Notes under the pieces: model-generated
Seen by the model: the letters and a program-made list of their open reading frames with translations, nothing else
The model's database searches: none
Told to the model about the DNA's origin: nothing
Shown here: piece by piece, positions 1-64,000 of the stretch
Layout of the letters: each line of letters opens with the position of its first letter
Numbering within the stretch: position 1 is the stretch's first letter
Position numbers and translations under genes: made by a program
Assembly (NCBI GenBank): GCA_023473795.1
Contig: JAMCYS010000033.1
Coordinates: 1-64,000 of the forward strand
Direction of reading: 5' to 3'
DNA from: Chloroflexota bacterium
GTDB lineage: Bacteria > Chloroflexota > UBA6077 > FW602-bin22 > JAMCYS01
Length of the DNA stretch: 64,000 bases

Positions 1-1
1 G

Positions 2-121
2 GCGGCCCGCGACTGGGCCAAGTTCAGCGCCTATGTCCAGGTAAGCGACGGCTACGACCCGGGGCCCTACGGGCCAGCCGAGTTCTTCGCCTACGCCATC
101 CAGCAGAGCGGCGGCGTTTAG
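2..121 (+). CDS. C-terminal end of a protein truncated by window edge (...AARDWAKFSAYVQVSDGYDPGPYGPAEFFAYAIQQSGGV*), unknown function
   Basis: Open frame from window start to TAG at 119-121, co-directional with next genes. Confidence 0.5.
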   Translation, partial: AARDWAKFSAYVQVSDGYDPGPYGPAEFFAYAIQQSGGV

Positions 122-141
122 TCAAACGTGGGAGGGAGACA

Positions 142-363
142 ATGAACCAGATCCTCGCGATGGCCATCGCCGGGGCGGCGGTGGGATTCATGACCGGTGA
201 GATGCAGCTGAAGAACGGGATGTCCGCCGCCATTCTCGGCGCCGCGATCGGCATGGGGATCGGCTACCTCTACACATCGATCGGCGACGTCGTCGTGCCG
301 GCCGGGGCGCTCACCTCTGGCCAGTCGCTGGCCGCGCTGAGCGCGCCCATCTACGCGATCTAG
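142..363 (+). CDS. Small glycine/alanine-rich membrane protein of element
   Basis: 73 aa ORF with hydrophobic segments and GGGAGG RBS upstream. Confidence 0.6.
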   Translation: MNQILAMAIAGAAVGFMTGEMQLKNGMSAAILGAAIGMGIGYLYTSIGDVVVPAGALTSGQSLAALSAPIYAI

Positions 364-371
364 AGGCCAAG

Positions 372-932
372 GTGAACCCGTTGATGCCGTTGGCGGTCCT
401 CTGGGAGATGCATGTCCAGGTGCCCGAGATATTCGACCGCCACCAGGCATACAGGATGGCGCGGCAGTACTGCCGCGCCGTGGGCAAGCCCCTGCTGCGG
501 GTGGGGATTCGCCGCGGCTTTCTAGAGCCGCCTAACGGCGACGCGACCCTGGATATTGATCCGATCATCCGCCGCATTGCAGGCGGGGTACAGGGAGACG
601 AGCGCGCGATGCCCATGTTCGCTGACAAGCAATTTGGCGCCGCGTTCAATGAGCAGACCCTCGAGCACCTGCACTCAGCCGAGGATGTGCGTCTGGCCGT
701 GGGCGAATGTGTACGGGTGGCCGATTACGCCTATCTCTTGGTCCCGTCGCCGGCCGGCATAATCGCCCATTTGCACCCGACCCACTACCTGGCAATCCGG
801 ATCGTTCAGGGCGGGCTGGCGGTGCGGCGCGTGTTCCACGCCGACCAACCGGCGGTCTTTGTGCCCGTCCCTCACGCGCGGCGCGCGCTAGACAGTCTCG
901 TCATCGGCTATAGCGGAGGTGTCACGGGATGA
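372..932 (+). CDS. Methyltransferase-fold-like protein (paralog of next gene)
   Basis: GKPLLRVG...LDIDP...FGAAFNEQTLEHL...RVADYAYLLVPSP; shares pattern with 929..1432. Confidence 0.5.
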   Translation: MNPLMPLAVLWEMHVQVPEIFDRHQAYRMARQYCRAVGKPLLRVGIRRGFLEPPNGDATLDIDPIIRRIAGGVQGDERAMPMFADKQFGAAFNEQTLEHLHSAEDVRLAVGECVRVADYAYLLVPSPAGIIAHLHPTHYLAIRIVQGGLAVRRVFHADQPAVFVPVPHARRALDSLVIGYSGGVTG

Positions 933-1432
933 ATCCGTTGTTGCTCGTTCCGGCGTGGCAGGGGCTCGTGTGGATGGGAGAGGGCATCGTTCGCCGTTCG
1001 AAGTACGACGCGGCCCAGGCCTACGCGCGCCAACAGGGCAAGCCGTTGCTCGTGGTCGGCGGGCCCCAGGGCAGCCCGTCGCGGGCGGCGCTGGGCATGC
1101 AGGGCCACGGGTTCGGCGACGTCTGCCTGGATCTCGACCCGGCGATGTGCCAGGGCGCGCCAGAGACAACGGTAGTCGTTGGGGCCGACGTGCGCGGCAT
1201 CCCATACCCGGACCATCACTTCGGCGCGGCGTTTGTCAGCCACGTACTGGAGCATCTGCCCACCGCGGCCGACGCCTGGTGGGCGATTGAGGAGTTGCGG
1301 CGGGTAGCCGACGCGCTGTGGGTCGCCGGACCCTCCAAGCAGGAACTCTGGGCCTGGGTCCATCCAGAGCACCATCTTTGGGTGTGGCAGGACGGGAGCG
1401 GCCAGATGCACGTGGAGGAGAGGGGCCGATGA
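929..1432 (+). CDS. Class I SAM-methyltransferase-like protein
   Basis: GKPLLVVGG...DVCLDLDP...GADVRGIPYPDHHFGAAFVSHVLEHLPT..EELRRVADALWVAGPS; ATGA overlap with upstream ORF. Confidence 0.55.
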   Translation: MNPLLLVPAWQGLVWMGEGIVRRSKYDAAQAYARQQGKPLLVVGGPQGSPSRAALGMQGHGFGDVCLDLDPAMCQGAPETTVVVGADVRGIPYPDHHFGAAFVSHVLEHLPTAADAWWAIEELRRVADALWVAGPSKQELWAWVHPEHHLWVWQDGSGQMHVEERGR

Positions 1433-1890
1433 TCGTCGAGATCCTGGGCCAGCTGGCCGCCGGCCTGGCGGGCGGGGCGCTGGAGACGGCGCTCCAGGCC
1501 AAACGCAACCCCGCCAAGAAGAAGCCGGGCCAGAAGAAGGCCTCCCGAGTCAAGGGCCGGGAGAACCGGGACCTGCGCCGGGCCAAACGGCTGGCGGAGA
1601 AGTTTCACGGCACCTGGCAGGACAATGTGGTCGAGTTGTCGGCCAAGGACCGCAGGAAGCCCTCCCGCTACGCGGTGGTCGCCGGCGAGCTGAAGGACTA
1701 TACCTACTCGCCCCGCAAGGGCAAGCGGGCGGAGTACGACTGGCACCACGATTCGCTCGACAAGGGCTTTGGCCGCGGCAAGGGCAAGAAGAAGCCGCTG
1801 CTGGTGGTGGATCCGGCCACCAAGAAGCCGGCGATCGTCGCCAACCGGGCGGCGGTGAAGTTCGACCCGCGCCGCGGCTTCATGGGTTAG
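1429..1890 (+). CDS. Basic, Lys-rich element protein with hydrophobic N-terminus
   Basis: ATGA overlap with previous CDS; MIVEILGQLAAGLAGG...KRNPAKKKPGQKK. Confidence 0.6.
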   Translation: MIVEILGQLAAGLAGGALETALQAKRNPAKKKPGQKKASRVKGRENRDLRRAKRLAEKFHGTWQDNVVELSAKDRRKPSRYAVVAGELKDYTYSPRKGKRAEYDWHHDSLDKGFGRGKGKKKPLLVVDPATKKPAIVANRAAVKFDPRRGFMG

Positions 1891-1947
1891 GCGTCAACTT
1901 GAGCCACCAGGGCTCAAGGATGATAGATCACGACAGGAGGTTTCCCC

Positions 1948-2019
1948 ATGGCCAAGCGCAGGACACCGCCCCGCGACTCCAAGGGCCGCTTTCGCAAGCG
2001 GCGCAAGGGCCGCCGCTAG
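1948..2019 (+). CDS. 23-aa highly basic mini-protein MAKRRTPPRDSKGRFRKRRKGRR
   Basis: ATG with AGGAGG RBS at correct spacing; 12 of 23 residues are K/R. Confidence 0.5.
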   Translation: MAKRRTPPRDSKGRFRKRRKGRR

Positions 2020-2084
2020 GCGGCGCGGGGGCGCCGGCGGGGACCTCTCCGCCGGCGCTCAGCCAACCATTCGGGGGGTGAGTT

Positions 2085-2378
2085 ATGGCCAAGAGTTGGA
2101 AAGAGACCGTCAAGGCGGAGTTCGCCAAGGTGCCCAAGAATAGCCCGTTCTCGGAGTACCAGAAGGCGCTCAAGCGGGCCTCGCGCGTCTACCACGGCGC
2201 CACGGAGCCGGCGCGGGTCAACCCGAGCCGGGCCCGGGCGACGCGCGCCAATCCGAGGAGCGACGACCTGCTGATGCTGGCGGTCATCGCAGCCATGGGC
2301 TACGTCGGCTGGCGGTATCTGCGGCAGCATCCGGAGATTCTCAACCCGCCGGCGGCGACGGCCGCCGTGCGGCCTTGA
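2085..2378 (+). CDS. Small basic protein with single C-terminal TM segment
   Basis: 97 aa ORF; RANPRSDDLLMLAVIAAMGYVGWRYLRQHPEILNPP. Confidence 0.55.
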   Translation: MAKSWKETVKAEFAKVPKNSPFSEYQKALKRASRVYHGATEPARVNPSRARATRANPRSDDLLMLAVIAAMGYVGWRYLRQHPEILNPPAATAAVRP

Positions 2379-2420
2379 GGAGGAACCTGCTTGTAGCGGC
2401 CGGGCGCCGCGCCTAGAGGG

Positions 2421-2462
2421 GTAGGGGCGAGGGTCGCCCGCGCGGGCGACCCTCGCCCCTAC
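2421..2462. repeat. 42-bp perfect palindrome GTAGGGGCGAGGGTCGCCCGC/GCGGGCGACCCTCGCCCCTAC
   Basis: Read directly; two perfect 21-nt arms, 20 bp upstream of ATPase start. Confidence 0.9.
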
Positions 2463-2481
2463 AATGCGGGAGGTCTGATAC

Positions 2482-3528
2482 TTGGCACTCAACGCGGCCA
2501 ATCTGCGCCGTCTGGCCCAGTCGGCGCCCACCGCCGCCAGGCTCTACCAGGCATGGCAACGGGCCCAGCGGGGCGACCGGCAGGCCATCGACTACCTGCG
2601 CTCGGAGGGCTGGGCCGAGGCGGTAGACCTGCTGGTCGCTCCCGGCGCCGGCGCCGTGGCCAAGGAGGCGCTGGGCCACGCCACGGACGCCTACCGCGTG
2701 CTGCGAGGCATCCGCCCGACGTCCGGGGGCGACGTCGTCGACGCCGAGTATCGCGTGCTGGAGGAGACGGAGGCCGAGGCCGGCCCGCGGCCGCCCTGGT
2801 CGCCCTTCCTGGCGCGGATGTTCAGGCAACCATACGGAGGCCATGTGATTCTCGGCGGCGTGGGCAGCGGAAAGACAAGCCTGGCGGTCAAGCTCGCCCA
2901 TCGGTATCAGCAAGAACACGGCTTCGCGGTGGAATGCTGCCAGATGTATGGGGAGGACCTTCCTCCCTTCGCCGTGAGCATCGGTAAAGACACACTGGTC
3001 AAACGCATGGACCGCCTTTCCCGATTCCTCGACAGCCAGAACGAGAACGACGAGGACGCTCCGGATGCGGAATGGGAGCAGCCACGCCTGGTGAACGGGC
3101 CAGCGGCGATGCCACCCCGCGGCCGGGTGATCATCATCGACGAGGCCAGCCTAAGCCTGTCAAATAACCCGCACGACCCTACCCGGCGAGCCGCGATTCA
3201 GGCGCTGACGCAGTGCCGTCACGTTTCATATGTTGTTCTCTACATAGCCCAGTGGGCCGGCCAGTTGCCGCTCAGCCTGTTGGGCCAGACAACGGCGTGG
3301 ATCAAGTCCCCCGACGGGCGGGAGGCATTTACCGATCGAGACAACTTCGCGGTCAAGGACCTGTGGCGTAGGGCCGGGGACGCCTTCCATGGGCTCAAGG
3401 ACTCGGCGTGGTACGTGGACCCCCACCGCGACCGGCGCTCGTGGGCCTTTGTGGACGCGCCGCCGATCAATGGCATTCGTGGCTACTCTGGGCTCATCCC
3501 CTTCACCCCATACAAGGCGGGAGACTAG
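2482..3528 (+). CDS. P-loop ATPase, packaging-type (HerA/FtsK/Zot-like superfamily)
   Basis: Walker [10 protein letters not shown], Walker [11 protein letters not shown], following beta strand YVVLYIAQ with polar Q; TTG start with GGGAGGT RBS. Confidence 0.7.
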
Positions 3529-4121
3529 ATATGACGCCAGGTCCGGCGCTCGACGATGCAAAGCACGCTCTTGCGATCAATCCCGTAGTCGCGGGCGAGA
3601 GCGGCCTTGTTGTGCTCTCCCGCCGCCCAGCGCCGGCGGATCGCCAGTACGTCCTCCGGGATGAGCCGCGACACGCGGACCATCTCGCCTCGGGGGTAGA
3701 GCTCCGGGTAGAGTCGAGTGGAACAGCGATCACCTCTAGCCGACCTGCCTTTGCGGGTCATGTCGGCAGAATTGTCCGCCGGCGTACCAACAAACAAGTG
3801 AGCCGGATTGCAGCACAGAGGGTTGTCGCAACTGTGGCAAACCAGCATGCCGAGGGGGATCGGGCCGTTGGTGAGTTCCCAGGCTACGCGATGGGTCAGA
3901 AGGTGCTGGCGCCGATAGGTGAATTGCCCGTAACGCCTGGCGAAGCCAACATAAGGCCAGCAGTCGGTGGGGCCGCCTCTGGCAACGCGGGGCCAGAATC
4001 GCTCAGCCAGACTGCGCACGCGGGAGAAGTGGCCCGGGCGGAATCGGTGTTCTGGGCTCACCGCCTCACCACATCCGCAGGCGCAGAGGCGTGGGTTGTC
4101 TATGGTAGGATGGGCGCGCAT
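3525..4121 (-). CDS. HNH homing-type endonuclease with C-terminal HTH
   Basis: [29 protein letters not shown] and [30 protein letters not shown]. Confidence 0.8.
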
Positions 4122-4216
4122 GGCGAGTTTCCTTTCGCTATGCCACGCTCCGGGCTGTTACAGCAGTGCCGGAGCGCTTTGTCGTCACCGATTATAGCAC
4201 TTGGCGAGGTAGCGGC

Positions 4217-4381
4217 ATGAAGCGCAACCCCGGCAAGGCGAAGAGAATCGAGCGGCGAATCGGCAACGCCGCCAAACGGGACGGCCACAAACGACTGGCC
4301 GCCAAGACACGCGAGATGAAGGCCACGAAGCCAAGGGTCTATTACAGCTGGCGCAATCGCCGGCGGAAACAAGGGAGGTAG
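4217..4381 (+). CDS. 54-aa basic protein MKRNPGKAKRIERRIG...
   Basis: Internal ATG of ORF 4166..4381 after GAGGTAG. Confidence 0.5.
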   Translation: MKRNPGKAKRIERRIGNAAKRDGHKRLAAKTREMKATKPRVYYSWRNRRRKQGR

Positions 4382-4383
4382 TC

Positions 4384-4590
4384 ATGCTCAGGTACAAAGA
4401 CGGTCTATCGTTCCGCCGGGAGAGCGACGGCGCCGTGGCGGTGGTAGTGGAGACCCGCGGCGACGGCGGCCACGTGGCCACGGTCAAAGAGTGGACGATC
4501 GACCCGGCCAACTGGGTCAACATCGTCGCCGCCCTCTCGGCCGAGGGCAAGCCGGCCAAGGGCAAACTGGCCCAGATCCACGGGGCGTAG
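4384..4590 (+). CDS. Hypothetical small protein
   Basis: 68 aa ORF with AGGGAGGTAGTC RBS. Confidence 0.5.
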   Translation: MLRYKDGLSFRRESDGAVAVVVETRGDGGHVATVKEWTIDPANWVNIVAALSAEGKPAKGKLAQIHGA

Positions 4591-4593
4591 GCC

Positions 4594-5205
4594 GTGGAGC
4601 CGGTCTACCTCTGGCACGAGTCCAAGCCGTCGCCCTCCATCCTCGAGGAGAGGGTAAGGCACGCTCTTGGCATCACGCGCGCGGAGAGATTCCGGCGAGT
4701 CCGCGACCCTTGGGGTAACTACGTCGACGTCGAACTGGACCGGGTGCTCGATCACATCGCCAATCACCCAACCGATCACCGGCGCTGGGAGATGATCCCG
4801 GCGATCATACCGGCGATCAAGCGAGCGACGCACATGTACGAAAGCGGCTCGCGGCAGAAATATGAGGCGAGACTGAGGGTCTATAGCCCAAGCAGCGGGC
4901 GGTACGAGAGGGTGGTTTTCGTGGCGACCGTGTACTTAAGCGGCGGACGCCGCGTATTTGATTCCTTGGTGGCACCGACCAAAGAGCGTGTCGTCGAGCA
5001 CGAGCGCCGGACTGCGGGGCCGCTACGGTCCGTGCGGGATAACCCCGTCAGACAATGGTCAACGCCAGCGCCCGGAGCTCTGGCGGACAGCCGGCGGACT
5101 CCTACGCATTCTCCGGGAACTGCGTCCGCTCGGTACAGACATGATAGCACCATCGCGGCCGTCGCCGCAAGGGCCGTCGATCTTCTGACCGTGCTGTTTG
5201 GGTAG
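4594..5205 (+). CDS. Hypothetical protein, possible PBECR-like (phage barnase/EndoU/colicin/RelE-like) nuclease
   Basis: VLDHIANHPTDHRRWEMIPAIIPAI...YEARLRVYSPSSGRYERVVFVATVYLSGGRRVFDSLVAP pattern. Confidence 0.35.
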   Translation: MEPVYLWHESKPSPSILEERVRHALGITRAERFRRVRDPWGNYVDVELDRVLDHIANHPTDHRRWEMIPAIIPAIKRATHMYESGSRQKYEARLRVYSPSSGRYERVVFVATVYLSGGRRVFDSLVAPTKERVVEHERRTAGPLRSVRDNPVRQWSTPAPGALADSRRTPTHSPGTASARYRHDSTIAAVAARAVDLLTVLFG

Positions 5206-5249
5206 TGAGCGGCCGGCGCTAGCGCCGGCCGAAAGATCGGAGGAGAATC

Positions 5250-5534
5250 ATGACCGCGGAAGCCCTCGCATTGTTGATCGCGGGTATCGTCGCGCCGTTC
5301 ATCGTGCAGTTCGTCAAGGCCGGCAGGCTCTCGGACCTGTGGGCGTTCTGGCTCACCGTGCTCGTCTCCGTGCTGCTGGCGACCGTGGCCGAGCTGCTCA
5401 CCGGCGGCCTGCCGCCGTCGACGGAGGCATTCTTCGTCAGGGCCGCGGCTGTCTTCGCGCTCGGGCAGATAATTTGGCGCAACGTGTTCAAACCGGCCAT
5501 CGAGGCGCGCGCCGCGGCCGCAGGGAACGGCTAG
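5250..5534 (+). CDS. Small multi-TM holin-like protein
   Basis: Three hydrophobic segments, RBS GGAGGA. Confidence 0.5.
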   Translation: MTAEALALLIAGIVAPFIVQFVKAGRLSDLWAFWLTVLVSVLLATVAELLTGGLPPSTEAFFVRAAAVFALGQIIWRNVFKPAIEARAAAAGNG

Positions 5535-5614
5535 CGCCAGGTATCAATTGACCTAGAGCCCAAAACAGGGACCTAGAATCGCCTTGTAGAGAGCCGTCTC
5601 GACGGCAGAATGGG

Positions 5615-5935
5615 CTATGGCAGGTGTCTCCACGTCCTTCGGCTGACAATATCGCGAATGTGCCCGGCGGTTACGCCGTGTTGGCGGGCCAGCACGGCCG
5701 CAGGGATACCGCTCGCCCTATCCGCCCGGATCTGGCCTACTTCGATCGCCGTCAGACTGGCGGCCGGGTGGGTCTCTCCCTGTGGTCGCCTCTCGGGGTG
5801 CGTATAGTTGCCGTTGCACTCCCCGAAGGAAGGGCTGAAACGACCTTTGGCCCTCATGTCAGCCATGTTGTCGGCGTGAGTGCCAAGGAAGAGGTGATCC
5901 GGCCGGACACAGCTTCTGACGTCGCACCTGTGAAG
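5615..5935 (-). pseudogene. Truncated HNH homing endonuclease (C-terminal half)
   Basis: Minus frame LHRCDVRSCVRPDHLFLGTHADNMADM...SLTAIEVGQIRADRASGIPAAVLARQHGV...RRTWRHLP, homologous to 3525..4121 but N-terminus missing. Confidence 0.6.
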
Positions 5936-6049
5936 AACGTCAAGGCCGTCCAGCGGCATTTGGGCCACGCCAGCCTGCAGTCGACGGCCATTTACACCCA
6001 GCTGACGGACGAACACGCACGACAGCTGATCGCCGGCGCCAAGTTCTAG
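5929..6049 (+). pseudogene. Tyrosine recombinase remnant (C-terminal about 40 aa)
   Basis: VKAVQRHLGHASLQSTAIYTQLTDEHARQLIAG contains the LGH...Y catalytic box. Confidence 0.65.
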
Positions 6050-6052
6050 CGT

Positions 6053-6346
6053 ATGGACGACAACGTGACACGGAGGACACTGAAGATGCTGCACCCGCCA
6101 GCGCCCAAGACGACGGAAGAGCGGATTGTCGAGATCTACGCCTGCCTGCAGATCATCAAAGGCCAGCTCGCGGCGATCGAGACGAAGCTCGACAACATCT
6201 GCGACAACTGCGAGGTGGAGGAGAACCGACTTAAGGCCCTCGAGGAGTGGCGGACATCTGTGAGGGGTGGGCTCAAGGTGCTGGGCGTGATCGCGGGCGC
6301 GGCCGGGGTCGTGGGCGGCCTGGTGGTGAAGGTTTTCAACCCCTAG
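6053..6346 (+). CDS. Coiled-coil plus C-terminal TM protein, XhlA-like
   Basis: EIYACLQIIKGQLAAIETKLDNICDNCEVEENRLKALEEW...GVIAGAAGVVGGLVVKVF. Confidence 0.5.
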   Translation: MDDNVTRRTLKMLHPPAPKTTEERIVEIYACLQIIKGQLAAIETKLDNICDNCEVEENRLKALEEWRTSVRGGLKVLGVIAGAAGVVGGLVVKVFNP

Positions 6347-6536
6347 ATAGGAGGTAGACATGGTTACGACCTTCCTCGGCGGTATCGCCAGCGGCGCCGG
6401 CTTCGCCCTCGGCGCCGGCGGCCTCAGCGCCTGGGCCAACCAGCGCCAGAAGAAGAAGAAAGCCGAGAAGAAGAACCCCGTCTGCCGAGCGAGACGGGGG
6501 GGTGGCCGGCGTCGAGGGCGCCGGAGGAGACGAGTC

Positions 6537-7277
6537 TCAGCCCATCCCTGACTCAGGGACCCCCGTCCGCCGGCGCCGTTTGTACTCGCGGTCGTAGCGT
6601 CGTTGTACCGCCGGCCGGCAGGCCGGGCAATATCTCTCGCGGTGGCTCTCGGCCGTGAACGCCTGGCCGCACTCGGGACAGACGACCTCGCGCGGTCGGT
6701 GCAGGCTGGCCTGGACGGCGGCCGGGATCTGACCCCGCAGCCGCTCCCGGTCCACCGCCTCGGGGTGCTCGGCATAGTAGCGCCGCAGGCCGGCCGAAAT
6801 CGCCTCTGGCGTAGATTTGTCCAAGCCAGCCAGGTTGCGCTGGCGGCGCCGCTCAGCCCTGGCCGGGTCGCCCGCGAACGCCTCGCTCCGGTGCTGGCTC
6901 GCCTCGGGACGCAGGCCCTGCTCGATGGCCGTCACCGCCTCCGCCTTGTCCTCGGCCCAGCGCTGGCGGTCCTCGCCCCAGTTGCGCAGCTTGCCCTGGG
7001 CGCGCAGGCGTTCGATGATCGGCGCCGTGGCCGCACGCAGGCGCTCGCGCATCGTCTCCGACACCAGCCGCGTCTGCCGGTTGAGCCCGGCCCATTCGCG
7101 GTAGTCATCGGCCTCCAGGCCGTGGGCCAGGCGGGCGTGCTGAGCCAGGCTATGGCAATATCGGCCACAGGCGTGGCACAGCAGTCGGCCATCCTCGTCG
7201 CGCTCGAGCCGGCCAACCTCGCCATAGGGTGAGGCCTCGACCAGGCTGGGGCAGGAGGGGCCACGCCGTCTAGTCAT
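6537..7277 (-). CDS. MucR/Ros-like zinc-finger regulator with C-terminal zinc ribbon
   Basis: LLCHACGRYCHSLAQHARLAHGLEADDYREWAGLNRQTRLVS and CPECGQAF..RYCPACR; ATG at 7277. Confidence 0.65.
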   Translation of the reverse strand: MTRRRGPSCPSLVEASPYGEVGRLERDEDGRLLCHACGRYCHSLAQHARLAHGLEADDYREWAGLNRQTRLVSETMRERLRAATAPIIERLRAQGKLRNWGEDRQRWAEDKAEAVTAIEQGLRPEASQHRSEAFAGDPARAERRRQRNLAGLDKSTPEAISAGLRRYYAEHPEAVDRERLRGQIPAAVQASLHRPREVVCPECGQAFTAESHRERYCPACRPAVQRRYDREYKRRRRTGVPESGMG

Positions 7278-7488
7278 CGGGCTCCCCCGATCCGCTCTGG
7301 TCCGGCCGGGCCGTCGTGCCGTAGACGACTCTACCGGTGTTGTCTTTGAGAACGATGTCCGCCGAGTAATGGGCGCCACACTTGTCGCAAACCAGGCCCT
7401 CGTCACCCGGAACGAAGTGCCCGCAGTTGAGGCAGTCAAAGTTCACCCATAGATTTAGCCCGTCGAAATAGCCTTCTCGTTCAGCCAT
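7270..7488 (-). CDS. Zinc-ribbon mini-protein
   Basis: CLNCG...CDKCG, 72 aa. Confidence 0.55.
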   Translation of the reverse strand: MAEREGYFDGLNLWVNFDCLNCGHFVPGDEGLVCDKCGAHYSADIVLKDNTGRVVYGTTARPDQSGSGEPDD

Positions 7489-7505
7489 TTTCTACCAGCT
7501 CGCCG

Positions 7506-7670
7506 CTAGGGCAGTAGGGTCTGGGCCACAGTGGTGGCGCTCGCCGAGACGATCGCCAGCGCGGCCAGTGCCACCAGGCCGACGTCGCCGCTGCCGCTGG
7601 CCCAGGCCAGCCCCACGGCACAGACCGCCGCCACTCCCAGCGCGATCGCGACCCTCTGCCAGCGTTTCAC
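7506..7670 (-). CDS. 54-aa two-TM protein
   Basis: GTG start, VKRWQRVAIALGVAAVCAVGLAWASGSGDVGLVALAALAIVSASATT; GTGA overlap with upstream gene. Confidence 0.45.
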   Translation of the reverse strand: MKRWQRVAIALGVAAVCAVGLAWASGSGDVGLVALAALAIVSASATTVAQTLLP

Positions 7671-7813
7671 TTCCCCGCCTGCCTCCTACATTCCGCCCCG
7701 CAATAGGCGCACCCACACTCGCTATCGTACCAGACTACGCTCCCCGCGGGGAGCCAGCGCCGGCAGACGGCGCAGTACTGCCCCGCGTGGAGCCGCGCGC
7801 GATAGACGGCCAT
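7667..7813 (-). CDS. 48-aa zinc-binding mini-protein
   Basis: MAVYRARLHAGQYCAVCRRWLPAGSVVWYDSECGCAYCGAECRRQAGK. Confidence 0.5.
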   Translation of the reverse strand: MAVYRARLHAGQYCAVCRRWLPAGSVVWYDSECGCAYCGAECRRQAGK

Positions 7814-8097
7814 TATCGGGGCCCTCCCCGCCCCGTTTTAGCTCTATCGCCACGGGTAAGATGGTCAATCTTCGCAAGGTTCCGCCCAGCGCGCACCAGG
7901 TTGTATACCGCGTAGCAGAGATTGAAGACTGCCCAGATTTGAAAGAAGATGGTCGCGGCGTTCAACCAGCCTCTAGGCGGGGGCGCGAACGGCAGTGCTT
8001 GCCCGATCAGCCAGGTGATAACAAGGCTGGCGACTGCGCCCCCAGCGATCACGGCCATACACTCCCTGTATTCGCTGAGCCACGTCTTGATCCTCAT
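7813..8097 (-). CDS. Small membrane protein
   Basis: 94 aa ORF with two hydrophobic segments. Confidence 0.5.
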   Translation of the reverse strand: MRIKTWLSEYRECMAVIAGGAVASLVITWLIGQALPFAPPPRGWLNAATIFFQIWAVFNLCYAVYNLVRAGRNLAKIDHLTRGDRAKTGRGGPR

Positions 8098-8112
8098 TGC
8101 TGTTATTCCTCC

Positions 8113-8496
8113 CTACACCGGCCGCGGCCGGCGCGGCCGCGGCAGCAACAATTGATTCTTGGCCAGCCGCTCCGGACCGGGCAGGGCCCTCACCCGGACC
8201 ACTAGGTTCAGCGGATCCGTGCGATCGACATGCAGGCTGTAGGAGGCCTCGCACTGACCACAGACCAGCATCGCGCTCCCCGTGAGCACGGCGCCGGCGC
8301 CGCCGCACTCGCAGGAGACGAGCAGCCGCGGGATCACCGGCGGCCGCCCCTCCTCGCTGTGCAGGTTCAGAGTCATCTCGAGCGGCCGGTCGAGCTTCTC
8401 AAACTTGTACTCCCTGAGCAACTGAGCGAAGGCGAAGTCGACGAAGACGGGCGCCGGGCCCGCCGTCGACATCGGCTCTCCATTACCGTCTGTCAT
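8113..8496 (-). CDS. Zinc-ribbon protein of element
   Basis: CECGG...CGQC; internal start MTDGNGEPMSTAG. Confidence 0.45.
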   Translation of the reverse strand: MTDGNGEPMSTAGPAPVFVDFAFAQLLREYKFEKLDRPLEMTLNLHSEEGRPPVIPRLLVSCECGGAGAVLTGSAMLVCGQCEASYSLHVDRTDPLNLVVRVRALPGPERLAKNQLLLPRPRRPRPV

Positions 8497-8707
8497 TTCT
8501 TCCCCCTCTACGCAGTCGCCTCCGGACAACGACGACCTCCTCGTCCCCGAAGCGGACCAGCATCGAGCCGTTGCGGCCGCAAATGCACGTCTTACCACCA
8601 GGCGTGAAGATCGCCTCGCAGCGCCGGCCCACCAGGTCGGAGCGCGTGCGGCCCTGCACCGGGTTGGTCTTGCTGGGAGCCGTGCCGAGGTAGACGTACT
8701 CGCGCAT
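8483..8707 (-). CDS. Small hypothetical protein MREYVYLGTAPSKTNPVQGRTRSDLVGRR...
   Basis: Internal ATG of ORF 8483..8896. Confidence 0.45.
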   Translation of the reverse strand: MREYVYLGTAPSKTNPVQGRTRSDLVGRRCEAIFTPGGKTCICGRNGSMLVRFGDEEVVVVRRRLRRGGRNDRR

Positions 8708-9033
8708 CAGGCCCACCGGATGGCCACGAGGTTGTTGGCGACCACCCAGCCGTACCCCGCCACGGCGACGATGGCGCCCAGGGGCAGCAAGGCATCTATT
8801 GGTTTGTTGTCCTTTCCCCACGGTGCCCACCCGGCCGGCAGTGCGCCAGCGCGCATCAGCGGTCCCGTCACCAGGTCCTGAATTGCGAACAGACACGCCT
8901 CATCGGGAAACCTCTTGCTGGCGTGGATGGCCACCAGCCCCCGGTACGACGTCGACCAGGACCGCGTCTCGATCCGCTTGGCGCCGATCGCCACGAGGCT
9001 GGCCCAGGGCTGGGTCAGAGAGAGCGCTTTCAC
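8707..9033 (-). CDS. ASCH-domain protein
   Basis: VKALSLTQPWASLVAIGAKRIETRSWSTSYRGLVAIHASKR; exact start uncertain (GTG within ORF 8707..9141). Confidence 0.7.
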   Translation of the reverse strand: MKALSLTQPWASLVAIGAKRIETRSWSTSYRGLVAIHASKRFPDEACLFAIQDLVTGPLMRAGALPAGWAPWGKDNKPIDALLPLGAIVAVAGYGWVVANNLVAIRWA

Positions 9034-9242
9034 GGCTGGGCCTTCTCTCTCCGCGATCGGTCGTGCCGGCGTTGGCACTCGGCGCAGCGCTTCCAGTAGA
9101 GCGAGTCGCCCGTCTCGAACTCGTCGCCGAGATACAGCCACTTGCCACAGAGGCTCCTACCGTCCGGCCCGATGTAGTGCAGCCTGCCGGCGCCGTCGAT
9201 CCGGGCCCAGCCTTGGCCCCGGGCGGCCTTCTTGTCGGCCAT
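9030..9242 (-). CDS. Small Cys-containing protein
   Basis: SLCGKW...KRCAECQRRH. Confidence 0.5.
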   Translation of the reverse strand: MADKKAARGQGWARIDGAGRLHYIGPDGRSLCGKWLYLGDEFETGDSLYWKRCAECQRRHDRSRREKAQP

Positions 9243-9697
9243 CAGTTCATCCTCCCGGCGGCGCTCACCGCCGCCAATTTGGCCTCGATCTCCGCGTCCA
9301 GGGCGCGCTGCTCGACCCGCCAGCCGGCGAGCCAGTCCGTCAGCAGCTCGTTCATGACTCCGGGCGCGCTGTCCCAGTAGACGACGGGCAGGCAGACCCG
9401 GTCCGCCTCGAGCAGCTCGCGGCGCGTGCCCTCGGAGCGCATGGCCACGGGCTCGGGCACGCAGCAGACCACCAGGTCGCCACGCCGCAGCAGATCCAGC
9501 GCCGCCTCGAGCAACGTCTGTTCGGGTACGATTACCTCCAGGCCGCCCGTGTTGAGGTGAGGCACAATTACGGCGAAGCCCAGGCGCAGCAGGGCCACGC
9601 CCACTAGGTGGGCGTGCCGGACGTTGGCGGCGACGCGCTCTGGACGGTCGTCGCGGTAGGGGCCGCAGACATAGGCGACCGGTTTCGGTTCGGCCAT
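9242..9697 (-). CDS. DUF4406/nucleoside deoxyribosyltransferase-like protein
   Basis: VAYVCGPYRDDRPERVAANVRHAHLVGVALLRLGFAVIVPHLNT; ATG at 9697. Confidence 0.6.
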   Translation of the reverse strand: MAEPKPVAYVCGPYRDDRPERVAANVRHAHLVGVALLRLGFAVIVPHLNTGGLEVIVPEQTLLEAALDLLRRGDLVVCCVPEPVAMRSEGTRRELLEADRVCLPVVYWDSAPGVMNELLTDWLAGWRVEQRALDAEIEAKLAAVSAAGRMN

Positions 9698-9711
9698 TGG
9701 TTCTGGACCTC

Positions 9712-10560
9712 CTAGCCAGGTTGGAGAGCCTCCGGGGAGCGCTCCCAGGGCCGCGTTTCCAGCCAGCGGCGGGCGGACACGTGACTGCGTCCCAGCCGAC
9801 CCGGTGGCTTCCGCGCCAGGGCCGCCGCCGCCGCGATCAGCCATTCGTCGAGCCCCGGCGGCCCGGCAGTTATGGCACGTTGCCAGGCCTCAAACTCTCG
9901 TTGTTCGGGCCCCTGGTGGCTCGGATAGAACGTCCTGAACTGTAAGTACTTGGGGGGGCGACTTTGCGGCGCCGCACTGTCTGTACTCATGTCTTTAATT
10001 CTCATGTCTGTCATGTCTTTAATCTTCGCAGCTTCATTTTGAAGCTGCTGGCAGCTTACTTTTGAAGCTGCTGGATCCGGCAGCAGCTTCATTTCTAAGC
10101 TGCTGAGCAGCTTCATTTTGAAGCTGCTGCCGTTTTCATCCTCCTCCACCAGCAGCTCACTTTTGAAGCTGCTATCCTCTTCTGGAGGAGGCTCAGCCTC
10201 CGCCAGACCGTCGTCCGCCGCCGGCAAGGACAGCTGGGTGCCGGGCGCCGTGGCGCGCAGGCGGTAAACGTAGGTGCCGTGGGCCACCCGCCGCAGCCGC
10301 TCCAGCACCTGGTGCTCCAGCGCCAGGTGGAGGCCTCGCTGCACCGCCGCCCGGCTGAGGCCCGTCATCTGGCAGAGCAGCGTATCGCTCATCGGGCAGC
10401 AGTCGCGCCGCCAGCCGAGGGTCAACCGCAGCGCCGCCAACACGACCTTGATCTCGGCGCCCGTCATCCGCGGCAGGCCCTCGTCGAAGATCTCGTTGGG
10501 CACCTTGACGAAGCCCCGACCGTTGGCGATGCCGACGAACTTCCACTCCTCGTCAGCCAT
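9712..10560 (-). CDS. Replication initiator, lambda O/RepO-like winged helix
   Basis: FVKVPNEIFDEGLPRMTGAEIKVVLAALRLTLGWRRDCCPMSDTLLCQMTGLSRAAVQRGL; ATG at 10560. Confidence 0.65.
   Translation of the reverse strand: MADEEWKFVGIANGRGFVKVPNEIFDEGLPRMTGAEIKVVLAALRLTLGWRRDCCPMSDTLLCQMTGLSRAAVQRGLHLALEHQVLERLRRVAHGTYVYRLRATAPGTQLSLPAADDGLAEAEPPPEEDSSFKSELLVEEDENGSSFKMKLLSSLEMKLLPDPAASKVSCQQLQNEAAKIKDMTDMRIKDMSTDSAAPQSRPPKYLQFRTFYPSHQGPEQREFEAWQRAITAGPPGLDEWLIAAAAALARKPPGRLGRSHVSARRWLETRPWERSPEALQPG
10028..10174. repeat. Five 23-bp palindromic iterons GCAGCTTCATTTTGAAGCTGCTG (10028, 10051, 10083, 10107, 10152)
   Basis: Read directly; two identical copies (10028, 10107) and three near-identical. 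Confidence 0.9.
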
Positions 10561-10617
10561 GGCCAGCACCGGCACCCCCTTGTAGTCGATGTAGTCGATC
10601 GGACACCGCGGGCGACA

Positions 10618-11262
10618 CTAGGCCAGGGCCTCGGCGAGGACCGCGGCCGGCTCCTCGACGACGTCGGGCGACGGCTCCGGCGCTGATGACTCGGCGGCCG
10701 CCGTCTTGGCTCTGTTACGGTGATACCACTCGCGACTGTACCGCCGTTGGTGCTCGCGCGCCTCGTCGCTCGGGCCGTTCTTCTCGCTCGGCCCGGCAGC
10801 CGCCGGCGGCGCTTCTCCGGAACAGAGCTCGGCGACCGTCGCGTCGTGCTGCGCCTTGGCCAGCAGCAAGGCCGTCAGCGACGCCGCGCGCTGCTCCGCC
10901 AGTTGGCGCTCTCTGGCGACCGCGGTCCGCCAGTCTTCGTCGAGCACCGTGTACGTCCAGAGGGCGTGTTGATAGGCGGAGAGCGTTTCTTCCATCGGCG
11001 TCCGGGCCGGCCGCTGGTTGTCCGGCCGCGGCGAAGGCGCCGGCTTGCTCTCCGCCCCCCAGGGCTTCGGCGGCCGCGAGACGTCGACGACGTCGTCCGC
11101 CGCGCGAGTACTCGTTCTCGGGCTCACGTCAATTGCCTCCCCTTCCCAGCCGCAACGGATGCACACGGGCACTCGCTTGCGGAGATCTTCCAGATAGTGC
11201 TGGTAGATGACCGCGCCGTGGCAACCGGGCCGCGGGCAGGTCCCGATCATGCGAGTGGTCAT
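10618..11262 (-). CDS. Zinc-ribbon hypothetical protein
   Basis: TCPRPGCHG...CIRCGWEGEAIDV. Confidence 0.5.
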   Translation of the reverse strand: MTTRMIGTCPRPGCHGAVIYQHYLEDLRKRVPVCIRCGWEGEAIDVSPRTSTRAADDVVDVSRPPKPWGAESKPAPSPRPDNQRPARTPMEETLSAYQHALWTYTVLDEDWRTAVARERQLAEQRAASLTALLLAKAQHDATVAELCSGEAPPAAAGPSEKNGPSDEAREHQRRYSREWYHRNRAKTAAAESSAPEPSPDVVEEPAAVLAEALA

Positions 11263-11591
11263 CGATTAACCCCCCTCGTTGTAGGGGGCGAGGCGCCCAG
11301 CCAGCGCGGGTCGACCAGCTGGCCGCGGTCGCGCATCGTCGTGCCGCAGTCCGAGCAGACCCGCGCCTCGGCCTGGGTGACGGCGCCGTCGAGGTTGGTC
11401 AGTCTTCCCACCATCTCGACCTTGCCCTTGCCGCAGACCTGGCAGCGCTGGAAAAACACCCGCTTGGCGCGAACCCTGGGTTCGCGCCAGAAGGCGAACG
11501 GCGACGCCATCTCGAGGATCGGCGCGACCTCCTCGTCCATGGTTCGCAGGTTGCCCGACGCCGGCTGGCGCTTAGACGATGACCGGGACAT
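11259..11591 (-). CDS. Zinc-ribbon hypothetical protein
   Basis: CQVCGKGKVEMVGRL...CSDCGTTM. Confidence 0.5.
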   Translation of the reverse strand: MSRSSSKRQPASGNLRTMDEEVAPILEMASPFAFWREPRVRAKRVFFQRCQVCGKGKVEMVGRLTNLDGAVTQAEARVCSDCGTTMRDRGQLVDPRWLGASPPTTRGVNR

Positions 11592-11964
11592 GGGCGGCGG
11601 CCTCCTCTCGCGGGCAGACGTGGCCCTCGATCTCCTCGAGGAGGACGCCGATCTGCTCCTGAGTGGTGATGGGTTGGGAGCGGGTCACCTGGTGGCAGCG
11701 CGGACAGCGCCAGCCGCCGATGAGGTCATAGTCGCAGGGGCCCACCGGGTCGGGGCCCAATTCGAGGTAGAACGTGACGCCGTCGGCCACGGCGTAGGGC
11801 CGGCCCTGGGCGTCGGGCCGGATCGCCGGCCAGCGGCGCAGCAAGCTGGCGAGGAGCAGCCGCAGCACGTGGGCGCGCTCGTCGTAGGTCACCTGTTCGC
11901 GGGGCAGCGTCTCCGCCTCGCGCCTTCGGTAGGCATCTAGGGCGCGGGCTTTCCAGTCGGTCAC
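11572..11964 (-). CDS. Hypothetical element protein
   Basis: GTG start VTDWKARALDAYRRREAETLPREQ...RCPRCHQV. Confidence 0.5.
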   Translation of the reverse strand: MTDWKARALDAYRRREAETLPREQVTYDERAHVLRLLLASLLRRWPAIRPDAQGRPYAVADGVTFYLELGPDPVGPCDYDLIGGWRCPRCHQVTRSQPITTQEQIGVLLEEIEGHVCPREEAAAHVPVIV

Positions 11965-11968
11965 CACG

Positions 11969-12307
11969 TCATGGCCCCGGAAACCAAGCGGAGACGAGCA
12001 GGAAGAGCCCCAGCCAGGCCAGGAAGGCGACGCCGCCGAGGACGAAGCGGGCGATTTCGTGCAGCCAGGGCGAGAGACGCGGCGCCCGGAGCTGCGGCAG
12101 CGGCTTGGCCAGCCCCCGCGAGACCTGGCGGCGAGAGTGGACGCAGGTCTGGGGTCGATACTCGCAGACCTTGGCGTAGGCACAGTAGCGCTGGCAAAGC
12201 CGCCGCGCCGCCTCGTAGTAGGACTGGTCGTACTGACATTCGGGCGCGATCTGGTAGGGACGCGGTTGCGTGGTCAATGGGCACCTCCTTGACACCACCC
12301 CAGCCAC
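11969..12307 (-). CDS. Cys-rich N-terminus plus C-terminal TM protein
   Basis: CQYDQSYYEAARRLCQRYCAYAKVCEYRPQTC ... FVLGGVAFLAWLGLFLLVSAW. Confidence 0.45.
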   Translation of the reverse strand: MAGVVSRRCPLTTQPRPYQIAPECQYDQSYYEAARRLCQRYCAYAKVCEYRPQTCVHSRRQVSRGLAKPLPQLRAPRLSPWLHEIARFVLGGVAFLAWLGLFLLVSAWFPGP

Positions 12308-12657
12308 GGGAGAATAGGGCCGTGAGCGGCCCCTCCGCGGGGGTCTAAGCGGGCGGCAGTGTTGACGGCACCGGCCGCCCGCTGTCGTTTACGCCGCCTT
12401 ACGGAGGCTCCGCAAGGCCGTCGTCTCCTCCGCCAGCCGCTGGGCGACGGCCCGCAGCCGCCGGATCTCCAGCAGCAGGCACTCCTCCTGGCGTGGGCAG
12501 TCCGCCGCCACCGTCGCGCCCCGCCGGGGGCGCCGAGCGGCGCTTGCCCCGGCCATACGGCGGTCGATCGAGAGCGAGCCCGCCTGCACCTCCACCGCCA
12601 GTTCGTCCGCGCCTAGTTTTCGTGGCATATCCCCTCCTTTCCGTGGGGGACGTTCTC

Positions 12658-12822
12658 TCAGTTCAGATTCACCCTCATCGGGTGCACCAGGCATACGGGG
12701 CAGCGCCGGTCGACCAGCCAGAGCGAGAGGTCGGCGCACCCCGGCAGCCGCTGGGCCCAGACGTCGAGGCGTCTCTCGGCCTCGATCGCCAGCTGCGGGC
12801 CCATCGGCATACGTCCAGCCAT
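12658..12822 (-). CDS. 54-aa hypothetical protein
   Basis: MAGRMPMGPQLAIEAERRLDVWAQRLPGCADLSLWLVDRRCPVCLVHPMRVNLN. Confidence 0.35.
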   Translation of the reverse strand: MAGRMPMGPQLAIEAERRLDVWAQRLPGCADLSLWLVDRRCPVCLVHPMRVNLN

Positions 12823-12858
12823 CAAACCCTCCCCGTTCCCGTAGGGGCGAGCGTCCCC

Positions 12859-12886
12859 GTAGGGGCGACCGGCCGGTCGCCCCTAC
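12859..12886. repeat. 28-bp perfect palindrome GTAGGGGCGACCGG/CCGGTCGCCCCTAC
   Basis: Read directly; same terminal GTAGGGGCGA as 2421..2462; extra half copy at 12841. Confidence 0.85.
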
Positions 12887-13109
12887 TTGCCCGCCTTGCC
12901 CAGCTCGTAACCGCCCTTGATGGCCGCGCCCAGCGCGGCGAACAGCAGCCCGCAGATCAGCAGTGGTGTCATAGTGGTTTCCTCCTCTCCGGGCCCGCTC
13001 AACGCCGCCAGCGGCGCCCTAACCAGGCCCATAACTCCAGCCAGAACCAGCCCAGGGCAAAGCCCAACAGCATCCAGGGCAGCAGCGGCAGCATCCCCGA
13101 CCAGCCCAC

Positions 13110-13559
13110 CTAGCCCCTCCCCACCGGCAGCAGGCGCAGCGTCGTCACCGTCGTCACTATTACGTCAACCGCTCCCCCCTCGCCGGGGTGGACCTCCACC
13201 GTCTGGCGGGTCCCTTCGCCGCGCTCGGGGCAGGCTGTCCCCGCCCCCGCCGGCTCGGCGGCCGGCGACTGGCCGCGTTTCCAGGCCTCGTAGACGGCGC
13301 GCAGCACGCGCCAGCGGCGCTCGCCGACGCGCTCGCCGGGCAGGTGTTTGGCGGCGAGGCGCGTGTAGACCGTCGACTCGCTGATCCCCAGGTCGCGGGC
13401 GATCTCCGGCGCCTCTATGTAGACCTCCTCAAAGGTCGGCACGCGCAGCGCCGGCCAGGGCGCCGGCGGCGGTGGCTTGGGCTTGCGGCCGGCCTTAGCA
13501 CGCCTGCCCTGCCGGCGCTCGGCCGCTAATGGGACAAGAGTATCCACGGTCGCCGACAT
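13110..13559 (-). CDS. HTH (excisionase/MerR-like) DNA-binding protein
   Basis: YIEAPEIARDLGISESTVYTRLAAKHLPGERVGERRWRV. Confidence 0.55.
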   Translation of the reverse strand: MSATVDTLVPLAAERRQGRRAKAGRKPKPPPPAPWPALRVPTFEEVYIEAPEIARDLGISESTVYTRLAAKHLPGERVGERRWRVLRAVYEAWKRGQSPAAEPAGAGTACPERGEGTRQTVEVHPGEGGAVDVIVTTVTTLRLLPVGRG

Positions 13560-13569
13560 ATGGAGCCTC

Positions 13570-14205
13570 CTAGGTCCGCGCTTGGGGCGCGAAGGTGGAA
13601 ATGTAGTCGCGGTACTCCAGGACCAGCGCCAGCCAGTCCCGCAGCGACCAGTCGGGGTTGTAGTGGCAAAAGGTCCCCACGCTGCCCCCGCACCAAGCCT
13701 CGTAGTCGTGGGTATTGACCTTCAGGCGCTTGAGCCATTCGGTCATCACTTTGGGGTCGAGGGGCGTCGTGGAGTAGGGTAGGGTGATGCCCGCCTGCTC
13801 GGCCAGCTGGCGGCGGGCATCTTCCACCGCGCGTTCGTTCCAGAACGGCGAGCCGCGCAGCATCTTCTGGCGCTCGCCGATCAGGTCGCGCCGCCGCTTC
13901 TCATCGTCCGCCGCCGCCTTGGCGTTAGCGGATCGCGCTTGGTTGGCAGCACGGGCGCCAACTTTGCGGTCGGTCTCGGTCAGAGCATGCTGCTGCCGAT
14001 CTTGTAAATCTCGGGCCCTGGCGCTGGGATAATCAAGCGTCAAGTAGCCATTTTCGGCCCCGTTTTCGGGGGGGTGGTATGTAGAGACCTGAGGGCTCAA
14101 TTTCCGGCCTCCTTGGCGTCCTGACGCGCTACAGGGCACGTTGTAGGGATTGGCTGATAGAACACGCAGCGTGCTCGTAATATCGGGCACTCCAAGGCAA
14201 AACAA
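13570..14205 (-). CDS. Hypothetical element protein
   Basis: Long ORF in the minus-strand operon; start uncertain. Confidence 0.5.
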   Translation of the reverse strand: MFCLGVPDITSTLRVLSANPYNVPCSASGRQGGRKLSPQVSTYHPPENGAENGYLTLDYPSARARDLQDRQQHALTETDRKVGARAANQARSANAKAAADDEKRRRDLIGERQKMLRGSPFWNERAVEDARRQLAEQAGITLPYSTTPLDPKVMTEWLKRLKVNTHDYEAWCGGSVGTFCHYNPDWSLRDWLALVLEYRDYISTFAPQART

Positions 14206-14208
14206 AAA

Positions 14209-14403
14209 CTACGCCGCGACTACCTGGTCCATCGGGAGGTTCAGAGCATCGGCAACTCGCTTGAGTGTCTTGGTACCCAGCTGCTTGCCAAGCTCTAAGC
14301 GGCATATCGTCGAGACGTGTACCCCAACGCGCCCGGCCAGGTCGCTCTGCGTCATGCCCTGTTGGATTCGCGCTATTTTCAACGCCTCTGTGTTGATCCT
14401 CAT
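14209..14403 (-). CDS. XRE-family (Cro-like) regulator
   Basis: LKIARIQQGMTQSDLAGRVGVHVSTICRLELGKQLGTKTLKRVADAL. Confidence 0.8.
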   Translation of the reverse strand: MRINTEALKIARIQQGMTQSDLAGRVGVHVSTICRLELGKQLGTKTLKRVADALNLPMDQVVAA

Positions 14404-14445
14404 ACGTTTTCCCTCCGAGGGCTGTCTGTCCGATATATCAAGCAC

Positions 14446-14474
14446 ATGGTACGTAGCTTCGCGCTCTCTGTCAA
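14446..14474 (-). promoter_or_regulatory. Sigma70-type promoter for Cro-like gene (TTGACA-17-TACCAT)
   Basis: Read on minus strand upstream of 14403. Confidence 0.55.
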
Positions 14475-14563
14475 GCGTTTTTTGCGCGGGTTTTCGTGCA
14501 ATTTTGTGCCAATTCAGCCTAGCGCTCCTATAATCAGCCAAGGAGCAGTCGTCTGGGGGGCGT

Positions 14564-15013
14564 ATGTCGGAGGGCCAAGAGACTTTCGGCCAACACATCA
14601 GGCGAGCGAGACTGCGACTCGGCTACAGCGTGCGGAAGGTAGAACTGCTCACGTCTCGCCTGCCCGAGGAGCAGCGGGTCTCTAATTCCTACCTCTCACA
14701 GGTCGAGCGGGACGAAGTGCCTCCCCCATCGCCAGCGAAAATCATGGGTCTGTCGAAGGTGTTGAGCCTTGACTATGAGGATCTGATGCGGCGAGCAGGA
14801 CATCTTCCTGGAGAGCGTGTTGAGGACATTGCCTTGCCCGTCGGTGTCGATCTCTCCGATCCCAACCTGCGCCTCACTTTGCAGAAATTGGCCGAGCTGC
14901 CCCCCGAGGACAGGGCCGAGTTTCTCCGCATGATAACGCCCCTGCTTGACCAGGCGCGCGATCTACAGCGTATGCGGGCGGAGCGTCGCCGCCAGAGGGA
15001 GGGCCAAGGATAG
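14564..15013 (+). CDS. XRE-family repressor (CI/ImmR-like)
   Basis: FGQHIRRARLRLGYSVRKVELLTS...VSNSYLSQVERDEV. Confidence 0.75.
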   Translation: MSEGQETFGQHIRRARLRLGYSVRKVELLTSRLPEEQRVSNSYLSQVERDEVPPPSPAKIMGLSKVLSLDYEDLMRRAGHLPGERVEDIALPVGVDLSDPNLRLTLQKLAELPPEDRAEFLRMITPLLDQARDLQRMRAERRRQREGQG

Positions 15014-15016
15014 AGG

Positions 15017-15511
15017 GTGCGCCATGAGTTGTCTCCGATTGAGCGGTTCATTGTCGCCCACGACCTGCACCGGCACGTGCCGGTGGACCTTGGGCCGCTG
15101 CGGGAGCTCGCCCCCGTCAAATTTCTGAGGCTGTCAGAGGGCACGCTGGGTGGAGCCTTCGCCAACGAGGTGGGCTGCGTCATCGGTATCAACCGCAGCC
15201 TGGGCCGCGATGAGCGACGGATGACGTTCTGCCACGAGCTGGCGCACCTGATTCTAGAGCATCCGAATAGTCTCTGGCTGTGCCGCATCGACGGCTGGTG
15301 GTACAGCCGGTACGAACGCCAGGCGCAGCAGGCCGCGGCCCTGATGCTAATTCCGTTCGAGCCCTTGCGGCGGCGACTGCTTGCCGGCTATGCCGTCGAG
15401 GCCGTCGCCGGCGCGTTCCGAGTGCCTCGGAGTTTAGTCGAGTTGCGGGTCGCAATGGCCGAAGATCAGCTGCTACCGCGGGTTCGAATGCCGCAAAGAA
15501 CGACGGTCTAG
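15017..15511 (+). CDS. ImmA/IrrE-family metallopeptidase
   Basis: MTFCHELAHLILEH zinc motif; follows XRE repressor. Confidence 0.85.
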   Translation: MRHELSPIERFIVAHDLHRHVPVDLGPLRELAPVKFLRLSEGTLGGAFANEVGCVIGINRSLGRDERRMTFCHELAHLILEHPNSLWLCRIDGWWYSRYERQAQQAAALMLIPFEPLRRRLLAGYAVEAVAGAFRVPRSLVELRVAMAEDQLLPRVRMPQRTTV

Positions 15512-15534
15512 AGGTCGTTCTCCGGCCGTACAGG

Positions 15535-16338
15535 ATGCCAATGCCCAGAGCAACTAGCGACGAGTTGTGGGTCATAGCCGGTTTCTTGGGGCTGCTGCTG
15601 GTCGCCCTGGCGGTGCGTGGCAACCGGGTCTACCGGGGCCGACGCAAGGGAATCAGCAACGGCGGGTTCTTCTTGCGCCTGGTGTTTGCCGGCCTTGGCG
15701 ACCTCAGCACCACTCAGTTGTTTGTGGTTGTCATCATTGTGTTGCTGGCGCTGGCCATCGCTAACACCAGGTTTGGATTCTTGCCCTTCGAGTCTGAGTG
15801 GCTCCTGGTGGTCGGGTTCAGCCTGGCTATCGGCGTGGTGGCGGACAGCATCTGGCATTGGTCGTGGTCCTGGTTTCGGGAGCGGCGAGACTCCGCCGCA
15901 CTGCGGAGCCGAACGGCTACATTGGCTGATCTCGTGATGCTCACGCCCGCCGAGTTCGAACGGCGCATCGAGAATCTACTGCGTGGGCTCGGCTTCGACT
16001 CGGTGGAGCACGTGGGCAGGAGCGGCGATCTCGGTGTCGACGTCAAGTGCCGCGCGGGGCGGGAGCGGGTGGCCGTGCAGTGCAAGAAGTACAGCCCAGG
16101 CCGAAACGTCGGCTCGAAGGAGGTGCAGCAGTTCTACGGCATGATGAGGCATCCGCGCCACGGCGCGACGCGGGGCATCTTCATCACCACCAGCGGGTTC
16201 ACGCCGGACGCCGCAGGGCTGGCCGAAGACCCGCACTTGGTGCTGTTGGACGGGCAGGCGTTAGTGAATCTGATCAACCGCCCGGGCGGCAATGACGACG
16301 GGGATTCGTGGTCGGCCGTGGAGCGGCATAGCATCTGA
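15535..16338 (+). CDS. TM-anchored Mrr-like restriction endonuclease
   Basis: Two to three TMs then LTPAEFERRIENLLRGLGFDSVEHVGRSGDLGVDVKCRAGRERVAVQCKKY. Confidence 0.75.
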   Translation: MPMPRATSDELWVIAGFLGLLLVALAVRGNRVYRGRRKGISNGGFFLRLVFAGLGDLSTTQLFVVVIIVLLALAIANTRFGFLPFESEWLLVVGFSLAIGVVADSIWHWSWSWFRERRDSAALRSRTATLADLVMLTPAEFERRIENLLRGLGFDSVEHVGRSGDLGVDVKCRAGRERVAVQCKKYSPGRNVGSKEVQQFYGMMRHPRHGATRGIFITTSGFTPDAAGLAEDPHLVLLDGQALVNLINRPGGNDDGDSWSAVERHSI

Positions 16339-16383
16339 CGCGTCGGAGGAGGGATAGGCGAAGCGCATCTGCCTTGCCAGCAG

Positions 16384-16584
16384 GTGGGGATTGAAACAAA
16401 CCACATGTACATCAGCCGCAAGTTCGCGGACAACCCTGCCCTGCAGCGGGCGCTGGTCGCCGCCTACGAGGCCATCCGCTCGGTGGAGGCGGAGAGGGCC
16501 GAACGGGCGAAGGCCCGCGACGCGGAGTACGAGGAGTGGTTACGGCAGCGGCGGGCCAGGGAAGAGCAAGATAAGAAGGGCTAG
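16384..16584 (+). CDS. Small hypothetical protein
   Basis: 66 aa ORF; charged coiled-coil. Confidence 0.35.
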   Translation: MGIETNHMYISRKFADNPALQRALVAAYEAIRSVEAERAERAKARDAEYEEWLRQRRAREEQDKKG

Positions 16585-16673
16585 ACGTCGAGCCGGCAGG
16601 TCCCGCACTGGGGCCCGTGGCGCGGCGTGTAGCGCTGGCAGCGAGGGCACCAAGCCAGCGCGGAGGGTAGGCC

Positions 16674-16916
16674 ATGGCGTTTTCGGAGGCCACGAAAGAC
16701 GCTGCCTTCGAGCGCTCCGGTGGGCGCTGTGAGTGCGCGCGCCTCGGGCACGATCATGGGAGCCGCTGCCCGCGCCGGATCGGGCGGCATAGCGCCCGGT
16801 TTCACCATCACCGTCGGGAGATCCGCGGCGGTAGCGATGGTTTGGCTAATTGCGAAGCGGTGTGCAAGTACTGCCACGATCTGATCCATCGCCGACTAGA
16901 CGCGCGTACTCTCTGA
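16674..16916 (+). CDS. Small HNH-like nuclease
   Basis: GRCEC...ARFHHHRREIRGGSDGLANCEAVCKYCHDLIH. Confidence 0.6.
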   Translation: MAFSEATKDAAFERSGGRCECARLGHDHGSRCPRRIGRHSARFHHHRREIRGGSDGLANCEAVCKYCHDLIHRRLDARTL

Positions 16917-17247
16917 GCGCCGTGGCGGCATCGTCCACCGCGGCCGGGTCGAGGCTGACATGGCCACTGGGCGGGTTGTCGGCGTCCCAGCTCACTTCCC
17001 AGCCGCACTCGCCGTGGCCTTTGTCGGCGAGGCGTTTGAGGACGACGGCGGAGAGGCTAAGAGTCACCTCGAAGAGGTCACGCACGCTGCCTCGGTAGTC
17101 GAAGAAGACGTGTGCCAGCCCTTCCTCGCCGTGGCCCTGGCAGCTGTCGATAGTGCACAGTCCCGGAAAGAGGTTTAGCGCCTCCACCAGGTGGGCAATG
17201 CCCTCGTCGACATAGGCCGTGACTTTGACCGGTACCTCGTGGTGCAT
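16846..17247 (-). CDS. Hypothetical protein
   Basis: VKVTAYVDEGIAHLVEALNLFPGLCTIDSCQGHGEE. Confidence 0.45.
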   Translation of the reverse strand: MHHEVPVKVTAYVDEGIAHLVEALNLFPGLCTIDSCQGHGEEGLAHVFFDYRGSVRDLFEVTLSLSAVVLKRLADKGHGECGWEVSWDADNPPSGHVSLDPAAVDDAATALREYARLVGDGSDRGSTCTPLRN

Positions 17248-17321
17248 GGCGTCAGTCTAGCCGCGGCGGGCGAGCGGTGTCAAGAACCGTGGGAGCACAG
17301 AAGAGGGCCAGGGGCAGAAGG

Positions 17322-17693
17322 ATGGCGAGTGAAGGCCTACCAGAACCACCGCCAGAAGCGGCGGCAGAGGCGGCCGCCGGCGCGCCAACCGCGCCGCAGC
17401 CACCCTGGACGGGCACCGCTTGGGATTATCCGGAGTTGCGGCAGGCGCTGGCCAGGCTCGTCGAGGGCGGGCTGGACCTCGCCGACAAGAAGCTCGAGGG
17501 TAACCGGGCCGCCGCAGTGCGGGCAACGGATCGCGTACTGTGGCTGGCCGGCGGCGTCGTGCTGGTCGTGGTGATCCCCGTCTCGCTCCTCACCGCCTTC
17601 GGGCGGATGAGCGCGGAGGCAGCGGCCTTTCTCTATGGCGTAGTGGTGGGTGCCGCCTTCACGTTTCTGCGGGACTTCTTCCCCAAGACGTAG
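17322..17693 (+). CDS. Small membrane protein
   Basis: MASEGLPEPPPE..., two TM segments. Confidence 0.45.
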   Translation: MASEGLPEPPPEAAAEAAAGAPTAPQPPWTGTAWDYPELRQALARLVEGGLDLADKKLEGNRAAAVRATDRVLWLAGGVVLVVVIPVSLLTAFGRMSAEAAAFLYGVVVGAAFTFLRDFFPKT

Positions 17694-17853
17694 TTTGGTA
17701 TAGGCGGAGAGGCCGGCGAGCGCGGCGTAGAGCAGCCCGTCGGGTACGCCCTGGATAAGGTCGCGGCGCTGTCGCACGGCGCACCTTCTGGCGCGAATGG
17801 GCGCAGTCTAGCCGCGACGGCTAACCGCTGTCAAGAGCCGTGGGAGGGCTAGC

Positions 17854-18840
17854 ATGGACGATCTGACCTTCTGTCCCAAGTGCGGCCGCCGGCGCGGCGA
17901 GGGCGAGGAGTTCTGTCCCAAGTGCGGCCGGGCCTACAATAGCCCCAACGTGGCAGACCAGGGCTCAGCTGCTCAGGTCATCATCCCGGCTGCCTCTCTA
18001 GCGGCACTCCACCTCCGGCCCTCTCAGAAGCCGGGCTGGCCCTGGCTCATGGTGGTGGCCGGCCTTCTCGGCGGCGGCTATTTTGGACTCCAAACGTGGA
18101 CAGCCTTCGAAGTGATGCGCCGGGTGGAGGCCTCTAATGCCGTCACGATCGCCAAGGGCGTCGACTGGCTGGGCCGTCTTTTCGGCGTGCAGAACGCCGG
18201 TCAGATGGTCGATCCGCGCTACCAGCAGGTCTATATCACCGCCCAAGAGCAGTTCCGCTCTGGCCTGTTGATGGTCGGCCTGTTCGCCGGCGTCGCCCTA
18301 CTCGGTCTGTTTATCCTGGCCAGTTGGCAGCCGCGGCCGGAGCTGGCCGCCGTGCCGGCGCCGCGAGCCAAGGAAGGGCGGCTCGCAGTGGAGCCTGCCG
18401 CGCCCACGCAGCCTAGCTCTCTGCGCCGCCAGGTAGTGGCGATTGCAGGCATCTCGGCGGTGATTCTTGCTGGCGTCTGGCTCTGGCAGGCGCCGCGGTG
18501 GTTCGCCTCTCCCACTATCGCCGCCACGGCTTACCGCCTCCCCGACTTCAAGATCGAGAACGTCGAGGTGCCGGCCCGCGGCTCTGCCCTTGCGGTTATC
18601 GCAGTGCCCAGGCAAGGGGCGACGGTTGAAGGATATTTCCTCGTGCGTGGCGGCGGTAACGACGTCGACTTTCAGATTCTGACGCCGGGCCAGCGGGCCA
18701 TCGACACTCGCAGGCGGGCGCAGAACCGGTACGACTTCCGCTTCACGGCCCCCGAGGCCGGCACGTATTGGATCAGATTCGACAACGGGTTCTCTCTGCT
18801 TACGAGGAAGTCGGTCACCGTCTACTCTCGCGCTTATTAG
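17854..18840 (+). CDS. Zinc-ribbon membrane protein
   Basis: FCPKCGRRRGEGEEFCPKCGRAY plus TM segments and beta-rich C-terminus. Confidence 0.65.
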   Translation: MDDLTFCPKCGRRRGEGEEFCPKCGRAYNSPNVADQGSAAQVIIPAASLAALHLRPSQKPGWPWLMVVAGLLGGGYFGLQTWTAFEVMRRVEASNAVTIAKGVDWLGRLFGVQNAGQMVDPRYQQVYITAQEQFRSGLLMVGLFAGVALLGLFILASWQPRPELAAVPAPRAKEGRLAVEPAAPTQPSSLRRQVVAIAGISAVILAGVWLWQAPRWFASPTIAATAYRLPDFKIENVEVPARGSALAVIAVPRQGATVEGYFLVRGGGNDVDFQILTPGQRAIDTRRRAQNRYDFRFTAPEAGTYWIRFDNGFSLLTRKSVTVYSRAY

Positions 18841-18848
18841 TCCTCGCG

Positions 18849-18872
18849 CTAGAACACGCGTTCTAGTATAAT
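18849..18872 (+). promoter_or_regulatory. SOS-box-like operator CTAGAAC-ACGC-GTTCTAG abutting a TATAAT -10
   Basis: GAAC-N4-GTTC dyad 18849..18866, TATAAT 18867..18872. Confidence 0.55.
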
Positions 18873-18903
18873 CCAACCAAGCGCACTTTAGGGAGGTAGC
18901 TGG

Positions 18904-19416
18904 TTGATGGTTAGCTGGAACGGCGATAGCGCCTACACCGCGCGGGCGGTGCGCGACCTCGGGGAAGTGGAGCAGCTGGCGAGCTGTCTCCTGCCGGCGG
19001 CGGGGATCAGCGCCCCGCCCGTGCCGGAGAACATCGTCGCCTTCTGCGACTCGGGGCGGCCGGTGAAGATCTACCGCCGGCCGCTGGGGGCTATGCACGG
19101 CCTGCTCGAGCCCAGCCCGGAGGGCTGGCTCATCATCGTCAACGAACGCCTGCCGCGGGGCGCCCAGCGCTTCTCCATCGCCCACGAGGGCTTCCATCTG
19201 TTGCAGCGCTCGCGCGGCCTGCTCTGCGACGGGCCCCACGAGTACCAGGAGTGGCTCGCCGACGGCTTCGCGGCGCGCCTGCTGATGCCGCGGCGCTGGT
19301 TGACGGAGATCTCCGCCCGCCGGGTCGATCTGGGGATGCTCGCCTACATCTTCCGCGTCTCCCGCCGCGCCATGGAGCGGCGTCTAGGGGAGTTGGCTTT
19401 GCACCCGGGAGGCTGA
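18904..19416 (+). CDS. Second ImmA/IrrE-family metallopeptidase
   Basis: FSIAHEGFHLLQRSRG...EWLADGFAARLLMP. Confidence 0.75.
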   Translation: MMVSWNGDSAYTARAVRDLGEVEQLASCLLPAAGISAPPVPENIVAFCDSGRPVKIYRRPLGAMHGLLEPSPEGWLIIVNERLPRGAQRFSIAHEGFHLLQRSRGLLCDGPHEYQEWLADGFAARLLMPRRWLTEISARRVDLGMLAYIFRVSRRAMERRLGELALHPGG

Positions 19417-19419
19417 ACG

Positions 19420-20580
19420 ATGGCCAGACCGCGAGCCAAGGGCAACGGCGAAGGAACCCTCTACAAGCGGCCCGACGGCCGTTGGTGCGGCCAGTACGTC
19501 GTCGGCTGGGTCGGCGGCAAGCCGCGGCGGATCACCGTCGTCGCCGACACGAAGCACGAGGCCGACCGTCTGCTGAGCGCCAAGAAGCGCGACCACGCCG
19601 AGGGCCGGCTGGCGCCGCCCCAGCGGCAGACGTTGGCGGAGTACGTGGCCTGGTGGCTAGCAAACGTGGCCGCCAATCGCCTACGGCCGCGCACTCTCCA
19701 GAGCTACGAGCGGACGCTGGCGCTGCATTGCCTGCCCTACCTCGGAGGCCTCCGCCTGCAGCAGCTGGCGCCGCGCGATCTGCAGACCCTCTACGCCGAG
19801 CGGCTGGCGTCCGGCGCCGGCGCCCGCACGGTGCAATACCTCCACGCGGTGCTGCACCGCGCCCTCCACGACGCCGAGCGGCTCGAGATGGTGGGCCGCA
19901 ACGCCGCCGACCGGGCGGACCCGCCCCAGGTCGAGAGGGAAGAGGCGCCGACCCTCGACCTCGAGCAGGGGAGGGCGCTCTTGGCCGCGGTGAGGGACAC
20001 GCCGGCGGAGGGGCTAGTCGCTCTGGCTTTGTTGACCGGTCTGCGCCAGGGCGAGCTCTTAGGCCTGCGCTGGAGCGACGTCGACTGGACCGTGCCGCAG
20101 ATCGCCGTGCAGCGAACGCTCTCGTGGGTACTGGGCCGCGGCCCGATCTGCGTGCCCCCGAAATCGAAGAACAGCCGTCGCCTCGTGCCACTCGTGCCCC
20201 AGGCGGTGGAGGCGCTGCGCCGAGCGCGGATCCGGCAGAACGAGCAGCGCCTGGCGGCCGGTCCGGAGTGGCAGGACGGCGACCTGGTCTTCAGCACCCG
20301 CAGTGGCCGACCACTCAGTCCGCGCAACGTGCGGCGCGACTGGTTCGGGCCGGCCCTCGAGCGGGCGCAGCTGCCGCCGGTCCGCTTCCACGATCTGCGG
20401 CACACCGCAGCCTCGCTGCTGCTGAGCCTGGGCGTGGCGCTCACCACCGTGCAGCGGATCCTGGGTCATGCTAACATAGGCATCACGGCCGACACCTACG
20501 GGCACCTCTTGCCTGGGATGGCGACGGAGGCAATGCGCCTCTACGGAGAGGCGCTGAGCGCGGACGAGCTGCAGCAGTAG
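19420..20580 (+). CDS. int: Tyrosine recombinase/phage integrase
   Basis: LLTGLRQGELLGLRW, FHDLRHTAASLLLSLGVALTTVQRILGHANIGITADTYGHL. Confidence 0.93.
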   Translation: MARPRAKGNGEGTLYKRPDGRWCGQYVVGWVGGKPRRITVVADTKHEADRLLSAKKRDHAEGRLAPPQRQTLAEYVAWWLANVAANRLRPRTLQSYERTLALHCLPYLGGLRLQQLAPRDLQTLYAERLASGAGARTVQYLHAVLHRALHDAERLEMVGRNAADRADPPQVEREEAPTLDLEQGRALLAAVRDTPAEGLVALALLTGLRQGELLGLRWSDVDWTVPQIAVQRTLSWVLGRGPICVPPKSKNSRRLVPLVPQAVEALRRARIRQNEQRLAAGPEWQDGDLVFSTRSGRPLSPRNVRRDWFGPALERAQLPPVRFHDLRHTAASLLLSLGVALTTVQRILGHANIGITADTYGHLLPGMATEAMRLYGEALSADELQQ

Positions 20581-20643
20581 CTGCAGTAGGAGAGCGGTTT
20601 ACTGGCAACGGGACCAATCCGCCTGGAGTGGAGGAGGGTAACG

Positions 20644-20659
20644 GCCCGATTTCTCGGGC
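20644..20659 (+). terminator. Hairpin GCCCGA-TTTC-TCGGGC downstream of integrase
   Basis: Inverted repeat. Confidence 0.4.
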
Positions 20660-20711
20660 AATGCCGGAGACGGCGCGAGAGACCCGGAGACGCTTGGAGC
20701 CCGCCCCCGGC

Positions 20712-20756
20712 TTTTAATCAGAGGGTCCAGGGTCCGAATCCCTGCCGGCTCACCAA
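20712..20756 (+). other. attR: displaced 3' half of tRNA-Lys(TTT) from anticodon loop to CCA
   Basis: CTTTTAATCAGAGGGTCCAGGGTCCGAATCCCTGCCGGCTCACCA; T-arm CAGGG/CCCTG; upstream half absent. Confidence 0.8.
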
Positions 20757-20759
20757 AAA

Positions 20760-20777
20760 AGCCCGATTTATCGGGCT
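20760..20777 (+). terminator. Intrinsic terminator after tRNA fragment
   Basis: AGCCCGA-TTTA-TCGGGCT followed by ATTTCT. Confidence 0.6.
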
Positions 20778-20885
20778 ATTTCTCTAAAGGGCTCGCCGGG
20801 GAGTCGCGCATTGGTGCAAAAGCGGTGCAAAACGAGAACACCTCGCAGCCGAAGCTGCGGGGTGTCTTGTAGGTAGGTGAACCTC

Positions 20886-21017
20886 GTGAACACACTCTAC
20901 TACGGCGACAACCTAGACATACTGCACCGCTACGTCAAAGACGAGACGGTAGGTCAAGACGGCATCGTCGCGCGGACTGCTTTGACTACTGGTGAGGGCA
21001 ATGTCCGCACCGGCTGA
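20886..21017 (+). pseudogene. Remnant of DNA methyltransferase N-terminus
   Basis: VNTLYYGDNLDILHRYVKDETV then divergent sequence and stop; resembles the start of DPPF-type adenine MTases. Confidence 0.65.
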
Positions 21018-24000
21018 GATCGCGGCCCTGGTGGGGCGGTTCGACCAGAGTCGGAGTGCGTACATGTCTGGCCACTATAACGAGACCCAGGTCCGACACG
21101 AGTTTATCGACCCCTTCTTCAAGGCACTTGGCTGGGACGTGAACAACGAGCAGGGCTATGCCGAATCCTACAAAGATGTTGTCCACGAGGACTCAATCAA
21201 AGTCGGTGGCGCCACCAAGGCTCCAGATTACTGCTTTCGCGTAGGCGGCACACGCAAGTTCTATGTAGAGGCCAAGCGCCCGGGCGTTAACATCAAGGAC
21301 AACGCCGACGGCGCTTTCCAGATACGCCGCTACGCCTGGTCATCCAAGTTGCCGCTCAGCATCCTCACCGACTTTGAGGAGTTCGCCGTCTACGACTGCC
21401 GAATCAAGCCGGCCAAGACCGACAAGGCTTCAGCGGCCCGGACGCTCAGTCTTCACTTCACGGACTACGCACCGCGTTGGGATGAGCTAGCGTCCGTATT
21501 CAGTCGGGATGCCGTCCTCAAGGGCTCGTTCGACAAGTACGCCGACTCCACGAAAGCCAAGAAAGGGACCGCCGAGGTCGACGACGCCCTCTTGGCTGAG
21601 ATCGAGTCCTGGCGCGACGTGCTCGCCCATAACCTGGCCCTACGGAACCCGGGCCTGACCCGGCGTGAGCTCAACTTTGCCGTGCAGAGCACCATTGACC
21701 GGATCATCTTCCTGCGCATCTGCGAGGACCGGGGCATCGAGGAGTACGGGCGACTGATGGCGCTGCAGAACGGCACCCGCGTCTACGAGCGCCTGGGGGT
21801 GCTGTTCCAACGGGCCGACGAGCGCTACAACTCGGGCCTCTTCCACTTCCACAGGGAGAAGGGCCGAACCGAACTACCTGACGAGCTGACTCTTGGGCTT
21901 GTTCTCGACGACAAGCCGCTCAAAGACATCTTCAAAAGCCTGTACTATCCGGACAGCCCTTACGAATTCTCCGTCCTGCCCGCGAACATCCTCGGCCACG
22001 TGTACGAGCAGTTCCTGGGCAAGGTGATCCGCTTGACCGAGGGACACCACGCCGTCATCGAAGACAAGCCGGAGGTGAAGAAGGCCGGCGGCGTCTACTA
22101 TACCCCCACCTACATCGTGGACTACATCGTGAAGCAGACGGTCGGCAAGCTTCTTGAGGGGAGGCGACCGGGTCCAAGGGGTAGCGCTAGCCAATTGAAG
22201 ATCATCGACCCCGCCTGCGGCTCCGGGTCGTTCCTAATTGGCGCTTATCAGTACCTCCTCGACTGGCACCGCGACCAGTACGTGGCCGACGGCACGAAGA
22301 AGCACACGCGTGAGCTGTACCAGGGCCCGGGCGGCGACTGGCGCCTGACCACCGGCGAGCGCAAACGTATCCTGCTGAACAACATCTACGGCGTGGACAT
22401 CGACGCGCAAGCGGTGGAGACGACTAAGCTCTCGCTGCTGCTGAAGGTGCTGGAGGGCGAGTCCGAGCAGACCGTGAGCAGGCAGCTCGCCATGTTCCAC
22501 GAGCGGGCGCTGCCCGACTTGGCCAACAACATCAAGTGCGGTAATTCGCTGATCGGCCCCGACTTCTACGACAACCGGCAGGCCAGCTTCCTCGATGAAG
22601 AGGCGCGGTACCGCGTCAACGTGTTCGACTGGCAAAACGAGTTTCCAGACGTTCTTCGACGGCCGGACGGCGGGTTTGACGCTGTCATCGGCAATCCGCC
22701 ATATATTCGGATGGAGAACTTCAAGGAGATCAAGAGCTATCTAAAGGCCGCCTACGCCTCGCATGACGAGCGATCGGACCTGTATGCCTACTTCATAGAA
22801 CGCGCACATAGCCTTCTTAGCGACCGTGGAGTCTTCGGCATGATCGTGTCCAACAAGTTCCTACGGTCAAATTACGGCTCTCCGTTGCGGCGGTTTCTAA
22901 GCCAGAACGCAGTCATAGAGCGCGTGGTGGACTTAGCTGGGCTACCCGTGTTTATTGGTGCAACCGTGCGGACGCTCATATTGGTTACATCACGCGCATC
23001 CAGCGGCGAGCTTACGGTGTTCTATGCACCGCCGTTAGCCGCGGAGAGATTCCGAGCGGTTACTGGGGGCTCATTATCCATCGAACAGTCTATCGCAGAA
23101 ATAACGTATGAGGTCCCGCGCCGCGTGCTGGGCCAAGCCGTTTGGAACTTCGCGATGCAAGACACAGACAGCCTGATCTCCGGCCTGCAGTCACGGTGTC
23201 AGCCGTTGGCCGAATACTGCATGGGTCAGATCTGCATGGGCATCAAATCAGGGCTCACCGAGGCCTTCGTAATAGACAGCCAGACTTATGCTGATATTGT
23301 GGAGCGCAATCCAGGGGCTAAGGAGATCATCAAGCCTTTCTTGAACGGCCGAGATGTGCGCCGCTATCACACTGAGCCCAAGGACATCTACATTGTCTAC
23401 ACGCATCACGGGGTGAACATCAGCGACTATCCGGCGGTAGAGCAGCATCTTAGACAATTCAAGGATAGGCTGGGGAGGCGCGCTACCCGCCAAGAATGGT
23501 ACGAACTACAACAGCCACAATACAACTTCGCGTCGTATATGGCTGGCCCTAAGATCATCTTCCCTGACATCGCCATCGCTCCGCGCTTTGCCTTGGACAC
23601 GGGAGGCCATTATTGTTCCAATACGACTTACTTCATCCCTGGCTACGACCCTTACCTACTGGGCCTGTTGAACTCGCGGTGCGCATATTTCTATTTCGCC
23701 CACACTTGTGCCGGCCTGGAGGGGAGTGGAGAGACTTACCTCAGGTTCTTCGGCCAATATCTGGGGGGATTCCCTGTCCCCGTGCTCAACTTGTCCGATT
23801 CAGTGGACAAAATGCATCTCCAAGGGGTAGTGGACGCTGTAGAGCGCATGCACGCACTGTGGAAGCAGTTCGGCGCAGCCAGCACAGCGCACGAGAAGAC
23901 AGTGCTCCAACGACAGATAGACGCCGTCGATAGGCAAATTGACGCCATGGTGTACCAGCTCTACGACTTGACGGACGAGGAGATCGCGGTCGTGGAGAGG

Positions 24001-24018
24001 GTCGGCGGCAAGCCGTAG
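21001..24018 (+). CDS. Type IIG restriction-modification enzyme (Eco57I-like MTase, TaqI-like specificity C-terminus)
   Basis: PDYCFRVGGTRKFYVEAKRP nuclease motif; DPACGSGSFL and IGNPPYIRM MTase motifs. Confidence 0.9.
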   Translation: MSAPAEIAALVGRFDQSRSAYMSGHYNETQVRHEFIDPFFKALGWDVNNEQGYAESYKDVVHEDSIKVGGATKAPDYCFRVGGTRKFYVEAKRPGVNIKDNADGAFQIRRYAWSSKLPLSILTDFEEFAVYDCRIKPAKTDKASAARTLSLHFTDYAPRWDELASVFSRDAVLKGSFDKYADSTKAKKGTAEVDDALLAEIESWRDVLAHNLALRNPGLTRRELNFAVQSTIDRIIFLRICEDRGIEEYGRLMALQNGTRVYERLGVLFQRADERYNSGLFHFHREKGRTELPDELTLGLVLDDKPLKDIFKSLYYPDSPYEFSVLPANILGHVYEQFLGKVIRLTEGHHAVIEDKPEVKKAGGVYYTPTYIVDYIVKQTVGKLLEGRRPGPRGSASQLKIIDPACGSGSFLIGAYQYLLDWHRDQYVADGTKKHTRELYQGPGGDWRLTTGERKRILLNNIYGVDIDAQAVETTKLSLLLKVLEGESEQTVSRQLAMFHERALPDLANNIKCGNSLIGPDFYDNRQASFLDEEARYRVNVFDWQNEFPDVLRRPDGGFDAVIGNPPYIRMENFKEIKSYLKAAYASHDERSDLYAYFIERAHSLLSDRGVFGMIVSNKFLRSNYGSPLRRFLSQNAVIERVVDLAGLPVFIGATVRTLILVTSRASSGELTVFYAPPLAAERFRAVTGGSLSIEQSIAEITYEVPRRVLGQAVWNFAMQDTDSLISGLQSRCQPLAEYCMGQICMGIKSGLTEAFVIDSQTYADIVERNPGAKEIIKPFLNGRDVRRYHTEPKDIYIVYTHHGVNISDYPAVEQHLRQFKDRLGRRATRQEWYELQQPQYNFASYMAGPKIIFPDIAIAPRFALDTGGHYCSNTTYFIPGYDPYLLGLLNSRCAYFYFAHTCAGLEGSGETYLRFFGQYLGGFPVPVLNLSDSVDKMHLQGVVDAVERMHALWKQFGAASTAHEKTVLQRQIDAVDRQIDAMVYQLYDLTDEEIAVVERVGGKP

Positions 24019-24117
24019 GTGGTCAAGAGCATTGCCTTGCCCCCGCCAGGCTAGGTGAGCGTCACCTTCAAGAAGGCGCCGAACGCACCCGCGGCGAGCC
24101 AGCCGTAGGTGGCGTCT

Positions 24118-24146
24118 TTGACTGGCTCGGTTGCCCCTGCTAGAAT
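24118..24146 (+). promoter_or_regulatory. Promoter TTGACT-17-TAGAAT
   Basis: Near-consensus boxes upstream of ABC operon. Confidence 0.6.
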
Positions 24147-24160
24147 CTTAAGAGGAACTC

Positions 24161-24189
24161 GCCGGCCGCAGGATTCTCCTGCGGCCGGC
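24161..24189 (+). ncRNA. 5' leader hairpin GCCGGCCGCAGGA-TTC-TCCTGCGGCCGGC
   Basis: 13-bp perfect arms about 15 nt downstream of -10. Confidence 0.5.
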
Positions 24190-24296
24190 ACCAGGAAACG
24201 ACATACCGCGGTGCCAGCAAAGCCGCTGGTGGCAAGCGCGGAGAAGTCGCGGGCAGCAGGTTACCTGCCAATAAGCCGACTTGCCCGTGTCCGCGA

Positions 24297-25967
24297 GTGA
24301 GAGCGAGGAGGGTACCCTTGAGCGACCGAGAACAGCTCGGCGAACCGATTTACCCTGGGCAGAATGGACGATTGAGCCGCCGGGCTCTGATCAAGGGGCT
24401 GATGATGCTTGGGCTCTCCGCCGGGACGGCGTCCGCGCTGGCCGCCTGCGTCCAGCCCACGGCACCGGCCGCGCCGACGGCCGCGGGAGCCAGTGGCCCG
24501 GCGGCGACCACCCCCGCGTCGGCCGCCACGGCGGGCGCGGCCAAGAAGGGTGGCACCCTGCGCCGGGGTTGGCAACCGCCGACGCAGCTCGACCCAGCAT
24601 TGCAGGCCACCTCAACCGAGATCGCCGCCTGCGCCCAGATGTACGACTGGCTGGTCTGGATCGACGAGAAGAACCAGCCTAGCAAGGCCCTGGCGGAAAG
24701 CTGGGGCTCAAACAAGGAAGGCACCCAATGGACGTTCGCCTTGCGTCAGGGGGTCACCTTCCACAGCGGCAAGGCTCTGACAGCTGAAGACGTCGTCTTC
24801 ACTTTCAACCGATTGCGCGACAAGAGCATTGGCGCCGCCACCGCCAGCCTCTATGAGAACATCAAAGACGTGAAGGCCGTCGACGGCAAGAACGTGCAGT
24901 TCGTGCTCGCCAAGGCAAACCCGGAGCTACCGGCGGATCTGGGCGACTACCACGCCGCCATCGTCGCCAGCGACACCAAAGACTTCAAGACCACCTACAA
25001 CGGCACGGGACCCTTCATCCTGGAGAAATTCTCGCCCGAGGACCGGGCCACGTTCAAGCGCAATCCCAACTACTGGCTGTCCGATCTGCCGTATCTGGAC
25101 GGGATACAGGACATCTACTCGCCCCAGCAGTCGGCGCAGGTCGAAGCTTTGCGCGGCGGCCAGTTGGACGTGGTGATGGGCCTGGGGGCCGAGTTGGCCG
25201 AGACTCTCAAGAAAGAGGGCAAGACCACCATCCTGCAGGGCCGGCCCAACATGCACTTCGCCCTGCACATGCGCTCCGATCGCAAACCCGGCTCTGATCC
25301 GAAGGTGCGCCAGGCGCTCAAGGCGGCGACCGATCGCAGCGCCATTCTCAAGGCAGCCCGGCTCGGCTACGGCGTCGCCGGGCGCGACACGCCGATTAGT
25401 CCCGTCTTCGGCGACTACTATCTGGACGTGCCGGAACCGAAGCGCGATGTCGCCAAGGCCAGGCAGCTCCTGAAGGAGGCCGGCTACGACTCCCTGAACA
25501 TCCAACTCACGGCCCAGAACAGCTTCGATGTACCCAAGATCGCCGTCGTCTGGAAAGAGCAATTGGCCGAGGCCGGGGTGAACGTCGACATCAAGGTCGT
25601 GCCGCCGGACGTCTACTATCAGGACGACGGCTGGCTGCAGGTGGATTTTGGCATCACCGAGTGGGCGCTGCGGGCAACGCCTCAACCCTACCTGCAGCTG
25701 GCCTACAAGACGGGCGCCAAGTGGAACGAATCGCACTTCTCCGATGCGGAGTTGGACCAGCTGGCCGATCAGGCAGCCTCGGAGCTGGATAGAGCAAAGC
25801 GCGCCGAGTTGTATAAGCAAATCCAGCAAATCTTTATCGACCGCGGGCCAATCATAGTGCCCTACTTCGAGACGACAATCGCCGCAACCAACCCGAAGGT
25901 GAAAGGCTTGGTCGTGCACGCGGACTTCCCGCGGTCCACGATGCGCTCGGTCTTCATAGAGGGTTAG
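24297..25967 (+). CDS. ABC transporter solute-binding protein family 5 (peptide), Tat/lipoprotein signal
   Basis: LSRRALIKGLMMLGLSAGTASALAAC; LRQGVTFHSGKALTAEDVVFTFNRL. Confidence 0.92.
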   Translation: MRARRVPLSDREQLGEPIYPGQNGRLSRRALIKGLMMLGLSAGTASALAACVQPTAPAAPTAAGASGPAATTPASAATAGAAKKGGTLRRGWQPPTQLDPALQATSTEIAACAQMYDWLVWIDEKNQPSKALAESWGSNKEGTQWTFALRQGVTFHSGKALTAEDVVFTFNRLRDKSIGAATASLYENIKDVKAVDGKNVQFVLAKANPELPADLGDYHAAIVASDTKDFKTTYNGTGPFILEKFSPEDRATFKRNPNYWLSDLPYLDGIQDIYSPQQSAQVEALRGGQLDVVMGLGAELAETLKKEGKTTILQGRPNMHFALHMRSDRKPGSDPKVRQALKAATDRSAILKAARLGYGVAGRDTPISPVFGDYYLDVPEPKRDVAKARQLLKEAGYDSLNIQLTAQNSFDVPKIAVVWKEQLAEAGVNVDIKVVPPDVYYQDDGWLQVDFGITEWALRATPQPYLQLAYKTGAKWNESHFSDAELDQLADQAASELDRAKRAELYKQIQQIFIDRGPIIVPYFETTIAATNPKVKGLVVHADFPRSTMRSVFIEG

Positions 25968-26096
25968 CCCAAGCCGGCCGGGGCCGGCAGAGAACCGGCG
26001 GCGCCAGTCACAACCGGAGGCCAGAGAGGCGATTCCCTGGCCTCTGTCGTTGGGAAGACATGGCCGCTGGCCCGCGCCCCCAGGCGAGAGGGGAAT

Positions 26097-26981
26097 ATGG
26101 CAAGCAGGGCAATTCCAGCATCTCTTGGCCTTAGAGCCAGCCGAGGTTGGCGCGTTCTCTACCATCGACTGCGGCGCGCCCCGGCCAGCCTAGTTGGCGG
26201 CTCAATCGTCCTCTTCTTCCTGCTCACCGCTTTGTTCGGGCCCTACCTCGCGCCCTACGGCCCCACGGACCAGAACCTGGCCGCGATGCTGCAGCCGCCC
26301 TCGCTAGGGCATTGGTTTGGCACGGACCTCTTCGGACGCGACGTGTTCAGCAGGGTGCTCGTCGGCAGCCGGGACATCTTCGTGCTCTGCGGCTCGGGCA
26401 CCCTGGGCGCGGTAGCTGTGGGAGTATTCGTTGGGCTCGCGGCCGGCTATCAGGGCGGCCTCTGGGACGAGGGGCTGATGCGCTTGATGGATGTTCTTCT
26501 CGCCATACCGGCTTTGCTCCTGGCGATGCTGCTGCTCGCGGTTGTCGGCCCTTCCTACGGCAATGTACTGCTGGTCATCGTCGTTCTGTATATCCCCATG
26601 GTTAGCCGGGTCGTGCGCAGCGTAGTGCTCGAACTGAAGACCAAAGACTTCGTGGAGGCGGCGCGCCTGCGCGGTGAAAGTAGTCTGTACATCATGTTTG
26701 CGGAGCTCCTGCCCAACGCCCTGCCACCGCTGGTGGTCGAGGCGGCCGCCCGCTTCTCCTATTCCATCTTCCTGGTGGCCTCCCTGGGGTTCCTCGGCCT
26801 GGGCGTGCAACCTCCCTCCCCTGACTGGGGTTTGATGGTCGCCGAGGCGCGCGACTCCTATGCGCTGGCGCCCTGGGTTCTGGCTGCGCCCGCGGCCGCT
26901 ATTTCCCTGCTGGTGGTTGGAGTAAGCCTGTTCAGCGACGGTCTGCGGCGTTTGCTGCGGCCGGGCGTGGCGGGAGGTTAG
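26097..26981 (+). CDS. Peptide ABC permease, DppC-like
   Basis: GTDLFGRDVFSRVLVGSR; VEAARLRGESSLYIMFAELLPNALPPLVVE. Confidence 0.9.
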   Translation: MASRAIPASLGLRASRGWRVLYHRLRRAPASLVGGSIVLFFLLTALFGPYLAPYGPTDQNLAAMLQPPSLGHWFGTDLFGRDVFSRVLVGSRDIFVLCGSGTLGAVAVGVFVGLAAGYQGGLWDEGLMRLMDVLLAIPALLLAMLLLAVVGPSYGNVLLVIVVLYIPMVSRVVRSVVLELKTKDFVEAARLRGESSLYIMFAELLPNALPPLVVEAAARFSYSIFLVASLGFLGLGVQPPSPDWGLMVAEARDSYALAPWVLAAPAAAISLLVVGVSLFSDGLRRLLRPGVAGG

Positions 26982-26982
26982 A

Positions 26983-29058
26983 TTGGGCACGCCGCTATTG
27001 GCCCTCGACAACCTCACCGTCGCCTACGATACCGAAGAGGGCCCGCTGGCCGCGGTGCGCGGCGTCTCGCTGTCCCTGGGCAAGGGCGATAGGTATGGGC
27101 TCGTGGGCGAGTCGGGTTCCGGCAAGACGACGCTGGGCTTGGCGGTGCTGTGCTATCTGGCCGGGAACGGCCGCGTGACCGGCGGCGCGATACGTTTCGG
27201 GGATGCCGACCTCCTGACCGCGAGCGCCGGCGAGCTACGCCGCGTTTGGGGCGGGCGGATCGGCATGGTCTACCAGAACCCCGCCACGGCCCTCAACCCG
27301 TCGCTGCGCGTGGGCGAGCAGATCGCCGAAGTGGCCCGAGCTCATCTGGGCTTGGGGCGAGGGGAAGCGCACGGGAAAGCCGTGGCGATGCTGGCCAAAG
27401 TGCGCTTGTCAGATCCGGCGGCGGTAGCCGAACGCTATCCCCATGAACTGAGCGGCGGCATGCTGCAGAGGGCACTCATCGCCATGGCCCTCACCAGCAA
27501 CCCGGAGCTGCTGATCCTTGACGAGCCGACGACGGCGCTGGATGTGACCACCGAGGCAGTGGTGCTCGACCTCATCGAGTCACTGGCGGAGGAGTACGGG
27601 TCGGCGATTCTGTACATCACCCACAACTTGGGAGTAGTCGCCAGGCTTTGCGACCGAGTCGGCGTGATGTATGCCGGGGAGCTCGTCGAAGAGGCCCCGG
27701 TGAACGACCTCTATCACCTGCCGCTCCATCCCTACACTGTCGGGTTGCTGGGCAGCATACCGGGATTGGACGCCGACAAGCACCGGGCGCCTCTGAGCAC
27801 CGTTCCCGGCCGCATTCCCAGACCGAACGAGCTACCCGCGGGCTGCGTTTTCGTCCCTCGCTGCCAGTTGGCGGAGGACGCTTGCCGGGCTGCCCGTCCC
27901 CTCTACGAGACAGTAGCGCCACGACGCTCGTCGCGTTGCCGCCGCTGGCTGGAGCTGGCGGGTGGCTGGCGGGGCGCTGCCGACACCAGCCCCCCGGCGG
28001 TCACGGCTGCCACCTCAGGCGGGGCCGAATTGTCGGCGCAGGGCGTCAAGAAATACTTTCCGACCGGCGGCGCGATAGGCAACCTGCTACCGTCGTTGGC
28101 CGGCCCGCCCGTGCGGGCCGTGGATGACATTAGCCTGTCGCTTCCAGAAGGAACGACCGTCGGTTTGGTTGGGGAGAGCGGCTGCGGCAAGACCACGTTC
28201 GGCCGCTGCCTCGTGGGCTTGGCGGAGCCGACCGCCGGAACCGTCAGCCTGGGCGAGAATCGACTCTCCCCCTCGGTCGCCGGGCGCCCGCGGCCCGTGC
28301 TCAGGCGATTGCAGATGGTCTTCCAGAATCCAGATGCCTCTCTCAATCCTAGCCTGACCGTGGGCAGGGCAATAGGCCGACAGCTGGCACTGCTGGCCGA
28401 TTTGCCCGCCGACCGCCGGCGGGAACGAGTGGCGGAGCTGCTGCGCTCGGTCGGCTTGCCCGAAAGCTACGCCGCCCGTCTGCCCGAGGAGCTTTCCGGA
28501 GGAGAAAAGCAAAGGGTAGCCATCGCCCGGGCTTTTGCCGCCGACCCCGGGATCGTGATCTGCGATGAGCCGATCTCCGCCCTGGATGTCTCCGTGCAGG
28601 GATCGCTGCTGAACCTGTTGAGCGAACTGCAGGCCAGCCGGGGCGCGACGTACCTCTTCATTTCCCACGACCTGGCGGCGGTTCGTTACATCTCCGACTA
28701 CGTGGCCGTCGTCTATCTGGGTCGCCTCTGGGAGATCGGCAGTACGGCCGAAGTCTTTGCTCCTCCCTTCCACCCCTACACCGAGGCCCTACTGGCGGCC
28801 ATTCCGGTGCCCGACCCCGCGACCCCGCGGCGGCGCCTTCGTCTGGCGGGCAACGTGCCCAGCAGCGTGCAAGTGCCCAGTGGCTGTCGCTTCCACCCGC
28901 GCTGCCCGCGCCAGCTAGGCCAGATTTGCGAGACTGAGGAGCCACCCTGGCGCCAAGCCTCGTCCAGCCATCGCCTCTGCTGCCACATCGAATTGGCTGA
29001 GCTGCAGCGCCTGCAGAGGCTCGCCCCGAGCACAGTAGAGGCGGCGAACGATGCTTAG
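26983..29058 (+). CDS. Fused double peptide ABC ATPase (DppD-DppF)
   Basis: Two Walker A (GESGSGKTT, GESGCGKTT) and two LSGG signatures. Confidence 0.93.
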   Translation: MGTPLLALDNLTVAYDTEEGPLAAVRGVSLSLGKGDRYGLVGESGSGKTTLGLAVLCYLAGNGRVTGGAIRFGDADLLTASAGELRRVWGGRIGMVYQNPATALNPSLRVGEQIAEVARAHLGLGRGEAHGKAVAMLAKVRLSDPAAVAERYPHELSGGMLQRALIAMALTSNPELLILDEPTTALDVTTEAVVLDLIESLAEEYGSAILYITHNLGVVARLCDRVGVMYAGELVEEAPVNDLYHLPLHPYTVGLLGSIPGLDADKHRAPLSTVPGRIPRPNELPAGCVFVPRCQLAEDACRAARPLYETVAPRRSSRCRRWLELAGGWRGAADTSPPAVTAATSGGAELSAQGVKKYFPTGGAIGNLLPSLAGPPVRAVDDISLSLPEGTTVGLVGESGCGKTTFGRCLVGLAEPTAGTVSLGENRLSPSVAGRPRPVLRRLQMVFQNPDASLNPSLTVGRAIGRQLALLADLPADRRRERVAELLRSVGLPESYAARLPEELSGGEKQRVAIARAFAADPGIVICDEPISALDVSVQGSLLNLLSELQASRGATYLFISHDLAAVRYISDYVAVVYLGRLWEIGSTAEVFAPPFHPYTEALLAAIPVPDPATPRRRLRLAGNVPSSVQVPSGCRFHPRCPRQLGQICETEEPPWRQASSSHRLCCHIELAELQRLQRLAPSTVEAANDA

Positions 29059-29995
29059 CTACGTCGCCCGCCGCCTCTTGTTCGTGCTACTGACCCTGCT
29101 GCTGTCATCGCTGGTCATTTTTGGCGTGACCCAACTGCTGCCGGGCGACGTGGCAACTATGATCCTGGGTCGCTTCGCCACACCTGAAGCCCTGGCCCGT
29201 CTGCGGGGCGAGCTGGGCCTAGATAGGCCGCTCTACGTGCAATACTGGGACTGGCTCTGGCGTTTCGTCAAGGGGGACTGGGGCACGTCGTTGGCCACAG
29301 GCACGGCAATCCAGCCCTGGGTGATGGAGCGTCTCCGCAACTCAGCCATGCTGGCCGGCGTGGGGTTGGTCATGAGCGTGCCGCTGGCGGTGGTGCTCGG
29401 CGTGGTTGCCGCCATGAAACGGGATAGCTGGCTAGACCACGTAATCTCCGTGTTCTCGCTCGCGCTGGTGGGGCTGCCGGAGTTCGTCACCGGACTGGTC
29501 TTCATCGGCGTTCTCGCCCTGGGCCTCAAATGGCTCCCCGCCAGCTCGGCCATAGAACCTGACGCCGGCTTCTTCGACGCCCTGCCGAAACTCATTCTGC
29601 CGGGCCTGACAATTACGCTGGTGATGCTGGCCTACGTGGCGCGGATGACCCGCTCCGGCACGATCGAGGTGTTGAAGACCGACTACATACGCACGGCCTA
29701 CCTGAAGGGCTTGCCCGCGCACGAGGTCATCCTCAATCACGTCCTGCGCAACGCCCTGCTGCCCACGGTGACGATCATCGCCATCAGCATCGGCTGGCTG
29801 ATCGGCGGGCTGATTGTCACTGAGAGCGTCTTTGGCTATCCCGGCCTGGGGAGGTTGCTCCTCTACAGCATCCAGCACCGCGACCTGCCGCTGCTGCAGG
29901 CCGTGTCGATGCTCGTGGTGGCGATCTACAGCCTGGCCAACCTTCTGGCCGACGTCGTCTATGCCTACCTCAACCCGCGCATCCGCTTGAGCTGA
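29051..29995 (+). CDS. Peptide ABC permease, DppB-like
   Basis: MLSYVARRLLFVLLTLLLSSLVIFGVTQLLPGD. Confidence 0.93.
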   Translation: MLSYVARRLLFVLLTLLLSSLVIFGVTQLLPGDVATMILGRFATPEALARLRGELGLDRPLYVQYWDWLWRFVKGDWGTSLATGTAIQPWVMERLRNSAMLAGVGLVMSVPLAVVLGVVAAMKRDSWLDHVISVFSLALVGLPEFVTGLVFIGVLALGLKWLPASSAIEPDAGFFDALPKLILPGLTITLVMLAYVARMTRSGTIEVLKTDYIRTAYLKGLPAHEVILNHVLRNALLPTVTIIAISIGWLIGGLIVTESVFGYPGLGRLLLYSIQHRDLPLLQAVSMLVVAIYSLANLLADVVYAYLNPRIRLS

Positions 29996-30010
29996 GCCCG
30001 CACGACGAGA

Positions 30011-30040
30011 AGCTCACACGCTGCGCTTCGCGTGTGAGCT
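30011..30040. terminator. Convergent-gene hairpin AGCTCACACGC...GCGTGTGAGCT
   Basis: 11-bp arms between convergent genes. Confidence 0.5.
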
Positions 30041-30061
30041 ACTTTGAACCTTAGATCTACT

Positions 30062-31180
30062 CTAGTACGGAAGCCGCTGCCGCGCGGGCGCTTCCTGGGC
30101 AGAAAGCAGCCCGTCCAGGCGTTCGGCCACAAGCGACGGCGCCAGGCTCTCCAGGCAGACGTGCCTCTCGCGCAGGCAAGCCTCGTTCCGGAAGCGGTTC
30201 TCCGCGCAGAGCGGGCACGGCTCGTCGCCGAGCAGCACCTGCAGATGGGGCACAGGCGGCGCCCAGACCCGCCAGGGGCTGGCCCCGAACAGGGCCAGGG
30301 TAGGGGTGCCGACCGCGCCGGCCAGGTGCATGATGCCGTTGTCGACGGTAACGCAGGCGCGCGCCCGCTGGAGAGCGCCGGCCACCTGCGGCAGGGAGAG
30401 GGCCCCGCGCAGGTCCTGTAGCGCGGAATTGCCGAGCAGATAGTCTTCGAGATCCGCGGAGTGATAGCGCGAGCGTTGTTGCGCCGGCGCATCACCCAGC
30501 AGGCCGACGGCTAGACCGCGCCGCTGGCAGTGGCGCAGCAGGGCCAGCCAATGCTCGGCCGGCCACAGCTTGGCGCTCCGCTTGCCCCCCGTGGCGATCA
30601 GGATGGGCGGCACTGCCAGCGGCGGCTCCGCCACCGGCGCCTCGGTGCGGGCGTAGTCCGTCTCCACCCGGGCCAGACGGCAGAGGATTTCGCCGATGAA
30701 TTGCGTTTGCAGCAGGTCCCCGTAGCGGCCAAGAAGATCCGCGTCCGCCCAGTCTTGGCGCCACAGTTCGTCGAGTCGCTCCCCCGAATCCGGCAATGGG
30801 GAGCGCAGCTCGCCGTCAAAGCAACGGCCGACGACGTAGCGGGGGGCCAGCAGCGCGGCGACAACTGCGGCGACAGGATGGTCATCGCAGTTGACCGCCA
30901 GATCGAAGTCGCCGGCCAGGGCCCGGCGTTCGGTCAGATAGCCCGGCAGGTCCGTCAGAGTGCCGGCGCCGAAGACAGAGAAGCGGCTGTCGACGAGGCG
31001 GCTGGCCTCCTCCAACTGCCGCGTTCGCTCGCCGCCGAGGTAGTCCAACGTGCAGCCTGGGTATTTGTCCCGCACGCCGCGCAAGAGCGGCGTTGCCACG
31101 ACGAAGTCGCCAATGGCGTCGTAGAAGAGCACGGCGATATGGGGCCGCTCGCGCAGCGGTTGACCAGAGAAGCGCTCCAT
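30062..31180 (-). CDS. Glycosyltransferase family 9 (heptosyltransferase-like)
   Basis: IAVLFYDAIGDFVVATPLLRGVRDKYPG...ATGGKRSAKLWPAEHW...CVTVDNGIMHLAGAVGTPTLALFGAS. Confidence 0.85.
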   Translation of the reverse strand: MERFSGQPLRERPHIAVLFYDAIGDFVVATPLLRGVRDKYPGCTLDYLGGERTRQLEEASRLVDSRFSVFGAGTLTDLPGYLTERRALAGDFDLAVNCDDHPVAAVVAALLAPRYVVGRCFDGELRSPLPDSGERLDELWRQDWADADLLGRYGDLLQTQFIGEILCRLARVETDYARTEAPVAEPPLAVPPILIATGGKRSAKLWPAEHWLALLRHCQRRGLAVGLLGDAPAQQRSRYHSADLEDYLLGNSALQDLRGALSLPQVAGALQRARACVTVDNGIMHLAGAVGTPTLALFGASPWRVWAPPVPHLQVLLGDEPCPLCAENRFRNEACLRERHVCLESLAPSLVAERLDGLLSAQEAPARQRLPY

Positions 31181-31290
31181 TACTGTCTCCCGCCACATTA
31201 TAGGCTGGGCACTCTGCCCGCGCAAACTCCGCCCAGGGTGCGAACCCCGAAGCCGCAGGTCGAATGGAGGTGTCCCGCGGCCGCACTGCC

Positions 31291-31380
31291 CTCCCCTCAC
31301 ACGGCCGCGGGGACGGCTGCTTCGACAATCGCTATGGAACTGGGCAGAGCACTCCCCTCACACGGCCGCGGGGACGGCTG
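31291..31380. CRISPR. Candidate two-repeat CRISPR-like unit: 29-bp perfect repeats separated by 32 bp
   Basis: CTCCCCTCACACGGCCGCGGGGACGGCTG at 31291-31319 and 31352-31380; no cas genes in window. Confidence 0.35.
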
Positions 31381-31421
31381 GCCGGGTGCGCGGGCTCACG
31401 GAGGTATCAGACTAGGGGCGG

Positions 31422-32204
31422 TCAACCAGGCCTACCATCGCTGACGATGATATCGTAGCTCTGGCCCTCGAGGGCCAGCTCCAGCCGCCCGCCGTAGGTG
31501 GCGCGGGCCTCCCGCAGGCTGATCTGGGAGTCGAGCTCGTACCAGATGTGGGTAAGTAGCAGCCTGGGTACGCCCGCTTGCTGCGCCAGGCGGCCGGCGT
31601 CGCTCGCGCTCAGGTGGCCGGCCCGGCCGCGGGCATAGGTGGCATCCTGCATCGTGGCTTCGCAAAGGAAGGCATCGCAGCCGGCTGCCAGGGCGAGGGC
31701 CGCCTCGCAATAAGCAGTATCGGCCGAATAGGCCAGCGTGCCGTTCCCTGCCACCCGCAGCCCGTAGGACGGGATGAAGTGGCGTAGTTCGACCACGGTG
31801 ACAGACAAGTCTCCTACCGTAATGACGTCGCCAGGGTTGTACTCGTGCAGGGCAAACGCCTCACCAAAGAAGTGCGCCGCGCCACCGAAGGAGGCGGCGA
31901 AGTTCTCCAGCACCTGGCCGCAGCCGTTGGGCAGCCAGAGTGGCAGAGGCGCGGGTCGTTTGGGGCCCAGGGTCAGGAGCAGGGCATACCGGTAGGGCAC
32001 CAGGTCGAAGAAGTGGTCGGCGTGCATGTGGCTGATGAACACTGCGTCGACGGCCAAGGGATCAATGAATCGCTCCAACTGGCTGAAGGCGCCGGTGCCG
32101 CAATCGAGCAGGATACTGCTGTCGCCTTCCTGGACCAGGTAGCCATTGCACGCGCCGCCGGGCCGGGGCACCGCGCCATTGTTGCCTATCACCGTGAGCT
32201 TCAC
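31422..32204 (-). CDS. MBL-fold metallohydrolase (RNase Z-like)
   Basis: VFISHMHADHFFDLVPY; YSADTAYCEAALALAAGCDAFLCEATM. Confidence 0.85.
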   Translation of the reverse strand: MKLTVIGNNGAVPRPGGACNGYLVQEGDSSILLDCGTGAFSQLERFIDPLAVDAVFISHMHADHFFDLVPYRYALLLTLGPKRPAPLPLWLPNGCGQVLENFAASFGGAAHFFGEAFALHEYNPGDVITVGDLSVTVVELRHFIPSYGLRVAGNGTLAYSADTAYCEAALALAAGCDAFLCEATMQDATYARGRAGHLSASDAGRLAQQAGVPRLLLTHIWYELDSQISLREARATYGGRLELALEGQSYDIIVSDGRPG

Positions 32205-33484
32205 TGTCTCTCCTCTCGCCAGGCCTGGCTATCCCCGCCGGAGGCCGCGGCCGCCGTCTTGCGCCGCAGCCGCCGCAAGCGGTGTTCCAGACTGGTCCTA
32301 TCCTGGTCCGACCTCTGTGCCTGCCAGGGGCTTCCCACTTGCCTTGCCAGCAGCGCCAAGGCCCGCTCCACCACCAGCGCGGCCTCGGCGTACCGTTTCT
32401 CGCGGTGCTCCAGATACTTAGCCAGCTCGACGTGGGGAGTCAACAGCGCCGCCGATGGCCGCGAGACCAGGGTTCGCCAGACCCGCTCCGCGTCGTCGAG
32501 CTTCGCCAGACGCTTGTAAGTTATCCCTAGACGAAACAGCGCCTCCTGGTGCTTGCCACCTGGGAGCCCCCTGGCGAGTGCCTCTTCGTAGCACAGCGCC
32601 GCCGTGCCCCAGTCTTGATCTATCTCAAACGTACGGCCAAGCGCGAAAAGGTCGAGGGGATGAGCCGACTCGCGCAGCGGGTCCTGCCAGTGCCGGCCCA
32701 GTCGCACCGTCAGGGCCAACAGGCTCAGCACATCTTGTTCATTGTGGGCGAACACAGGCCTGAGCGGACGCGCATCGCGCTCCCGGACGTACTGGAAGTA
32801 GAGGCTGGGAATGAGCCAGCCAGGCACGTCCAGCGTCCTCTGTAGCCCGAGGGCGCCCGCCTCCAGGGAAGACAGACAGCAGCTGCCGAGGCGCTCCCGC
32901 CAAAGCCGGCGGGCGGGGAACAGCAAGTCCAAGTGCAACGGCTCGCTCACCGGTAGGGCGCGCCGGTGCATGTCAAACCGGGTCCTGAGCAGCGGCCAAT
33001 CGAAGGCCTTGCCGTTGAAGGTGACAACCGCGGCGAAGCGGGCTAACCCGGCGCTCAAGGCGGCCAACATCGCCGGTTCCTCGCCGTACTCCCCCATGAA
33101 GTACTGCTCCACCACGAAACCATCGCCGGTGAAGTAGCCCAGGCCAACCAGGAAAACGTAGGTGCCGGTGCCTCCCGCCAAGCCGGTGGTCTCCGTGTCG
33201 AGGAAAGCCGTAGTGGCGAAGTCAAGTTCTTTCAAGTCGGCAGAGCGTCCGAGCCTGGCCAGGTCCGCGGCCCGCAGATCGAGAGCCTGGCGCAAGGCGA
33301 CCCCGCCGTGCTCGTGCTGCAGCGGATAGCGCGAGCAAGCGACGAAACAGCGGCCGTGGGGCGTCTCGCGCCACTCGCCAGGCACAAGGTCGTCGATGGC
33401 GGCGCCGGGCAGAGGTGAGGGCACGGCGGCCGGTCGTGGCGCCGAGACGTAGCCCAGACCGCGCAGGCGCTCAGCGAGGTCCAT
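32201..33484 (-). CDS. mrfB: RNase H-fold exonuclease with TPR, YprB/MrfB-like
   Basis: ATTAFLDTETTGLAGGTGTYVFLVGLGYF...VVTFNGKAFDWPLL; adjacent to MrfA-like helicase. Confidence 0.75.
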   Translation of the reverse strand: MDLAERLRGLGYVSAPRPAAVPSPLPGAAIDDLVPGEWRETPHGRCFVACSRYPLQHEHGGVALRQALDLRAADLARLGRSADLKELDFATTAFLDTETTGLAGGTGTYVFLVGLGYFTGDGFVVEQYFMGEYGEEPAMLAALSAGLARFAAVVTFNGKAFDWPLLRTRFDMHRRALPVSEPLHLDLLFPARRLWRERLGSCCLSSLEAGALGLQRTLDVPGWLIPSLYFQYVRERDARPLRPVFAHNEQDVLSLLALTVRLGRHWQDPLRESAHPLDLFALGRTFEIDQDWGTAALCYEEALARGLPGGKHQEALFRLGITYKRLAKLDDAERVWRTLVSRPSAALLTPHVELAKYLEHREKRYAEAALVVERALALLARQVGSPWQAQRSDQDRTSLEHRLRRLRRKTAAAASGGDSQAWREERQ

Positions 33485-35735
33485 CGGAGAGCAACCTGGA
33501 CAGAATGCGGGCGGCGGCGGCTTTGCCGGATTCCCCTACCTCGCCCGCGGGGCCGACGCAAGAAGGACAACCGTCCTCGCAGGGGCAGTCGCGCACTAGT
33601 TCCAGGCAACGCTGCAGCAAATCGTCGCGCAGGCGGAAGAGACGCTCGCTCATGCCTACGCCGCCGGGGCAGAACTCGTAGAGAAAGGCGGTGGGGCGCC
33701 CGGTATGCGGCGAGCGAATCTGGCAGGCGACCCGGATGTCGCCCGGGTCACACATCAGGAACAGCGGCGCCACATTCACCAGCAGGTTGCCCAGGCCGTT
33801 GAGCCCACTCTGAATTTGCTCCCGGTCGAAACCCGCCAGGGTGTCTTCGCCCAGGGTCAGCCAGTAGGCCGTGGTGTGCATTTCCTCCTGCGGCAGATAG
33901 ATGGGCCCCGAGCCCAGGTTCTCGTGGGTGTCGAACTTAATTTTCTTGAAGATGGTCGGCACGTAGGTGACCCGCACGTCGCCGTGAGCGTCGGCGGATT
34001 GGCGGTCCTGGCGTCCAGCATCCTCGGCCAGCACCTGCAACTCCACGGCCAGGTTGGCGTCAGTGTAGTAGTCTACGTTCACCGGCTCCACGAAGGCCTT
34101 CTTCTCCTCGTAATCGAGCTGCACCACCTGATACTGGCGCCCCTCGTGGATGTAGATAGCCTCCTCGTGGATCATAGTGGGCGCCGCGTAACGGTCGACC
34201 TCGCCGATCACGCGCGCTCCCTGACTCTGATCGATGATGACGAAGTTCTCCCGGGCCGCGCTGCGCAGGCTGATCTGCTCGGCGGGAAAGCTATCGCTAC
34301 TCCAATGATAGGCCCCTTTCGACCTGTAGAGCACCCTGCTATCGACGAGGTAGTCCAGCGCCTCCGCCGTCGTCTCCACCCCGAAGCGCTCGCCCTCGCC
34401 GAAGGGCAGCTCAAACGCGGCGCATTTCAGGTGGTCCATCAGCACTAGCAGATTGTCCGGATTCACTAATCCGTGCTCCGGCGGACTGCTAAAGAAGTAG
34501 TCGGGATGGTTCACCAGGTACTGGTCGAGCGGGTTGGAGCTGGCGACGAAGACGGCCGCCGAGGCGCCGCGGCGGCGACCGGCGCGACCCATCTGCTGCC
34601 AAGTAGAGGCCACGGTGCCGGGATAGCCGACCAGGACCGCGGCCTCCAGGCCGCCGATATCCACGCCCAGCTCCAGAGCGTTGGTGGAGACAACCCCTAG
34701 GACGCCCCCCTCGCGCAGGCCACGCTCGATCTCGCGTCGCTCCAGCGGCAGGTAGCCTCCCCGGTAGCCGCGAACCGCGCCCGCGGGTAGCCGCTGCTGG
34801 CGCGCCGCTTCCTGGAGGTAGGTCAGCATCACCTCCACCGTCAGGCGGCTGCGGGCAAAGACGATCGTCTGGATGCGGTTGGCCAGGAAGTTCGCGGCCA
34901 GGCCGCGGGCCGTGAGCAAAGCACCCCGGCGCAAGCCGAGCTGCCGGTTCACCAGCGGGGGGTTGTAGAGGATGACGTGCTTCTCGCCGCGCGGGGCGCC
35001 GTTGTCGTCGACAAGTTCGACCTCCTCCCCCAGCAGCTTCTCCGCCAGCTCCTTGGGGTTGGCGATGGTAGCCGAACAGAAGATGAACTGAGGTTCAGAG
35101 CCGTAGTGCGAGCAGATGCGGCGCAAGCGGCGCAAGACATTGGCCATGTGGCTGCCAAAGACGCCCCGGTACTGGTGCAGCTCATCTACAACCACGTAGC
35201 GCAGGTTCTCGAACAAGCGCATCCACTTCACGTGGTGGGGCAGGATGCCCGTATGCAACATATCCGGGTTAGTGACGACGATGTGTCCCGCCTTGCGGAT
35301 CAGCGGTCTGGCTGTGACCGGGGTGTCGCCATCGTAGGTATGGGTCTTCAGCTCCACATCCATCGCGTCGACGAGGCCCCGCAGCTCGTCGATCTGATCC
35401 TGGGAAAGGGCCTTAGTGGGAAACAAGTACAACGCCCGCGCTTGGGGGTCGGAGAGCAGCGTATTGAGAACCGGCAGGTTGTAGCAGAGGGTCTTGCCCG
35501 AGGCGGTGGGCGTCACCACCACCACGTGCCTGCCTTTGGCCAGAGCGGTCGCCGCCGTGGCCTGATGGCTATAGAGCGCCGCGATGCCCCGCTCACGCAG
35601 TGCGGCTACCAGGCGCGGATCGGTGGAAGCCGGAAACGGTACCAGCTTGGCCGCTTTGGCGGGCAAGTGGCGGTGGGCGGTGATGTTGCCGCCGTCGGTC
35701 TGCAGCAGCTGCTCTACTACCTGCACCAGGTTCAA
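33471..35735 (-). CDS. mrfA: DEXH helicase with MZB/DUF1998 domain, YprA/MrfA-like
   Basis: TPTASGKTLCYNLP, VVDELHQYRG, QMGRAGRR, C-terminal CPCEDGCPSCVG. Confidence 0.88.
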   Translation of the reverse strand: MNLVQVVEQLLQTDGGNITAHRHLPAKAAKLVPFPASTDPRLVAALRERGIAALYSHQATAATALAKGRHVVVVTPTASGKTLCYNLPVLNTLLSDPQARALYLFPTKALSQDQIDELRGLVDAMDVELKTHTYDGDTPVTARPLIRKAGHIVVTNPDMLHTGILPHHVKWMRLFENLRYVVVDELHQYRGVFGSHMANVLRRLRRICSHYGSEPQFIFCSATIANPKELAEKLLGEEVELVDDNGAPRGEKHVILYNPPLVNRQLGLRRGALLTARGLAANFLANRIQTIVFARSRLTVEVMLTYLQEAARQQRLPAGAVRGYRGGYLPLERREIERGLREGGVLGVVSTNALELGVDIGGLEAAVLVGYPGTVASTWQQMGRAGRRRGASAAVFVASSNPLDQYLVNHPDYFFSSPPEHGLVNPDNLLVLMDHLKCAAFELPFGEGERFGVETTAEALDYLVDSRVLYRSKGAYHWSSDSFPAEQISLRSAARENFVIIDQSQGARVIGEVDRYAAPTMIHEEAIYIHEGRQYQVVQLDYEEKKAFVEPVNVDYYTDANLAVELQVLAEDAGRQDRQSADAHGDVRVTYVPTIFKKIKFDTHENLGSGPIYLPQEEMHTTAYWLTLGEDTLAGFDREQIQSGLNGLGNLLVNVAPLFLMCDPGDIRVACQIRSPHTGRPTAFLYEFCPGGVGMSERLFRLRDDLLQRCLELVRDCPCEDGCPSCVGPAGEVGESGKAAAARILSRLLSDGPR

Positions 35736-35743
35736 CGGCTCAC

Positions 35744-38257
35744 CTACATCATCGGCAAGTGGGCTTGTGCGCCCTCCACGGGCGGCTTCAGGCCCACAAT
35801 GCTGCCCAGACTTTGCTGGGTAGACTCATCGGCACGGGCGAAGGAGAGGAGGTGGCCCAACTTGATGAACTCCCAGCCGTCCGCGTCCAGGTACTGCTGC
35901 AACCAGGGCCCGCGCCGCAGTTTGCTCTGCAAGAGCGGCACGCGCTCGTCGAGCACCACCAGATGACGCCGCGCCGAGATGGGTAGGCGGCGGCCGACCA
36001 CCGCCTGGCTGATCATTGCGGTCCACTCCACCTCGAATAGCCAGACCGTTCCCCGTCCATCATACCAGATGACGTCCACGTCGGCCGCGCGAATGCCACC
36101 GAACTGGCCGGCAGGGCTGGTGTAGCGCTCTTCCACACTGAGCACCTGCCCGAGGGTGCCTCCGCCCAAGCGCCGTTTCTGCTCCTCCCGCCCAATCCAC
36201 AAATGGTAGCCAAACCGTCGGCCCAGGTCGGCCACGGCCACGACGGCGCGCGTATGCGCCTGCTGGCGCTGGTCTTCCCGTTCTCCTTCGGCCAGGGTCC
36301 ACTCTCCCTCTCGCGCCCGGCGGCCGTAGGAGGAGAGGCACTCTTCGATGAAGCCCGCCTCCGGCGTCGTCAGGCCGGGGAAGAGGCCGTGCACAAGCCG
36401 CAAGGCGGTATCCGTGCTCACCAGCCGCGTGTTGTTGAGTAGCTCGTAAGTCGCCCTCTCCACGCGGTCGGTGAGGCCCACAGCACCGTGAGTCTGCTTG
36501 GCTAAAGACCAGACCGAGCTCTTGCCCGCGAACTTCGTCAGGGTGCGGCGGCGTTCGCCTCGCTCCAAGCCGGCGACGACCTCGTCAGCCAGCATGTCTG
36601 CCACCGCGAGGCCATCGAAGTCCTTGGCGGCTAGGAGCGCCAGGAGCAAGCCACTCTTGGCCAGGTGTTCCAGAGCGGCGACATGCACGTAGAGGTACGG
36701 CGTCGGCTCCGCACGCAAGGCGAGTATATTCTTCAGGGTCACGTCGATTTGCTGGCGCACCAGCGCCTCCAGGCCCGCCGCGCCAGAGGCGGGAAGGTGG
36801 ACCGACGACGGATCGCTCTCCGGCTTGGCGAACTCCAGTACGTAGTGGCCCGCGGTATCCTGTCCGACCGGCACGGCCGCGTGCAAACCCGTACCCTGAC
36901 AGAGTACGCGCCGCAATTCCAGCCCCGCCGTGAGGCCGGCCAGCGCGAGCATGTCGCACTGGCGCCGGCTCTCGGCCTCGAAGAGTAGCACGACGGGCGC
37001 ACCGGTCTTTAGCGTGGGCAGGAGCCCCCGCAGAGCCGCGGCTACGGCTCTGTAGTAAGCCGCCCAATCCAGGGGGCGGCGTGAGCAGGGTATTTGCTCC
37101 AGCCCATGGGCCTGTCCCGGTCCCAGCAGCCAGCCCGACCAGAGATAGGACAGACAGAGGAACGTCCCGTGGCCAGGCCCCGGGGGCGAGGTCAGCACCA
37201 TGGCCGCGCCCTCGTTCGGAAGATCACGCTGTAGATGGCGGGCGGCCTGGCGCAGCACCGCGGTGTTGGGCGGATTGCCGAGCCTGCTGTAGGCGCTATT
37301 GTCATAGAGCCGGTCGACGCTTACTGCTAGCCGGGCCGGAGAGGTCTCTCCACCCCGCGCCTCGAGGGTCTGGCGCAGCTCGGCACAGGCCGAGGTAAAA
37401 CGGCGCCAGACGTTGCGCTCGACGTACCTTGCCGGCGGTCGCAAGTCAATATCCGAGCTGACAAAGGTCGTCGGGGTCAGCGGCTCCAGCTTACTGCACG
37501 AGCAAAGGCAATCAAGCAGCGCCAGTTTGAGCAGGTGGCGGACGTTCTCACCCAGTTTGCTGCCTTCGATATGCCTGACGATGGTCGCCAAAGCGTAGGC
37601 GTTGCGCCGGGTGTAGAGATCGAGCAGCTGCACCGCCAAATCGCCGTGACCCTCGGCATCGTGGCCGAAGCGATCCACGAGGTACCAGTAGTGGAAGCCC
37701 CGAGGCTCCGTCTCGTGCAGGCGAGCCACGTCAGCCTCCGTCACCGGGACCAGGTCCGCAGGCTCCGCCTCCCCGAAGTGGCAGGAATGGCAAAGACACC
37801 GCTTGGCGATGGGTCCATCCAAGCGCCTGTCCCAGATGAAAGCCGTGGCAACCGCGGACGCGCCGCAGCGCGGGCAATCCGTGGCATAGAGGCCATCCAG
37901 ATGGCTGGCCAACGGGGCCTGGGCCTGCTTGACTCGGGAAAGCTGGTCGAACGCCGCCTGCAACTCCCGCCCGGTAACCGCCAGCAGAGTGGTGCGCGAA
38001 ATGAAGCAGGTGAGCGGATTTAGGTCGGAAAGGACCGCCCGGCGGCCGCAACGCGAGGCAGCGCGCGCCAGGGCATCAGAGTGAGCGAACGGGTCCAGCA
38101 CCACGTCGCCGGGCACCGTGTATGCGGCCAGGTAGGTGTCGAGAACGTTGGCCGGCAGTTTGGTGAGGAAGCGCCCGAGGGCGCCGAGGTGTATGCTGGG
38201 CTCGGGCGGGACGAAAAACTCCACGCCCCGCGCCTGTCCGCCCTGTGCCTCGCTCAA
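35744..38257 (-). CDS. Atypical DNA methyltransferase-like protein with Zn-ribbon insert and C-terminal nuclease-like domain
   Basis: VVLDPFAHSDALARAASRCGRRAVLSDLNP, CPRCG...CLCHSC, VLTSPPGPGHGTF, DVDVIWYDGRGTVWLFEVEWT. Confidence 0.65.
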   Translation of the reverse strand: MSEAQGGQARGVEFFVPPEPSIHLGALGRFLTKLPANVLDTYLAAYTVPGDVVLDPFAHSDALARAASRCGRRAVLSDLNPLTCFISRTTLLAVTGRELQAAFDQLSRVKQAQAPLASHLDGLYATDCPRCGASAVATAFIWDRRLDGPIAKRCLCHSCHFGEAEPADLVPVTEADVARLHETEPRGFHYWYLVDRFGHDAEGHGDLAVQLLDLYTRRNAYALATIVRHIEGSKLGENVRHLLKLALLDCLCSCSKLEPLTPTTFVSSDIDLRPPARYVERNVWRRFTSACAELRQTLEARGGETSPARLAVSVDRLYDNSAYSRLGNPPNTAVLRQAARHLQRDLPNEGAAMVLTSPPGPGHGTFLCLSYLWSGWLLGPGQAHGLEQIPCSRRPLDWAAYYRAVAAALRGLLPTLKTGAPVVLLFEAESRRQCDMLALAGLTAGLELRRVLCQGTGLHAAVPVGQDTAGHYVLEFAKPESDPSSVHLPASGAAGLEALVRQQIDVTLKNILALRAEPTPYLYVHVAALEHLAKSGLLLALLAAKDFDGLAVADMLADEVVAGLERGERRRTLTKFAGKSSVWSLAKQTHGAVGLTDRVERATYELLNNTRLVSTDTALRLVHGLFPGLTTPEAGFIEECLSSYGRRAREGEWTLAEGEREDQRQQAHTRAVVAVADLGRRFGYHLWIGREEQKRRLGGGTLGQVLSVEERYTSPAGQFGGIRAADVDVIWYDGRGTVWLFEVEWTAMISQAVVGRRLPISARRHLVVLDERVPLLQSKLRRGPWLQQYLDADGWEFIKLGHLLSFARADESTQQSLGSIVGLKPPVEGAQAHLPMM

Positions 38258-38293
38258 TCGTCCCTTCCCCCTCGTCAGATAGACGTGCCCACG

Positions 38294-39046
38294 CTAGCTG
38301 CCACGTGGACAGACTCGCAGGCAGCGACCCATGCAGTCTGATTGCCGCTGGCTGGCCTGGCACATGGACCAGTCGGTGCGCGACACGGGGTCCAGCCAGA
38401 CTTCCGCGTCGCTGGCGCTTGGCAAGAGACTGAGCGCTCCAGCCGGGCACTCGTCAATGCACAGGCGGCAGCCCTCCCCGAGGCACGTCTTCCCGGCCAG
38501 CAGCGGCGAGGGCTCGAGGAGCGCGGTGGTGAGGACCGAATTCCAGCGCACACGTGGGCCGTAGCGCTCGCTCACCACGACGTTGTTCAGACCAAACTCG
38601 CCCAAGCCGGCGCGCACCGCCGCGTGGCGTTGGGAAAGCATGCCCGGCAGCACCCCTGGGCGCGTCCAGTCCGGCGATTGGCCGTAGGTGGCCGGGAGGA
38701 AAAGGGAAGGAAAACCCTCCTCTTCCAGATGGTTGGCCAGGGTCAGGGCGATTTGATTGAGCCGGTCATTGACGATGTCGTAACCCGATCGCTTGTAGAA
38801 GAGGCTGCGTAGTGCCTCCACGCGCGCTTCCTCGGGAATCAGGGGAGAGCCACGCAATAGGTCCGGCCACTCCGTCACACGGCGGAGGAGCCGGATGCCG
38901 AACGTTACGACGGAACGCGCCCCGGGCAATAACTCAGCGGGATGGTGACCCGAAGGAGCGCCGTCGAAGCGTTCGACGTTGGCCACCCCGACTAGGCTGG
39001 CACCCCCAGCCGATGCGAGCTCGCGCACTGTTGCCACTGCCGTCAC
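38294..39046 (-). CDS. 4Fe-4S protein, QueG/epoxyqueuosine reductase-like
   Basis: CLGEGCRLCIDECPAGAL...CMGRCLRVCPRGS. Confidence 0.65.
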   Translation of the reverse strand: MTAVATVRELASAGGASLVGVANVERFDGAPSGHHPAELLPGARSVVTFGIRLLRRVTEWPDLLRGSPLIPEEARVEALRSLFYKRSGYDIVNDRLNQIALTLANHLEEEGFPSLFLPATYGQSPDWTRPGVLPGMLSQRHAAVRAGLGEFGLNNVVVSERYGPRVRWNSVLTTALLEPSPLLAGKTCLGEGCRLCIDECPAGALSLLPSASDAEVWLDPVSRTDWSMCQASQRQSDCMGRCLRVCPRGS

Positions 39047-39347
39047 GGACGTTCACCCCCTACATGGCCGTCGCGAGGCTGAACCCCGCTGGCGCGAGTA
39101 TAGCATCCGTCCGGCGGTCTCTCAACGTCTCGGCGACCACCCAACCCCAAGTTCAAATCGCATTTCACCTGGCCGTAGCGCGCCTTCCCTCAAGGCCAAA
39201 CCCAGACCGGTGACGTTGACCAGCCCCTGTCCCGGTCTCCTGTTTCGCAGGCGAGTGGGGCGCGGGACCAGCCAGAGAGTCGCTGATTGGGGGATGACTA
39301 AGCGCGGCAGACCTGGCGGTCTCGGCTGGGCAGGGGTGCTGAACAGC

Positions 39348-41198
39348 CTAGCGCAAGAGAAACCGAAAAGTGAACTGGGCCACACGAGCGGCAAGGCGAG
39401 CAGTCGCGGAGAGGGACGCCGCAGCCAGTCTGTAGGGATCCGCACTGTCGCCGGCCAACGGACGTTGCAGCGCTAGCCACCAGCGCTCGCTACGCGCCTG
39501 CGGTTGATCAGAGGCCAGCTCCAGCGGCCTGCCGGGCGCTAGGGACTGCGCCAGCTTCAACACTTCGGGCAACTCCGCCGGCTCGGAGGGATACGGGTTG
39601 GTGCGCTCGAAACGCGCGAGCAAGAGCACTGCCAGCAAGGGCAAAACCAGCAGCGCCAGAGCCCAGAGCGGGCTCAAGAAGCCAACTGCGGTCCCCCCGC
39701 GAGCGGGTGCCAGCGCCAGATCCGCCCAACTCCCCACCGGCGCGACTCCAGTCACCGGGGCGACGATGGGATCCAGAAGCAGACGCGGCAGCAACCCCAC
39801 GGCCAGGCAGACGAGCAACACAGCGCCCAGGGTGATCTTGGGGAAGATGCTCAGAGGCTCGGCGAAGGGCTGTTGAAGATGACGTTCTCCCAGGAAGAGC
39901 AACCCGCCCAGGCGCAGCAGCAGCGCCGCCGTCACCACCGTGCCAAGCAGTCCGACCGCCAAGAAGGACAACCGCCAGGCCTCGCCGCTGGCGGCCAGGC
40001 CCTGATAAACGAGCATCAGGCCGGCGTAACCCGGGAAAGGCGGCAGACCCGCCATGCCCAGCGCTCCCACCAAGAAGACGAGGGCGGGCAAAGGTAAGCG
40101 CCTGGCCAAACCGCCCGCGAGACTCGGCTCCGCGGTGCCGACGCTTTCGCGCACGGCGGCCAGCGCCAAGAGCACGGACAAGCCGGCCGCTGTCTGCGAA
40201 AAAGCAAGGAAGAAGGCGCCGGCTACACCAAGCGCCGATCCGCTACCAAGCCCAAGGAGCATCAAACCAGTTTGCAGCAAGAACAGGCCCCCGACGGTGC
40301 GCCACACGGAGCGCTCGCGCAGCACGCTCGCGGCCGCCACGAGGATGCTCAGCGCGCCCAAGGAGATCAGCAGGCCACTCCAGAGAGGTTGAGCCGAGGG
40401 CACCGCGTCGCTGGCCAGACGTAGCAACAGGTACAAGCCCAACTTGTTCTGCAGCCCGAGCCACGCGGGCGCGAGACTTGGTGAGAGCGAGCCCACAGCC
40501 TGACCCAGCCAGGAATGAAGTGGAGCAGCCGCCAGCATCGCAGCCGACGCCACCGCCAACAGCAATAGTAGCGGCAACTGGAAACCCGGGTCGCCTTTGT
40601 GCAGCCAATCGACCAACGTCTGGCCGGTATTCTGGCTTTGCGTCAGCGCCACTGCGACGAAAAGACAGGTTGCCCCCACCTCGTTCGTGGCCAGGAACCA
40701 GCCAGCGGCACGCAGCGCCGAACTGCGCTGGGGGAGGATGAGCAGCAGGCTCGCGGCCAGAATCGCCAATTGCCAGAAGGCAAACAGGGTGAGCAGACTG
40801 CCGCTGGCGAGAACCCCAATCGCCATGGCGAGTGATAGCAGGGCCAGCGGTCGCTGATAGACTGCTTCATCCATCCGCACTTCCTTCGCCGCGAAGAAGG
40901 AAGTCTCCAACAGGTCCACAACCACGACGAGCAGGATAAAGGCCGCCGACAGTGTGTCGACCGCCAGCCTCCATTCAAACGTCGCTCCGAGGACCGTTGT
41001 CGCCGCCAAGGGGAGAACGATGCTCTGCCCGCCAGCGACAGCGGCCAGCAGCATCAGGCAGAGGACAGTCTCTATCTCCAGAATGCCCAGAACCAGCCAG
41101 TCCGCGGACTGCCGGCTGCCGGACAGCAATCCCGCCAAGGGCACGCCGGCCAGTGGTAGGAGTAGCACAACGGTCAACAGCCAATCGCCCGGCATCAT
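39348..41198 (-). CDS. Proton-antiporter-like complex I/group 4 hydrogenase membrane subunit (NuoN/HyfB-like)
   Basis: APLHSWLGQAVGSLSPSLAPAWLGLQNKLGLYLLLR, multi-TM. Confidence 0.75.
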   Translation of the reverse strand: MMPGDWLLTVVLLLPLAGVPLAGLLSGSRQSADWLVLGILEIETVLCLMLLAAVAGGQSIVLPLAATTVLGATFEWRLAVDTLSAAFILLVVVVDLLETSFFAAKEVRMDEAVYQRPLALLSLAMAIGVLASGSLLTLFAFWQLAILAASLLLILPQRSSALRAAGWFLATNEVGATCLFVAVALTQSQNTGQTLVDWLHKGDPGFQLPLLLLLAVASAAMLAAAPLHSWLGQAVGSLSPSLAPAWLGLQNKLGLYLLLRLASDAVPSAQPLWSGLLISLGALSILVAAASVLRERSVWRTVGGLFLLQTGLMLLGLGSGSALGVAGAFFLAFSQTAAGLSVLLALAAVRESVGTAEPSLAGGLARRLPLPALVFLVGALGMAGLPPFPGYAGLMLVYQGLAASGEAWRLSFLAVGLLGTVVTAALLLRLGGLLFLGERHLQQPFAEPLSIFPKITLGAVLLVCLAVGLLPRLLLDPIVAPVTGVAPVGSWADLALAPARGGTAVGFLSPLWALALLVLPLLAVLLLARFERTNPYPSEPAELPEVLKLAQSLAPGRPLELASDQPQARSERWWLALQRPLAGDSADPYRLAAASLSATARLAARVAQFTFRFLLR

Positions 41199-41204
41199 CT
41201 CTCC

Positions 41205-42467
41205 CTAGCGCTGCAAATAGGACACGACAGGCTCGATTACTCCCGTCGCCCAGAAGGGAGCGAATCCTGCCAGCGCCACGGCGGCAAGCAAGGGCAGTAG
41301 TACGAGCGCCGCCAGCCGGCTGGGCCGCCGCCCAGCGCTGTGGACCGCCGCCGCCGCTACCGGGCCCAAGTACAGGCCACGGAAGAGGCGCAGTACGCAA
41401 AGAACGGTGAGCAGGACCGCCGCCGCGTAGAGGACAAACGGCAGCGGCGATTGGACGCGCAACAGTGACGAGGCCAGCACAATCTGCCCGACGAATGGCC
41501 CCAGCGGCGGCAGTCCGGCCAGGGCCAGGCCGCTGACGGCGAAGAGCGCCGCGCTGCCCGGCGCCACGGCCCCCAGCCCGCCCAGCTTGGACAGGCTGCG
41601 CTCTCCCGCCCGCTGTTCCGCCGCCGAGACCGCGACGAAAAGCGTCGTGCTGGCGAAGGTGTAGCCGAGAAGGATCAAGAGGCTGCCCGCCAGCCCCTGC
41701 GTATACGGCAAGGCGAGACCGGCAAACAGCAGCAGCACCTGCACCAACGCCACATAGGCCACCGACCGCCGGACGTCATCCTCGCCAAGAGCAGCCAGGG
41801 CGAGAACCACGGCTCCGACCAAGCCGATCCACAGGCACAGCTCGCGCCAATCCGCATTCTCCCCAAACACGCCAATCAGCAGCTTGGCGAAGGGGAAGAT
41901 GCCGATAATGCTTATGCCTGCCGTCATCAGCAACGCGGCCGACGCCCCCGCCAGCGGTTGGCGTCCGCCTCGCCAGGCATAGCCGGCGAGGGCCAGGGAC
42001 TTGAGAAGCACCGCCACCAATAGCACTGGCGCGGCCCAGGGAGCTGCCTCCGGGCGCAAAGCTGACAGGCTGAAAGTCGCGCCGCTGTTCACGTGCAATA
42101 CGACCAGGCAGGCGAGCACAGCCAACGAGCCCACACCGCCAGCGAGCTGAATGGGCAGGACACCGTTATCATCCCGACTGTCCCCGAGCGCATTCTGGCC
42201 AATCGCCCAGCACATTAGTGCGCACAGTTCCCACAAGAAGTAGAAGACGGCCACGTTGTCGATGGCGAAGAGCGGCAAGGCAAACACCAGCAAGAGAAAC
42301 GACAAAACGAGGAACTGGCCCCAGCCGGGCGCCCCCACCGTGTAGAGCACGGTCAGGAGAAAGACGACCAAAGCCAGATAGATGAGCAGACCGCCCAGAG
42401 GATCCACGCCATACGCTTCGAGGGGCAGCGGCAGGTTGAGGACAGGCGGCTGGGCCAACGTTACCAC
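41205..42467 (-). CDS. Proton-antiporter-like membrane subunit (NuoM/HyfF-like)
   Basis: VAVFYFLWELCALMCWAIGQN, LLKSLALAGYAWRGG, multi-TM; GTG start at 42467 proposed. Confidence 0.7.
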   Translation of the reverse strand: MVTLAQPPVLNLPLPLEAYGVDPLGGLLIYLALVVFLLTVLYTVGAPGWGQFLVLSFLLLVFALPLFAIDNVAVFYFLWELCALMCWAIGQNALGDSRDDNGVLPIQLAGGVGSLAVLACLVVLHVNSGATFSLSALRPEAAPWAAPVLLVAVLLKSLALAGYAWRGGRQPLAGASAALLMTAGISIIGIFPFAKLLIGVFGENADWRELCLWIGLVGAVVLALAALGEDDVRRSVAYVALVQVLLLFAGLALPYTQGLAGSLLILLGYTFASTTLFVAVSAAEQRAGERSLSKLGGLGAVAPGSAALFAVSGLALAGLPPLGPFVGQIVLASSLLRVQSPLPFVLYAAAVLLTVLCVLRLFRGLYLGPVAAAAVHSAGRRPSRLAALVLLPLLAAVALAGFAPFWATGVIEPVVSYLQR

Positions 42468-43357
42468 CCCCCCGCGGCGAACGCCAGCGCCAGGGCCACC
42501 AGCAGGCCAAGTGGCAGCCAAGCCAAGTCGGCCACCGGCAACGAGGACCGGCGCAACAGGTCGCGCAGCACGACCAGCAGTACCACTCCGAGCGCGTAGG
42601 CGAGGAAGGTCGCCGGCAGAGCGCCGAGGGGGCTACCCGGAAGCGACCAGTACAGTAGTGCCAACACAGACACGGTCGCCACCCAGCAGGCTGCCCGCAG
42701 CAACTGGAGGAGCAGAGCCTGCACCGCGCCGCTGACCATCCCCAGGCAGTCCTCGAAATAGGCGTCGAGCAGCGCCAACTGAATCGCCGCCGCCACGGCC
42801 GCCGCGAGGAAAGCAAGGCCACCGCTCAGCGAAAAGACTGCCGGCAGGCTGCGGCCCACAGGCGACACTACCTGCGCCAACAACAAGGAGCGGGCGGCAA
42901 CCGCGGGTACCGCCAGGGCGCAGACCAGCACACTGGTGTACAGAAGCAGCAACAGGTCGCGCTGCCGGCCGCGGCCACGGCTACGCGCCCGCCAATCACT
43001 CCAGTAGAGAACGGCGAGAAGGGGCATCAACAACAGGCCGAGCGCGATGTAAGCCTGGCCCCAGGCGGCAGAGGGAAAGACGATAGATCGCCAGAAAGCT
43101 GTCGTGGCGCCTGCCGCCCCAAACAGCCCCAGGAGAAGGGCCGCGCTCGCCCAATCCAACTCCTCCGGCGCCGGGTGCGTCGCCAGGTGAGCCAACTGAC
43201 GTGACCGTCCAACCAGATCCGCGAATCCGGCCACCTGCCCGCCACGCAACTGCTCGCCCAGACGCTGGGCGACCCACATCGTGCCTACGCCGATCAACAC
43301 GACGAAGACTAGACCGGGGAAGAGCAACAGGGACAAGATATCCAGGGCGATGGCCAT
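42461..43357 (-). CDS. NuoH/HycD-like membrane subunit
   Basis: 8+ TM protein, ILSLLLFPGLVFVVLIGVGTMWVAQRLGEQLRGG. Confidence 0.6.
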   Translation of the reverse strand: MAIALDILSLLLFPGLVFVVLIGVGTMWVAQRLGEQLRGGQVAGFADLVGRSRQLAHLATHPAPEELDWASAALLLGLFGAAGATTAFWRSIVFPSAAWGQAYIALGLLLMPLLAVLYWSDWRARSRGRGRQRDLLLLLYTSVLVCALAVPAVAARSLLLAQVVSPVGRSLPAVFSLSGGLAFLAAAVAAAIQLALLDAYFEDCLGMVSGAVQALLLQLLRAACWVATVSVLALLYWSLPGSPLGALPATFLAYALGVVLLVVLRDLLRRSSLPVADLAWLPLGLLVALALAFAAGGW

Positions 43358-43371
43358 AGCGCCAACCTAAG

Positions 43372-43402
43372 GCCCCGCCCCGACACGTGTCGGGCGCGGG
43401 GC
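43372..43402. terminator. GC-rich hairpin between AOR and membrane module
   Basis: GCCCCG-C-CCCGACAC/GTGTCGGG-CG-CGGGGC, no U-tract. Confidence 0.35.
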
Positions 43403-43433
43403 AAGAATGAGCGACGGACCGCTTGAGACAACC

Positions 43434-45143
43434 CTAGAACCTGACGACTTCTTCGATCTCCTCCAGGGGCACGTCAAAGACGGAGCCAGTAGGCGGCAAA
43501 GCCTCTTTCAGGTAGAGTTCAGGCATCCGCCCCCTGATGGGCGGCACCCCTGCCCGGTCGTTGAACGCCCACTCGTCGCTCAGCACCTGCGTGCCAAGGC
43601 ACGTCCAGTAATCGGCCGGCACCTCTTCCCCATAGACCGTCGCGACCAGGTCGCGGATGAGGTCCTGATTGGCGCCAACGGGCGCTCCGGCGAAGAGGCA
43701 GAGGCCCACGGTGTCGATGGCGGCGGCAGAGATCTGAGCGCCGTGCGACAGGGCGACCTTGCCGAGCGGGTCGGTGTGCTCCGTCTTGATCCGGATTGTA
43801 TTGCCGGCGGTGTGGTCGGCGCCCTGGGGCGAGGTCATATAGGTCACCCCGTTGCCTTTGACCACGCGCGGGTCGTAGGCCGAGACGGCCTGGCCCAGCA
43901 CGGTGGGCACACGACTGACGCCCAGCACCCGGGCGGCGCCCACCGTACCCGAGCCGAGAATGCGGCCGAGCATGGTGTCGCGCTCCATCTCCCGCAGCAG
44001 GTGGCGCACGTCCTCCAAGTCGCCGAACTTGGCGATTCCGGCGTCCATCGCCACGCCCAGCGTGGCCCCCAGCTCGATGGTGTCCACGCCGAAGTCGTTG
44101 CACCAGCGATTGACCTCGGCCACGGCGTCGAGAGTGCCGAGCCCGATGTTGCTGCCACACAGCCCCAGGGTCTCGAACTCAATTGGCGAGCAATAGGCCC
44201 GGCCGAGTTTGTTCGCGAAGACGTTAGAGCTGCGGATCACGCAACCTGGCATGCAGGAATGGGTAGTTCGTCCCTGGCCGCCCCGCTCCACGATCGTGTC
44301 GTAAAGCTTCTCGCCGCTGATCTCGTCCGCCGCCTCGAAACTGCCCCGGCTGAAGTTGTGAGTGGGAAAGGCGCCAATCTGGTTGACAAAACTGACCAGC
44401 CCCGGCGTGCCCAAGCGCGGGTACGTGTCCCCGGTGATTGGGTGCGCCATCAGGGCTTGATTCAGCCGCTTTGCCGCCGCCTTGAAGCCTTCCCGGTCGG
44501 CAACGGCAGGCTCGGCGCCTCCCGCGTCGTCGACGACCACCGCTTTCAGACCGCGCTTGCCCATCACCGCGCCCACGCCGCCGCGGGCGCAGTAGCGGTT
44601 CGGCCCGCCCTCCATGTCGGTAACGCCGATGCCGCTGAGGAGATAGCCCCGCTCGCCCGCCGGACCGATTGTCGCGATGGAAACCTTGGGGCCGTGCTCT
44701 CCCCTCAGCGTCTCAGCTGAGACGAAACAGCGCGCCCCCCACAGACCCGTCGCGGGCAGCAGGCTGCCGCCGGATTTGTCTATCTTGAGCACGAAGTGCT
44801 GGTCCGTCGGCGCCTGGCCCTCGACGACGACCATCCGGTAGCCGAGGCGGCCCAGCTTGTGGCCCAGGGTGCCCCCGCCGTTCGATTCCTTGATGCCGCC
44901 GGTCAATGGGCTCTTCGTGCCCACCGAGATTCGCCCGGAGCTGGAGACGGAAACCAAACCGGCGAAGATGCCAGTAGCGAAGACGAGCTCGTTGTGCGGG
45001 CCGAGAGGGTCGCAGAGAGGGTCAAGCTCTGCCAAGAGTACCTTGTCACACAGGCCGCGCCCGCCCAGGGCGCGAAGGTCAGTGGGCAACGTCTCCTCGC
45101 GCACAGTCAGAGCACTCATGTCCACTCGCAGTACTCTGTCCAT
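43434..45143 (-). CDS. Aldehyde ferredoxin oxidoreductase family protein
   Basis: LGGRGLCDKVLLAEL, GRISVGTKSPLTGGIKESNGGGTLGHKLGRLGYRMVVVEGQA, DTVGLCLFAG. Confidence 0.88.
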   Translation of the reverse strand: MDRVLRVDMSALTVREETLPTDLRALGGRGLCDKVLLAELDPLCDPLGPHNELVFATGIFAGLVSVSSSGRISVGTKSPLTGGIKESNGGGTLGHKLGRLGYRMVVVEGQAPTDQHFVLKIDKSGGSLLPATGLWGARCFVSAETLRGEHGPKVSIATIGPAGERGYLLSGIGVTDMEGGPNRYCARGGVGAVMGKRGLKAVVVDDAGGAEPAVADREGFKAAAKRLNQALMAHPITGDTYPRLGTPGLVSFVNQIGAFPTHNFSRGSFEAADEISGEKLYDTIVERGGQGRTTHSCMPGCVIRSSNVFANKLGRAYCSPIEFETLGLCGSNIGLGTLDAVAEVNRWCNDFGVDTIELGATLGVAMDAGIAKFGDLEDVRHLLREMERDTMLGRILGSGTVGAARVLGVSRVPTVLGQAVSAYDPRVVKGNGVTYMTSPQGADHTAGNTIRIKTEHTDPLGKVALSHGAQISAAAIDTVGLCLFAGAPVGANQDLIRDLVATVYGEEVPADYWTCLGTQVLSDEWAFNDRAGVPPIRGRMPELYLKEALPPTGSVFDVPLEEIEEVVRF

Positions 45144-45278
45144 CCCCGCTCCTGCCTTAGTTGTGCCGCCTCAAAGAACCGCAAGTGCGGGCGGCGGAGC
45201 GCCGCCTCCCTTGCACCTACTATAGCACGGGCACAAAGGGCGGTCAACGCAAGGCGAAGCGGGCTTGGTGGCAAACAG

Positions 45279-45568
45279 CTAGTCGCTTTGCTGGAGGATG
45301 CCGGCGTCCATGAGATTGGAGCCAGCTACGAGGAGGTACAAGAGCCCACGCAAGGCGCCGAAACGCTCCACCAGCGCCGCCTCCTGGGCCGCGTCGGCTG
45401 GCCTGGCCAATCCAAAGATTCGGGCCAGACCCCGGCGGATGCCCGAGTCGCCGGCCGGAAAGACGTCCAGCCGTCCCAGTCCTCGCAGAAGAATGAGATC
45501 GGCGCTCCAACGGCCAACCCCGGGCAGGGCCGTCAGCCGCTCGGCCGCGGCAGGGCTGGGCAGCGCCT
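45279..45568 (-). pseudogene. Truncated C-terminal copy of AlkA-like glycosylase from duplication
   Basis: Identical to 46639-46928, joined to AOR interior at about 45569. Confidence 0.85.
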
Positions 45569-46503
45569 TTGTTCGCGAAGACGTTAGAGCTGCGGATCAC
45601 GCAACCTGGCATGCAGGAATGGGTAGTTCGTCCCTGGCCGCCCCGCTCCACGATCGTGTCGTAAAGCTTCTCGCCGCTGATCTCGTCCGCCGCCTCGAAA
45701 CTGCCCCGGCTGAAGTTGTGAGTGGGAAAGGCGCCAATCTGGTTGACAAAACTGACCAGCCCCGGCGTGCCCAAGCGCGGGTACGTGTCCCCGGTGATTG
45801 GGTGCGCCATCAGGGCTTGATTCAGCCGCTTTGCCGCCGCCTTGAAGCCTTCCCGGTCGGCAACGGCAGGCTCGGCGCCTCCCGCGTCGTCGACGACCAC
45901 CGCTTTCAGACCGCGCTTGCCCATCACCGCGCCCACGCCGCCGCGGGCGCAGTAGCGGTTCGGCCCGCCCTCCATGTCGGTAACGCCGATGCCGCTGAGG
46001 AGATAGCCCCGCTCGCCCGCCGGACCGATTGTCGCGATGGAAACCTTGGGGCCGTGCTCTCCCCTCAGCGTCTCAGCTGAGACGAAACAGCGCGCCCCCC
46101 ACAGACCCGTCGCGGGCAGCAGGCTGCCGCCGGATTTGTCTATCTTGAGCACGAAGTGCTGGTCCGTCGGCGCCTGGCCCTCGACGACGACCATCCGGTA
46201 GCCGAGGCGGCCCAGCTTGTGGCCCAGGGTGCCCCCGCCGTTCGATTCCTTGATGCCGCCGGTCAATGGGCTCTTCGTGCCCACCGAGATTCGCCCGGAG
46301 CTGGAGACGGAAACCAAACCGGCGAAGATGCCAGTAGCGAAGACGAGCTCGTTGTGCGGGCCGAGAGGGTCGCAGAGAGGGTCAAGCTCTGCCAAGAGTA
46401 CCTTGTCACACAGGCCGCGCCCGCCCAGGGCGCGAAGGTCAGTGGGCAACGTCTCCTCGCGCACAGTCAGAGCACTCATGTCCACTCGCAGTACTCTGTC
46501 CAT
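45568..46503 (-). pseudogene. Truncated N-terminal AOR copy from duplication
   Basis: Identical 5' AOR up to NVFANK then runs into AlkA fragment (ORF 45244..46503). Confidence 0.88.
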
Positions 46504-46638
46504 CCCCGCTCCTGCCTTAGTTGTGCCGCCTCAAAGAACCGCAAGTGCGGGCGGCGGAGCGCCGCCTCCCTTGCACCTACTATAGCACGGGCACAAAGGG
46601 CGGTCAACGCAAGGCGAAGCGGGCTTGGTGGCAAACAG

Positions 46639-47514
46639 CTAGTCGCTTTGCTGGAGGATGCCGGCGTCCATGAGATTGGAGCCAGCTACGAGGAGGTACA
46701 AGAGCCCACGCAAGGCGCCGAAACGCTCCACCAGCGCCGCCTCCTGGGCCGCGTCGGCTGGCCTGGCCAATCCAAAGATTCGGGCCAGACCCCGGCGGAT
46801 GCCCGAGTCGCCGGCCGGAAAGACGTCCAGCCGTCCCAGTCCTCGCAGAAGAATGAGATCGGCGCTCCAACGGCCAACCCCGGGCAGGGCCGTCAGCCGC
46901 TCGGCCGCGGCAGGGCTGGGCAGCGCCTCCAGCTCACCTAACGTCAGGCCGCCGTCAGCCACCAGGGCGGCAACGGCGCGCAAAGCGCGAGCTTTCTGGG
47001 AAGAGAAGCCGAGCCCGCGCAGCGCTTCCTCACCCGTCGCGGCCAGCCGCACGGCGTCAGGAAAGGCCCAGTACTCGCGCCCCTGCCAGGTAACATTGCT
47101 ACCCAGGGACGTCACCAGTCTGCCCACGATGGCCAGTGCGGCGGTGAGGCTGATCTGCTGGAAAGCGATGACGTTGATCAGACTCTCCAGCAGAGACGCG
47201 AAGCGGGGCGGCTTGAGGCCCCGCAGCGCTCGGGCAACCGAGGCCAGGGCGGGGTCGGACATCGCCAGCTGCTGGAACGGCTCCGTGTCGACGGCAATGC
47301 CCAGCGTGCGAGCCAGCGTAGACAAAGCGCCCTCCACAACCTGGGTCGACAGCGACCCGCCGTACAGCCGCACCGCGAGCACCGGCTCCTCCCGCAGCCC
47401 CTCTTGCCGGACTTCCGCCAGCCCCAGACCGCCGCCCAGCGACAGCGCCTTACGGTAAGCACCGTCCTCCCAGCGCTCAACCGGATTGCTGGGTCGCCGC
47501 TGCAGAAGGCGCAC
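46639..47514 (-). CDS. DNA-3-methyladenine glycosylase II/AlkA-like
   Basis: FQQISLTAALAIVGRLV...LTALPGVGRWSADLILLRGLGRLDVFPAGDSG. Confidence 0.85.
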   Translation of the reverse strand: MRLLQRRPSNPVERWEDGAYRKALSLGGGLGLAEVRQEGLREEPVLAVRLYGGSLSTQVVEGALSTLARTLGIAVDTEPFQQLAMSDPALASVARALRGLKPPRFASLLESLINVIAFQQISLTAALAIVGRLVTSLGSNVTWQGREYWAFPDAVRLAATGEEALRGLGFSSQKARALRAVAALVADGGLTLGELEALPSPAAAERLTALPGVGRWSADLILLRGLGRLDVFPAGDSGIRRGLARIFGLARPADAAQEAALVERFGALRGLLYLLVAGSNLMDAGILQQSD

Positions 47515-47582
47515 CGTCGGCTCAAGTTGGAAGGGCGGCCGGGGATAGAGGCGATGCTCCGCGTTGATGGCTGGACCTCCGG

Positions 47583-49013
47583 TTAGGCCGTGCCGAAGTA
47601 GGGAGCGACGAAACGGAACAGGCAGAGGTAATCCAGAACGAGGAAAGCTAGCCAGAGAGCCACCGCGCCCGCCCAGGCGAGGCGCCGGGGCGCCAGGGCC
47701 AGGAGCCCCCCGGCAAAGAAGATGCCGATGGGCCCCAGAGCCGGGAAGAGGTAGCGGCCTTGCGCCTGGATGAAGGTAAGGTTGTAGTACAGGAATTCCC
47801 CCAGAACGACGAAGAAGGAGAGACCAAGTACAGACAGCGACCAGCGGGCGGGCCGGTCGCTCCGCTCACGACCGCTGGTCAGTCGCCACAGCCAAACCGC
47901 CAGCCCAACCGTCCCGATGACCGTCAACAAGAGCAGCGCCTGATACAGGCGGCGGTCCACCAGAATACCCATCCAGCCGAACTGGGCCCAGAAGCTCTGG
48001 AAGGTCGTCGTCGCCAGGTACTCCAGTCCCTGCCAGCTGTAGACCGTGCGTGGCTGGCCCACGACGGCGGCGGCGTGCCGTGCCTGAATCAAAGGATCGA
48101 GCCAGCCATAGGTTAGCGCATTGCGTACGAACCACCACCCGGAAACCAGCAGCGCCGGCCCACCGACGAGCGCTAACTGCCGCCCGAGCCCGGCCGCGGG
48201 CCGGCTGACACTGAAAGTCAGCGTGCCCCCGGTGGTCCCGCCCGACGCGAGGTCCGGCCGGACCTGCCAGCGGCGGCGAACCAGAATGGCCAGCAATGCC
48301 AGCGGCACCGCGCCGTAGATCGTGACCTTAGTAAGCAAGGCTAGGCCAAGGAGCAGCCCGAGCACGAGCGCCAGCCTGTCGGCGAAACCGTAACGCAGGC
48401 CGGCGACTAAGACCGCCAGAACGAGCGTCATCACCAATAGCGATAGGCTGTCGTTCTGCACCGCCGCGCTGAGGAACTGCTGCATGGGCACGGCGCCGAC
48501 GAAAGCGGTCGCCGCCAGCGCCAGCAGCGGCCGCCCGGGCAAGGTCAGCCCCGCCAGGGCATAGACCGCCAGGAGCAGGAGCGCGCCGAAGAAGATAGAG
48601 AGCGCGCGCAGGGCCATCACCTGGCGGTCGAGCGAAGCGCCTTCGCTAGCCTTGTAGACGACAGCGCCGAGAAGGTAGTAGAGCGGCGGCTGGTGCGACT
48701 CGTAGCGCAAACCATCAACCGGCAGCGAGTCAGGGAACCTGGCGGTGGTTAGTTGCAGCAGATAGTCCTGATCGTAGTCGCCCGGCTGGAGCACCGGCAA
48801 GGTGCCCGTGGTGGCGAGATGCTTGACGTAGTTGAAGTGCGCGGGTTCGTCAGGGGCGTTCCACTTGGGGACTTTCAGCGCGTAGAGCCCCGCGAAGACG
48901 AGGTAAGCGCCGACCACCAGCGCCAGGCCCAGACGGTAGGGCCATTGCCTAGTGCTGTCCTGGCCGTCCGTTGTACTTCCCCCGCAGATTATTGAAACGG
49001 ACCCTGAGCACAT
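47583..49013 (-). CDS. Membrane glycosyltransferase (ArnT/GT39-like or DUF2142)
   Basis: Multi-TM, WNAPDEPAHFNYVKHLATTGTLPVLQPGDYD. Confidence 0.75.
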   Translation of the reverse strand: MCSGSVSIICGGSTTDGQDSTRQWPYRLGLALVVGAYLVFAGLYALKVPKWNAPDEPAHFNYVKHLATTGTLPVLQPGDYDQDYLLQLTTARFPDSLPVDGLRYESHQPPLYYLLGAVVYKASEGASLDRQVMALRALSIFFGALLLLAVYALAGLTLPGRPLLALAATAFVGAVPMQQFLSAAVQNDSLSLLVMTLVLAVLVAGLRYGFADRLALVLGLLLGLALLTKVTIYGAVPLALLAILVRRRWQVRPDLASGGTTGGTLTFSVSRPAAGLGRQLALVGGPALLVSGWWFVRNALTYGWLDPLIQARHAAAVVGQPRTVYSWQGLEYLATTTFQSFWAQFGWMGILVDRRLYQALLLLTVIGTVGLAVWLWRLTSGRERSDRPARWSLSVLGLSFFVVLGEFLYYNLTFIQAQGRYLFPALGPIGIFFAGGLLALAPRRLAWAGAVALWLAFLVLDYLCLFRFVAPYFGTA

Positions 49014-49788
49014 CTCCCAGCATGGCGAACGTGTCGCGGACCGGCCGCACTTTGCTGCCTTTGGCGTAGTACCAGTCTATGGGCACTTCGGCGACCCTGT
49101 AGCCACTCCGCACGGCGAGGAAGAGCAGCTCCACGTCAAAGCCGGTGACCAGGGGGCCCTGGATCGGCTGACTATCGTCGCAGTAGAGGTGAGAGCGCTC
49201 GAACAGGTCGCGCGCCACGTCCGCCTTGAAGCACTTGAAGCCGCACTGGGTATCCTGGAAGCCCCCGATGGTCAGGAAGCGGACGATGCGGTTGAAGACC
49301 CGTCCCATTAGGTGCCGGTAGTAGGGCTCATGGTAACGACGGGCCCCCGGTGCCTCGCGCGAGCCGATGGCGATGTCGTAGCCCTCAGCAAAGAACGGCA
49401 GGAACTTACCGACCTCCTCGATTGGCATCGAGAGGTCCGCATCGCAGATGAAAGAGAGTTTGGCCCGCGACGCCATCACACCGCCCCGCACGGCAGCGGC
49501 CTTGCCCCGGTGCGCCAGGCGCAGCAGTCGGAAGCGCGGGTCACGAGCGGCAAAGGACTCGACGACCGCCGCCGTGCCATCCTCACTGCCGTCGTCAGAT
49601 ACCACCACTTCCCAATCGTAGGGCTGCTCGCCGAGGTAACTGGCGATTCGCCGCAGACTTTCCGGCAAACGCCCTTCCTCGTTGTAAGCAGGGACCACTA
49701 GGGAGAGAAATGGCTCGCGTTCGCTGCTAATGGGTGAACCTCCGCGGCGCGGACTCCAGGCAAGATGCGATTGGGCAGGCGGCATCAT
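48949..49788 (-). CDS. GT2 dolichyl-phosphate glucosyltransferase-like
   Basis: LSLVVPAYNEEGRLPESLRRIASYL...VVSDDGSEDGT. Confidence 0.88.
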   Translation of the reverse strand: MMPPAQSHLAWSPRRGGSPISSEREPFLSLVVPAYNEEGRLPESLRRIASYLGEQPYDWEVVVSDDGSEDGTAAVVESFAARDPRFRLLRLAHRGKAAAVRGGVMASRAKLSFICDADLSMPIEEVGKFLPFFAEGYDIAIGSREAPGARRYHEPYYRHLMGRVFNRIVRFLTIGGFQDTQCGFKCFKADVARDLFERSHLYCDDSQPIQGPLVTGFDVELLFLAVRSGYRVAEVPIDWYYAKGSKVRPVRDTFAMLGDVLRVRFNNLRGKYNGRPGQH

Positions 49789-49843
49789 AGCAAGTCCCTA
49801 CCGTCAGGTCAACCGCGCCACGGCCAGCCGGCCGCCCCAACCT

Positions 49844-51223
49844 TCAATCCTCGTGTCCGCGGCGGCTCGCACACTGGTCCACGAATCGTCGGGCCAGCGT
49901 GTGATCGCTGGCGAAGTGCAGCCGCAGCTGGGAGGCGAGGACGTTGCCGCGGGCGTAGCCCTCGAGCTGCTCCTCCGGGTCGGACACCAGGTAGGCAGCA
50001 TCCTCGACGGGAAACGTGGTGAGCGCCCAGTGGAACTCATAGGCCCGCAAGTGCCTGCCGCGTCTGGCCAGAAGCGAGTCGCGAGCCGCCGTCGCCACGG
50101 CGTAGCCAAGCCGCGGGCTGCTACGTCGCATCTCGGCCCAGCGCGGGGCCACGCCCAGGAACGGATAGCGCTCGCCGTCCTGGTCTATAACCCCCTGACT
50201 TAGATAGACGGCGCCACCGCACTCGCCGTAGATGGGCAGGCCAGCCTTCACTTGCTCGCGCAGACTGCTCAAGAACGGTTGGTTTGCCGCCAGCTCCGCG
50301 GCATGAAGCTCAGGCAGCCCCGGTCCGGCATAGACGCCGTCCAAGCCCGCGGGCAGTTGTGTATCGTGCAGTGGGCTGGCCGTAACCAACTCCCCGCCCC
50401 AGGCCGCCAGCAGCTCCAAGTTGTCGTCCTGGTAAAGGTCAAAGGCCTCGTCTCGCAGCACCGCCACCCGGGCCCGCGGCGGGCGCGGCGACGGCGGGAA
50501 CGCCCCACCGACCGTACTGTCTGGGAGCGGCCAGGCTTCACGCATCGCCTGAAGAAGCGCCTGCACGTCAATCGTGGCCTGAACCTCACGGCGAATCCTC
50601 TCCATCGTATCGGCCAGCGACTCGCAGGCGGCGCTGGGCAGGAAACTAGGGTGCTGTTCCGGCAACGTCAAGCCGGGGTTGTAGGATAGATGGCCCAGAA
50701 CCGGCAAGCCCGCCCCGACCTCCACGCCCTCAGTGGCCCGCGCCAAATGAGCGGGGCTGGTGATGTTGTTGAGGACAACGCCGATAATCTCGACCTCGGG
50801 GTCGAAATCCCGAAAGCCGAGGGCGATGGCGCCCGCGCTTTGGGCTGTGCGGCCCACGTCCAAGACCAGCAAGACCGGCGCCCGCAGCCACTTCGCCAAC
50901 TCCGCCGTGCTGCCTTCGGCACCAAGACTGCTCCGACCATCGTAGAGACCCATTATGCCCTCGATCAGGGCCAGGGATTCGCCGTGGCAAGCTTTGGCAA
51001 CAAGGTCGATGATGGTCGGCCGGTTGACCAACCAGGTATCGATACTGCGGCAGTTCTCGCCCGCCGCTAGACGTAGGTAGGCCGGGTCGATGTAGTCCGG
51101 CCCGCACTTAAAGGGTTGGACCCGCAACCCGCGGGCGCGCAGCGCCGCCATTAGACCCACGGCAACCGTCGTCTTGCCGGCGCCACTGCCGTTGCCCGCC
51201 ACAACCAGTCTAGGGAGCTGCAT
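49844..51223 (-). CDS. cobB: Cobyrinate a,c-diamide synthase
   Basis: LVVAGNGSGAGKTTVAVGLMAALRARGLRVQPFKCGPDYIDP. Confidence 0.92.
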   Translation of the reverse strand: MQLPRLVVAGNGSGAGKTTVAVGLMAALRARGLRVQPFKCGPDYIDPAYLRLAAGENCRSIDTWLVNRPTIIDLVAKACHGESLALIEGIMGLYDGRSSLGAEGSTAELAKWLRAPVLLVLDVGRTAQSAGAIALGFRDFDPEVEIIGVVLNNITSPAHLARATEGVEVGAGLPVLGHLSYNPGLTLPEQHPSFLPSAACESLADTMERIRREVQATIDVQALLQAMREAWPLPDSTVGGAFPPSPRPPRARVAVLRDEAFDLYQDDNLELLAAWGGELVTASPLHDTQLPAGLDGVYAGPGLPELHAAELAANQPFLSSLREQVKAGLPIYGECGGAVYLSQGVIDQDGERYPFLGVAPRWAEMRRSSPRLGYAVATAARDSLLARRGRHLRAYEFHWALTTFPVEDAAYLVSDPEEQLEGYARGNVLASQLRLHFASDHTLARRFVDQCASRRGHED

Positions 51224-51423
51224 ACCTTGCTTCCGGTCCTAACACAGAGAGTTGGCTCGGCCTGCGATTATACTACGTGCTCTGCTGCTTGTGTGCCTGC
51301 CTACCGCCTACCGGCGGCCAATACGGTCAAATTGGCGCCACCGCGTGCGACCCCGCCGGCCCGGGAAGCCCCGCTGGCCGGCCGGTCGGGCTCCAGCCGG
51401 TGCGCGGAGAAGGCAGACGCCGG

Positions 51424-53307
<1,884 letters not shown>

Positions 53308-54035
53308 TTGGGCGAGTCCACGTCGTCGCCGAGTTTCTCACGGAGTGCGCGCACGTGGGCGTCGACCGTGCGGGTTATTCCCGCCTCCGGATAACCCCAC
53401 ACCTGTCGCAGGAGCGCCTCGCGGGTGAACACCCGGCCACGATTCGCCAGCAAGTAGGCCAGCAAATCGAATTCCTTCGGCTTCAGCGCCACCTCCCGCT
53501 CCGCCACCAGCACCCGCCGCCTGGCAAGGTCCACCGAGAGCTCGCCTGCCCGCAACAACTCAGCTTTCTGCCCGGACGCCGGCTCAGTCCTGATGGAGCG
53601 CCGAAGTAGCGCCTTGACGCGCGCCTGCAGCTCACGCATGCTGAATGGTTTGGTAAGGTAGTCGTCCGCACCGATTTCGAGGCCTACTACCCGGTCGATC
53701 TCGGAGTCTTTGGCCGTAAGCATTAGGATCGGCACTTGGCTCTCCGACCGAAGACGGCGGCAGACCTCAAACCCATCTAGCTTGGGCAGCATAACATCGA
53801 GAACAATAGCATCCGGGGAGTTGCCCCGCGCTAGCTTGAGCGCCTCCTCGCCGTCGGCGGCAGTCAGCACCTCGTGTCCCTCGCGGCGGAGACTGTACGC
53901 CACCGAGTGCAGCAGATTGGGCTCATCGTCGACGACCAGTATCTTCGGCACGCCCACCTCCGTCACCTATCAGCCACTCGCCCGCGAGCTGCTCTCATCT
54001 TAAGCGGGCGTCAAGGTCGTGTCAATCGAAGCCGC

Positions 54036-54704
54036 CTAGTAGCTGGAGACGTTGAACTCCTGGAAGCGCCCGGTGACGGCGAAGACAGTGCGCTCGCAAA
54101 TATTCGTGACCCGGTCGGCGATCCGCTCCAGGTTGTGGGCCGTCCAGAGAAGGTAAGTAGCTCTGGTGATACTGCGCGGGTCCGCCAGCATGAAAGTGAT
54201 GAGCTCGCGGTACACCTGGTTATACAGGGCATCGACCTCGTCGTCCTCCTGGGCGATCTTCTTGGAGGCTTCCACATCCTCCGAGATGAAGGCCTGGAGC
54301 GAGCGCTCGAGCATGTCCCGTGCTTTGTCCGCCATACGTGGCACGTCGATAAGCGGTTTGAGCAGTGGCTCGTCCCCGTGCATCACTACAATCTTGGCGA
54401 TCCCCGCCGCGTGATCGCCCATCCGCTCAAGTTCCTGCACGACGGTCAGAGCAGCCAGCACGATCCGCAAATCGCCTGCCATAGGCTGCTGGCGGGCGAT
54501 GATCTGCATAACGTGTTCTTCGATGTCGAAACGCCGACGGTTGATCGCGGCATCGTCCGCGATGATCTTCCGCGCCTCGATGAGGTCCTGCTGGCGTAGG
54601 GCTGCGATGGAACGGTCGATGGCGCGGTCGACCATGCCGCCCATCACCATAACGTCGTCCCGCAGCGTGTGTAGTTCCCTGTCAAAGTGGACCCGGTTCA
54701 TCAT
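54036..54704 (-). CDS. phoU: PhoU phosphate regulator
   Basis: VHFDRELHTLRDDVMVMGGMVDRAIDRSI; ERMGDHA. Confidence 0.93.
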   Translation of the reverse strand: MMNRVHFDRELHTLRDDVMVMGGMVDRAIDRSIAALRQQDLIEARKIIADDAAINRRRFDIEEHVMQIIARQQPMAGDLRIVLAALTVVQELERMGDHAAGIAKIVVMHGDEPLLKPLIDVPRMADKARDMLERSLQAFISEDVEASKKIAQEDDEVDALYNQVYRELITFMLADPRSITRATYLLWTAHNLERIADRVTNICERTVFAVTGRFQEFNVSSY

Positions 54705-54744
54705 CTCGCTCCCCCTGATTGCTGCCCAGCGAATGACGGGTGCC

Positions 54745-55584
54745 CTAGCCGAATCTACCGGTTATGTAACCTTCAGTGCGTTTGTCGCGCGGATTGGTGA
54801 ACACCTCGTTGGTATCACCATATTCGACCAGTTCGCCGATGCGATCATCACCCGCCAGCATAAAGGCCGTGTAGTCGGACACGCGGGACGCCTGCTGCAT
54901 GTTGTGGGTCACCACAACTATTGTATAGCGCTCTTTCAAGTCCCCCATCAACTCCTCGATACGGTACGTCGCCAGAGGGTCGAGGGCGGATGCCGGTTCG
55001 TCCATCAATATTATCTCCGGCTTGATGGCGATGGCGCGAGCAATGCACAGGCGCTGCTGCTGTCCGCCGGAGAGGGAAGCGCCGGACACGTTCAGTTTGT
55101 CCTTCACTTCTCCCCAGAGCGCGGCCTGACGCAGGCTGCGCTCTACGATATCATCCAGCTCGCTCTTGGGCAGAGATCGGTTCAGCTTGATGCCAGCTAC
55201 CACGTTGTCGTAGACCGACATCATTGGGAAAGGGTTCGGCTTCTGGAAGACCATGCCCACCAGGCGACGCACCCGCACCGGGTCAACTTCGGGTCCGTAG
55301 ATATTCTGGCCGTCCAGCAACACTACGCCGCCGACTCTGCCGCCCGGAATGACCTCGTGCATGCGGTTCAAGCAGCGCAGGAGCGTCGACTTGCCACAGC
55401 CCGATGGGCCAATAATGGCGGTGATAGCTTGGGGCACAATGCTCAAGTTGATGTCGCGCACGGCTTGCACTGGGCCATACCAGGCGCTGAGGTTCACCAC
55501 ACGCATGCCGTGCTCGCCATCGCGTGCTATTCCGGTTTTGTTCTCGCTATCCTGCTTCACGGTATCTCGCTCCGCGGTGATCAT
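54745..55584 (-). CDS. pstB: Phosphate ABC ATPase
   Basis: [40 protein letters not shown]. Confidence 0.96.
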
Positions 55585-55609
55585 CGGTCTCCTCCACCTT
55601 CAACTGACC

Positions 55610-56506
55610 TCAACCGGGCCGCTGGCCCCTGGTAGCCAGCCTCGTCACCAGGCTGAGCACGCCGATGGTGGCGATCAACACCAGCGCCCCGCCCCAGGCC
55701 TTCGTGTGCCAGTCCGCGAACGGTGAACTGGCGTAGTTGTAGATCTGCACCGGCAGCGCCGCCATCGGCTGTAGCAGATTCGTGTTGAAGAATTGGTTGC
55801 CCAGCGAGGTGAGCAGCAAGGGAGCCGTCTCTCCCCCGGCTCGGGCCATGGCCAGGACCACGCCGGTCGTCACACCCGAGCGCGCGGTGGGCAGCACGAC
55901 GCGCAAGATAGTGCGCCAGCGAGGCACGCCTAGCGCCAGCGCCGCCTCACGCAGCGAACCGGGCACCAGTCGCAGCACCTCCTCAACCGTGCGCGTGATA
56001 ATTGGCACCATGACGATGGCCAAGGCCACTGACCCGGCCAGACCGGAGAAATGACCCACCAGATGTCGCACCAGCAACGCCCAGACGAAGACGCCGATGA
56101 CGATCGAGGGCAGGCCGGCGATAAGGTCAATCGTGAAACGCACGGCGGGCGCCAAGCGCGTGCCCGCGTACTCGGAAAGGTAGATGCCGGTGCCCACGCC
56201 GATCGGCACGCCGATTAGGCCGGCCACGAACAGCATATACAGCGTGCCCAAGATGGCCGGCGCCACCCCGCCGCCAACCTCGCCATAGGGCAACGGGCGC
56301 TGCGTGAAGAAGTCCAGATTCAGCGCCGGGGCGCCGTTTATCACCACGTAGGCAAGAATCGCCAACAGCACGGCAACGCCTATTAGGGCGCTAACAGTGA
56401 TCAGTACCGTCATGAAGACGTCTACCAGGCGGCGCCTCTGCCAGATTCCGTCCTGGTCTCGAGTCAGGGCACCGCCGCTGCCGACAGTGATGTCACTACC
56501 CTCCAT
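55610..56506 (-). CDS. pstA: Phosphate permease
   Basis: GGVAPAILGTLYMLFVAGLIGVPIGVGTGIYLSEYA. Confidence 0.94.
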   Translation of the reverse strand: MEGSDITVGSGGALTRDQDGIWQRRRLVDVFMTVLITVSALIGVAVLLAILAYVVINGAPALNLDFFTQRPLPYGEVGGGVAPAILGTLYMLFVAGLIGVPIGVGTGIYLSEYAGTRLAPAVRFTIDLIAGLPSIVIGVFVWALLVRHLVGHFSGLAGSVALAIVMVPIITRTVEEVLRLVPGSLREAALALGVPRWRTILRVVLPTARSGVTTGVVLAMARAGGETAPLLLTSLGNQFFNTNLLQPMAALPVQIYNYASSPFADWHTKAWGGALVLIATIGVLSLVTRLATRGQRPG

Positions 56507-56518
56507 CGCTCCTTCCTC

Positions 56519-57493
56519 CTACAGCCTGGCCGAGCCTTGCGGGCCCCTAGCCACCCGCCAAACCAGCAACCGCGCGGCCACGTTCACCAAAGCCGCCACC
56601 AGCAAGAGAACGAGAGCGACCGCGACGAGGGCGGAGAAGTACATCTCCGAATCGGCCTCGGTAAATTGGTTGGCAATGGCACTGGCCATCGTGTAACCAG
56701 GGGTAAAAAGCGAGGGGCTGATCGCCGAAGAGCTATTGCCGATGACCATTGTCACTGCCATGGTTTCGCCCAGAGCCCGCGCCAGCCCGAGCACCGAGGC
56801 CCCGGCGATGCCCGCTTTGGCATACGGCAGCACAGCCCCCTGAATCATCTCCCATTTGGTGGCCCCGAGGGCGATCATGCCCTCGCGCTGCGTGTCGGGC
56901 ACCGCGCGCAGAACCTCTCTGGAGACTGCGGTCACGGTCGGCAGAATCATTATGGCCAGTATGACGCCGGCGATCAGCATATCTCGCCCCAGAATGGCAC
57001 CGCTGAACAGCGCCCCAATCACCGGTACCTGGCCGAGCGTGTTCTGGAGGAACGGCTCGACCGCATCGCGCATCAAGGGAGCCAGGATGAACAGGCCCCA
57101 GAGACCATAGATGATGCTGGGGATCACCGCCAGCAGTTCGATCAGGAAGGAAAGCGGCTCCCGCAACCACTTGGGGACATACTCCGTCAAGAAGAGGGCG
57201 GCCCCGACGCTGATGGGACCGGCGATCAGCAATGCCACCGCCGACGTCACCAGCGTGCCGTAGATGAAAGCCAGAGCCCCGAACCTCTCGGCCACCGGGT
57301 CCCAAATCGCGGTAGTCAAGAAGGAGAGGCCGAATTGGAGGAGCGCGCTCCTGGCATCGCCGAACACCAAGAAAATGATCAGCGCCAGCAAGACGATTGT
57401 GCCAACCGCCAGGCCTGTCACCAGCCAGCGGAAGAGTTTGTCCCCTTGGTCTTCGCCACCGGCGAAGCGCGATCCAGACGCTATCTTGTCCAC
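56519..57493 (-). CDS. pstC: Phosphate permease
   Basis: GTLVTSAVALLIAGPISVGAALFLTEYVPKWLREPLSFLIELLAVIPSIIYGLWG. Confidence 0.95.
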   Translation of the reverse strand: MDKIASGSRFAGGEDQGDKLFRWLVTGLAVGTIVLLALIIFLVFGDARSALLQFGLSFLTTAIWDPVAERFGALAFIYGTLVTSAVALLIAGPISVGAALFLTEYVPKWLREPLSFLIELLAVIPSIIYGLWGLFILAPLMRDAVEPFLQNTLGQVPVIGALFSGAILGRDMLIAGVILAIMILPTVTAVSREVLRAVPDTQREGMIALGATKWEMIQGAVLPYAKAGIAGASVLGLARALGETMAVTMVIGNSSSAISPSLFTPGYTMASAIANQFTEADSEMYFSALVAVALVLLLVAALVNVAARLLVWRVARGPQGSARL

Positions 57494-57593
57494 GGCCGGT
57501 GTTTTCCTCCAAGCGCCGAATGGCGCGCCAGAACCCTCCCGGGGCCTTCGCCGGCCACGTGCGGGGAGGGTTCTCGCGCTCGTACTGTGCGGT

Positions 57594-58796
57594 CTACTTG
57601 CCCGGGAAGGCCTGTTGTCCGTTTACAGTTACGGAAAGGATCTTGTCCTCGACTTTGCTCACGATCTCCTGCGGCAGCGGCGAGTAGCCCAGTTCGGTCG
57701 TGTACTTCTGCCCGTCGTGGATGCCCCACCAGAGCATCCGTGTCAGGGCAATGGCCTTGGCCTTGTCGGTCTGCTGCTGGTAGATCAGGATATAAGTAAG
57801 GCCGGCGATTGGATAGGCGTTGGCACCTGGCGCGTTCACTATAGAGGCCCGCAAGTCAGGGGCGATGCTCTGGGCCACCCCCGCCGCGGCCTCGCTCACC
57901 GTCTCCGTGCTCGGTTGGACGAAGTTGCCGGCCTTGTTCTTCAGCAGGCCGACGCCCAGTTTGTTCTGGATGGCGTAGATCACTTCCACGTAGCCGATGG
58001 AGTTGGGGTTCTGCTTGACCCCGGCGGACACGCCTTCGTTGCCCTTCTCACCCAAGCCTACCGGCCAGTTGACCGAGGTGCCCACGCCCACCTTGCTCTT
58101 CCAGTCAGAAGAGACGTTCGACAGGTAGTCGGTGAAGATGTTGGTCGTGCCGCTGCCATCCGAGCGGTGCACCACGACGATGTTGTTGCCGGGCAGGCCC
58201 GCGTCGGGGTTATCGGCGACCAGCTTGGGGTCGTTCCACTTGGTGATCGTGCCCAGGAAGATGCCCGAGAGGGTCTCCGGGGTGAACTTCAGCTGCTTGC
58301 TGACGCCCGGGATGTTGTAGGTCACCGCTACCCCGCCCAGGGTGGTGGGGATGTGCAACAACTGCCCGCCCTTGACGGCCTTGAGCTGCTCGTCGGTGAG
58401 GGGGGCGTCGGAGGCCCCGAAGTCGACGGTCCGGTCGGAGATGGCCTTGATGCCGCCTCCCGAGCCGATGGACTGGTAGTTGATCTGCACGCCGGTCAGC
58501 TGGGCGTAGTCGCTGAACCACTTGGTGTAGAGCACCGCCGGGAAGGTGGCGCCGGCGCCGTTGAGGTTCCGCGCTTCGCCAGGGTAGGGACCGTTGATTA
58601 GCCCAGCGCCGGCCGGGCGCCCAGAAGTTGCCCCCGTCACGGAGGACGTCTGGCTGGCAGTGCCTTGGGCTCCCGGCGCCTGACTGACGCCGCTCGACGC
58701 AGTGGCTGTCGGAGCGGTCGTAGAGGTGTTCGTGCAGGCGGCAAGCACCACGACCAGCAGCACCGCTAGAAGCGACCACTTGAAACCGAATCTCAT
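57594..58796 (-). CDS. pstS: Phosphate-binding lipoprotein
   Basis: LVVVLAACTNTS lipobox; LNGAGATFPAVLYTKWF; VVVHRSDGSGTTNIFTDYLS. Confidence 0.96.
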   Translation of the reverse strand: MRFGFKWSLLAVLLVVVLAACTNTSTTAPTATASSGVSQAPGAQGTASQTSSVTGATSGRPAGAGLINGPYPGEARNLNGAGATFPAVLYTKWFSDYAQLTGVQINYQSIGSGGGIKAISDRTVDFGASDAPLTDEQLKAVKGGQLLHIPTTLGGVAVTYNIPGVSKQLKFTPETLSGIFLGTITKWNDPKLVADNPDAGLPGNNIVVVHRSDGSGTTNIFTDYLSNVSSDWKSKVGVGTSVNWPVGLGEKGNEGVSAGVKQNPNSIGYVEVIYAIQNKLGVGLLKNKAGNFVQPSTETVSEAAAGVAQSIAPDLRASIVNAPGANAYPIAGLTYILIYQQQTDKAKAIALTRMLWWGIHDGQKYTTELGYSPLPQEIVSKVEDKILSVTVNGQQAFPGK

Positions 58797-58888
58797 TCTC
58801 GCTTACTCCTTCTTCATCTCTCTGAGGTAACGGTAGCACATCCAGAACCGTCAGGGGCCACCCGCTGTGAACCTCAGCCCACGCGCGA

Positions 58889-58905
58889 CGTAAGCGGAAT
58901 GTAAA
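58889..58905 (-). promoter_or_regulatory. Possible Pho box (TTTACA-N5-CTTACG) upstream of pstS
   Basis: Two TTWACA-like repeats at 11-bp spacing, about 95 bp upstream of pstS. Confidence 0.3.
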
Positions 58906-59138
58906 CACTCCGCCACGAGCCCGGCGAGCCGCTTGCCGAGCGAACAGCGGAGGTCCTTGGCTGCCCAAGCCAACCACAAGGCAGGTCGGCTGCGGCGGAC
59001 GACCAAGTCATTCCTGACCAGTCAGCGGCAATAACCGTGCCGACCCGGCCCACGCCCGCCACAACAAGCCTGCGCTAACCGGGCAGGCAATCACATTGCA
59101 CCCTCCCGGCTCGGGGCTTATGATTAGCGTCAGAGGGG

Positions 59139-59903
59139 GTGATTGCCATGCCGTTGGTTACTGTCTCGCGCCAGTGTGGCAGCGGTGGCCGAGAGATCGC
59201 CCGTGCCGTTGCCGAGATATTGGGCGCCACGTATGTAGACCGCGACCTCATCAGCGAGGCTGCACGACGCATCGGCGTCGCGGAATCGCTCGTCTCGCGG
59301 CACGACGAACGAGTGGCGGGACCGACTGAGCGTCTCATCGAGGCAGTGGCTCTCGCGTTCACTATCAACCGTCCGGCACGCGGCGGCGGGCGCCCGCCTA
59401 CCTCTGCCGGCCCGACAGACGCCGAGACGGCTGCCGCGACTCGGCACGTGATCAGAGAGATCGCCAAGGAAGGCAACGCCGTGTTCCTGGGACGCGGTGC
59501 CCAGGTCGTTCTGCGCGAAAACCCGAGAGTGCTGAACATTCACGTGGTCGCGCCGTTAGCGCAGCGCCTGGCCACCGTGATGCGCCGCGAGAGCGTGAGC
59601 GCTGAAAAGGCGCGCCAACTGATCAGGGACCTGGAAGAGGAACGGGCGGCTTACCTGCGCGCCCACTACCAGGCGGACTGGGAAGACCCCCAGCTTTACC
59701 ACGCGGTAATCAACACCGGTCTCTTGCCCTATTCCTTGGCGGCCCAGGCCATCGTCGTTATGGCGACCGCGCTGGACGAGTCCCATCCACTGCCTCAATC
59801 TGAAGGCTCGCTGGGACAAGACCTATCCCGGCTGCGGGAGTCTCTTCAGGTAATGCATGAGGCGGCTCGGGCCTCGCTCGAACGCTACAAGCACAGGCTC
59901 TGA
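59139..59903 (+). CDS. Cytidylate kinase-like family protein
   Basis: VTVSRQCGSGGREIARAVAEILGATYVDRDLI. Confidence 0.85.
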   Translation: MIAMPLVTVSRQCGSGGREIARAVAEILGATYVDRDLISEAARRIGVAESLVSRHDERVAGPTERLIEAVALAFTINRPARGGGRPPTSAGPTDAETAAATRHVIREIAKEGNAVFLGRGAQVVLRENPRVLNIHVVAPLAQRLATVMRRESVSAEKARQLIRDLEEERAAYLRAHYQADWEDPQLYHAVINTGLLPYSLAAQAIVVMATALDESHPLPQSEGSLGQDLSRLRESLQVMHEAARASLERYKHRL

Positions 59904-59939
59904 GAGACTAAGAGAACCGCGGAGAGGGGCGCGGACCGG

Positions 59940-60855
59940 CTAGGCGGCGTCGCGCCCCTCGTCGTTCCCATCCTCGGCTTCCGGCTTGCCTGTCGCCGCG
60001 GGTCCCCCCTCCGGGGTACCGGCCGGAATGCCCGGTCCACCCGCGGTCTCAGCATAGAAGAGCCGCTCCCGGCCACCGGCCGCTTCGGCCACTACCAGCA
60101 GATGCTTGCAGGGGATGCCGCGGTACTGGAAGTCGGGGCATTCGCAGCGAATCTGCTCCCCCTCCCCCACCTTCTCGGGGGGCGGCAGATGGACGCGGTA
60201 CACCAGTCCCGGCTGACGCTCCGAGGCGACTTCGTACTCTCCTCCGCCCAGGTCGCGAACGGCCAGTCGTTCCGCACGCCTGGTGCGCTCGGGCAACCAC
60301 TGGATCAGCGGGGCCAAAGCCACGGCCCGGGCCGGGTTGGCGCCGGGAGTAACGGGAACAATTGGCAAGCCCTGGGCGGCCTGGCGTGCCTCCGCTGCCA
60401 GACCGGCAAGGTCCCGGGGGGTCTCCCCGGCCGCGCCAGAGATCCATCAACCAGCGCTCATCCACCATCAGGTCCGGTGAGGAAACCCCCAGCTCGCCGG
60501 CCAATCGTACGCCCATCAGAACGGCCCTCAATGCCGCCTGACGGGCCGTCGCAGGCCCCAGATAGTAGGCTCGATGGGAAACCAGCCGGCCTGATGAGCC
60601 GGCGATGAACACTCCGGCCGCGGCAGGACCCGGGGCTGTCAGGGCCAGAGCCCCCGCAACGTACAGGTGGGACGCTTCCTGTTCACTATTGCGCTGCACG
60701 TTTGCCTCCTTTCGGCGGTCCTTGCCGGGCCGCCCCACCGGCAGACCGCAGGTACCACGCCAAAGGCGCAGCAGATCTCCAATTGTGCGGCAGTGGCTGA
60801 CGGTGGGCAGATAACCGTAGATTTGCTTGACTTTTCGCTTCCTGTCGCCTATCAT
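59940..60855 (-). CDS. RNase H-like plus SWIM zinc-finger protein, apparently split by a frameshift near 60420-60440
   Basis: Frame 1: AAGVFIAGSSGRLVSHRAYYLGPATARQAALRAVLMGVRLAGELG; frame 2: CECPDFQYRGIPCKHLLVV; 5' boundary uncertain. Confidence 0.6.
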
Positions 60856-60958
60856 GCTTAGCAGCCTAGCAAAGATGCGCGTGCTGCTTGAGTCAGCCGG
60901 AGAATGCCTTAATCAGTGGGCTTCCAAGGGAAACTGCACGGAAAGGAGGTGATTTGAG

Positions 60959-61264
60959 GTGAGCGGCGACATGACAGTCAAAGAGGCTGGACGCAGGGGC
61001 GGGCGAGTGGTCAAGGAACGCTACGGTTCCGGCTTCTACTCGCAGATTGGCAAGAAGGGTGGCGAGGCGGTTGCCGAGCAGCGGGGCGCGGAGTTCTACT
61101 CCCAGATCGGCAAAAAGGGCGGCGATACGGTCAAGGAGCGGCACGGGGCCGAGTTTTACGCCGAGATCGGCAAGAAGGGCGGCACGGCCGTCAGAGAGAA
61201 GCACGGCTCGGATTACTACAGCGAGATCGGCCGCAAGGGCGGCAAGGCCATCAAGAAGAAGTAA
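60959..61264 (+). CDS. KGG-repeat stress/LEA-like protein
   Basis: Four to five about 20-aa repeats GAEFYSQIGKKGGDTVKERH. Confidence 0.88.
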   Translation: MSGDMTVKEAGRRGGRVVKERYGSGFYSQIGKKGGEAVAEQRGAEFYSQIGKKGGDTVKERHGAEFYAEIGKKGGTAVREKHGSDYYSEIGRKGGKAIKKK

Positions 61265-61433
61265 TGGACACAACGGTTCCCGTCTGGGGGGGCCGGCGGC
61301 GCTCTGGCCTGCGAGGGCAGAGTAAGCCTCCGGCCCCTATTGCGTTTTCTGCGCCCAGGCGTCACAATGGGCGCTCGTATCTTCACGGACCCCGGCGTGT
61401 TTCTATCTCTGGGTCCCAGACTGGGGAAAGTCG

Positions 61434-62021
61434 ATGTCTTGGCCCGAATCGGATGAGCTGCTGGTCGAGCTGGCCCGCACTGATCGCCAAGCGTTCGGCG
61501 AGCTGTACGAACGGCACGTCAAGCGCGTGTACAACTACATCTACTACCGGGTCAGTCGCCAACAAGACGCCGAGGACCTTACGGCTAGGACCTTCACCCA
61601 GGCGCTGGCCCACCTGCCGCGTTATCGGCAGCAGGGCGTGCCGCTCTATGCCTGGCTATTGCGCATCGCTCACAATCTAGTAGCCAACTGGTACCGCGAC
61701 AACAAGCGGCTTCTGGTGCCGTTGGAGGACGCAGGCGACCTCGGCAGCCGCGACGGCAACCCGGAGACGGAAGCTGAGGCCGGTGAAGAACGGCGGACCC
61801 TCCTGGCGGCGGTGGCCCAGCTGCCGGCCGACAGGCAGCAACTGATTCTGCTGCGCTTCTCGGAGGGGTTGAAAGCCGCGGAAATCGCCGTAATCATGGG
61901 GCGAAGCGAGGGGGCAGTCAAGGCACTCCTCCATCGCACTTTGGAAGGCCTGCGCAAGAACCTGAGTGAGCGCCGTCCGGCGGCGGGCAAGGCGAGGACG
62001 TTTCCTTTTGGGGGGAGGTAG
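61434..62021 (+). CDS. Sigma-70 family ECF-like sigma factor
   Basis: FGELYERHVKRVYNYIYYRVSRQQDAEDLTARTFTQAL; LILLRFSEGLKAAEIAVIMGRSEGAVKALLHR. Confidence 0.92.
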   Translation: MSWPESDELLVELARTDRQAFGELYERHVKRVYNYIYYRVSRQQDAEDLTARTFTQALAHLPRYRQQGVPLYAWLLRIAHNLVANWYRDNKRLLVPLEDAGDLGSRDGNPETEAEAGEERRTLLAAVAQLPADRQQLILLRFSEGLKAAEIAVIMGRSEGAVKALLHRTLEGLRKNLSERRPAAGKARTFPFGGR

Positions 62022-62025
62022 GGCC

Positions 62026-62382
62026 ATGGCAGCCGAAGAAGAGGAGAGCGGGCTGCTCAATCGCTTTATCGAAGGGCTTCTGGTTGGCGACGAGCGGCAA
62101 GCGTGGTCGCTTGTTTCCGGCAGCGCCGAGTTGACGGCCCTGGCCTGGCTGGCGCGCAGCTTGCGCCAGGCTCTTCGCCCGGTGGAACCAGAGCCGGCTT
62201 TTCGGGCCAGCCTGCACGCTACCCTGGTCAGCAGCGCCATCCCCGCCCGGCGCGAAGAGTCGTGGGCCACTCAGCACAGGACCGAGCTACTTATCGGGGC
62301 CGCGCTTGGTTCAACCCTCTCGATAGCAGGCGTCGTGGCGCTCGTGCTCAGGCGGCGCCAGCCGGCGCGGAGAGCCGCCTAG
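62026..62382 (+). CDS. Hypothetical single-TM protein, possible anti-sigma-like
   Basis: AEEEESGLLNRFIEGLLVG...LLIGAALGSTLSIAGVVALVLRRR. Confidence 0.5.
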   Translation: MAAEEEESGLLNRFIEGLLVGDERQAWSLVSGSAELTALAWLARSLRQALRPVEPEPAFRASLHATLVSSAIPARREESWATQHRTELLIGAALGSTLSIAGVVALVLRRRQPARRAA

Positions 62383-62401
62383 GGCCAGGTAGCGCTGGTG
62401 A

Positions 62402-62887
62402 CTAGCGAGTCAGCCCCAGCGCGGCCAGGGCGGTCTCCTCTTTGGCGCGCATCGCCTCGCGTTCCGCCAGGCTCTCGTGGTCGTAGCCCAGCAAGTGCAG
62501 CAGACCGTGAACGAAGAGATAGGCCAACTCCCGCTGGCGGGAGTGCCCGTACTCGGCCGCCTGCGCGGTTGCCCGCGGCAGCGAGATGACGATATCCCCC
62601 AACTGTCTGAGTTCCCCCGGGGGAAGCACAAAGGCGTCCTCGGTCCCACTGCTATCCAGAAGCGGAAACGACAGAACATCGGTGGCGGCATCAACGCCAC
62701 GGTAGCGGGCGTTCAGTTCCTGAATCGCCGCGTCATCCACCAAGGTTACGTCCACCTCGACCGGCCCCTGCCAGCCTTCGCGGCTCAGCGCTGTCTCCGC
62801 CACATCTGCCAGAAGACGCAAGTCGACCTCGGCTTCCCACTCTGGTGGAATATCCGGCACCAGCCGCACGAAGAGAGGTCGGTCCAC
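62402..62887 (-). CDS. ybeY: Endoribonuclease YbeY
   Basis: ELAYLFVHGLLHLLGYDHES. Confidence 0.95.
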   Translation of the reverse strand: MDRPLFVRLVPDIPPEWEAEVDLRLLADVAETALSREGWQGPVEVDVTLVDDAAIQELNARYRGVDAATDVLSFPLLDSSGTEDAFVLPPGELRQLGDIVISLPRATAQAAEYGHSRQRELAYLFVHGLLHLLGYDHESLAEREAMRAKEETALAALGLTR

Positions 62888-62898
62888 AGTTCGGCGTC

Positions 62899-64000
62899 CT
62901 AGGTTGGGCCCGGGTCGCCCGACCTGCCGCCGGCAGGTAAGGCAGGCTGCGCCTCCTGCACCTCGGTGGGCAGCGCGGGTGAGGCCACTTCCGGGTATTT
63001 GACGCGGGGGTGGAAGATGCCTTGCATGACGCTAGTGAAAGCAACCTTGATCCGGTCGATATCCCGCAGGCTCAGGTCGCACTCGTTCAACTGGCCCTCA
63101 ACGACCATCTCGTTGATCAGCTTACCGACCAAGCGGGCAATGCCCTCCGCGGAGTGATCTTCGGAGGAGCGGAGCGCTGCCTCTACTGTATCAGCCAGCA
63201 TGACTATGGCGGCCTCTTTGGACTGAGGTTTCGGACCGGGGTAGCGGAAGTCCTCCTCCTCCACCGGCTGATCGGCGGCACCCTGGCTAGCGCGATGGTA
63301 GAAGAATTTGGCCAGCTTCGTGCCATGGTGCTGTTCGATTATGTCGCGCACTTTGCTGGGCAGACCGTGCTGTTGGGCCAACTGCAAACCATCGCGGACG
63401 TGGGAAGTAACCAGCTTGGCACTCATCCGCGGGTTAAGGGTGTCGTGAACGTTCTGCCCTTCAAACTGATTCTCGACAAAGCAATAGGGCCGCACAACCT
63501 TGCCGATGTCGTGGTAGTACGCGCCGACGCGCACAAGTAGCGAATCCGCACCCACCTGCTGCGCCGCGCGCTCGGCGAGGTTCGCCACGACGACGCTGTG
63601 ATGGTAGGTACCCGGCGCCTCCGTCAGCAGGCGGCGGAAGAGCGGCTGCGAGGGATGAGCCAGTTCCAGCAGGCCTGAAGTGGTCGTGATGCCGAAGAGG
63701 TGACCGAGAGCGGCTGAGGTGCCCAGGGTCAATACCGTCGACAGCCCGCCGTTGACCAGGCTGATGAAACCGATCGTCGCCAGCTGGGCCAAGTCGACGT
63801 CTTGTCCGACGAGCTTGAAGCCGGCCACCACGAGGAAATTGGCCACGCCCACCAGAAGCCCCGCCAGATAGGCGACGACTTGCCGTTCCATGCGCCACAC
63901 GCCCAGGACACCCACCAGACCCGCGACGAGTGACGCCGTCAGCAGCTCCAGCGAACCGCCGGCGACGAGACCGATCAGGGGCGCCAGGACGGCGATCGAG
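62899..64000 (-). CDS. 7TM-HD phosphohydrolase PgpH-like, truncated at window edge
   Basis: PGTYHHSVVVANLAERAAQQVGADSLLVRVGAYYHDIGKVVRPYCFVENQ; frame open to 64000. Confidence 0.92.
   Translation of the reverse strand, partial: SIAVLAPLIGLVAGGSLELLTASLVAGLVGVLGVWRMERQVVAYLAGLLVGVANFLVVAGFKLVGQDVDLAQLATIGFISLVNGGLSTVLTLGTSAALGHLFGITTTSGLLELAHPSQPLFRRLLTEAPGTYHHSVVVANLAERAAQQVGADSLLVRVGAYYHDIGKVVRPYCFVENQFEGQNVHDTLNPRMSAKLVTSHVRDGLQLAQQHGLPSKVRDIIEQHHGTKLAKFFYHRASQGAADQPVEEEDFRYPGPKPQSKEAAIVMLADTVEAALRSSEDHSAEGIARLVGKLINEMVVEGQLNECDLSLRDIDRIKVAFTSVMQGIFHPRVKYPEVASPALPTEVQEAQPALPAGGRSGDPGPT

What the first reader, a model, noticed from the sequence alone, without database searches (positions are those of the whole stretch)
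9985..10174. Lambda-like replication origin embedded in a RepO-like initiator gene
Seen: five copies of a 23-bp near-palindrome (GCAGCTTCATTTTGAAGCTGCTG) at 10028, 10051, 10083, 10107 and 10152, inside the gene for a winged-helix initiator (9712..10560, minus). In the reading direction the iterons are followed by an AT-rich stretch with repeated CATGTCTTTAAT (9985-10026), encoding KIKDMTDMRIKDM. Known: in lambda, oriL lies inside gene O as palindromic iterons followed by an AT-rich region. The sequences look unrelated to me, so this is the same architecture in a different lineage, possibly convergent.
Basis: partly seen in the sequence, partly recalled or inferred. Interest (0 to 1): 0.7.

Follow-up and report, generated by a model that had tools for sequence, protein, structure and literature searches.

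The report
Lambda-type replication origin inside initiator gene
An integrated virus in an uncultured bacterium carries, inside the gene for its own replication-start protein, five copies of that protein's likely docking site next to the easiest-to-melt stretch of DNA in the window: the phage-lambda layout in a far relative, and one of many such cases we found.

Summary
Five copies of a 21-bp palindrome (coding strand GCAGCTTCA-AAA-TGAAGCTGC) lie inside gene 9712-10560(-). None is expected by chance and none occurs elsewhere in the 4.4-Mb genome. They fall in all three reading frames, so the DNA, not the peptide, is kept. Next to them, at ~9984-10026, is the least stable duplex of the 64-kb window at every size tested.

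The gene passes Pfam's cut-off for PF04492 (Phage_rep_O), lambda O's own family, and profile comparison aligns its winged helix with lambda O.

Of 36 non-redundant relatives, 18, including lambda O, have four or more intragenic repeats; 0 of 115 other ORFs do. Repeats differ between lineages, are usually palindromic, and precede an A-rich, AT-rich stretch. Repeat similarity tracks recognition-helix similarity rather than the rest of the domain (exploratory, 22 loci).

Best reading: a lambda-type intragenic origin of a provirus; binding and origin activity are not shown. It is a new member of a known kind (lambda, P22, L; SPP1 and P1 are analogous). The wider survey may interest phage-replication specialists.

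The parts
9712..10560 (-). RepO-like replication initiator gene (282 aa from ATG 10560; a GTG start at 10575 is also possible)
   Evidence: PF04492 Phage_rep_O 32.7 bits against cut-off 28.7; phrog_678 and four other 'replication initiation O-like' families
10258..10518 (-). N-terminal winged-helix DNA-binding domain (aa 15-101)
   Evidence: AlphaFold2: H22-31, H34-48, H59-66, H70-82, E86-92, E96-101; block-mean pLDDT 67-93 over aa 21-100; hhalign to lambda O aa 27-103
10152..10172 (-). iteron 1 in gene order, GCAGCTTCAAAAGTGAGCTGC, frame 1 (SSFKSELL)
10107..10127 (-). iteron 2, GCAGCTTCAAAATGAAGCTGC, frame 1 (SSFKMKLL)
10083..10103 (-). iteron 3, GCAGCTTAGAAATGAAGCTGC, frame 1 (SSLEMKLL)
10051..10071 (-). 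iteron 4, GCAGCTTCAAAAGTAAGCTGC, frame 0 (AASKVSC)
10028..10048 (-). iteron 5, GCAGCTTCAAAATGAAGCTGC, frame 2 (QQLQNEAA)
9984..10026 (-). putative DNA unwinding element, A-rich on the coding strand
   Evidence: least stable duplex of the 64-kb window at 42/60/100/200 nt
9987..10023 (-). AT-rich 13-mer repeats (coding strand ATTAAAGACATGA at 9987-9999 and 10011-10023; partial copy at 10002-10014)
9733..9939 (-). C-terminal part (aa 208-276), weak similarity to a phage primosomal protein family; presumed helicase or replisome contact
   Evidence: phrog_9327, E 0.0034, aa 171-276; low AF2 confidence; function inferred
14209..14598 (-). Cro/CI-type HTH regulator at the head of the leftward early genes
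   Evidence: PF01381 HTH_3
14564..15013 (+). divergent CI-type HTH regulator, followed by an ImmA/IrrE-type peptidase gene (15017-15511)
   Evidence: HTH_3 (below cut-off) and Peptidase_M78
19420..20580 (+). tyrosine integrase at the right side of the provirus
   Evidence: PF00589 Phage_integrase E 1.6e-24

Best explanation
This is the theta-type replication origin of an integrated temperate virus, built like ori-lambda. The winged-helix domain of the RepO-like protein, as a dimer or pair of monomers, binds each palindromic iteron in the middle of its own gene. Several bound molecules wrap and bend the iteron block (an O-some), torsion melts the adjacent A-rich, AT-rich stretch at ~9984-10026, and the C-terminal part brings the host DnaB helicase, directly or through a loader not seen in the held part of the element. 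Shown by sequence: family membership, DNA-level repeat conservation, palindromy, position, extreme duplex instability, and the same layout in relatives. Inferred: binding, melting, helicase recruitment and origin activity.
For: Iterons confirmed and unique in the genome, in three reading frames. Gene over the PF04492 cut-off, lambda O in the same family (123 bits), hhalign match to lambda O, AF2 winged helix followed by a low-confidence linker. Adjacent stretch is the least stable duplex of 64 kb. The same scan recovers lambda's four annotated iterons in frames 0, 2, 2, 1. 18 of 36 relatives against 0 of 115 other ORFs have families of four or more repeats (Fisher p 1e-13). In 22 iteron-bearing relatives: copies in more than one frame in 20, downstream AT above the gene mean in 19 (p 2e-4), A>T on the coding strand in 21, palindromic at p<0.05 in 15. 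Iteron similarity follows recognition-helix identity (partial Mantel r 0.22, p 0.004) and not the rest of the domain. Relatives sit on circular plasmids, e.g. Deinococcus P6, next to dnaB, with no other replication initiator in the listed genes.
Against: No close homolog was found, so conservation of this exact iteron could not be tested. Half of the domain hits, including some from the same class or phylum and a tandem-winged-helix subfamily, lack clear repeats. No helicase or loader gene was found among the genes examined in the held 20.6 kb, and the left end of the element is off the contig. A-rich coding of the downstream stretch may partly reflect Lys/Asn codons in a linker. The Mantel signal rests largely on four pairs.
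Confidence: 0.85

Rival explanations
1. The repeats are a drifting in-frame peptide or codon repeat in a disordered linker, with no DNA function.
For: They encode part of a low-confidence linker; three of the five share one frame.
Against: The same DNA is kept in all three frames with unrelated peptides; palindromic; relatives show the same with unrelated sequences and multiple frames in 20 of 22.
Confidence: 0.03
2. The palindromes are operators: the protein or a phage repressor binds them to regulate transcription or autoregulate, and replication starts elsewhere.
For: Palindromes of this size are typical of dimeric HTH regulators; binding inside the gene could also block transcription.
Against: No copy at the CI/Cro divergent region or anywhere else in the genome; five clustered copies next to the weakest duplex of the window fit an origin better; lambda O and its iterons are a tested precedent (PMC7466680).
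Confidence: 0.06
3. The module is a relic in a defective provirus: the origin was functional but the element no longer replicates. (This is compatible with the best explanation of what the sequence is.)
For: Left end of the element unseen; no helicase or loader found; genomes of the same class with syntenic provirus genes gave no RepO hit.
Against: Open frame intact; iterons and AT-rich stretch well preserved; integrase, repressor pair and early-gene order intact.
Confidence: 0.2
4. Architecture reached by convergence: an unrelated winged-helix protein acquired intragenic iterons independently of lambda O.
For: Iteron sequences unrelated; protein only 23% identical to lambda O over the aligned domain.
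Against: PF04492 above cut-off and hhalign E 2.8e-10 to lambda O over the winged helix; same order and position in about 20 other relatives.
Confidence: 0.07

Closest known systems
Phage lambda O gene / ori-lambda (PF04492)
   Same: Same Pfam family; iterons after the winged helix in the middle of the gene, in three frames, with A-tract centres on the coding strand, followed by an A-rich AT-rich stretch
   Different: Unrelated iteron sequence; five rather than four copies with looser spacing (45, 24, 32, 23 against 20, 24, 23); repeated 13-mers in the AT-rich part; no lambda P-type gene seen next to it
P22 and phage L gene 18 origins
   Same: Distant O relatives with different repeats inside their coding regions (PMC8022706)
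   Different: P22 and L have their own DnaB-type helicase (gp12); none found here
RepO-like gene of Deinococcus gobiensis plasmid P6 (L028)
   Same: Palindromic CCAGCCAAAATTTGGCCGG iterons in the same place, AT-rich stretch after them
   Different: Followed by dnaB; on a circular plasmid
RepO-like genes of Bacillus carboniphilus and B. thuringiensis plasmids (L027, L029/L040)
   Same: Among the closest by protein (36% over the domain for L027); GTTCG-N5-CGAAC iterons 23 bp apart in several frames
   Different: Other iteron sequence; on extrachromosomal plasmids, the B. carboniphilus one phage-like
SPP1 gp38/oriL and P1 RepL/oriL
   Same: Origin inside the initiator gene; SPP1 oriL is direct repeats plus an AT-rich unwinding element (PMC6316719); P1 repL needs an internal A/T-rich region (PMC9948254)
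   Different: Other initiator families, as far as I know; analogy, not membership

Membership tests
Phage_rep_O (PF04492) initiators | Profile match above the curated cut-off | tested here: met
   32.7 bits against 28.7; profile-profile match to lambda O
Phage_rep_O (PF04492) initiators | N-terminal winged-helix DNA-binding fold | tested here: met
   AF2 H-H-H-H-E-E; viral fold hit annotated 'Bacteriophage lambda, GpO, N-terminal', E 4.2e-4
lambda-type intragenic origin | Several ~20-bp palindromic iterons inside the initiator gene, after the DNA-binding domain | tested here: met
lambda-type intragenic origin | AT-rich element adjoining the iterons on the C-terminal side | tested here: met
   least stable duplex of 64 kb
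lambda-type intragenic origin | Initiator binds the iterons specifically | not testable with these tools
   indirect only: iteron similarity tracks the recognition helix across relatives
lambda-type intragenic origin | Fragment supports replication with the initiator | not testable with these tools
   needs a plasmid assay
lambda O/P module | Helicase loader (P) or own DnaB encoded next to the initiator | tested here: inconclusive
   no loader or helicase among the proteins scanned in the held 20.6 kb, but not every small ORF was scanned and the left end of the element is missing

The most novel reading that the evidence does not exclude
A lambda-type intragenic origin works in a provirus that is not a tailed phage (Zot/packaging-type ATPase and small membrane proteins; no terminase, portal or tail assembly genes recognised) and that has no loader of its own, so the RepO-like protein itself would load the host helicase; and iteron sequence across the RepO family can be predicted from the recognition helix.
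Probability: 0.15. Interest if true: 0.55.

Novelty: new member of a known kind. Interest (0 to 1): 0.38.

Why it matters
It extends the ori-lambda layout to a distant bacterial lineage and to plasmids of Deinococcus and Bacillus, and suggests that in many RepO-family genes the origin can be read directly from the gene: find the repeats after the winged helix. If the recognition-helix to iteron correspondence holds, the family becomes a natural test set for initiator-origin specificity and a source of compact replicons in which the gene is also its own origin.

Tried and rejected
Single-protein searches of viral contigs with the initiator and with the ATPase found nothing, and ATPase and basic-protein alignments found nothing in viral contigs, so no close relative of the element is available. 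A seven-sequence alignment was too diverse for a locus scan. Sequence search of the PDB gave no relative; fold search of the PDB gave only generic winged helices, none below E 0.001. The peptide-repeat and operator readings were considered and set aside for the reasons given under rivals. RNA hairpin folding was not pursued because palindromes fold regardless of function. The organism could not be named.

Full report
Observation. On the coding strand the consensus is GCAGCTTCA-AAA-TGAAGCTGC, a palindrome with 9-bp arms and an AAA centre. Two copies are exact and three have 2-3 mismatches; no match is expected in shuffled sequence. The pattern occurs nowhere else in the 4.44-Mb genome at up to three mismatches.

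The repeats are kept as DNA. On the coding strand they lie in frames 1, 1, 1, 0 and 2, and encode SSFKSELL, SSFKMKLL, SSLEMKLL, AASKVSC and QQLQNEAA.

The AT-rich stretch is exceptional. 9985-10026 has 69% AT in a window of 34% AT. It is the most AT-rich stretch of the whole 64 kb at 30, 42, 50 and 60 nt, and by nearest-neighbour energies the least stable duplex of the window at 42, 60, 100 and 200 nt (the longer windows extend into the iteron block). It holds two exact 13-mers, TCATGTCTTTAAT, and a partial copy between them.

The protein. It is 282 aa. Pfam PF04492 (Phage_rep_O) scores 32.7 bits against a cut-off of 28.7, and five PHROG families called 'replication initiation O-like' match. 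Lambda O scores 123 bits with the same model. A profile of the window protein with nine relatives aligns with lambda O over aa 15-90 (hhalign probability 96.8%, E 2.8e-10). AlphaFold2 gives a winged helix at aa 22-101 (block-mean pLDDT 67-93), and low confidence at aa 104-167, which holds most of the iteron-coded part. Mean pLDDT is only 53.5, so nothing is claimed about the rest. The C-terminal part matches a primosomal protein family weakly (phrog_9327, E 0.0034).

The family survey. Relatives were chosen by protein similarity to the winged helix, never by repeats. One uniform scan (16-mers, up to 3 mismatches, within 350 bp) was run on all ORFs of 240 aa or more in the loci. Four or more copies were found in 18 of 36 non-redundant winged-helix hits and in 0 of 115 other ORFs (Fisher p 1e-13). 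Lambda O, as positive control, gave its four annotated iterons at aa 116-138 in frames 0, 2, 2, 1. The 18 negatives include hits that are probably not initiators, a subfamily with two winged helices in tandem, and genes with two or three copies.

In 22 iteron-bearing relatives (lambda and the window included) the copies lie in more than one frame in 20. The 45 nt after the last copy are more AT-rich than the gene in 19 (Wilcoxon p 2e-4), and have more A than T on the coding strand in 21. The consensus is more palindromic than its own shuffles at p<0.05 in 15 (approximate, since the best palindrome was searched for in both). Spacing is often 22-23 bp. The centre of the palindromic ones has more A than T in 13, more T in 2, equal in 2. 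Examples: AACTAGCGCAAAAAATGCGCTAGTT in the same phylum (L014), CCAGCCAAAATTTGGCCGG in Deinococcus plasmid P6 (L028), GTTCG-N5-CGAAC in Bacillus plasmids (L027, L040), CATCCCCAAAAATAGGGATG in a siphovirus (L030). The 22 were picked from the survey as the clearest cases, so these proportions describe iteron-bearing genes and not the whole family.

Does the protein read its own repeats? Across the 22 loci, similarity of iterons correlates with identity of the recognition helix (Mantel r 0.22, p 0.003) and not with the rest of the domain (r 0.06, p 0.26); the partial test gives r 0.22, p 0.004. The clearest pair is L043 and L056: nearly the same iteron (GTC-AAA-TTTAGAC), recognition helices GLSKQSVLNG and RLSEQSVRNG, and only 24% identity in the rest of the domain. 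L015 and L045 share GTCAACGAAGTAGAC and the helix LSRQGV. This was an exploratory test driven by about four pairs, and is offered as a lead.

Context. The gene lies in a leftward early block headed by a Cro-like regulator (14209-14598), opposite a CI-like gene (14564-15013) with an M78 peptidase gene; a tyrosine integrase ends the element at 20580. Beyond it are a restriction-modification gene and chromosomal transport genes. The left end of the element is off the contig. No helicase or loader was found among the proteins scanned.

Relatives of the iteron-bearing type sit on circular replicons: Deinococcus P6, where the gene is followed by dnaB and is the only initiator in an incomplete gene list, a B. 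carboniphilus phage-like plasmid (it also has a second, DnaD/DnaC-like pair annotated only as HTH and ATP-binding proteins) and an A. baumannii plasmid.

Mechanism. Best supported is a lambda-type origin: binding to iterons by the winged helix, an O-some, melting of the adjacent weak duplex, helicase recruitment by the C-terminal part. The steps are established for lambdoid phages (PMC7466680 and references in it, for iteron binding and the role of the AT-rich tract; the rest from general knowledge of lambda) and inferred here. Whether the provirus is still active is unknown.

What is known. An origin inside an O-like gene with lineage-specific iterons is already described for lambda, P22 and L (PMC8022706); SPP1 and P1 have origins inside other initiator genes (PMC6316719, PMC9948254). 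The window is therefore a new member of a known kind. What I did not find stated in the papers searched is how widely it holds outside lambdoid phages, or the recognition-helix correspondence; the literature held is partial.

Noticed in passing
window 1318-6346; L081 (G005) 6177-9717; L087 (G023) 5754-8142: A cassette conserved in three genomes of one class: basic protein, small membrane protein, Zot/packaging-like ATPase (38% identical between window and L081) and a ~200-aa protein. L081 adds a spike-like protein and a lytic transglycosylase but no terminase, portal or tail assembly genes were recognised: possibly a provirus family of non-tailed phages.
   Followed up: partly
L081 1-12100 and L087: The genomes with these related proviruses or remnants (G005, G023) gave no PF04492 hit, and no iteron array was seen in the stretches scanned, so the replication module may be exchanged between relatives.
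   Followed up: partly
L010, L022, L025 (one genome, G301): RepO-like proteins of 500-560 aa with two winged-helix domains in tandem and no clear iterons; a separate subfamily.
   Followed up: partly
L029 / L038 (B. thuringiensis pMC54): The RepO-like frame ends within the iteron block (about aa 175), whereas the relative L040 runs on to 375 aa; the gene is annotated as two ORFs.
   Followed up: no
window 372-932 and 929-1432: Two adjacent short proteins, each with a partial Methyltransf_11 match, possibly a tandem duplication within the provirus.
   Followed up: no
window 15280-16338, 3525-4121, 18904-19416: Mrr-type restriction endonuclease, HNH endonuclease and a second M78 peptidase in the provirus.
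   Followed up: no
window 61034-61243: Tandem repeat of 60 bp, 3.5 copies, outside the provirus, apparently coding.
   Followed up: no
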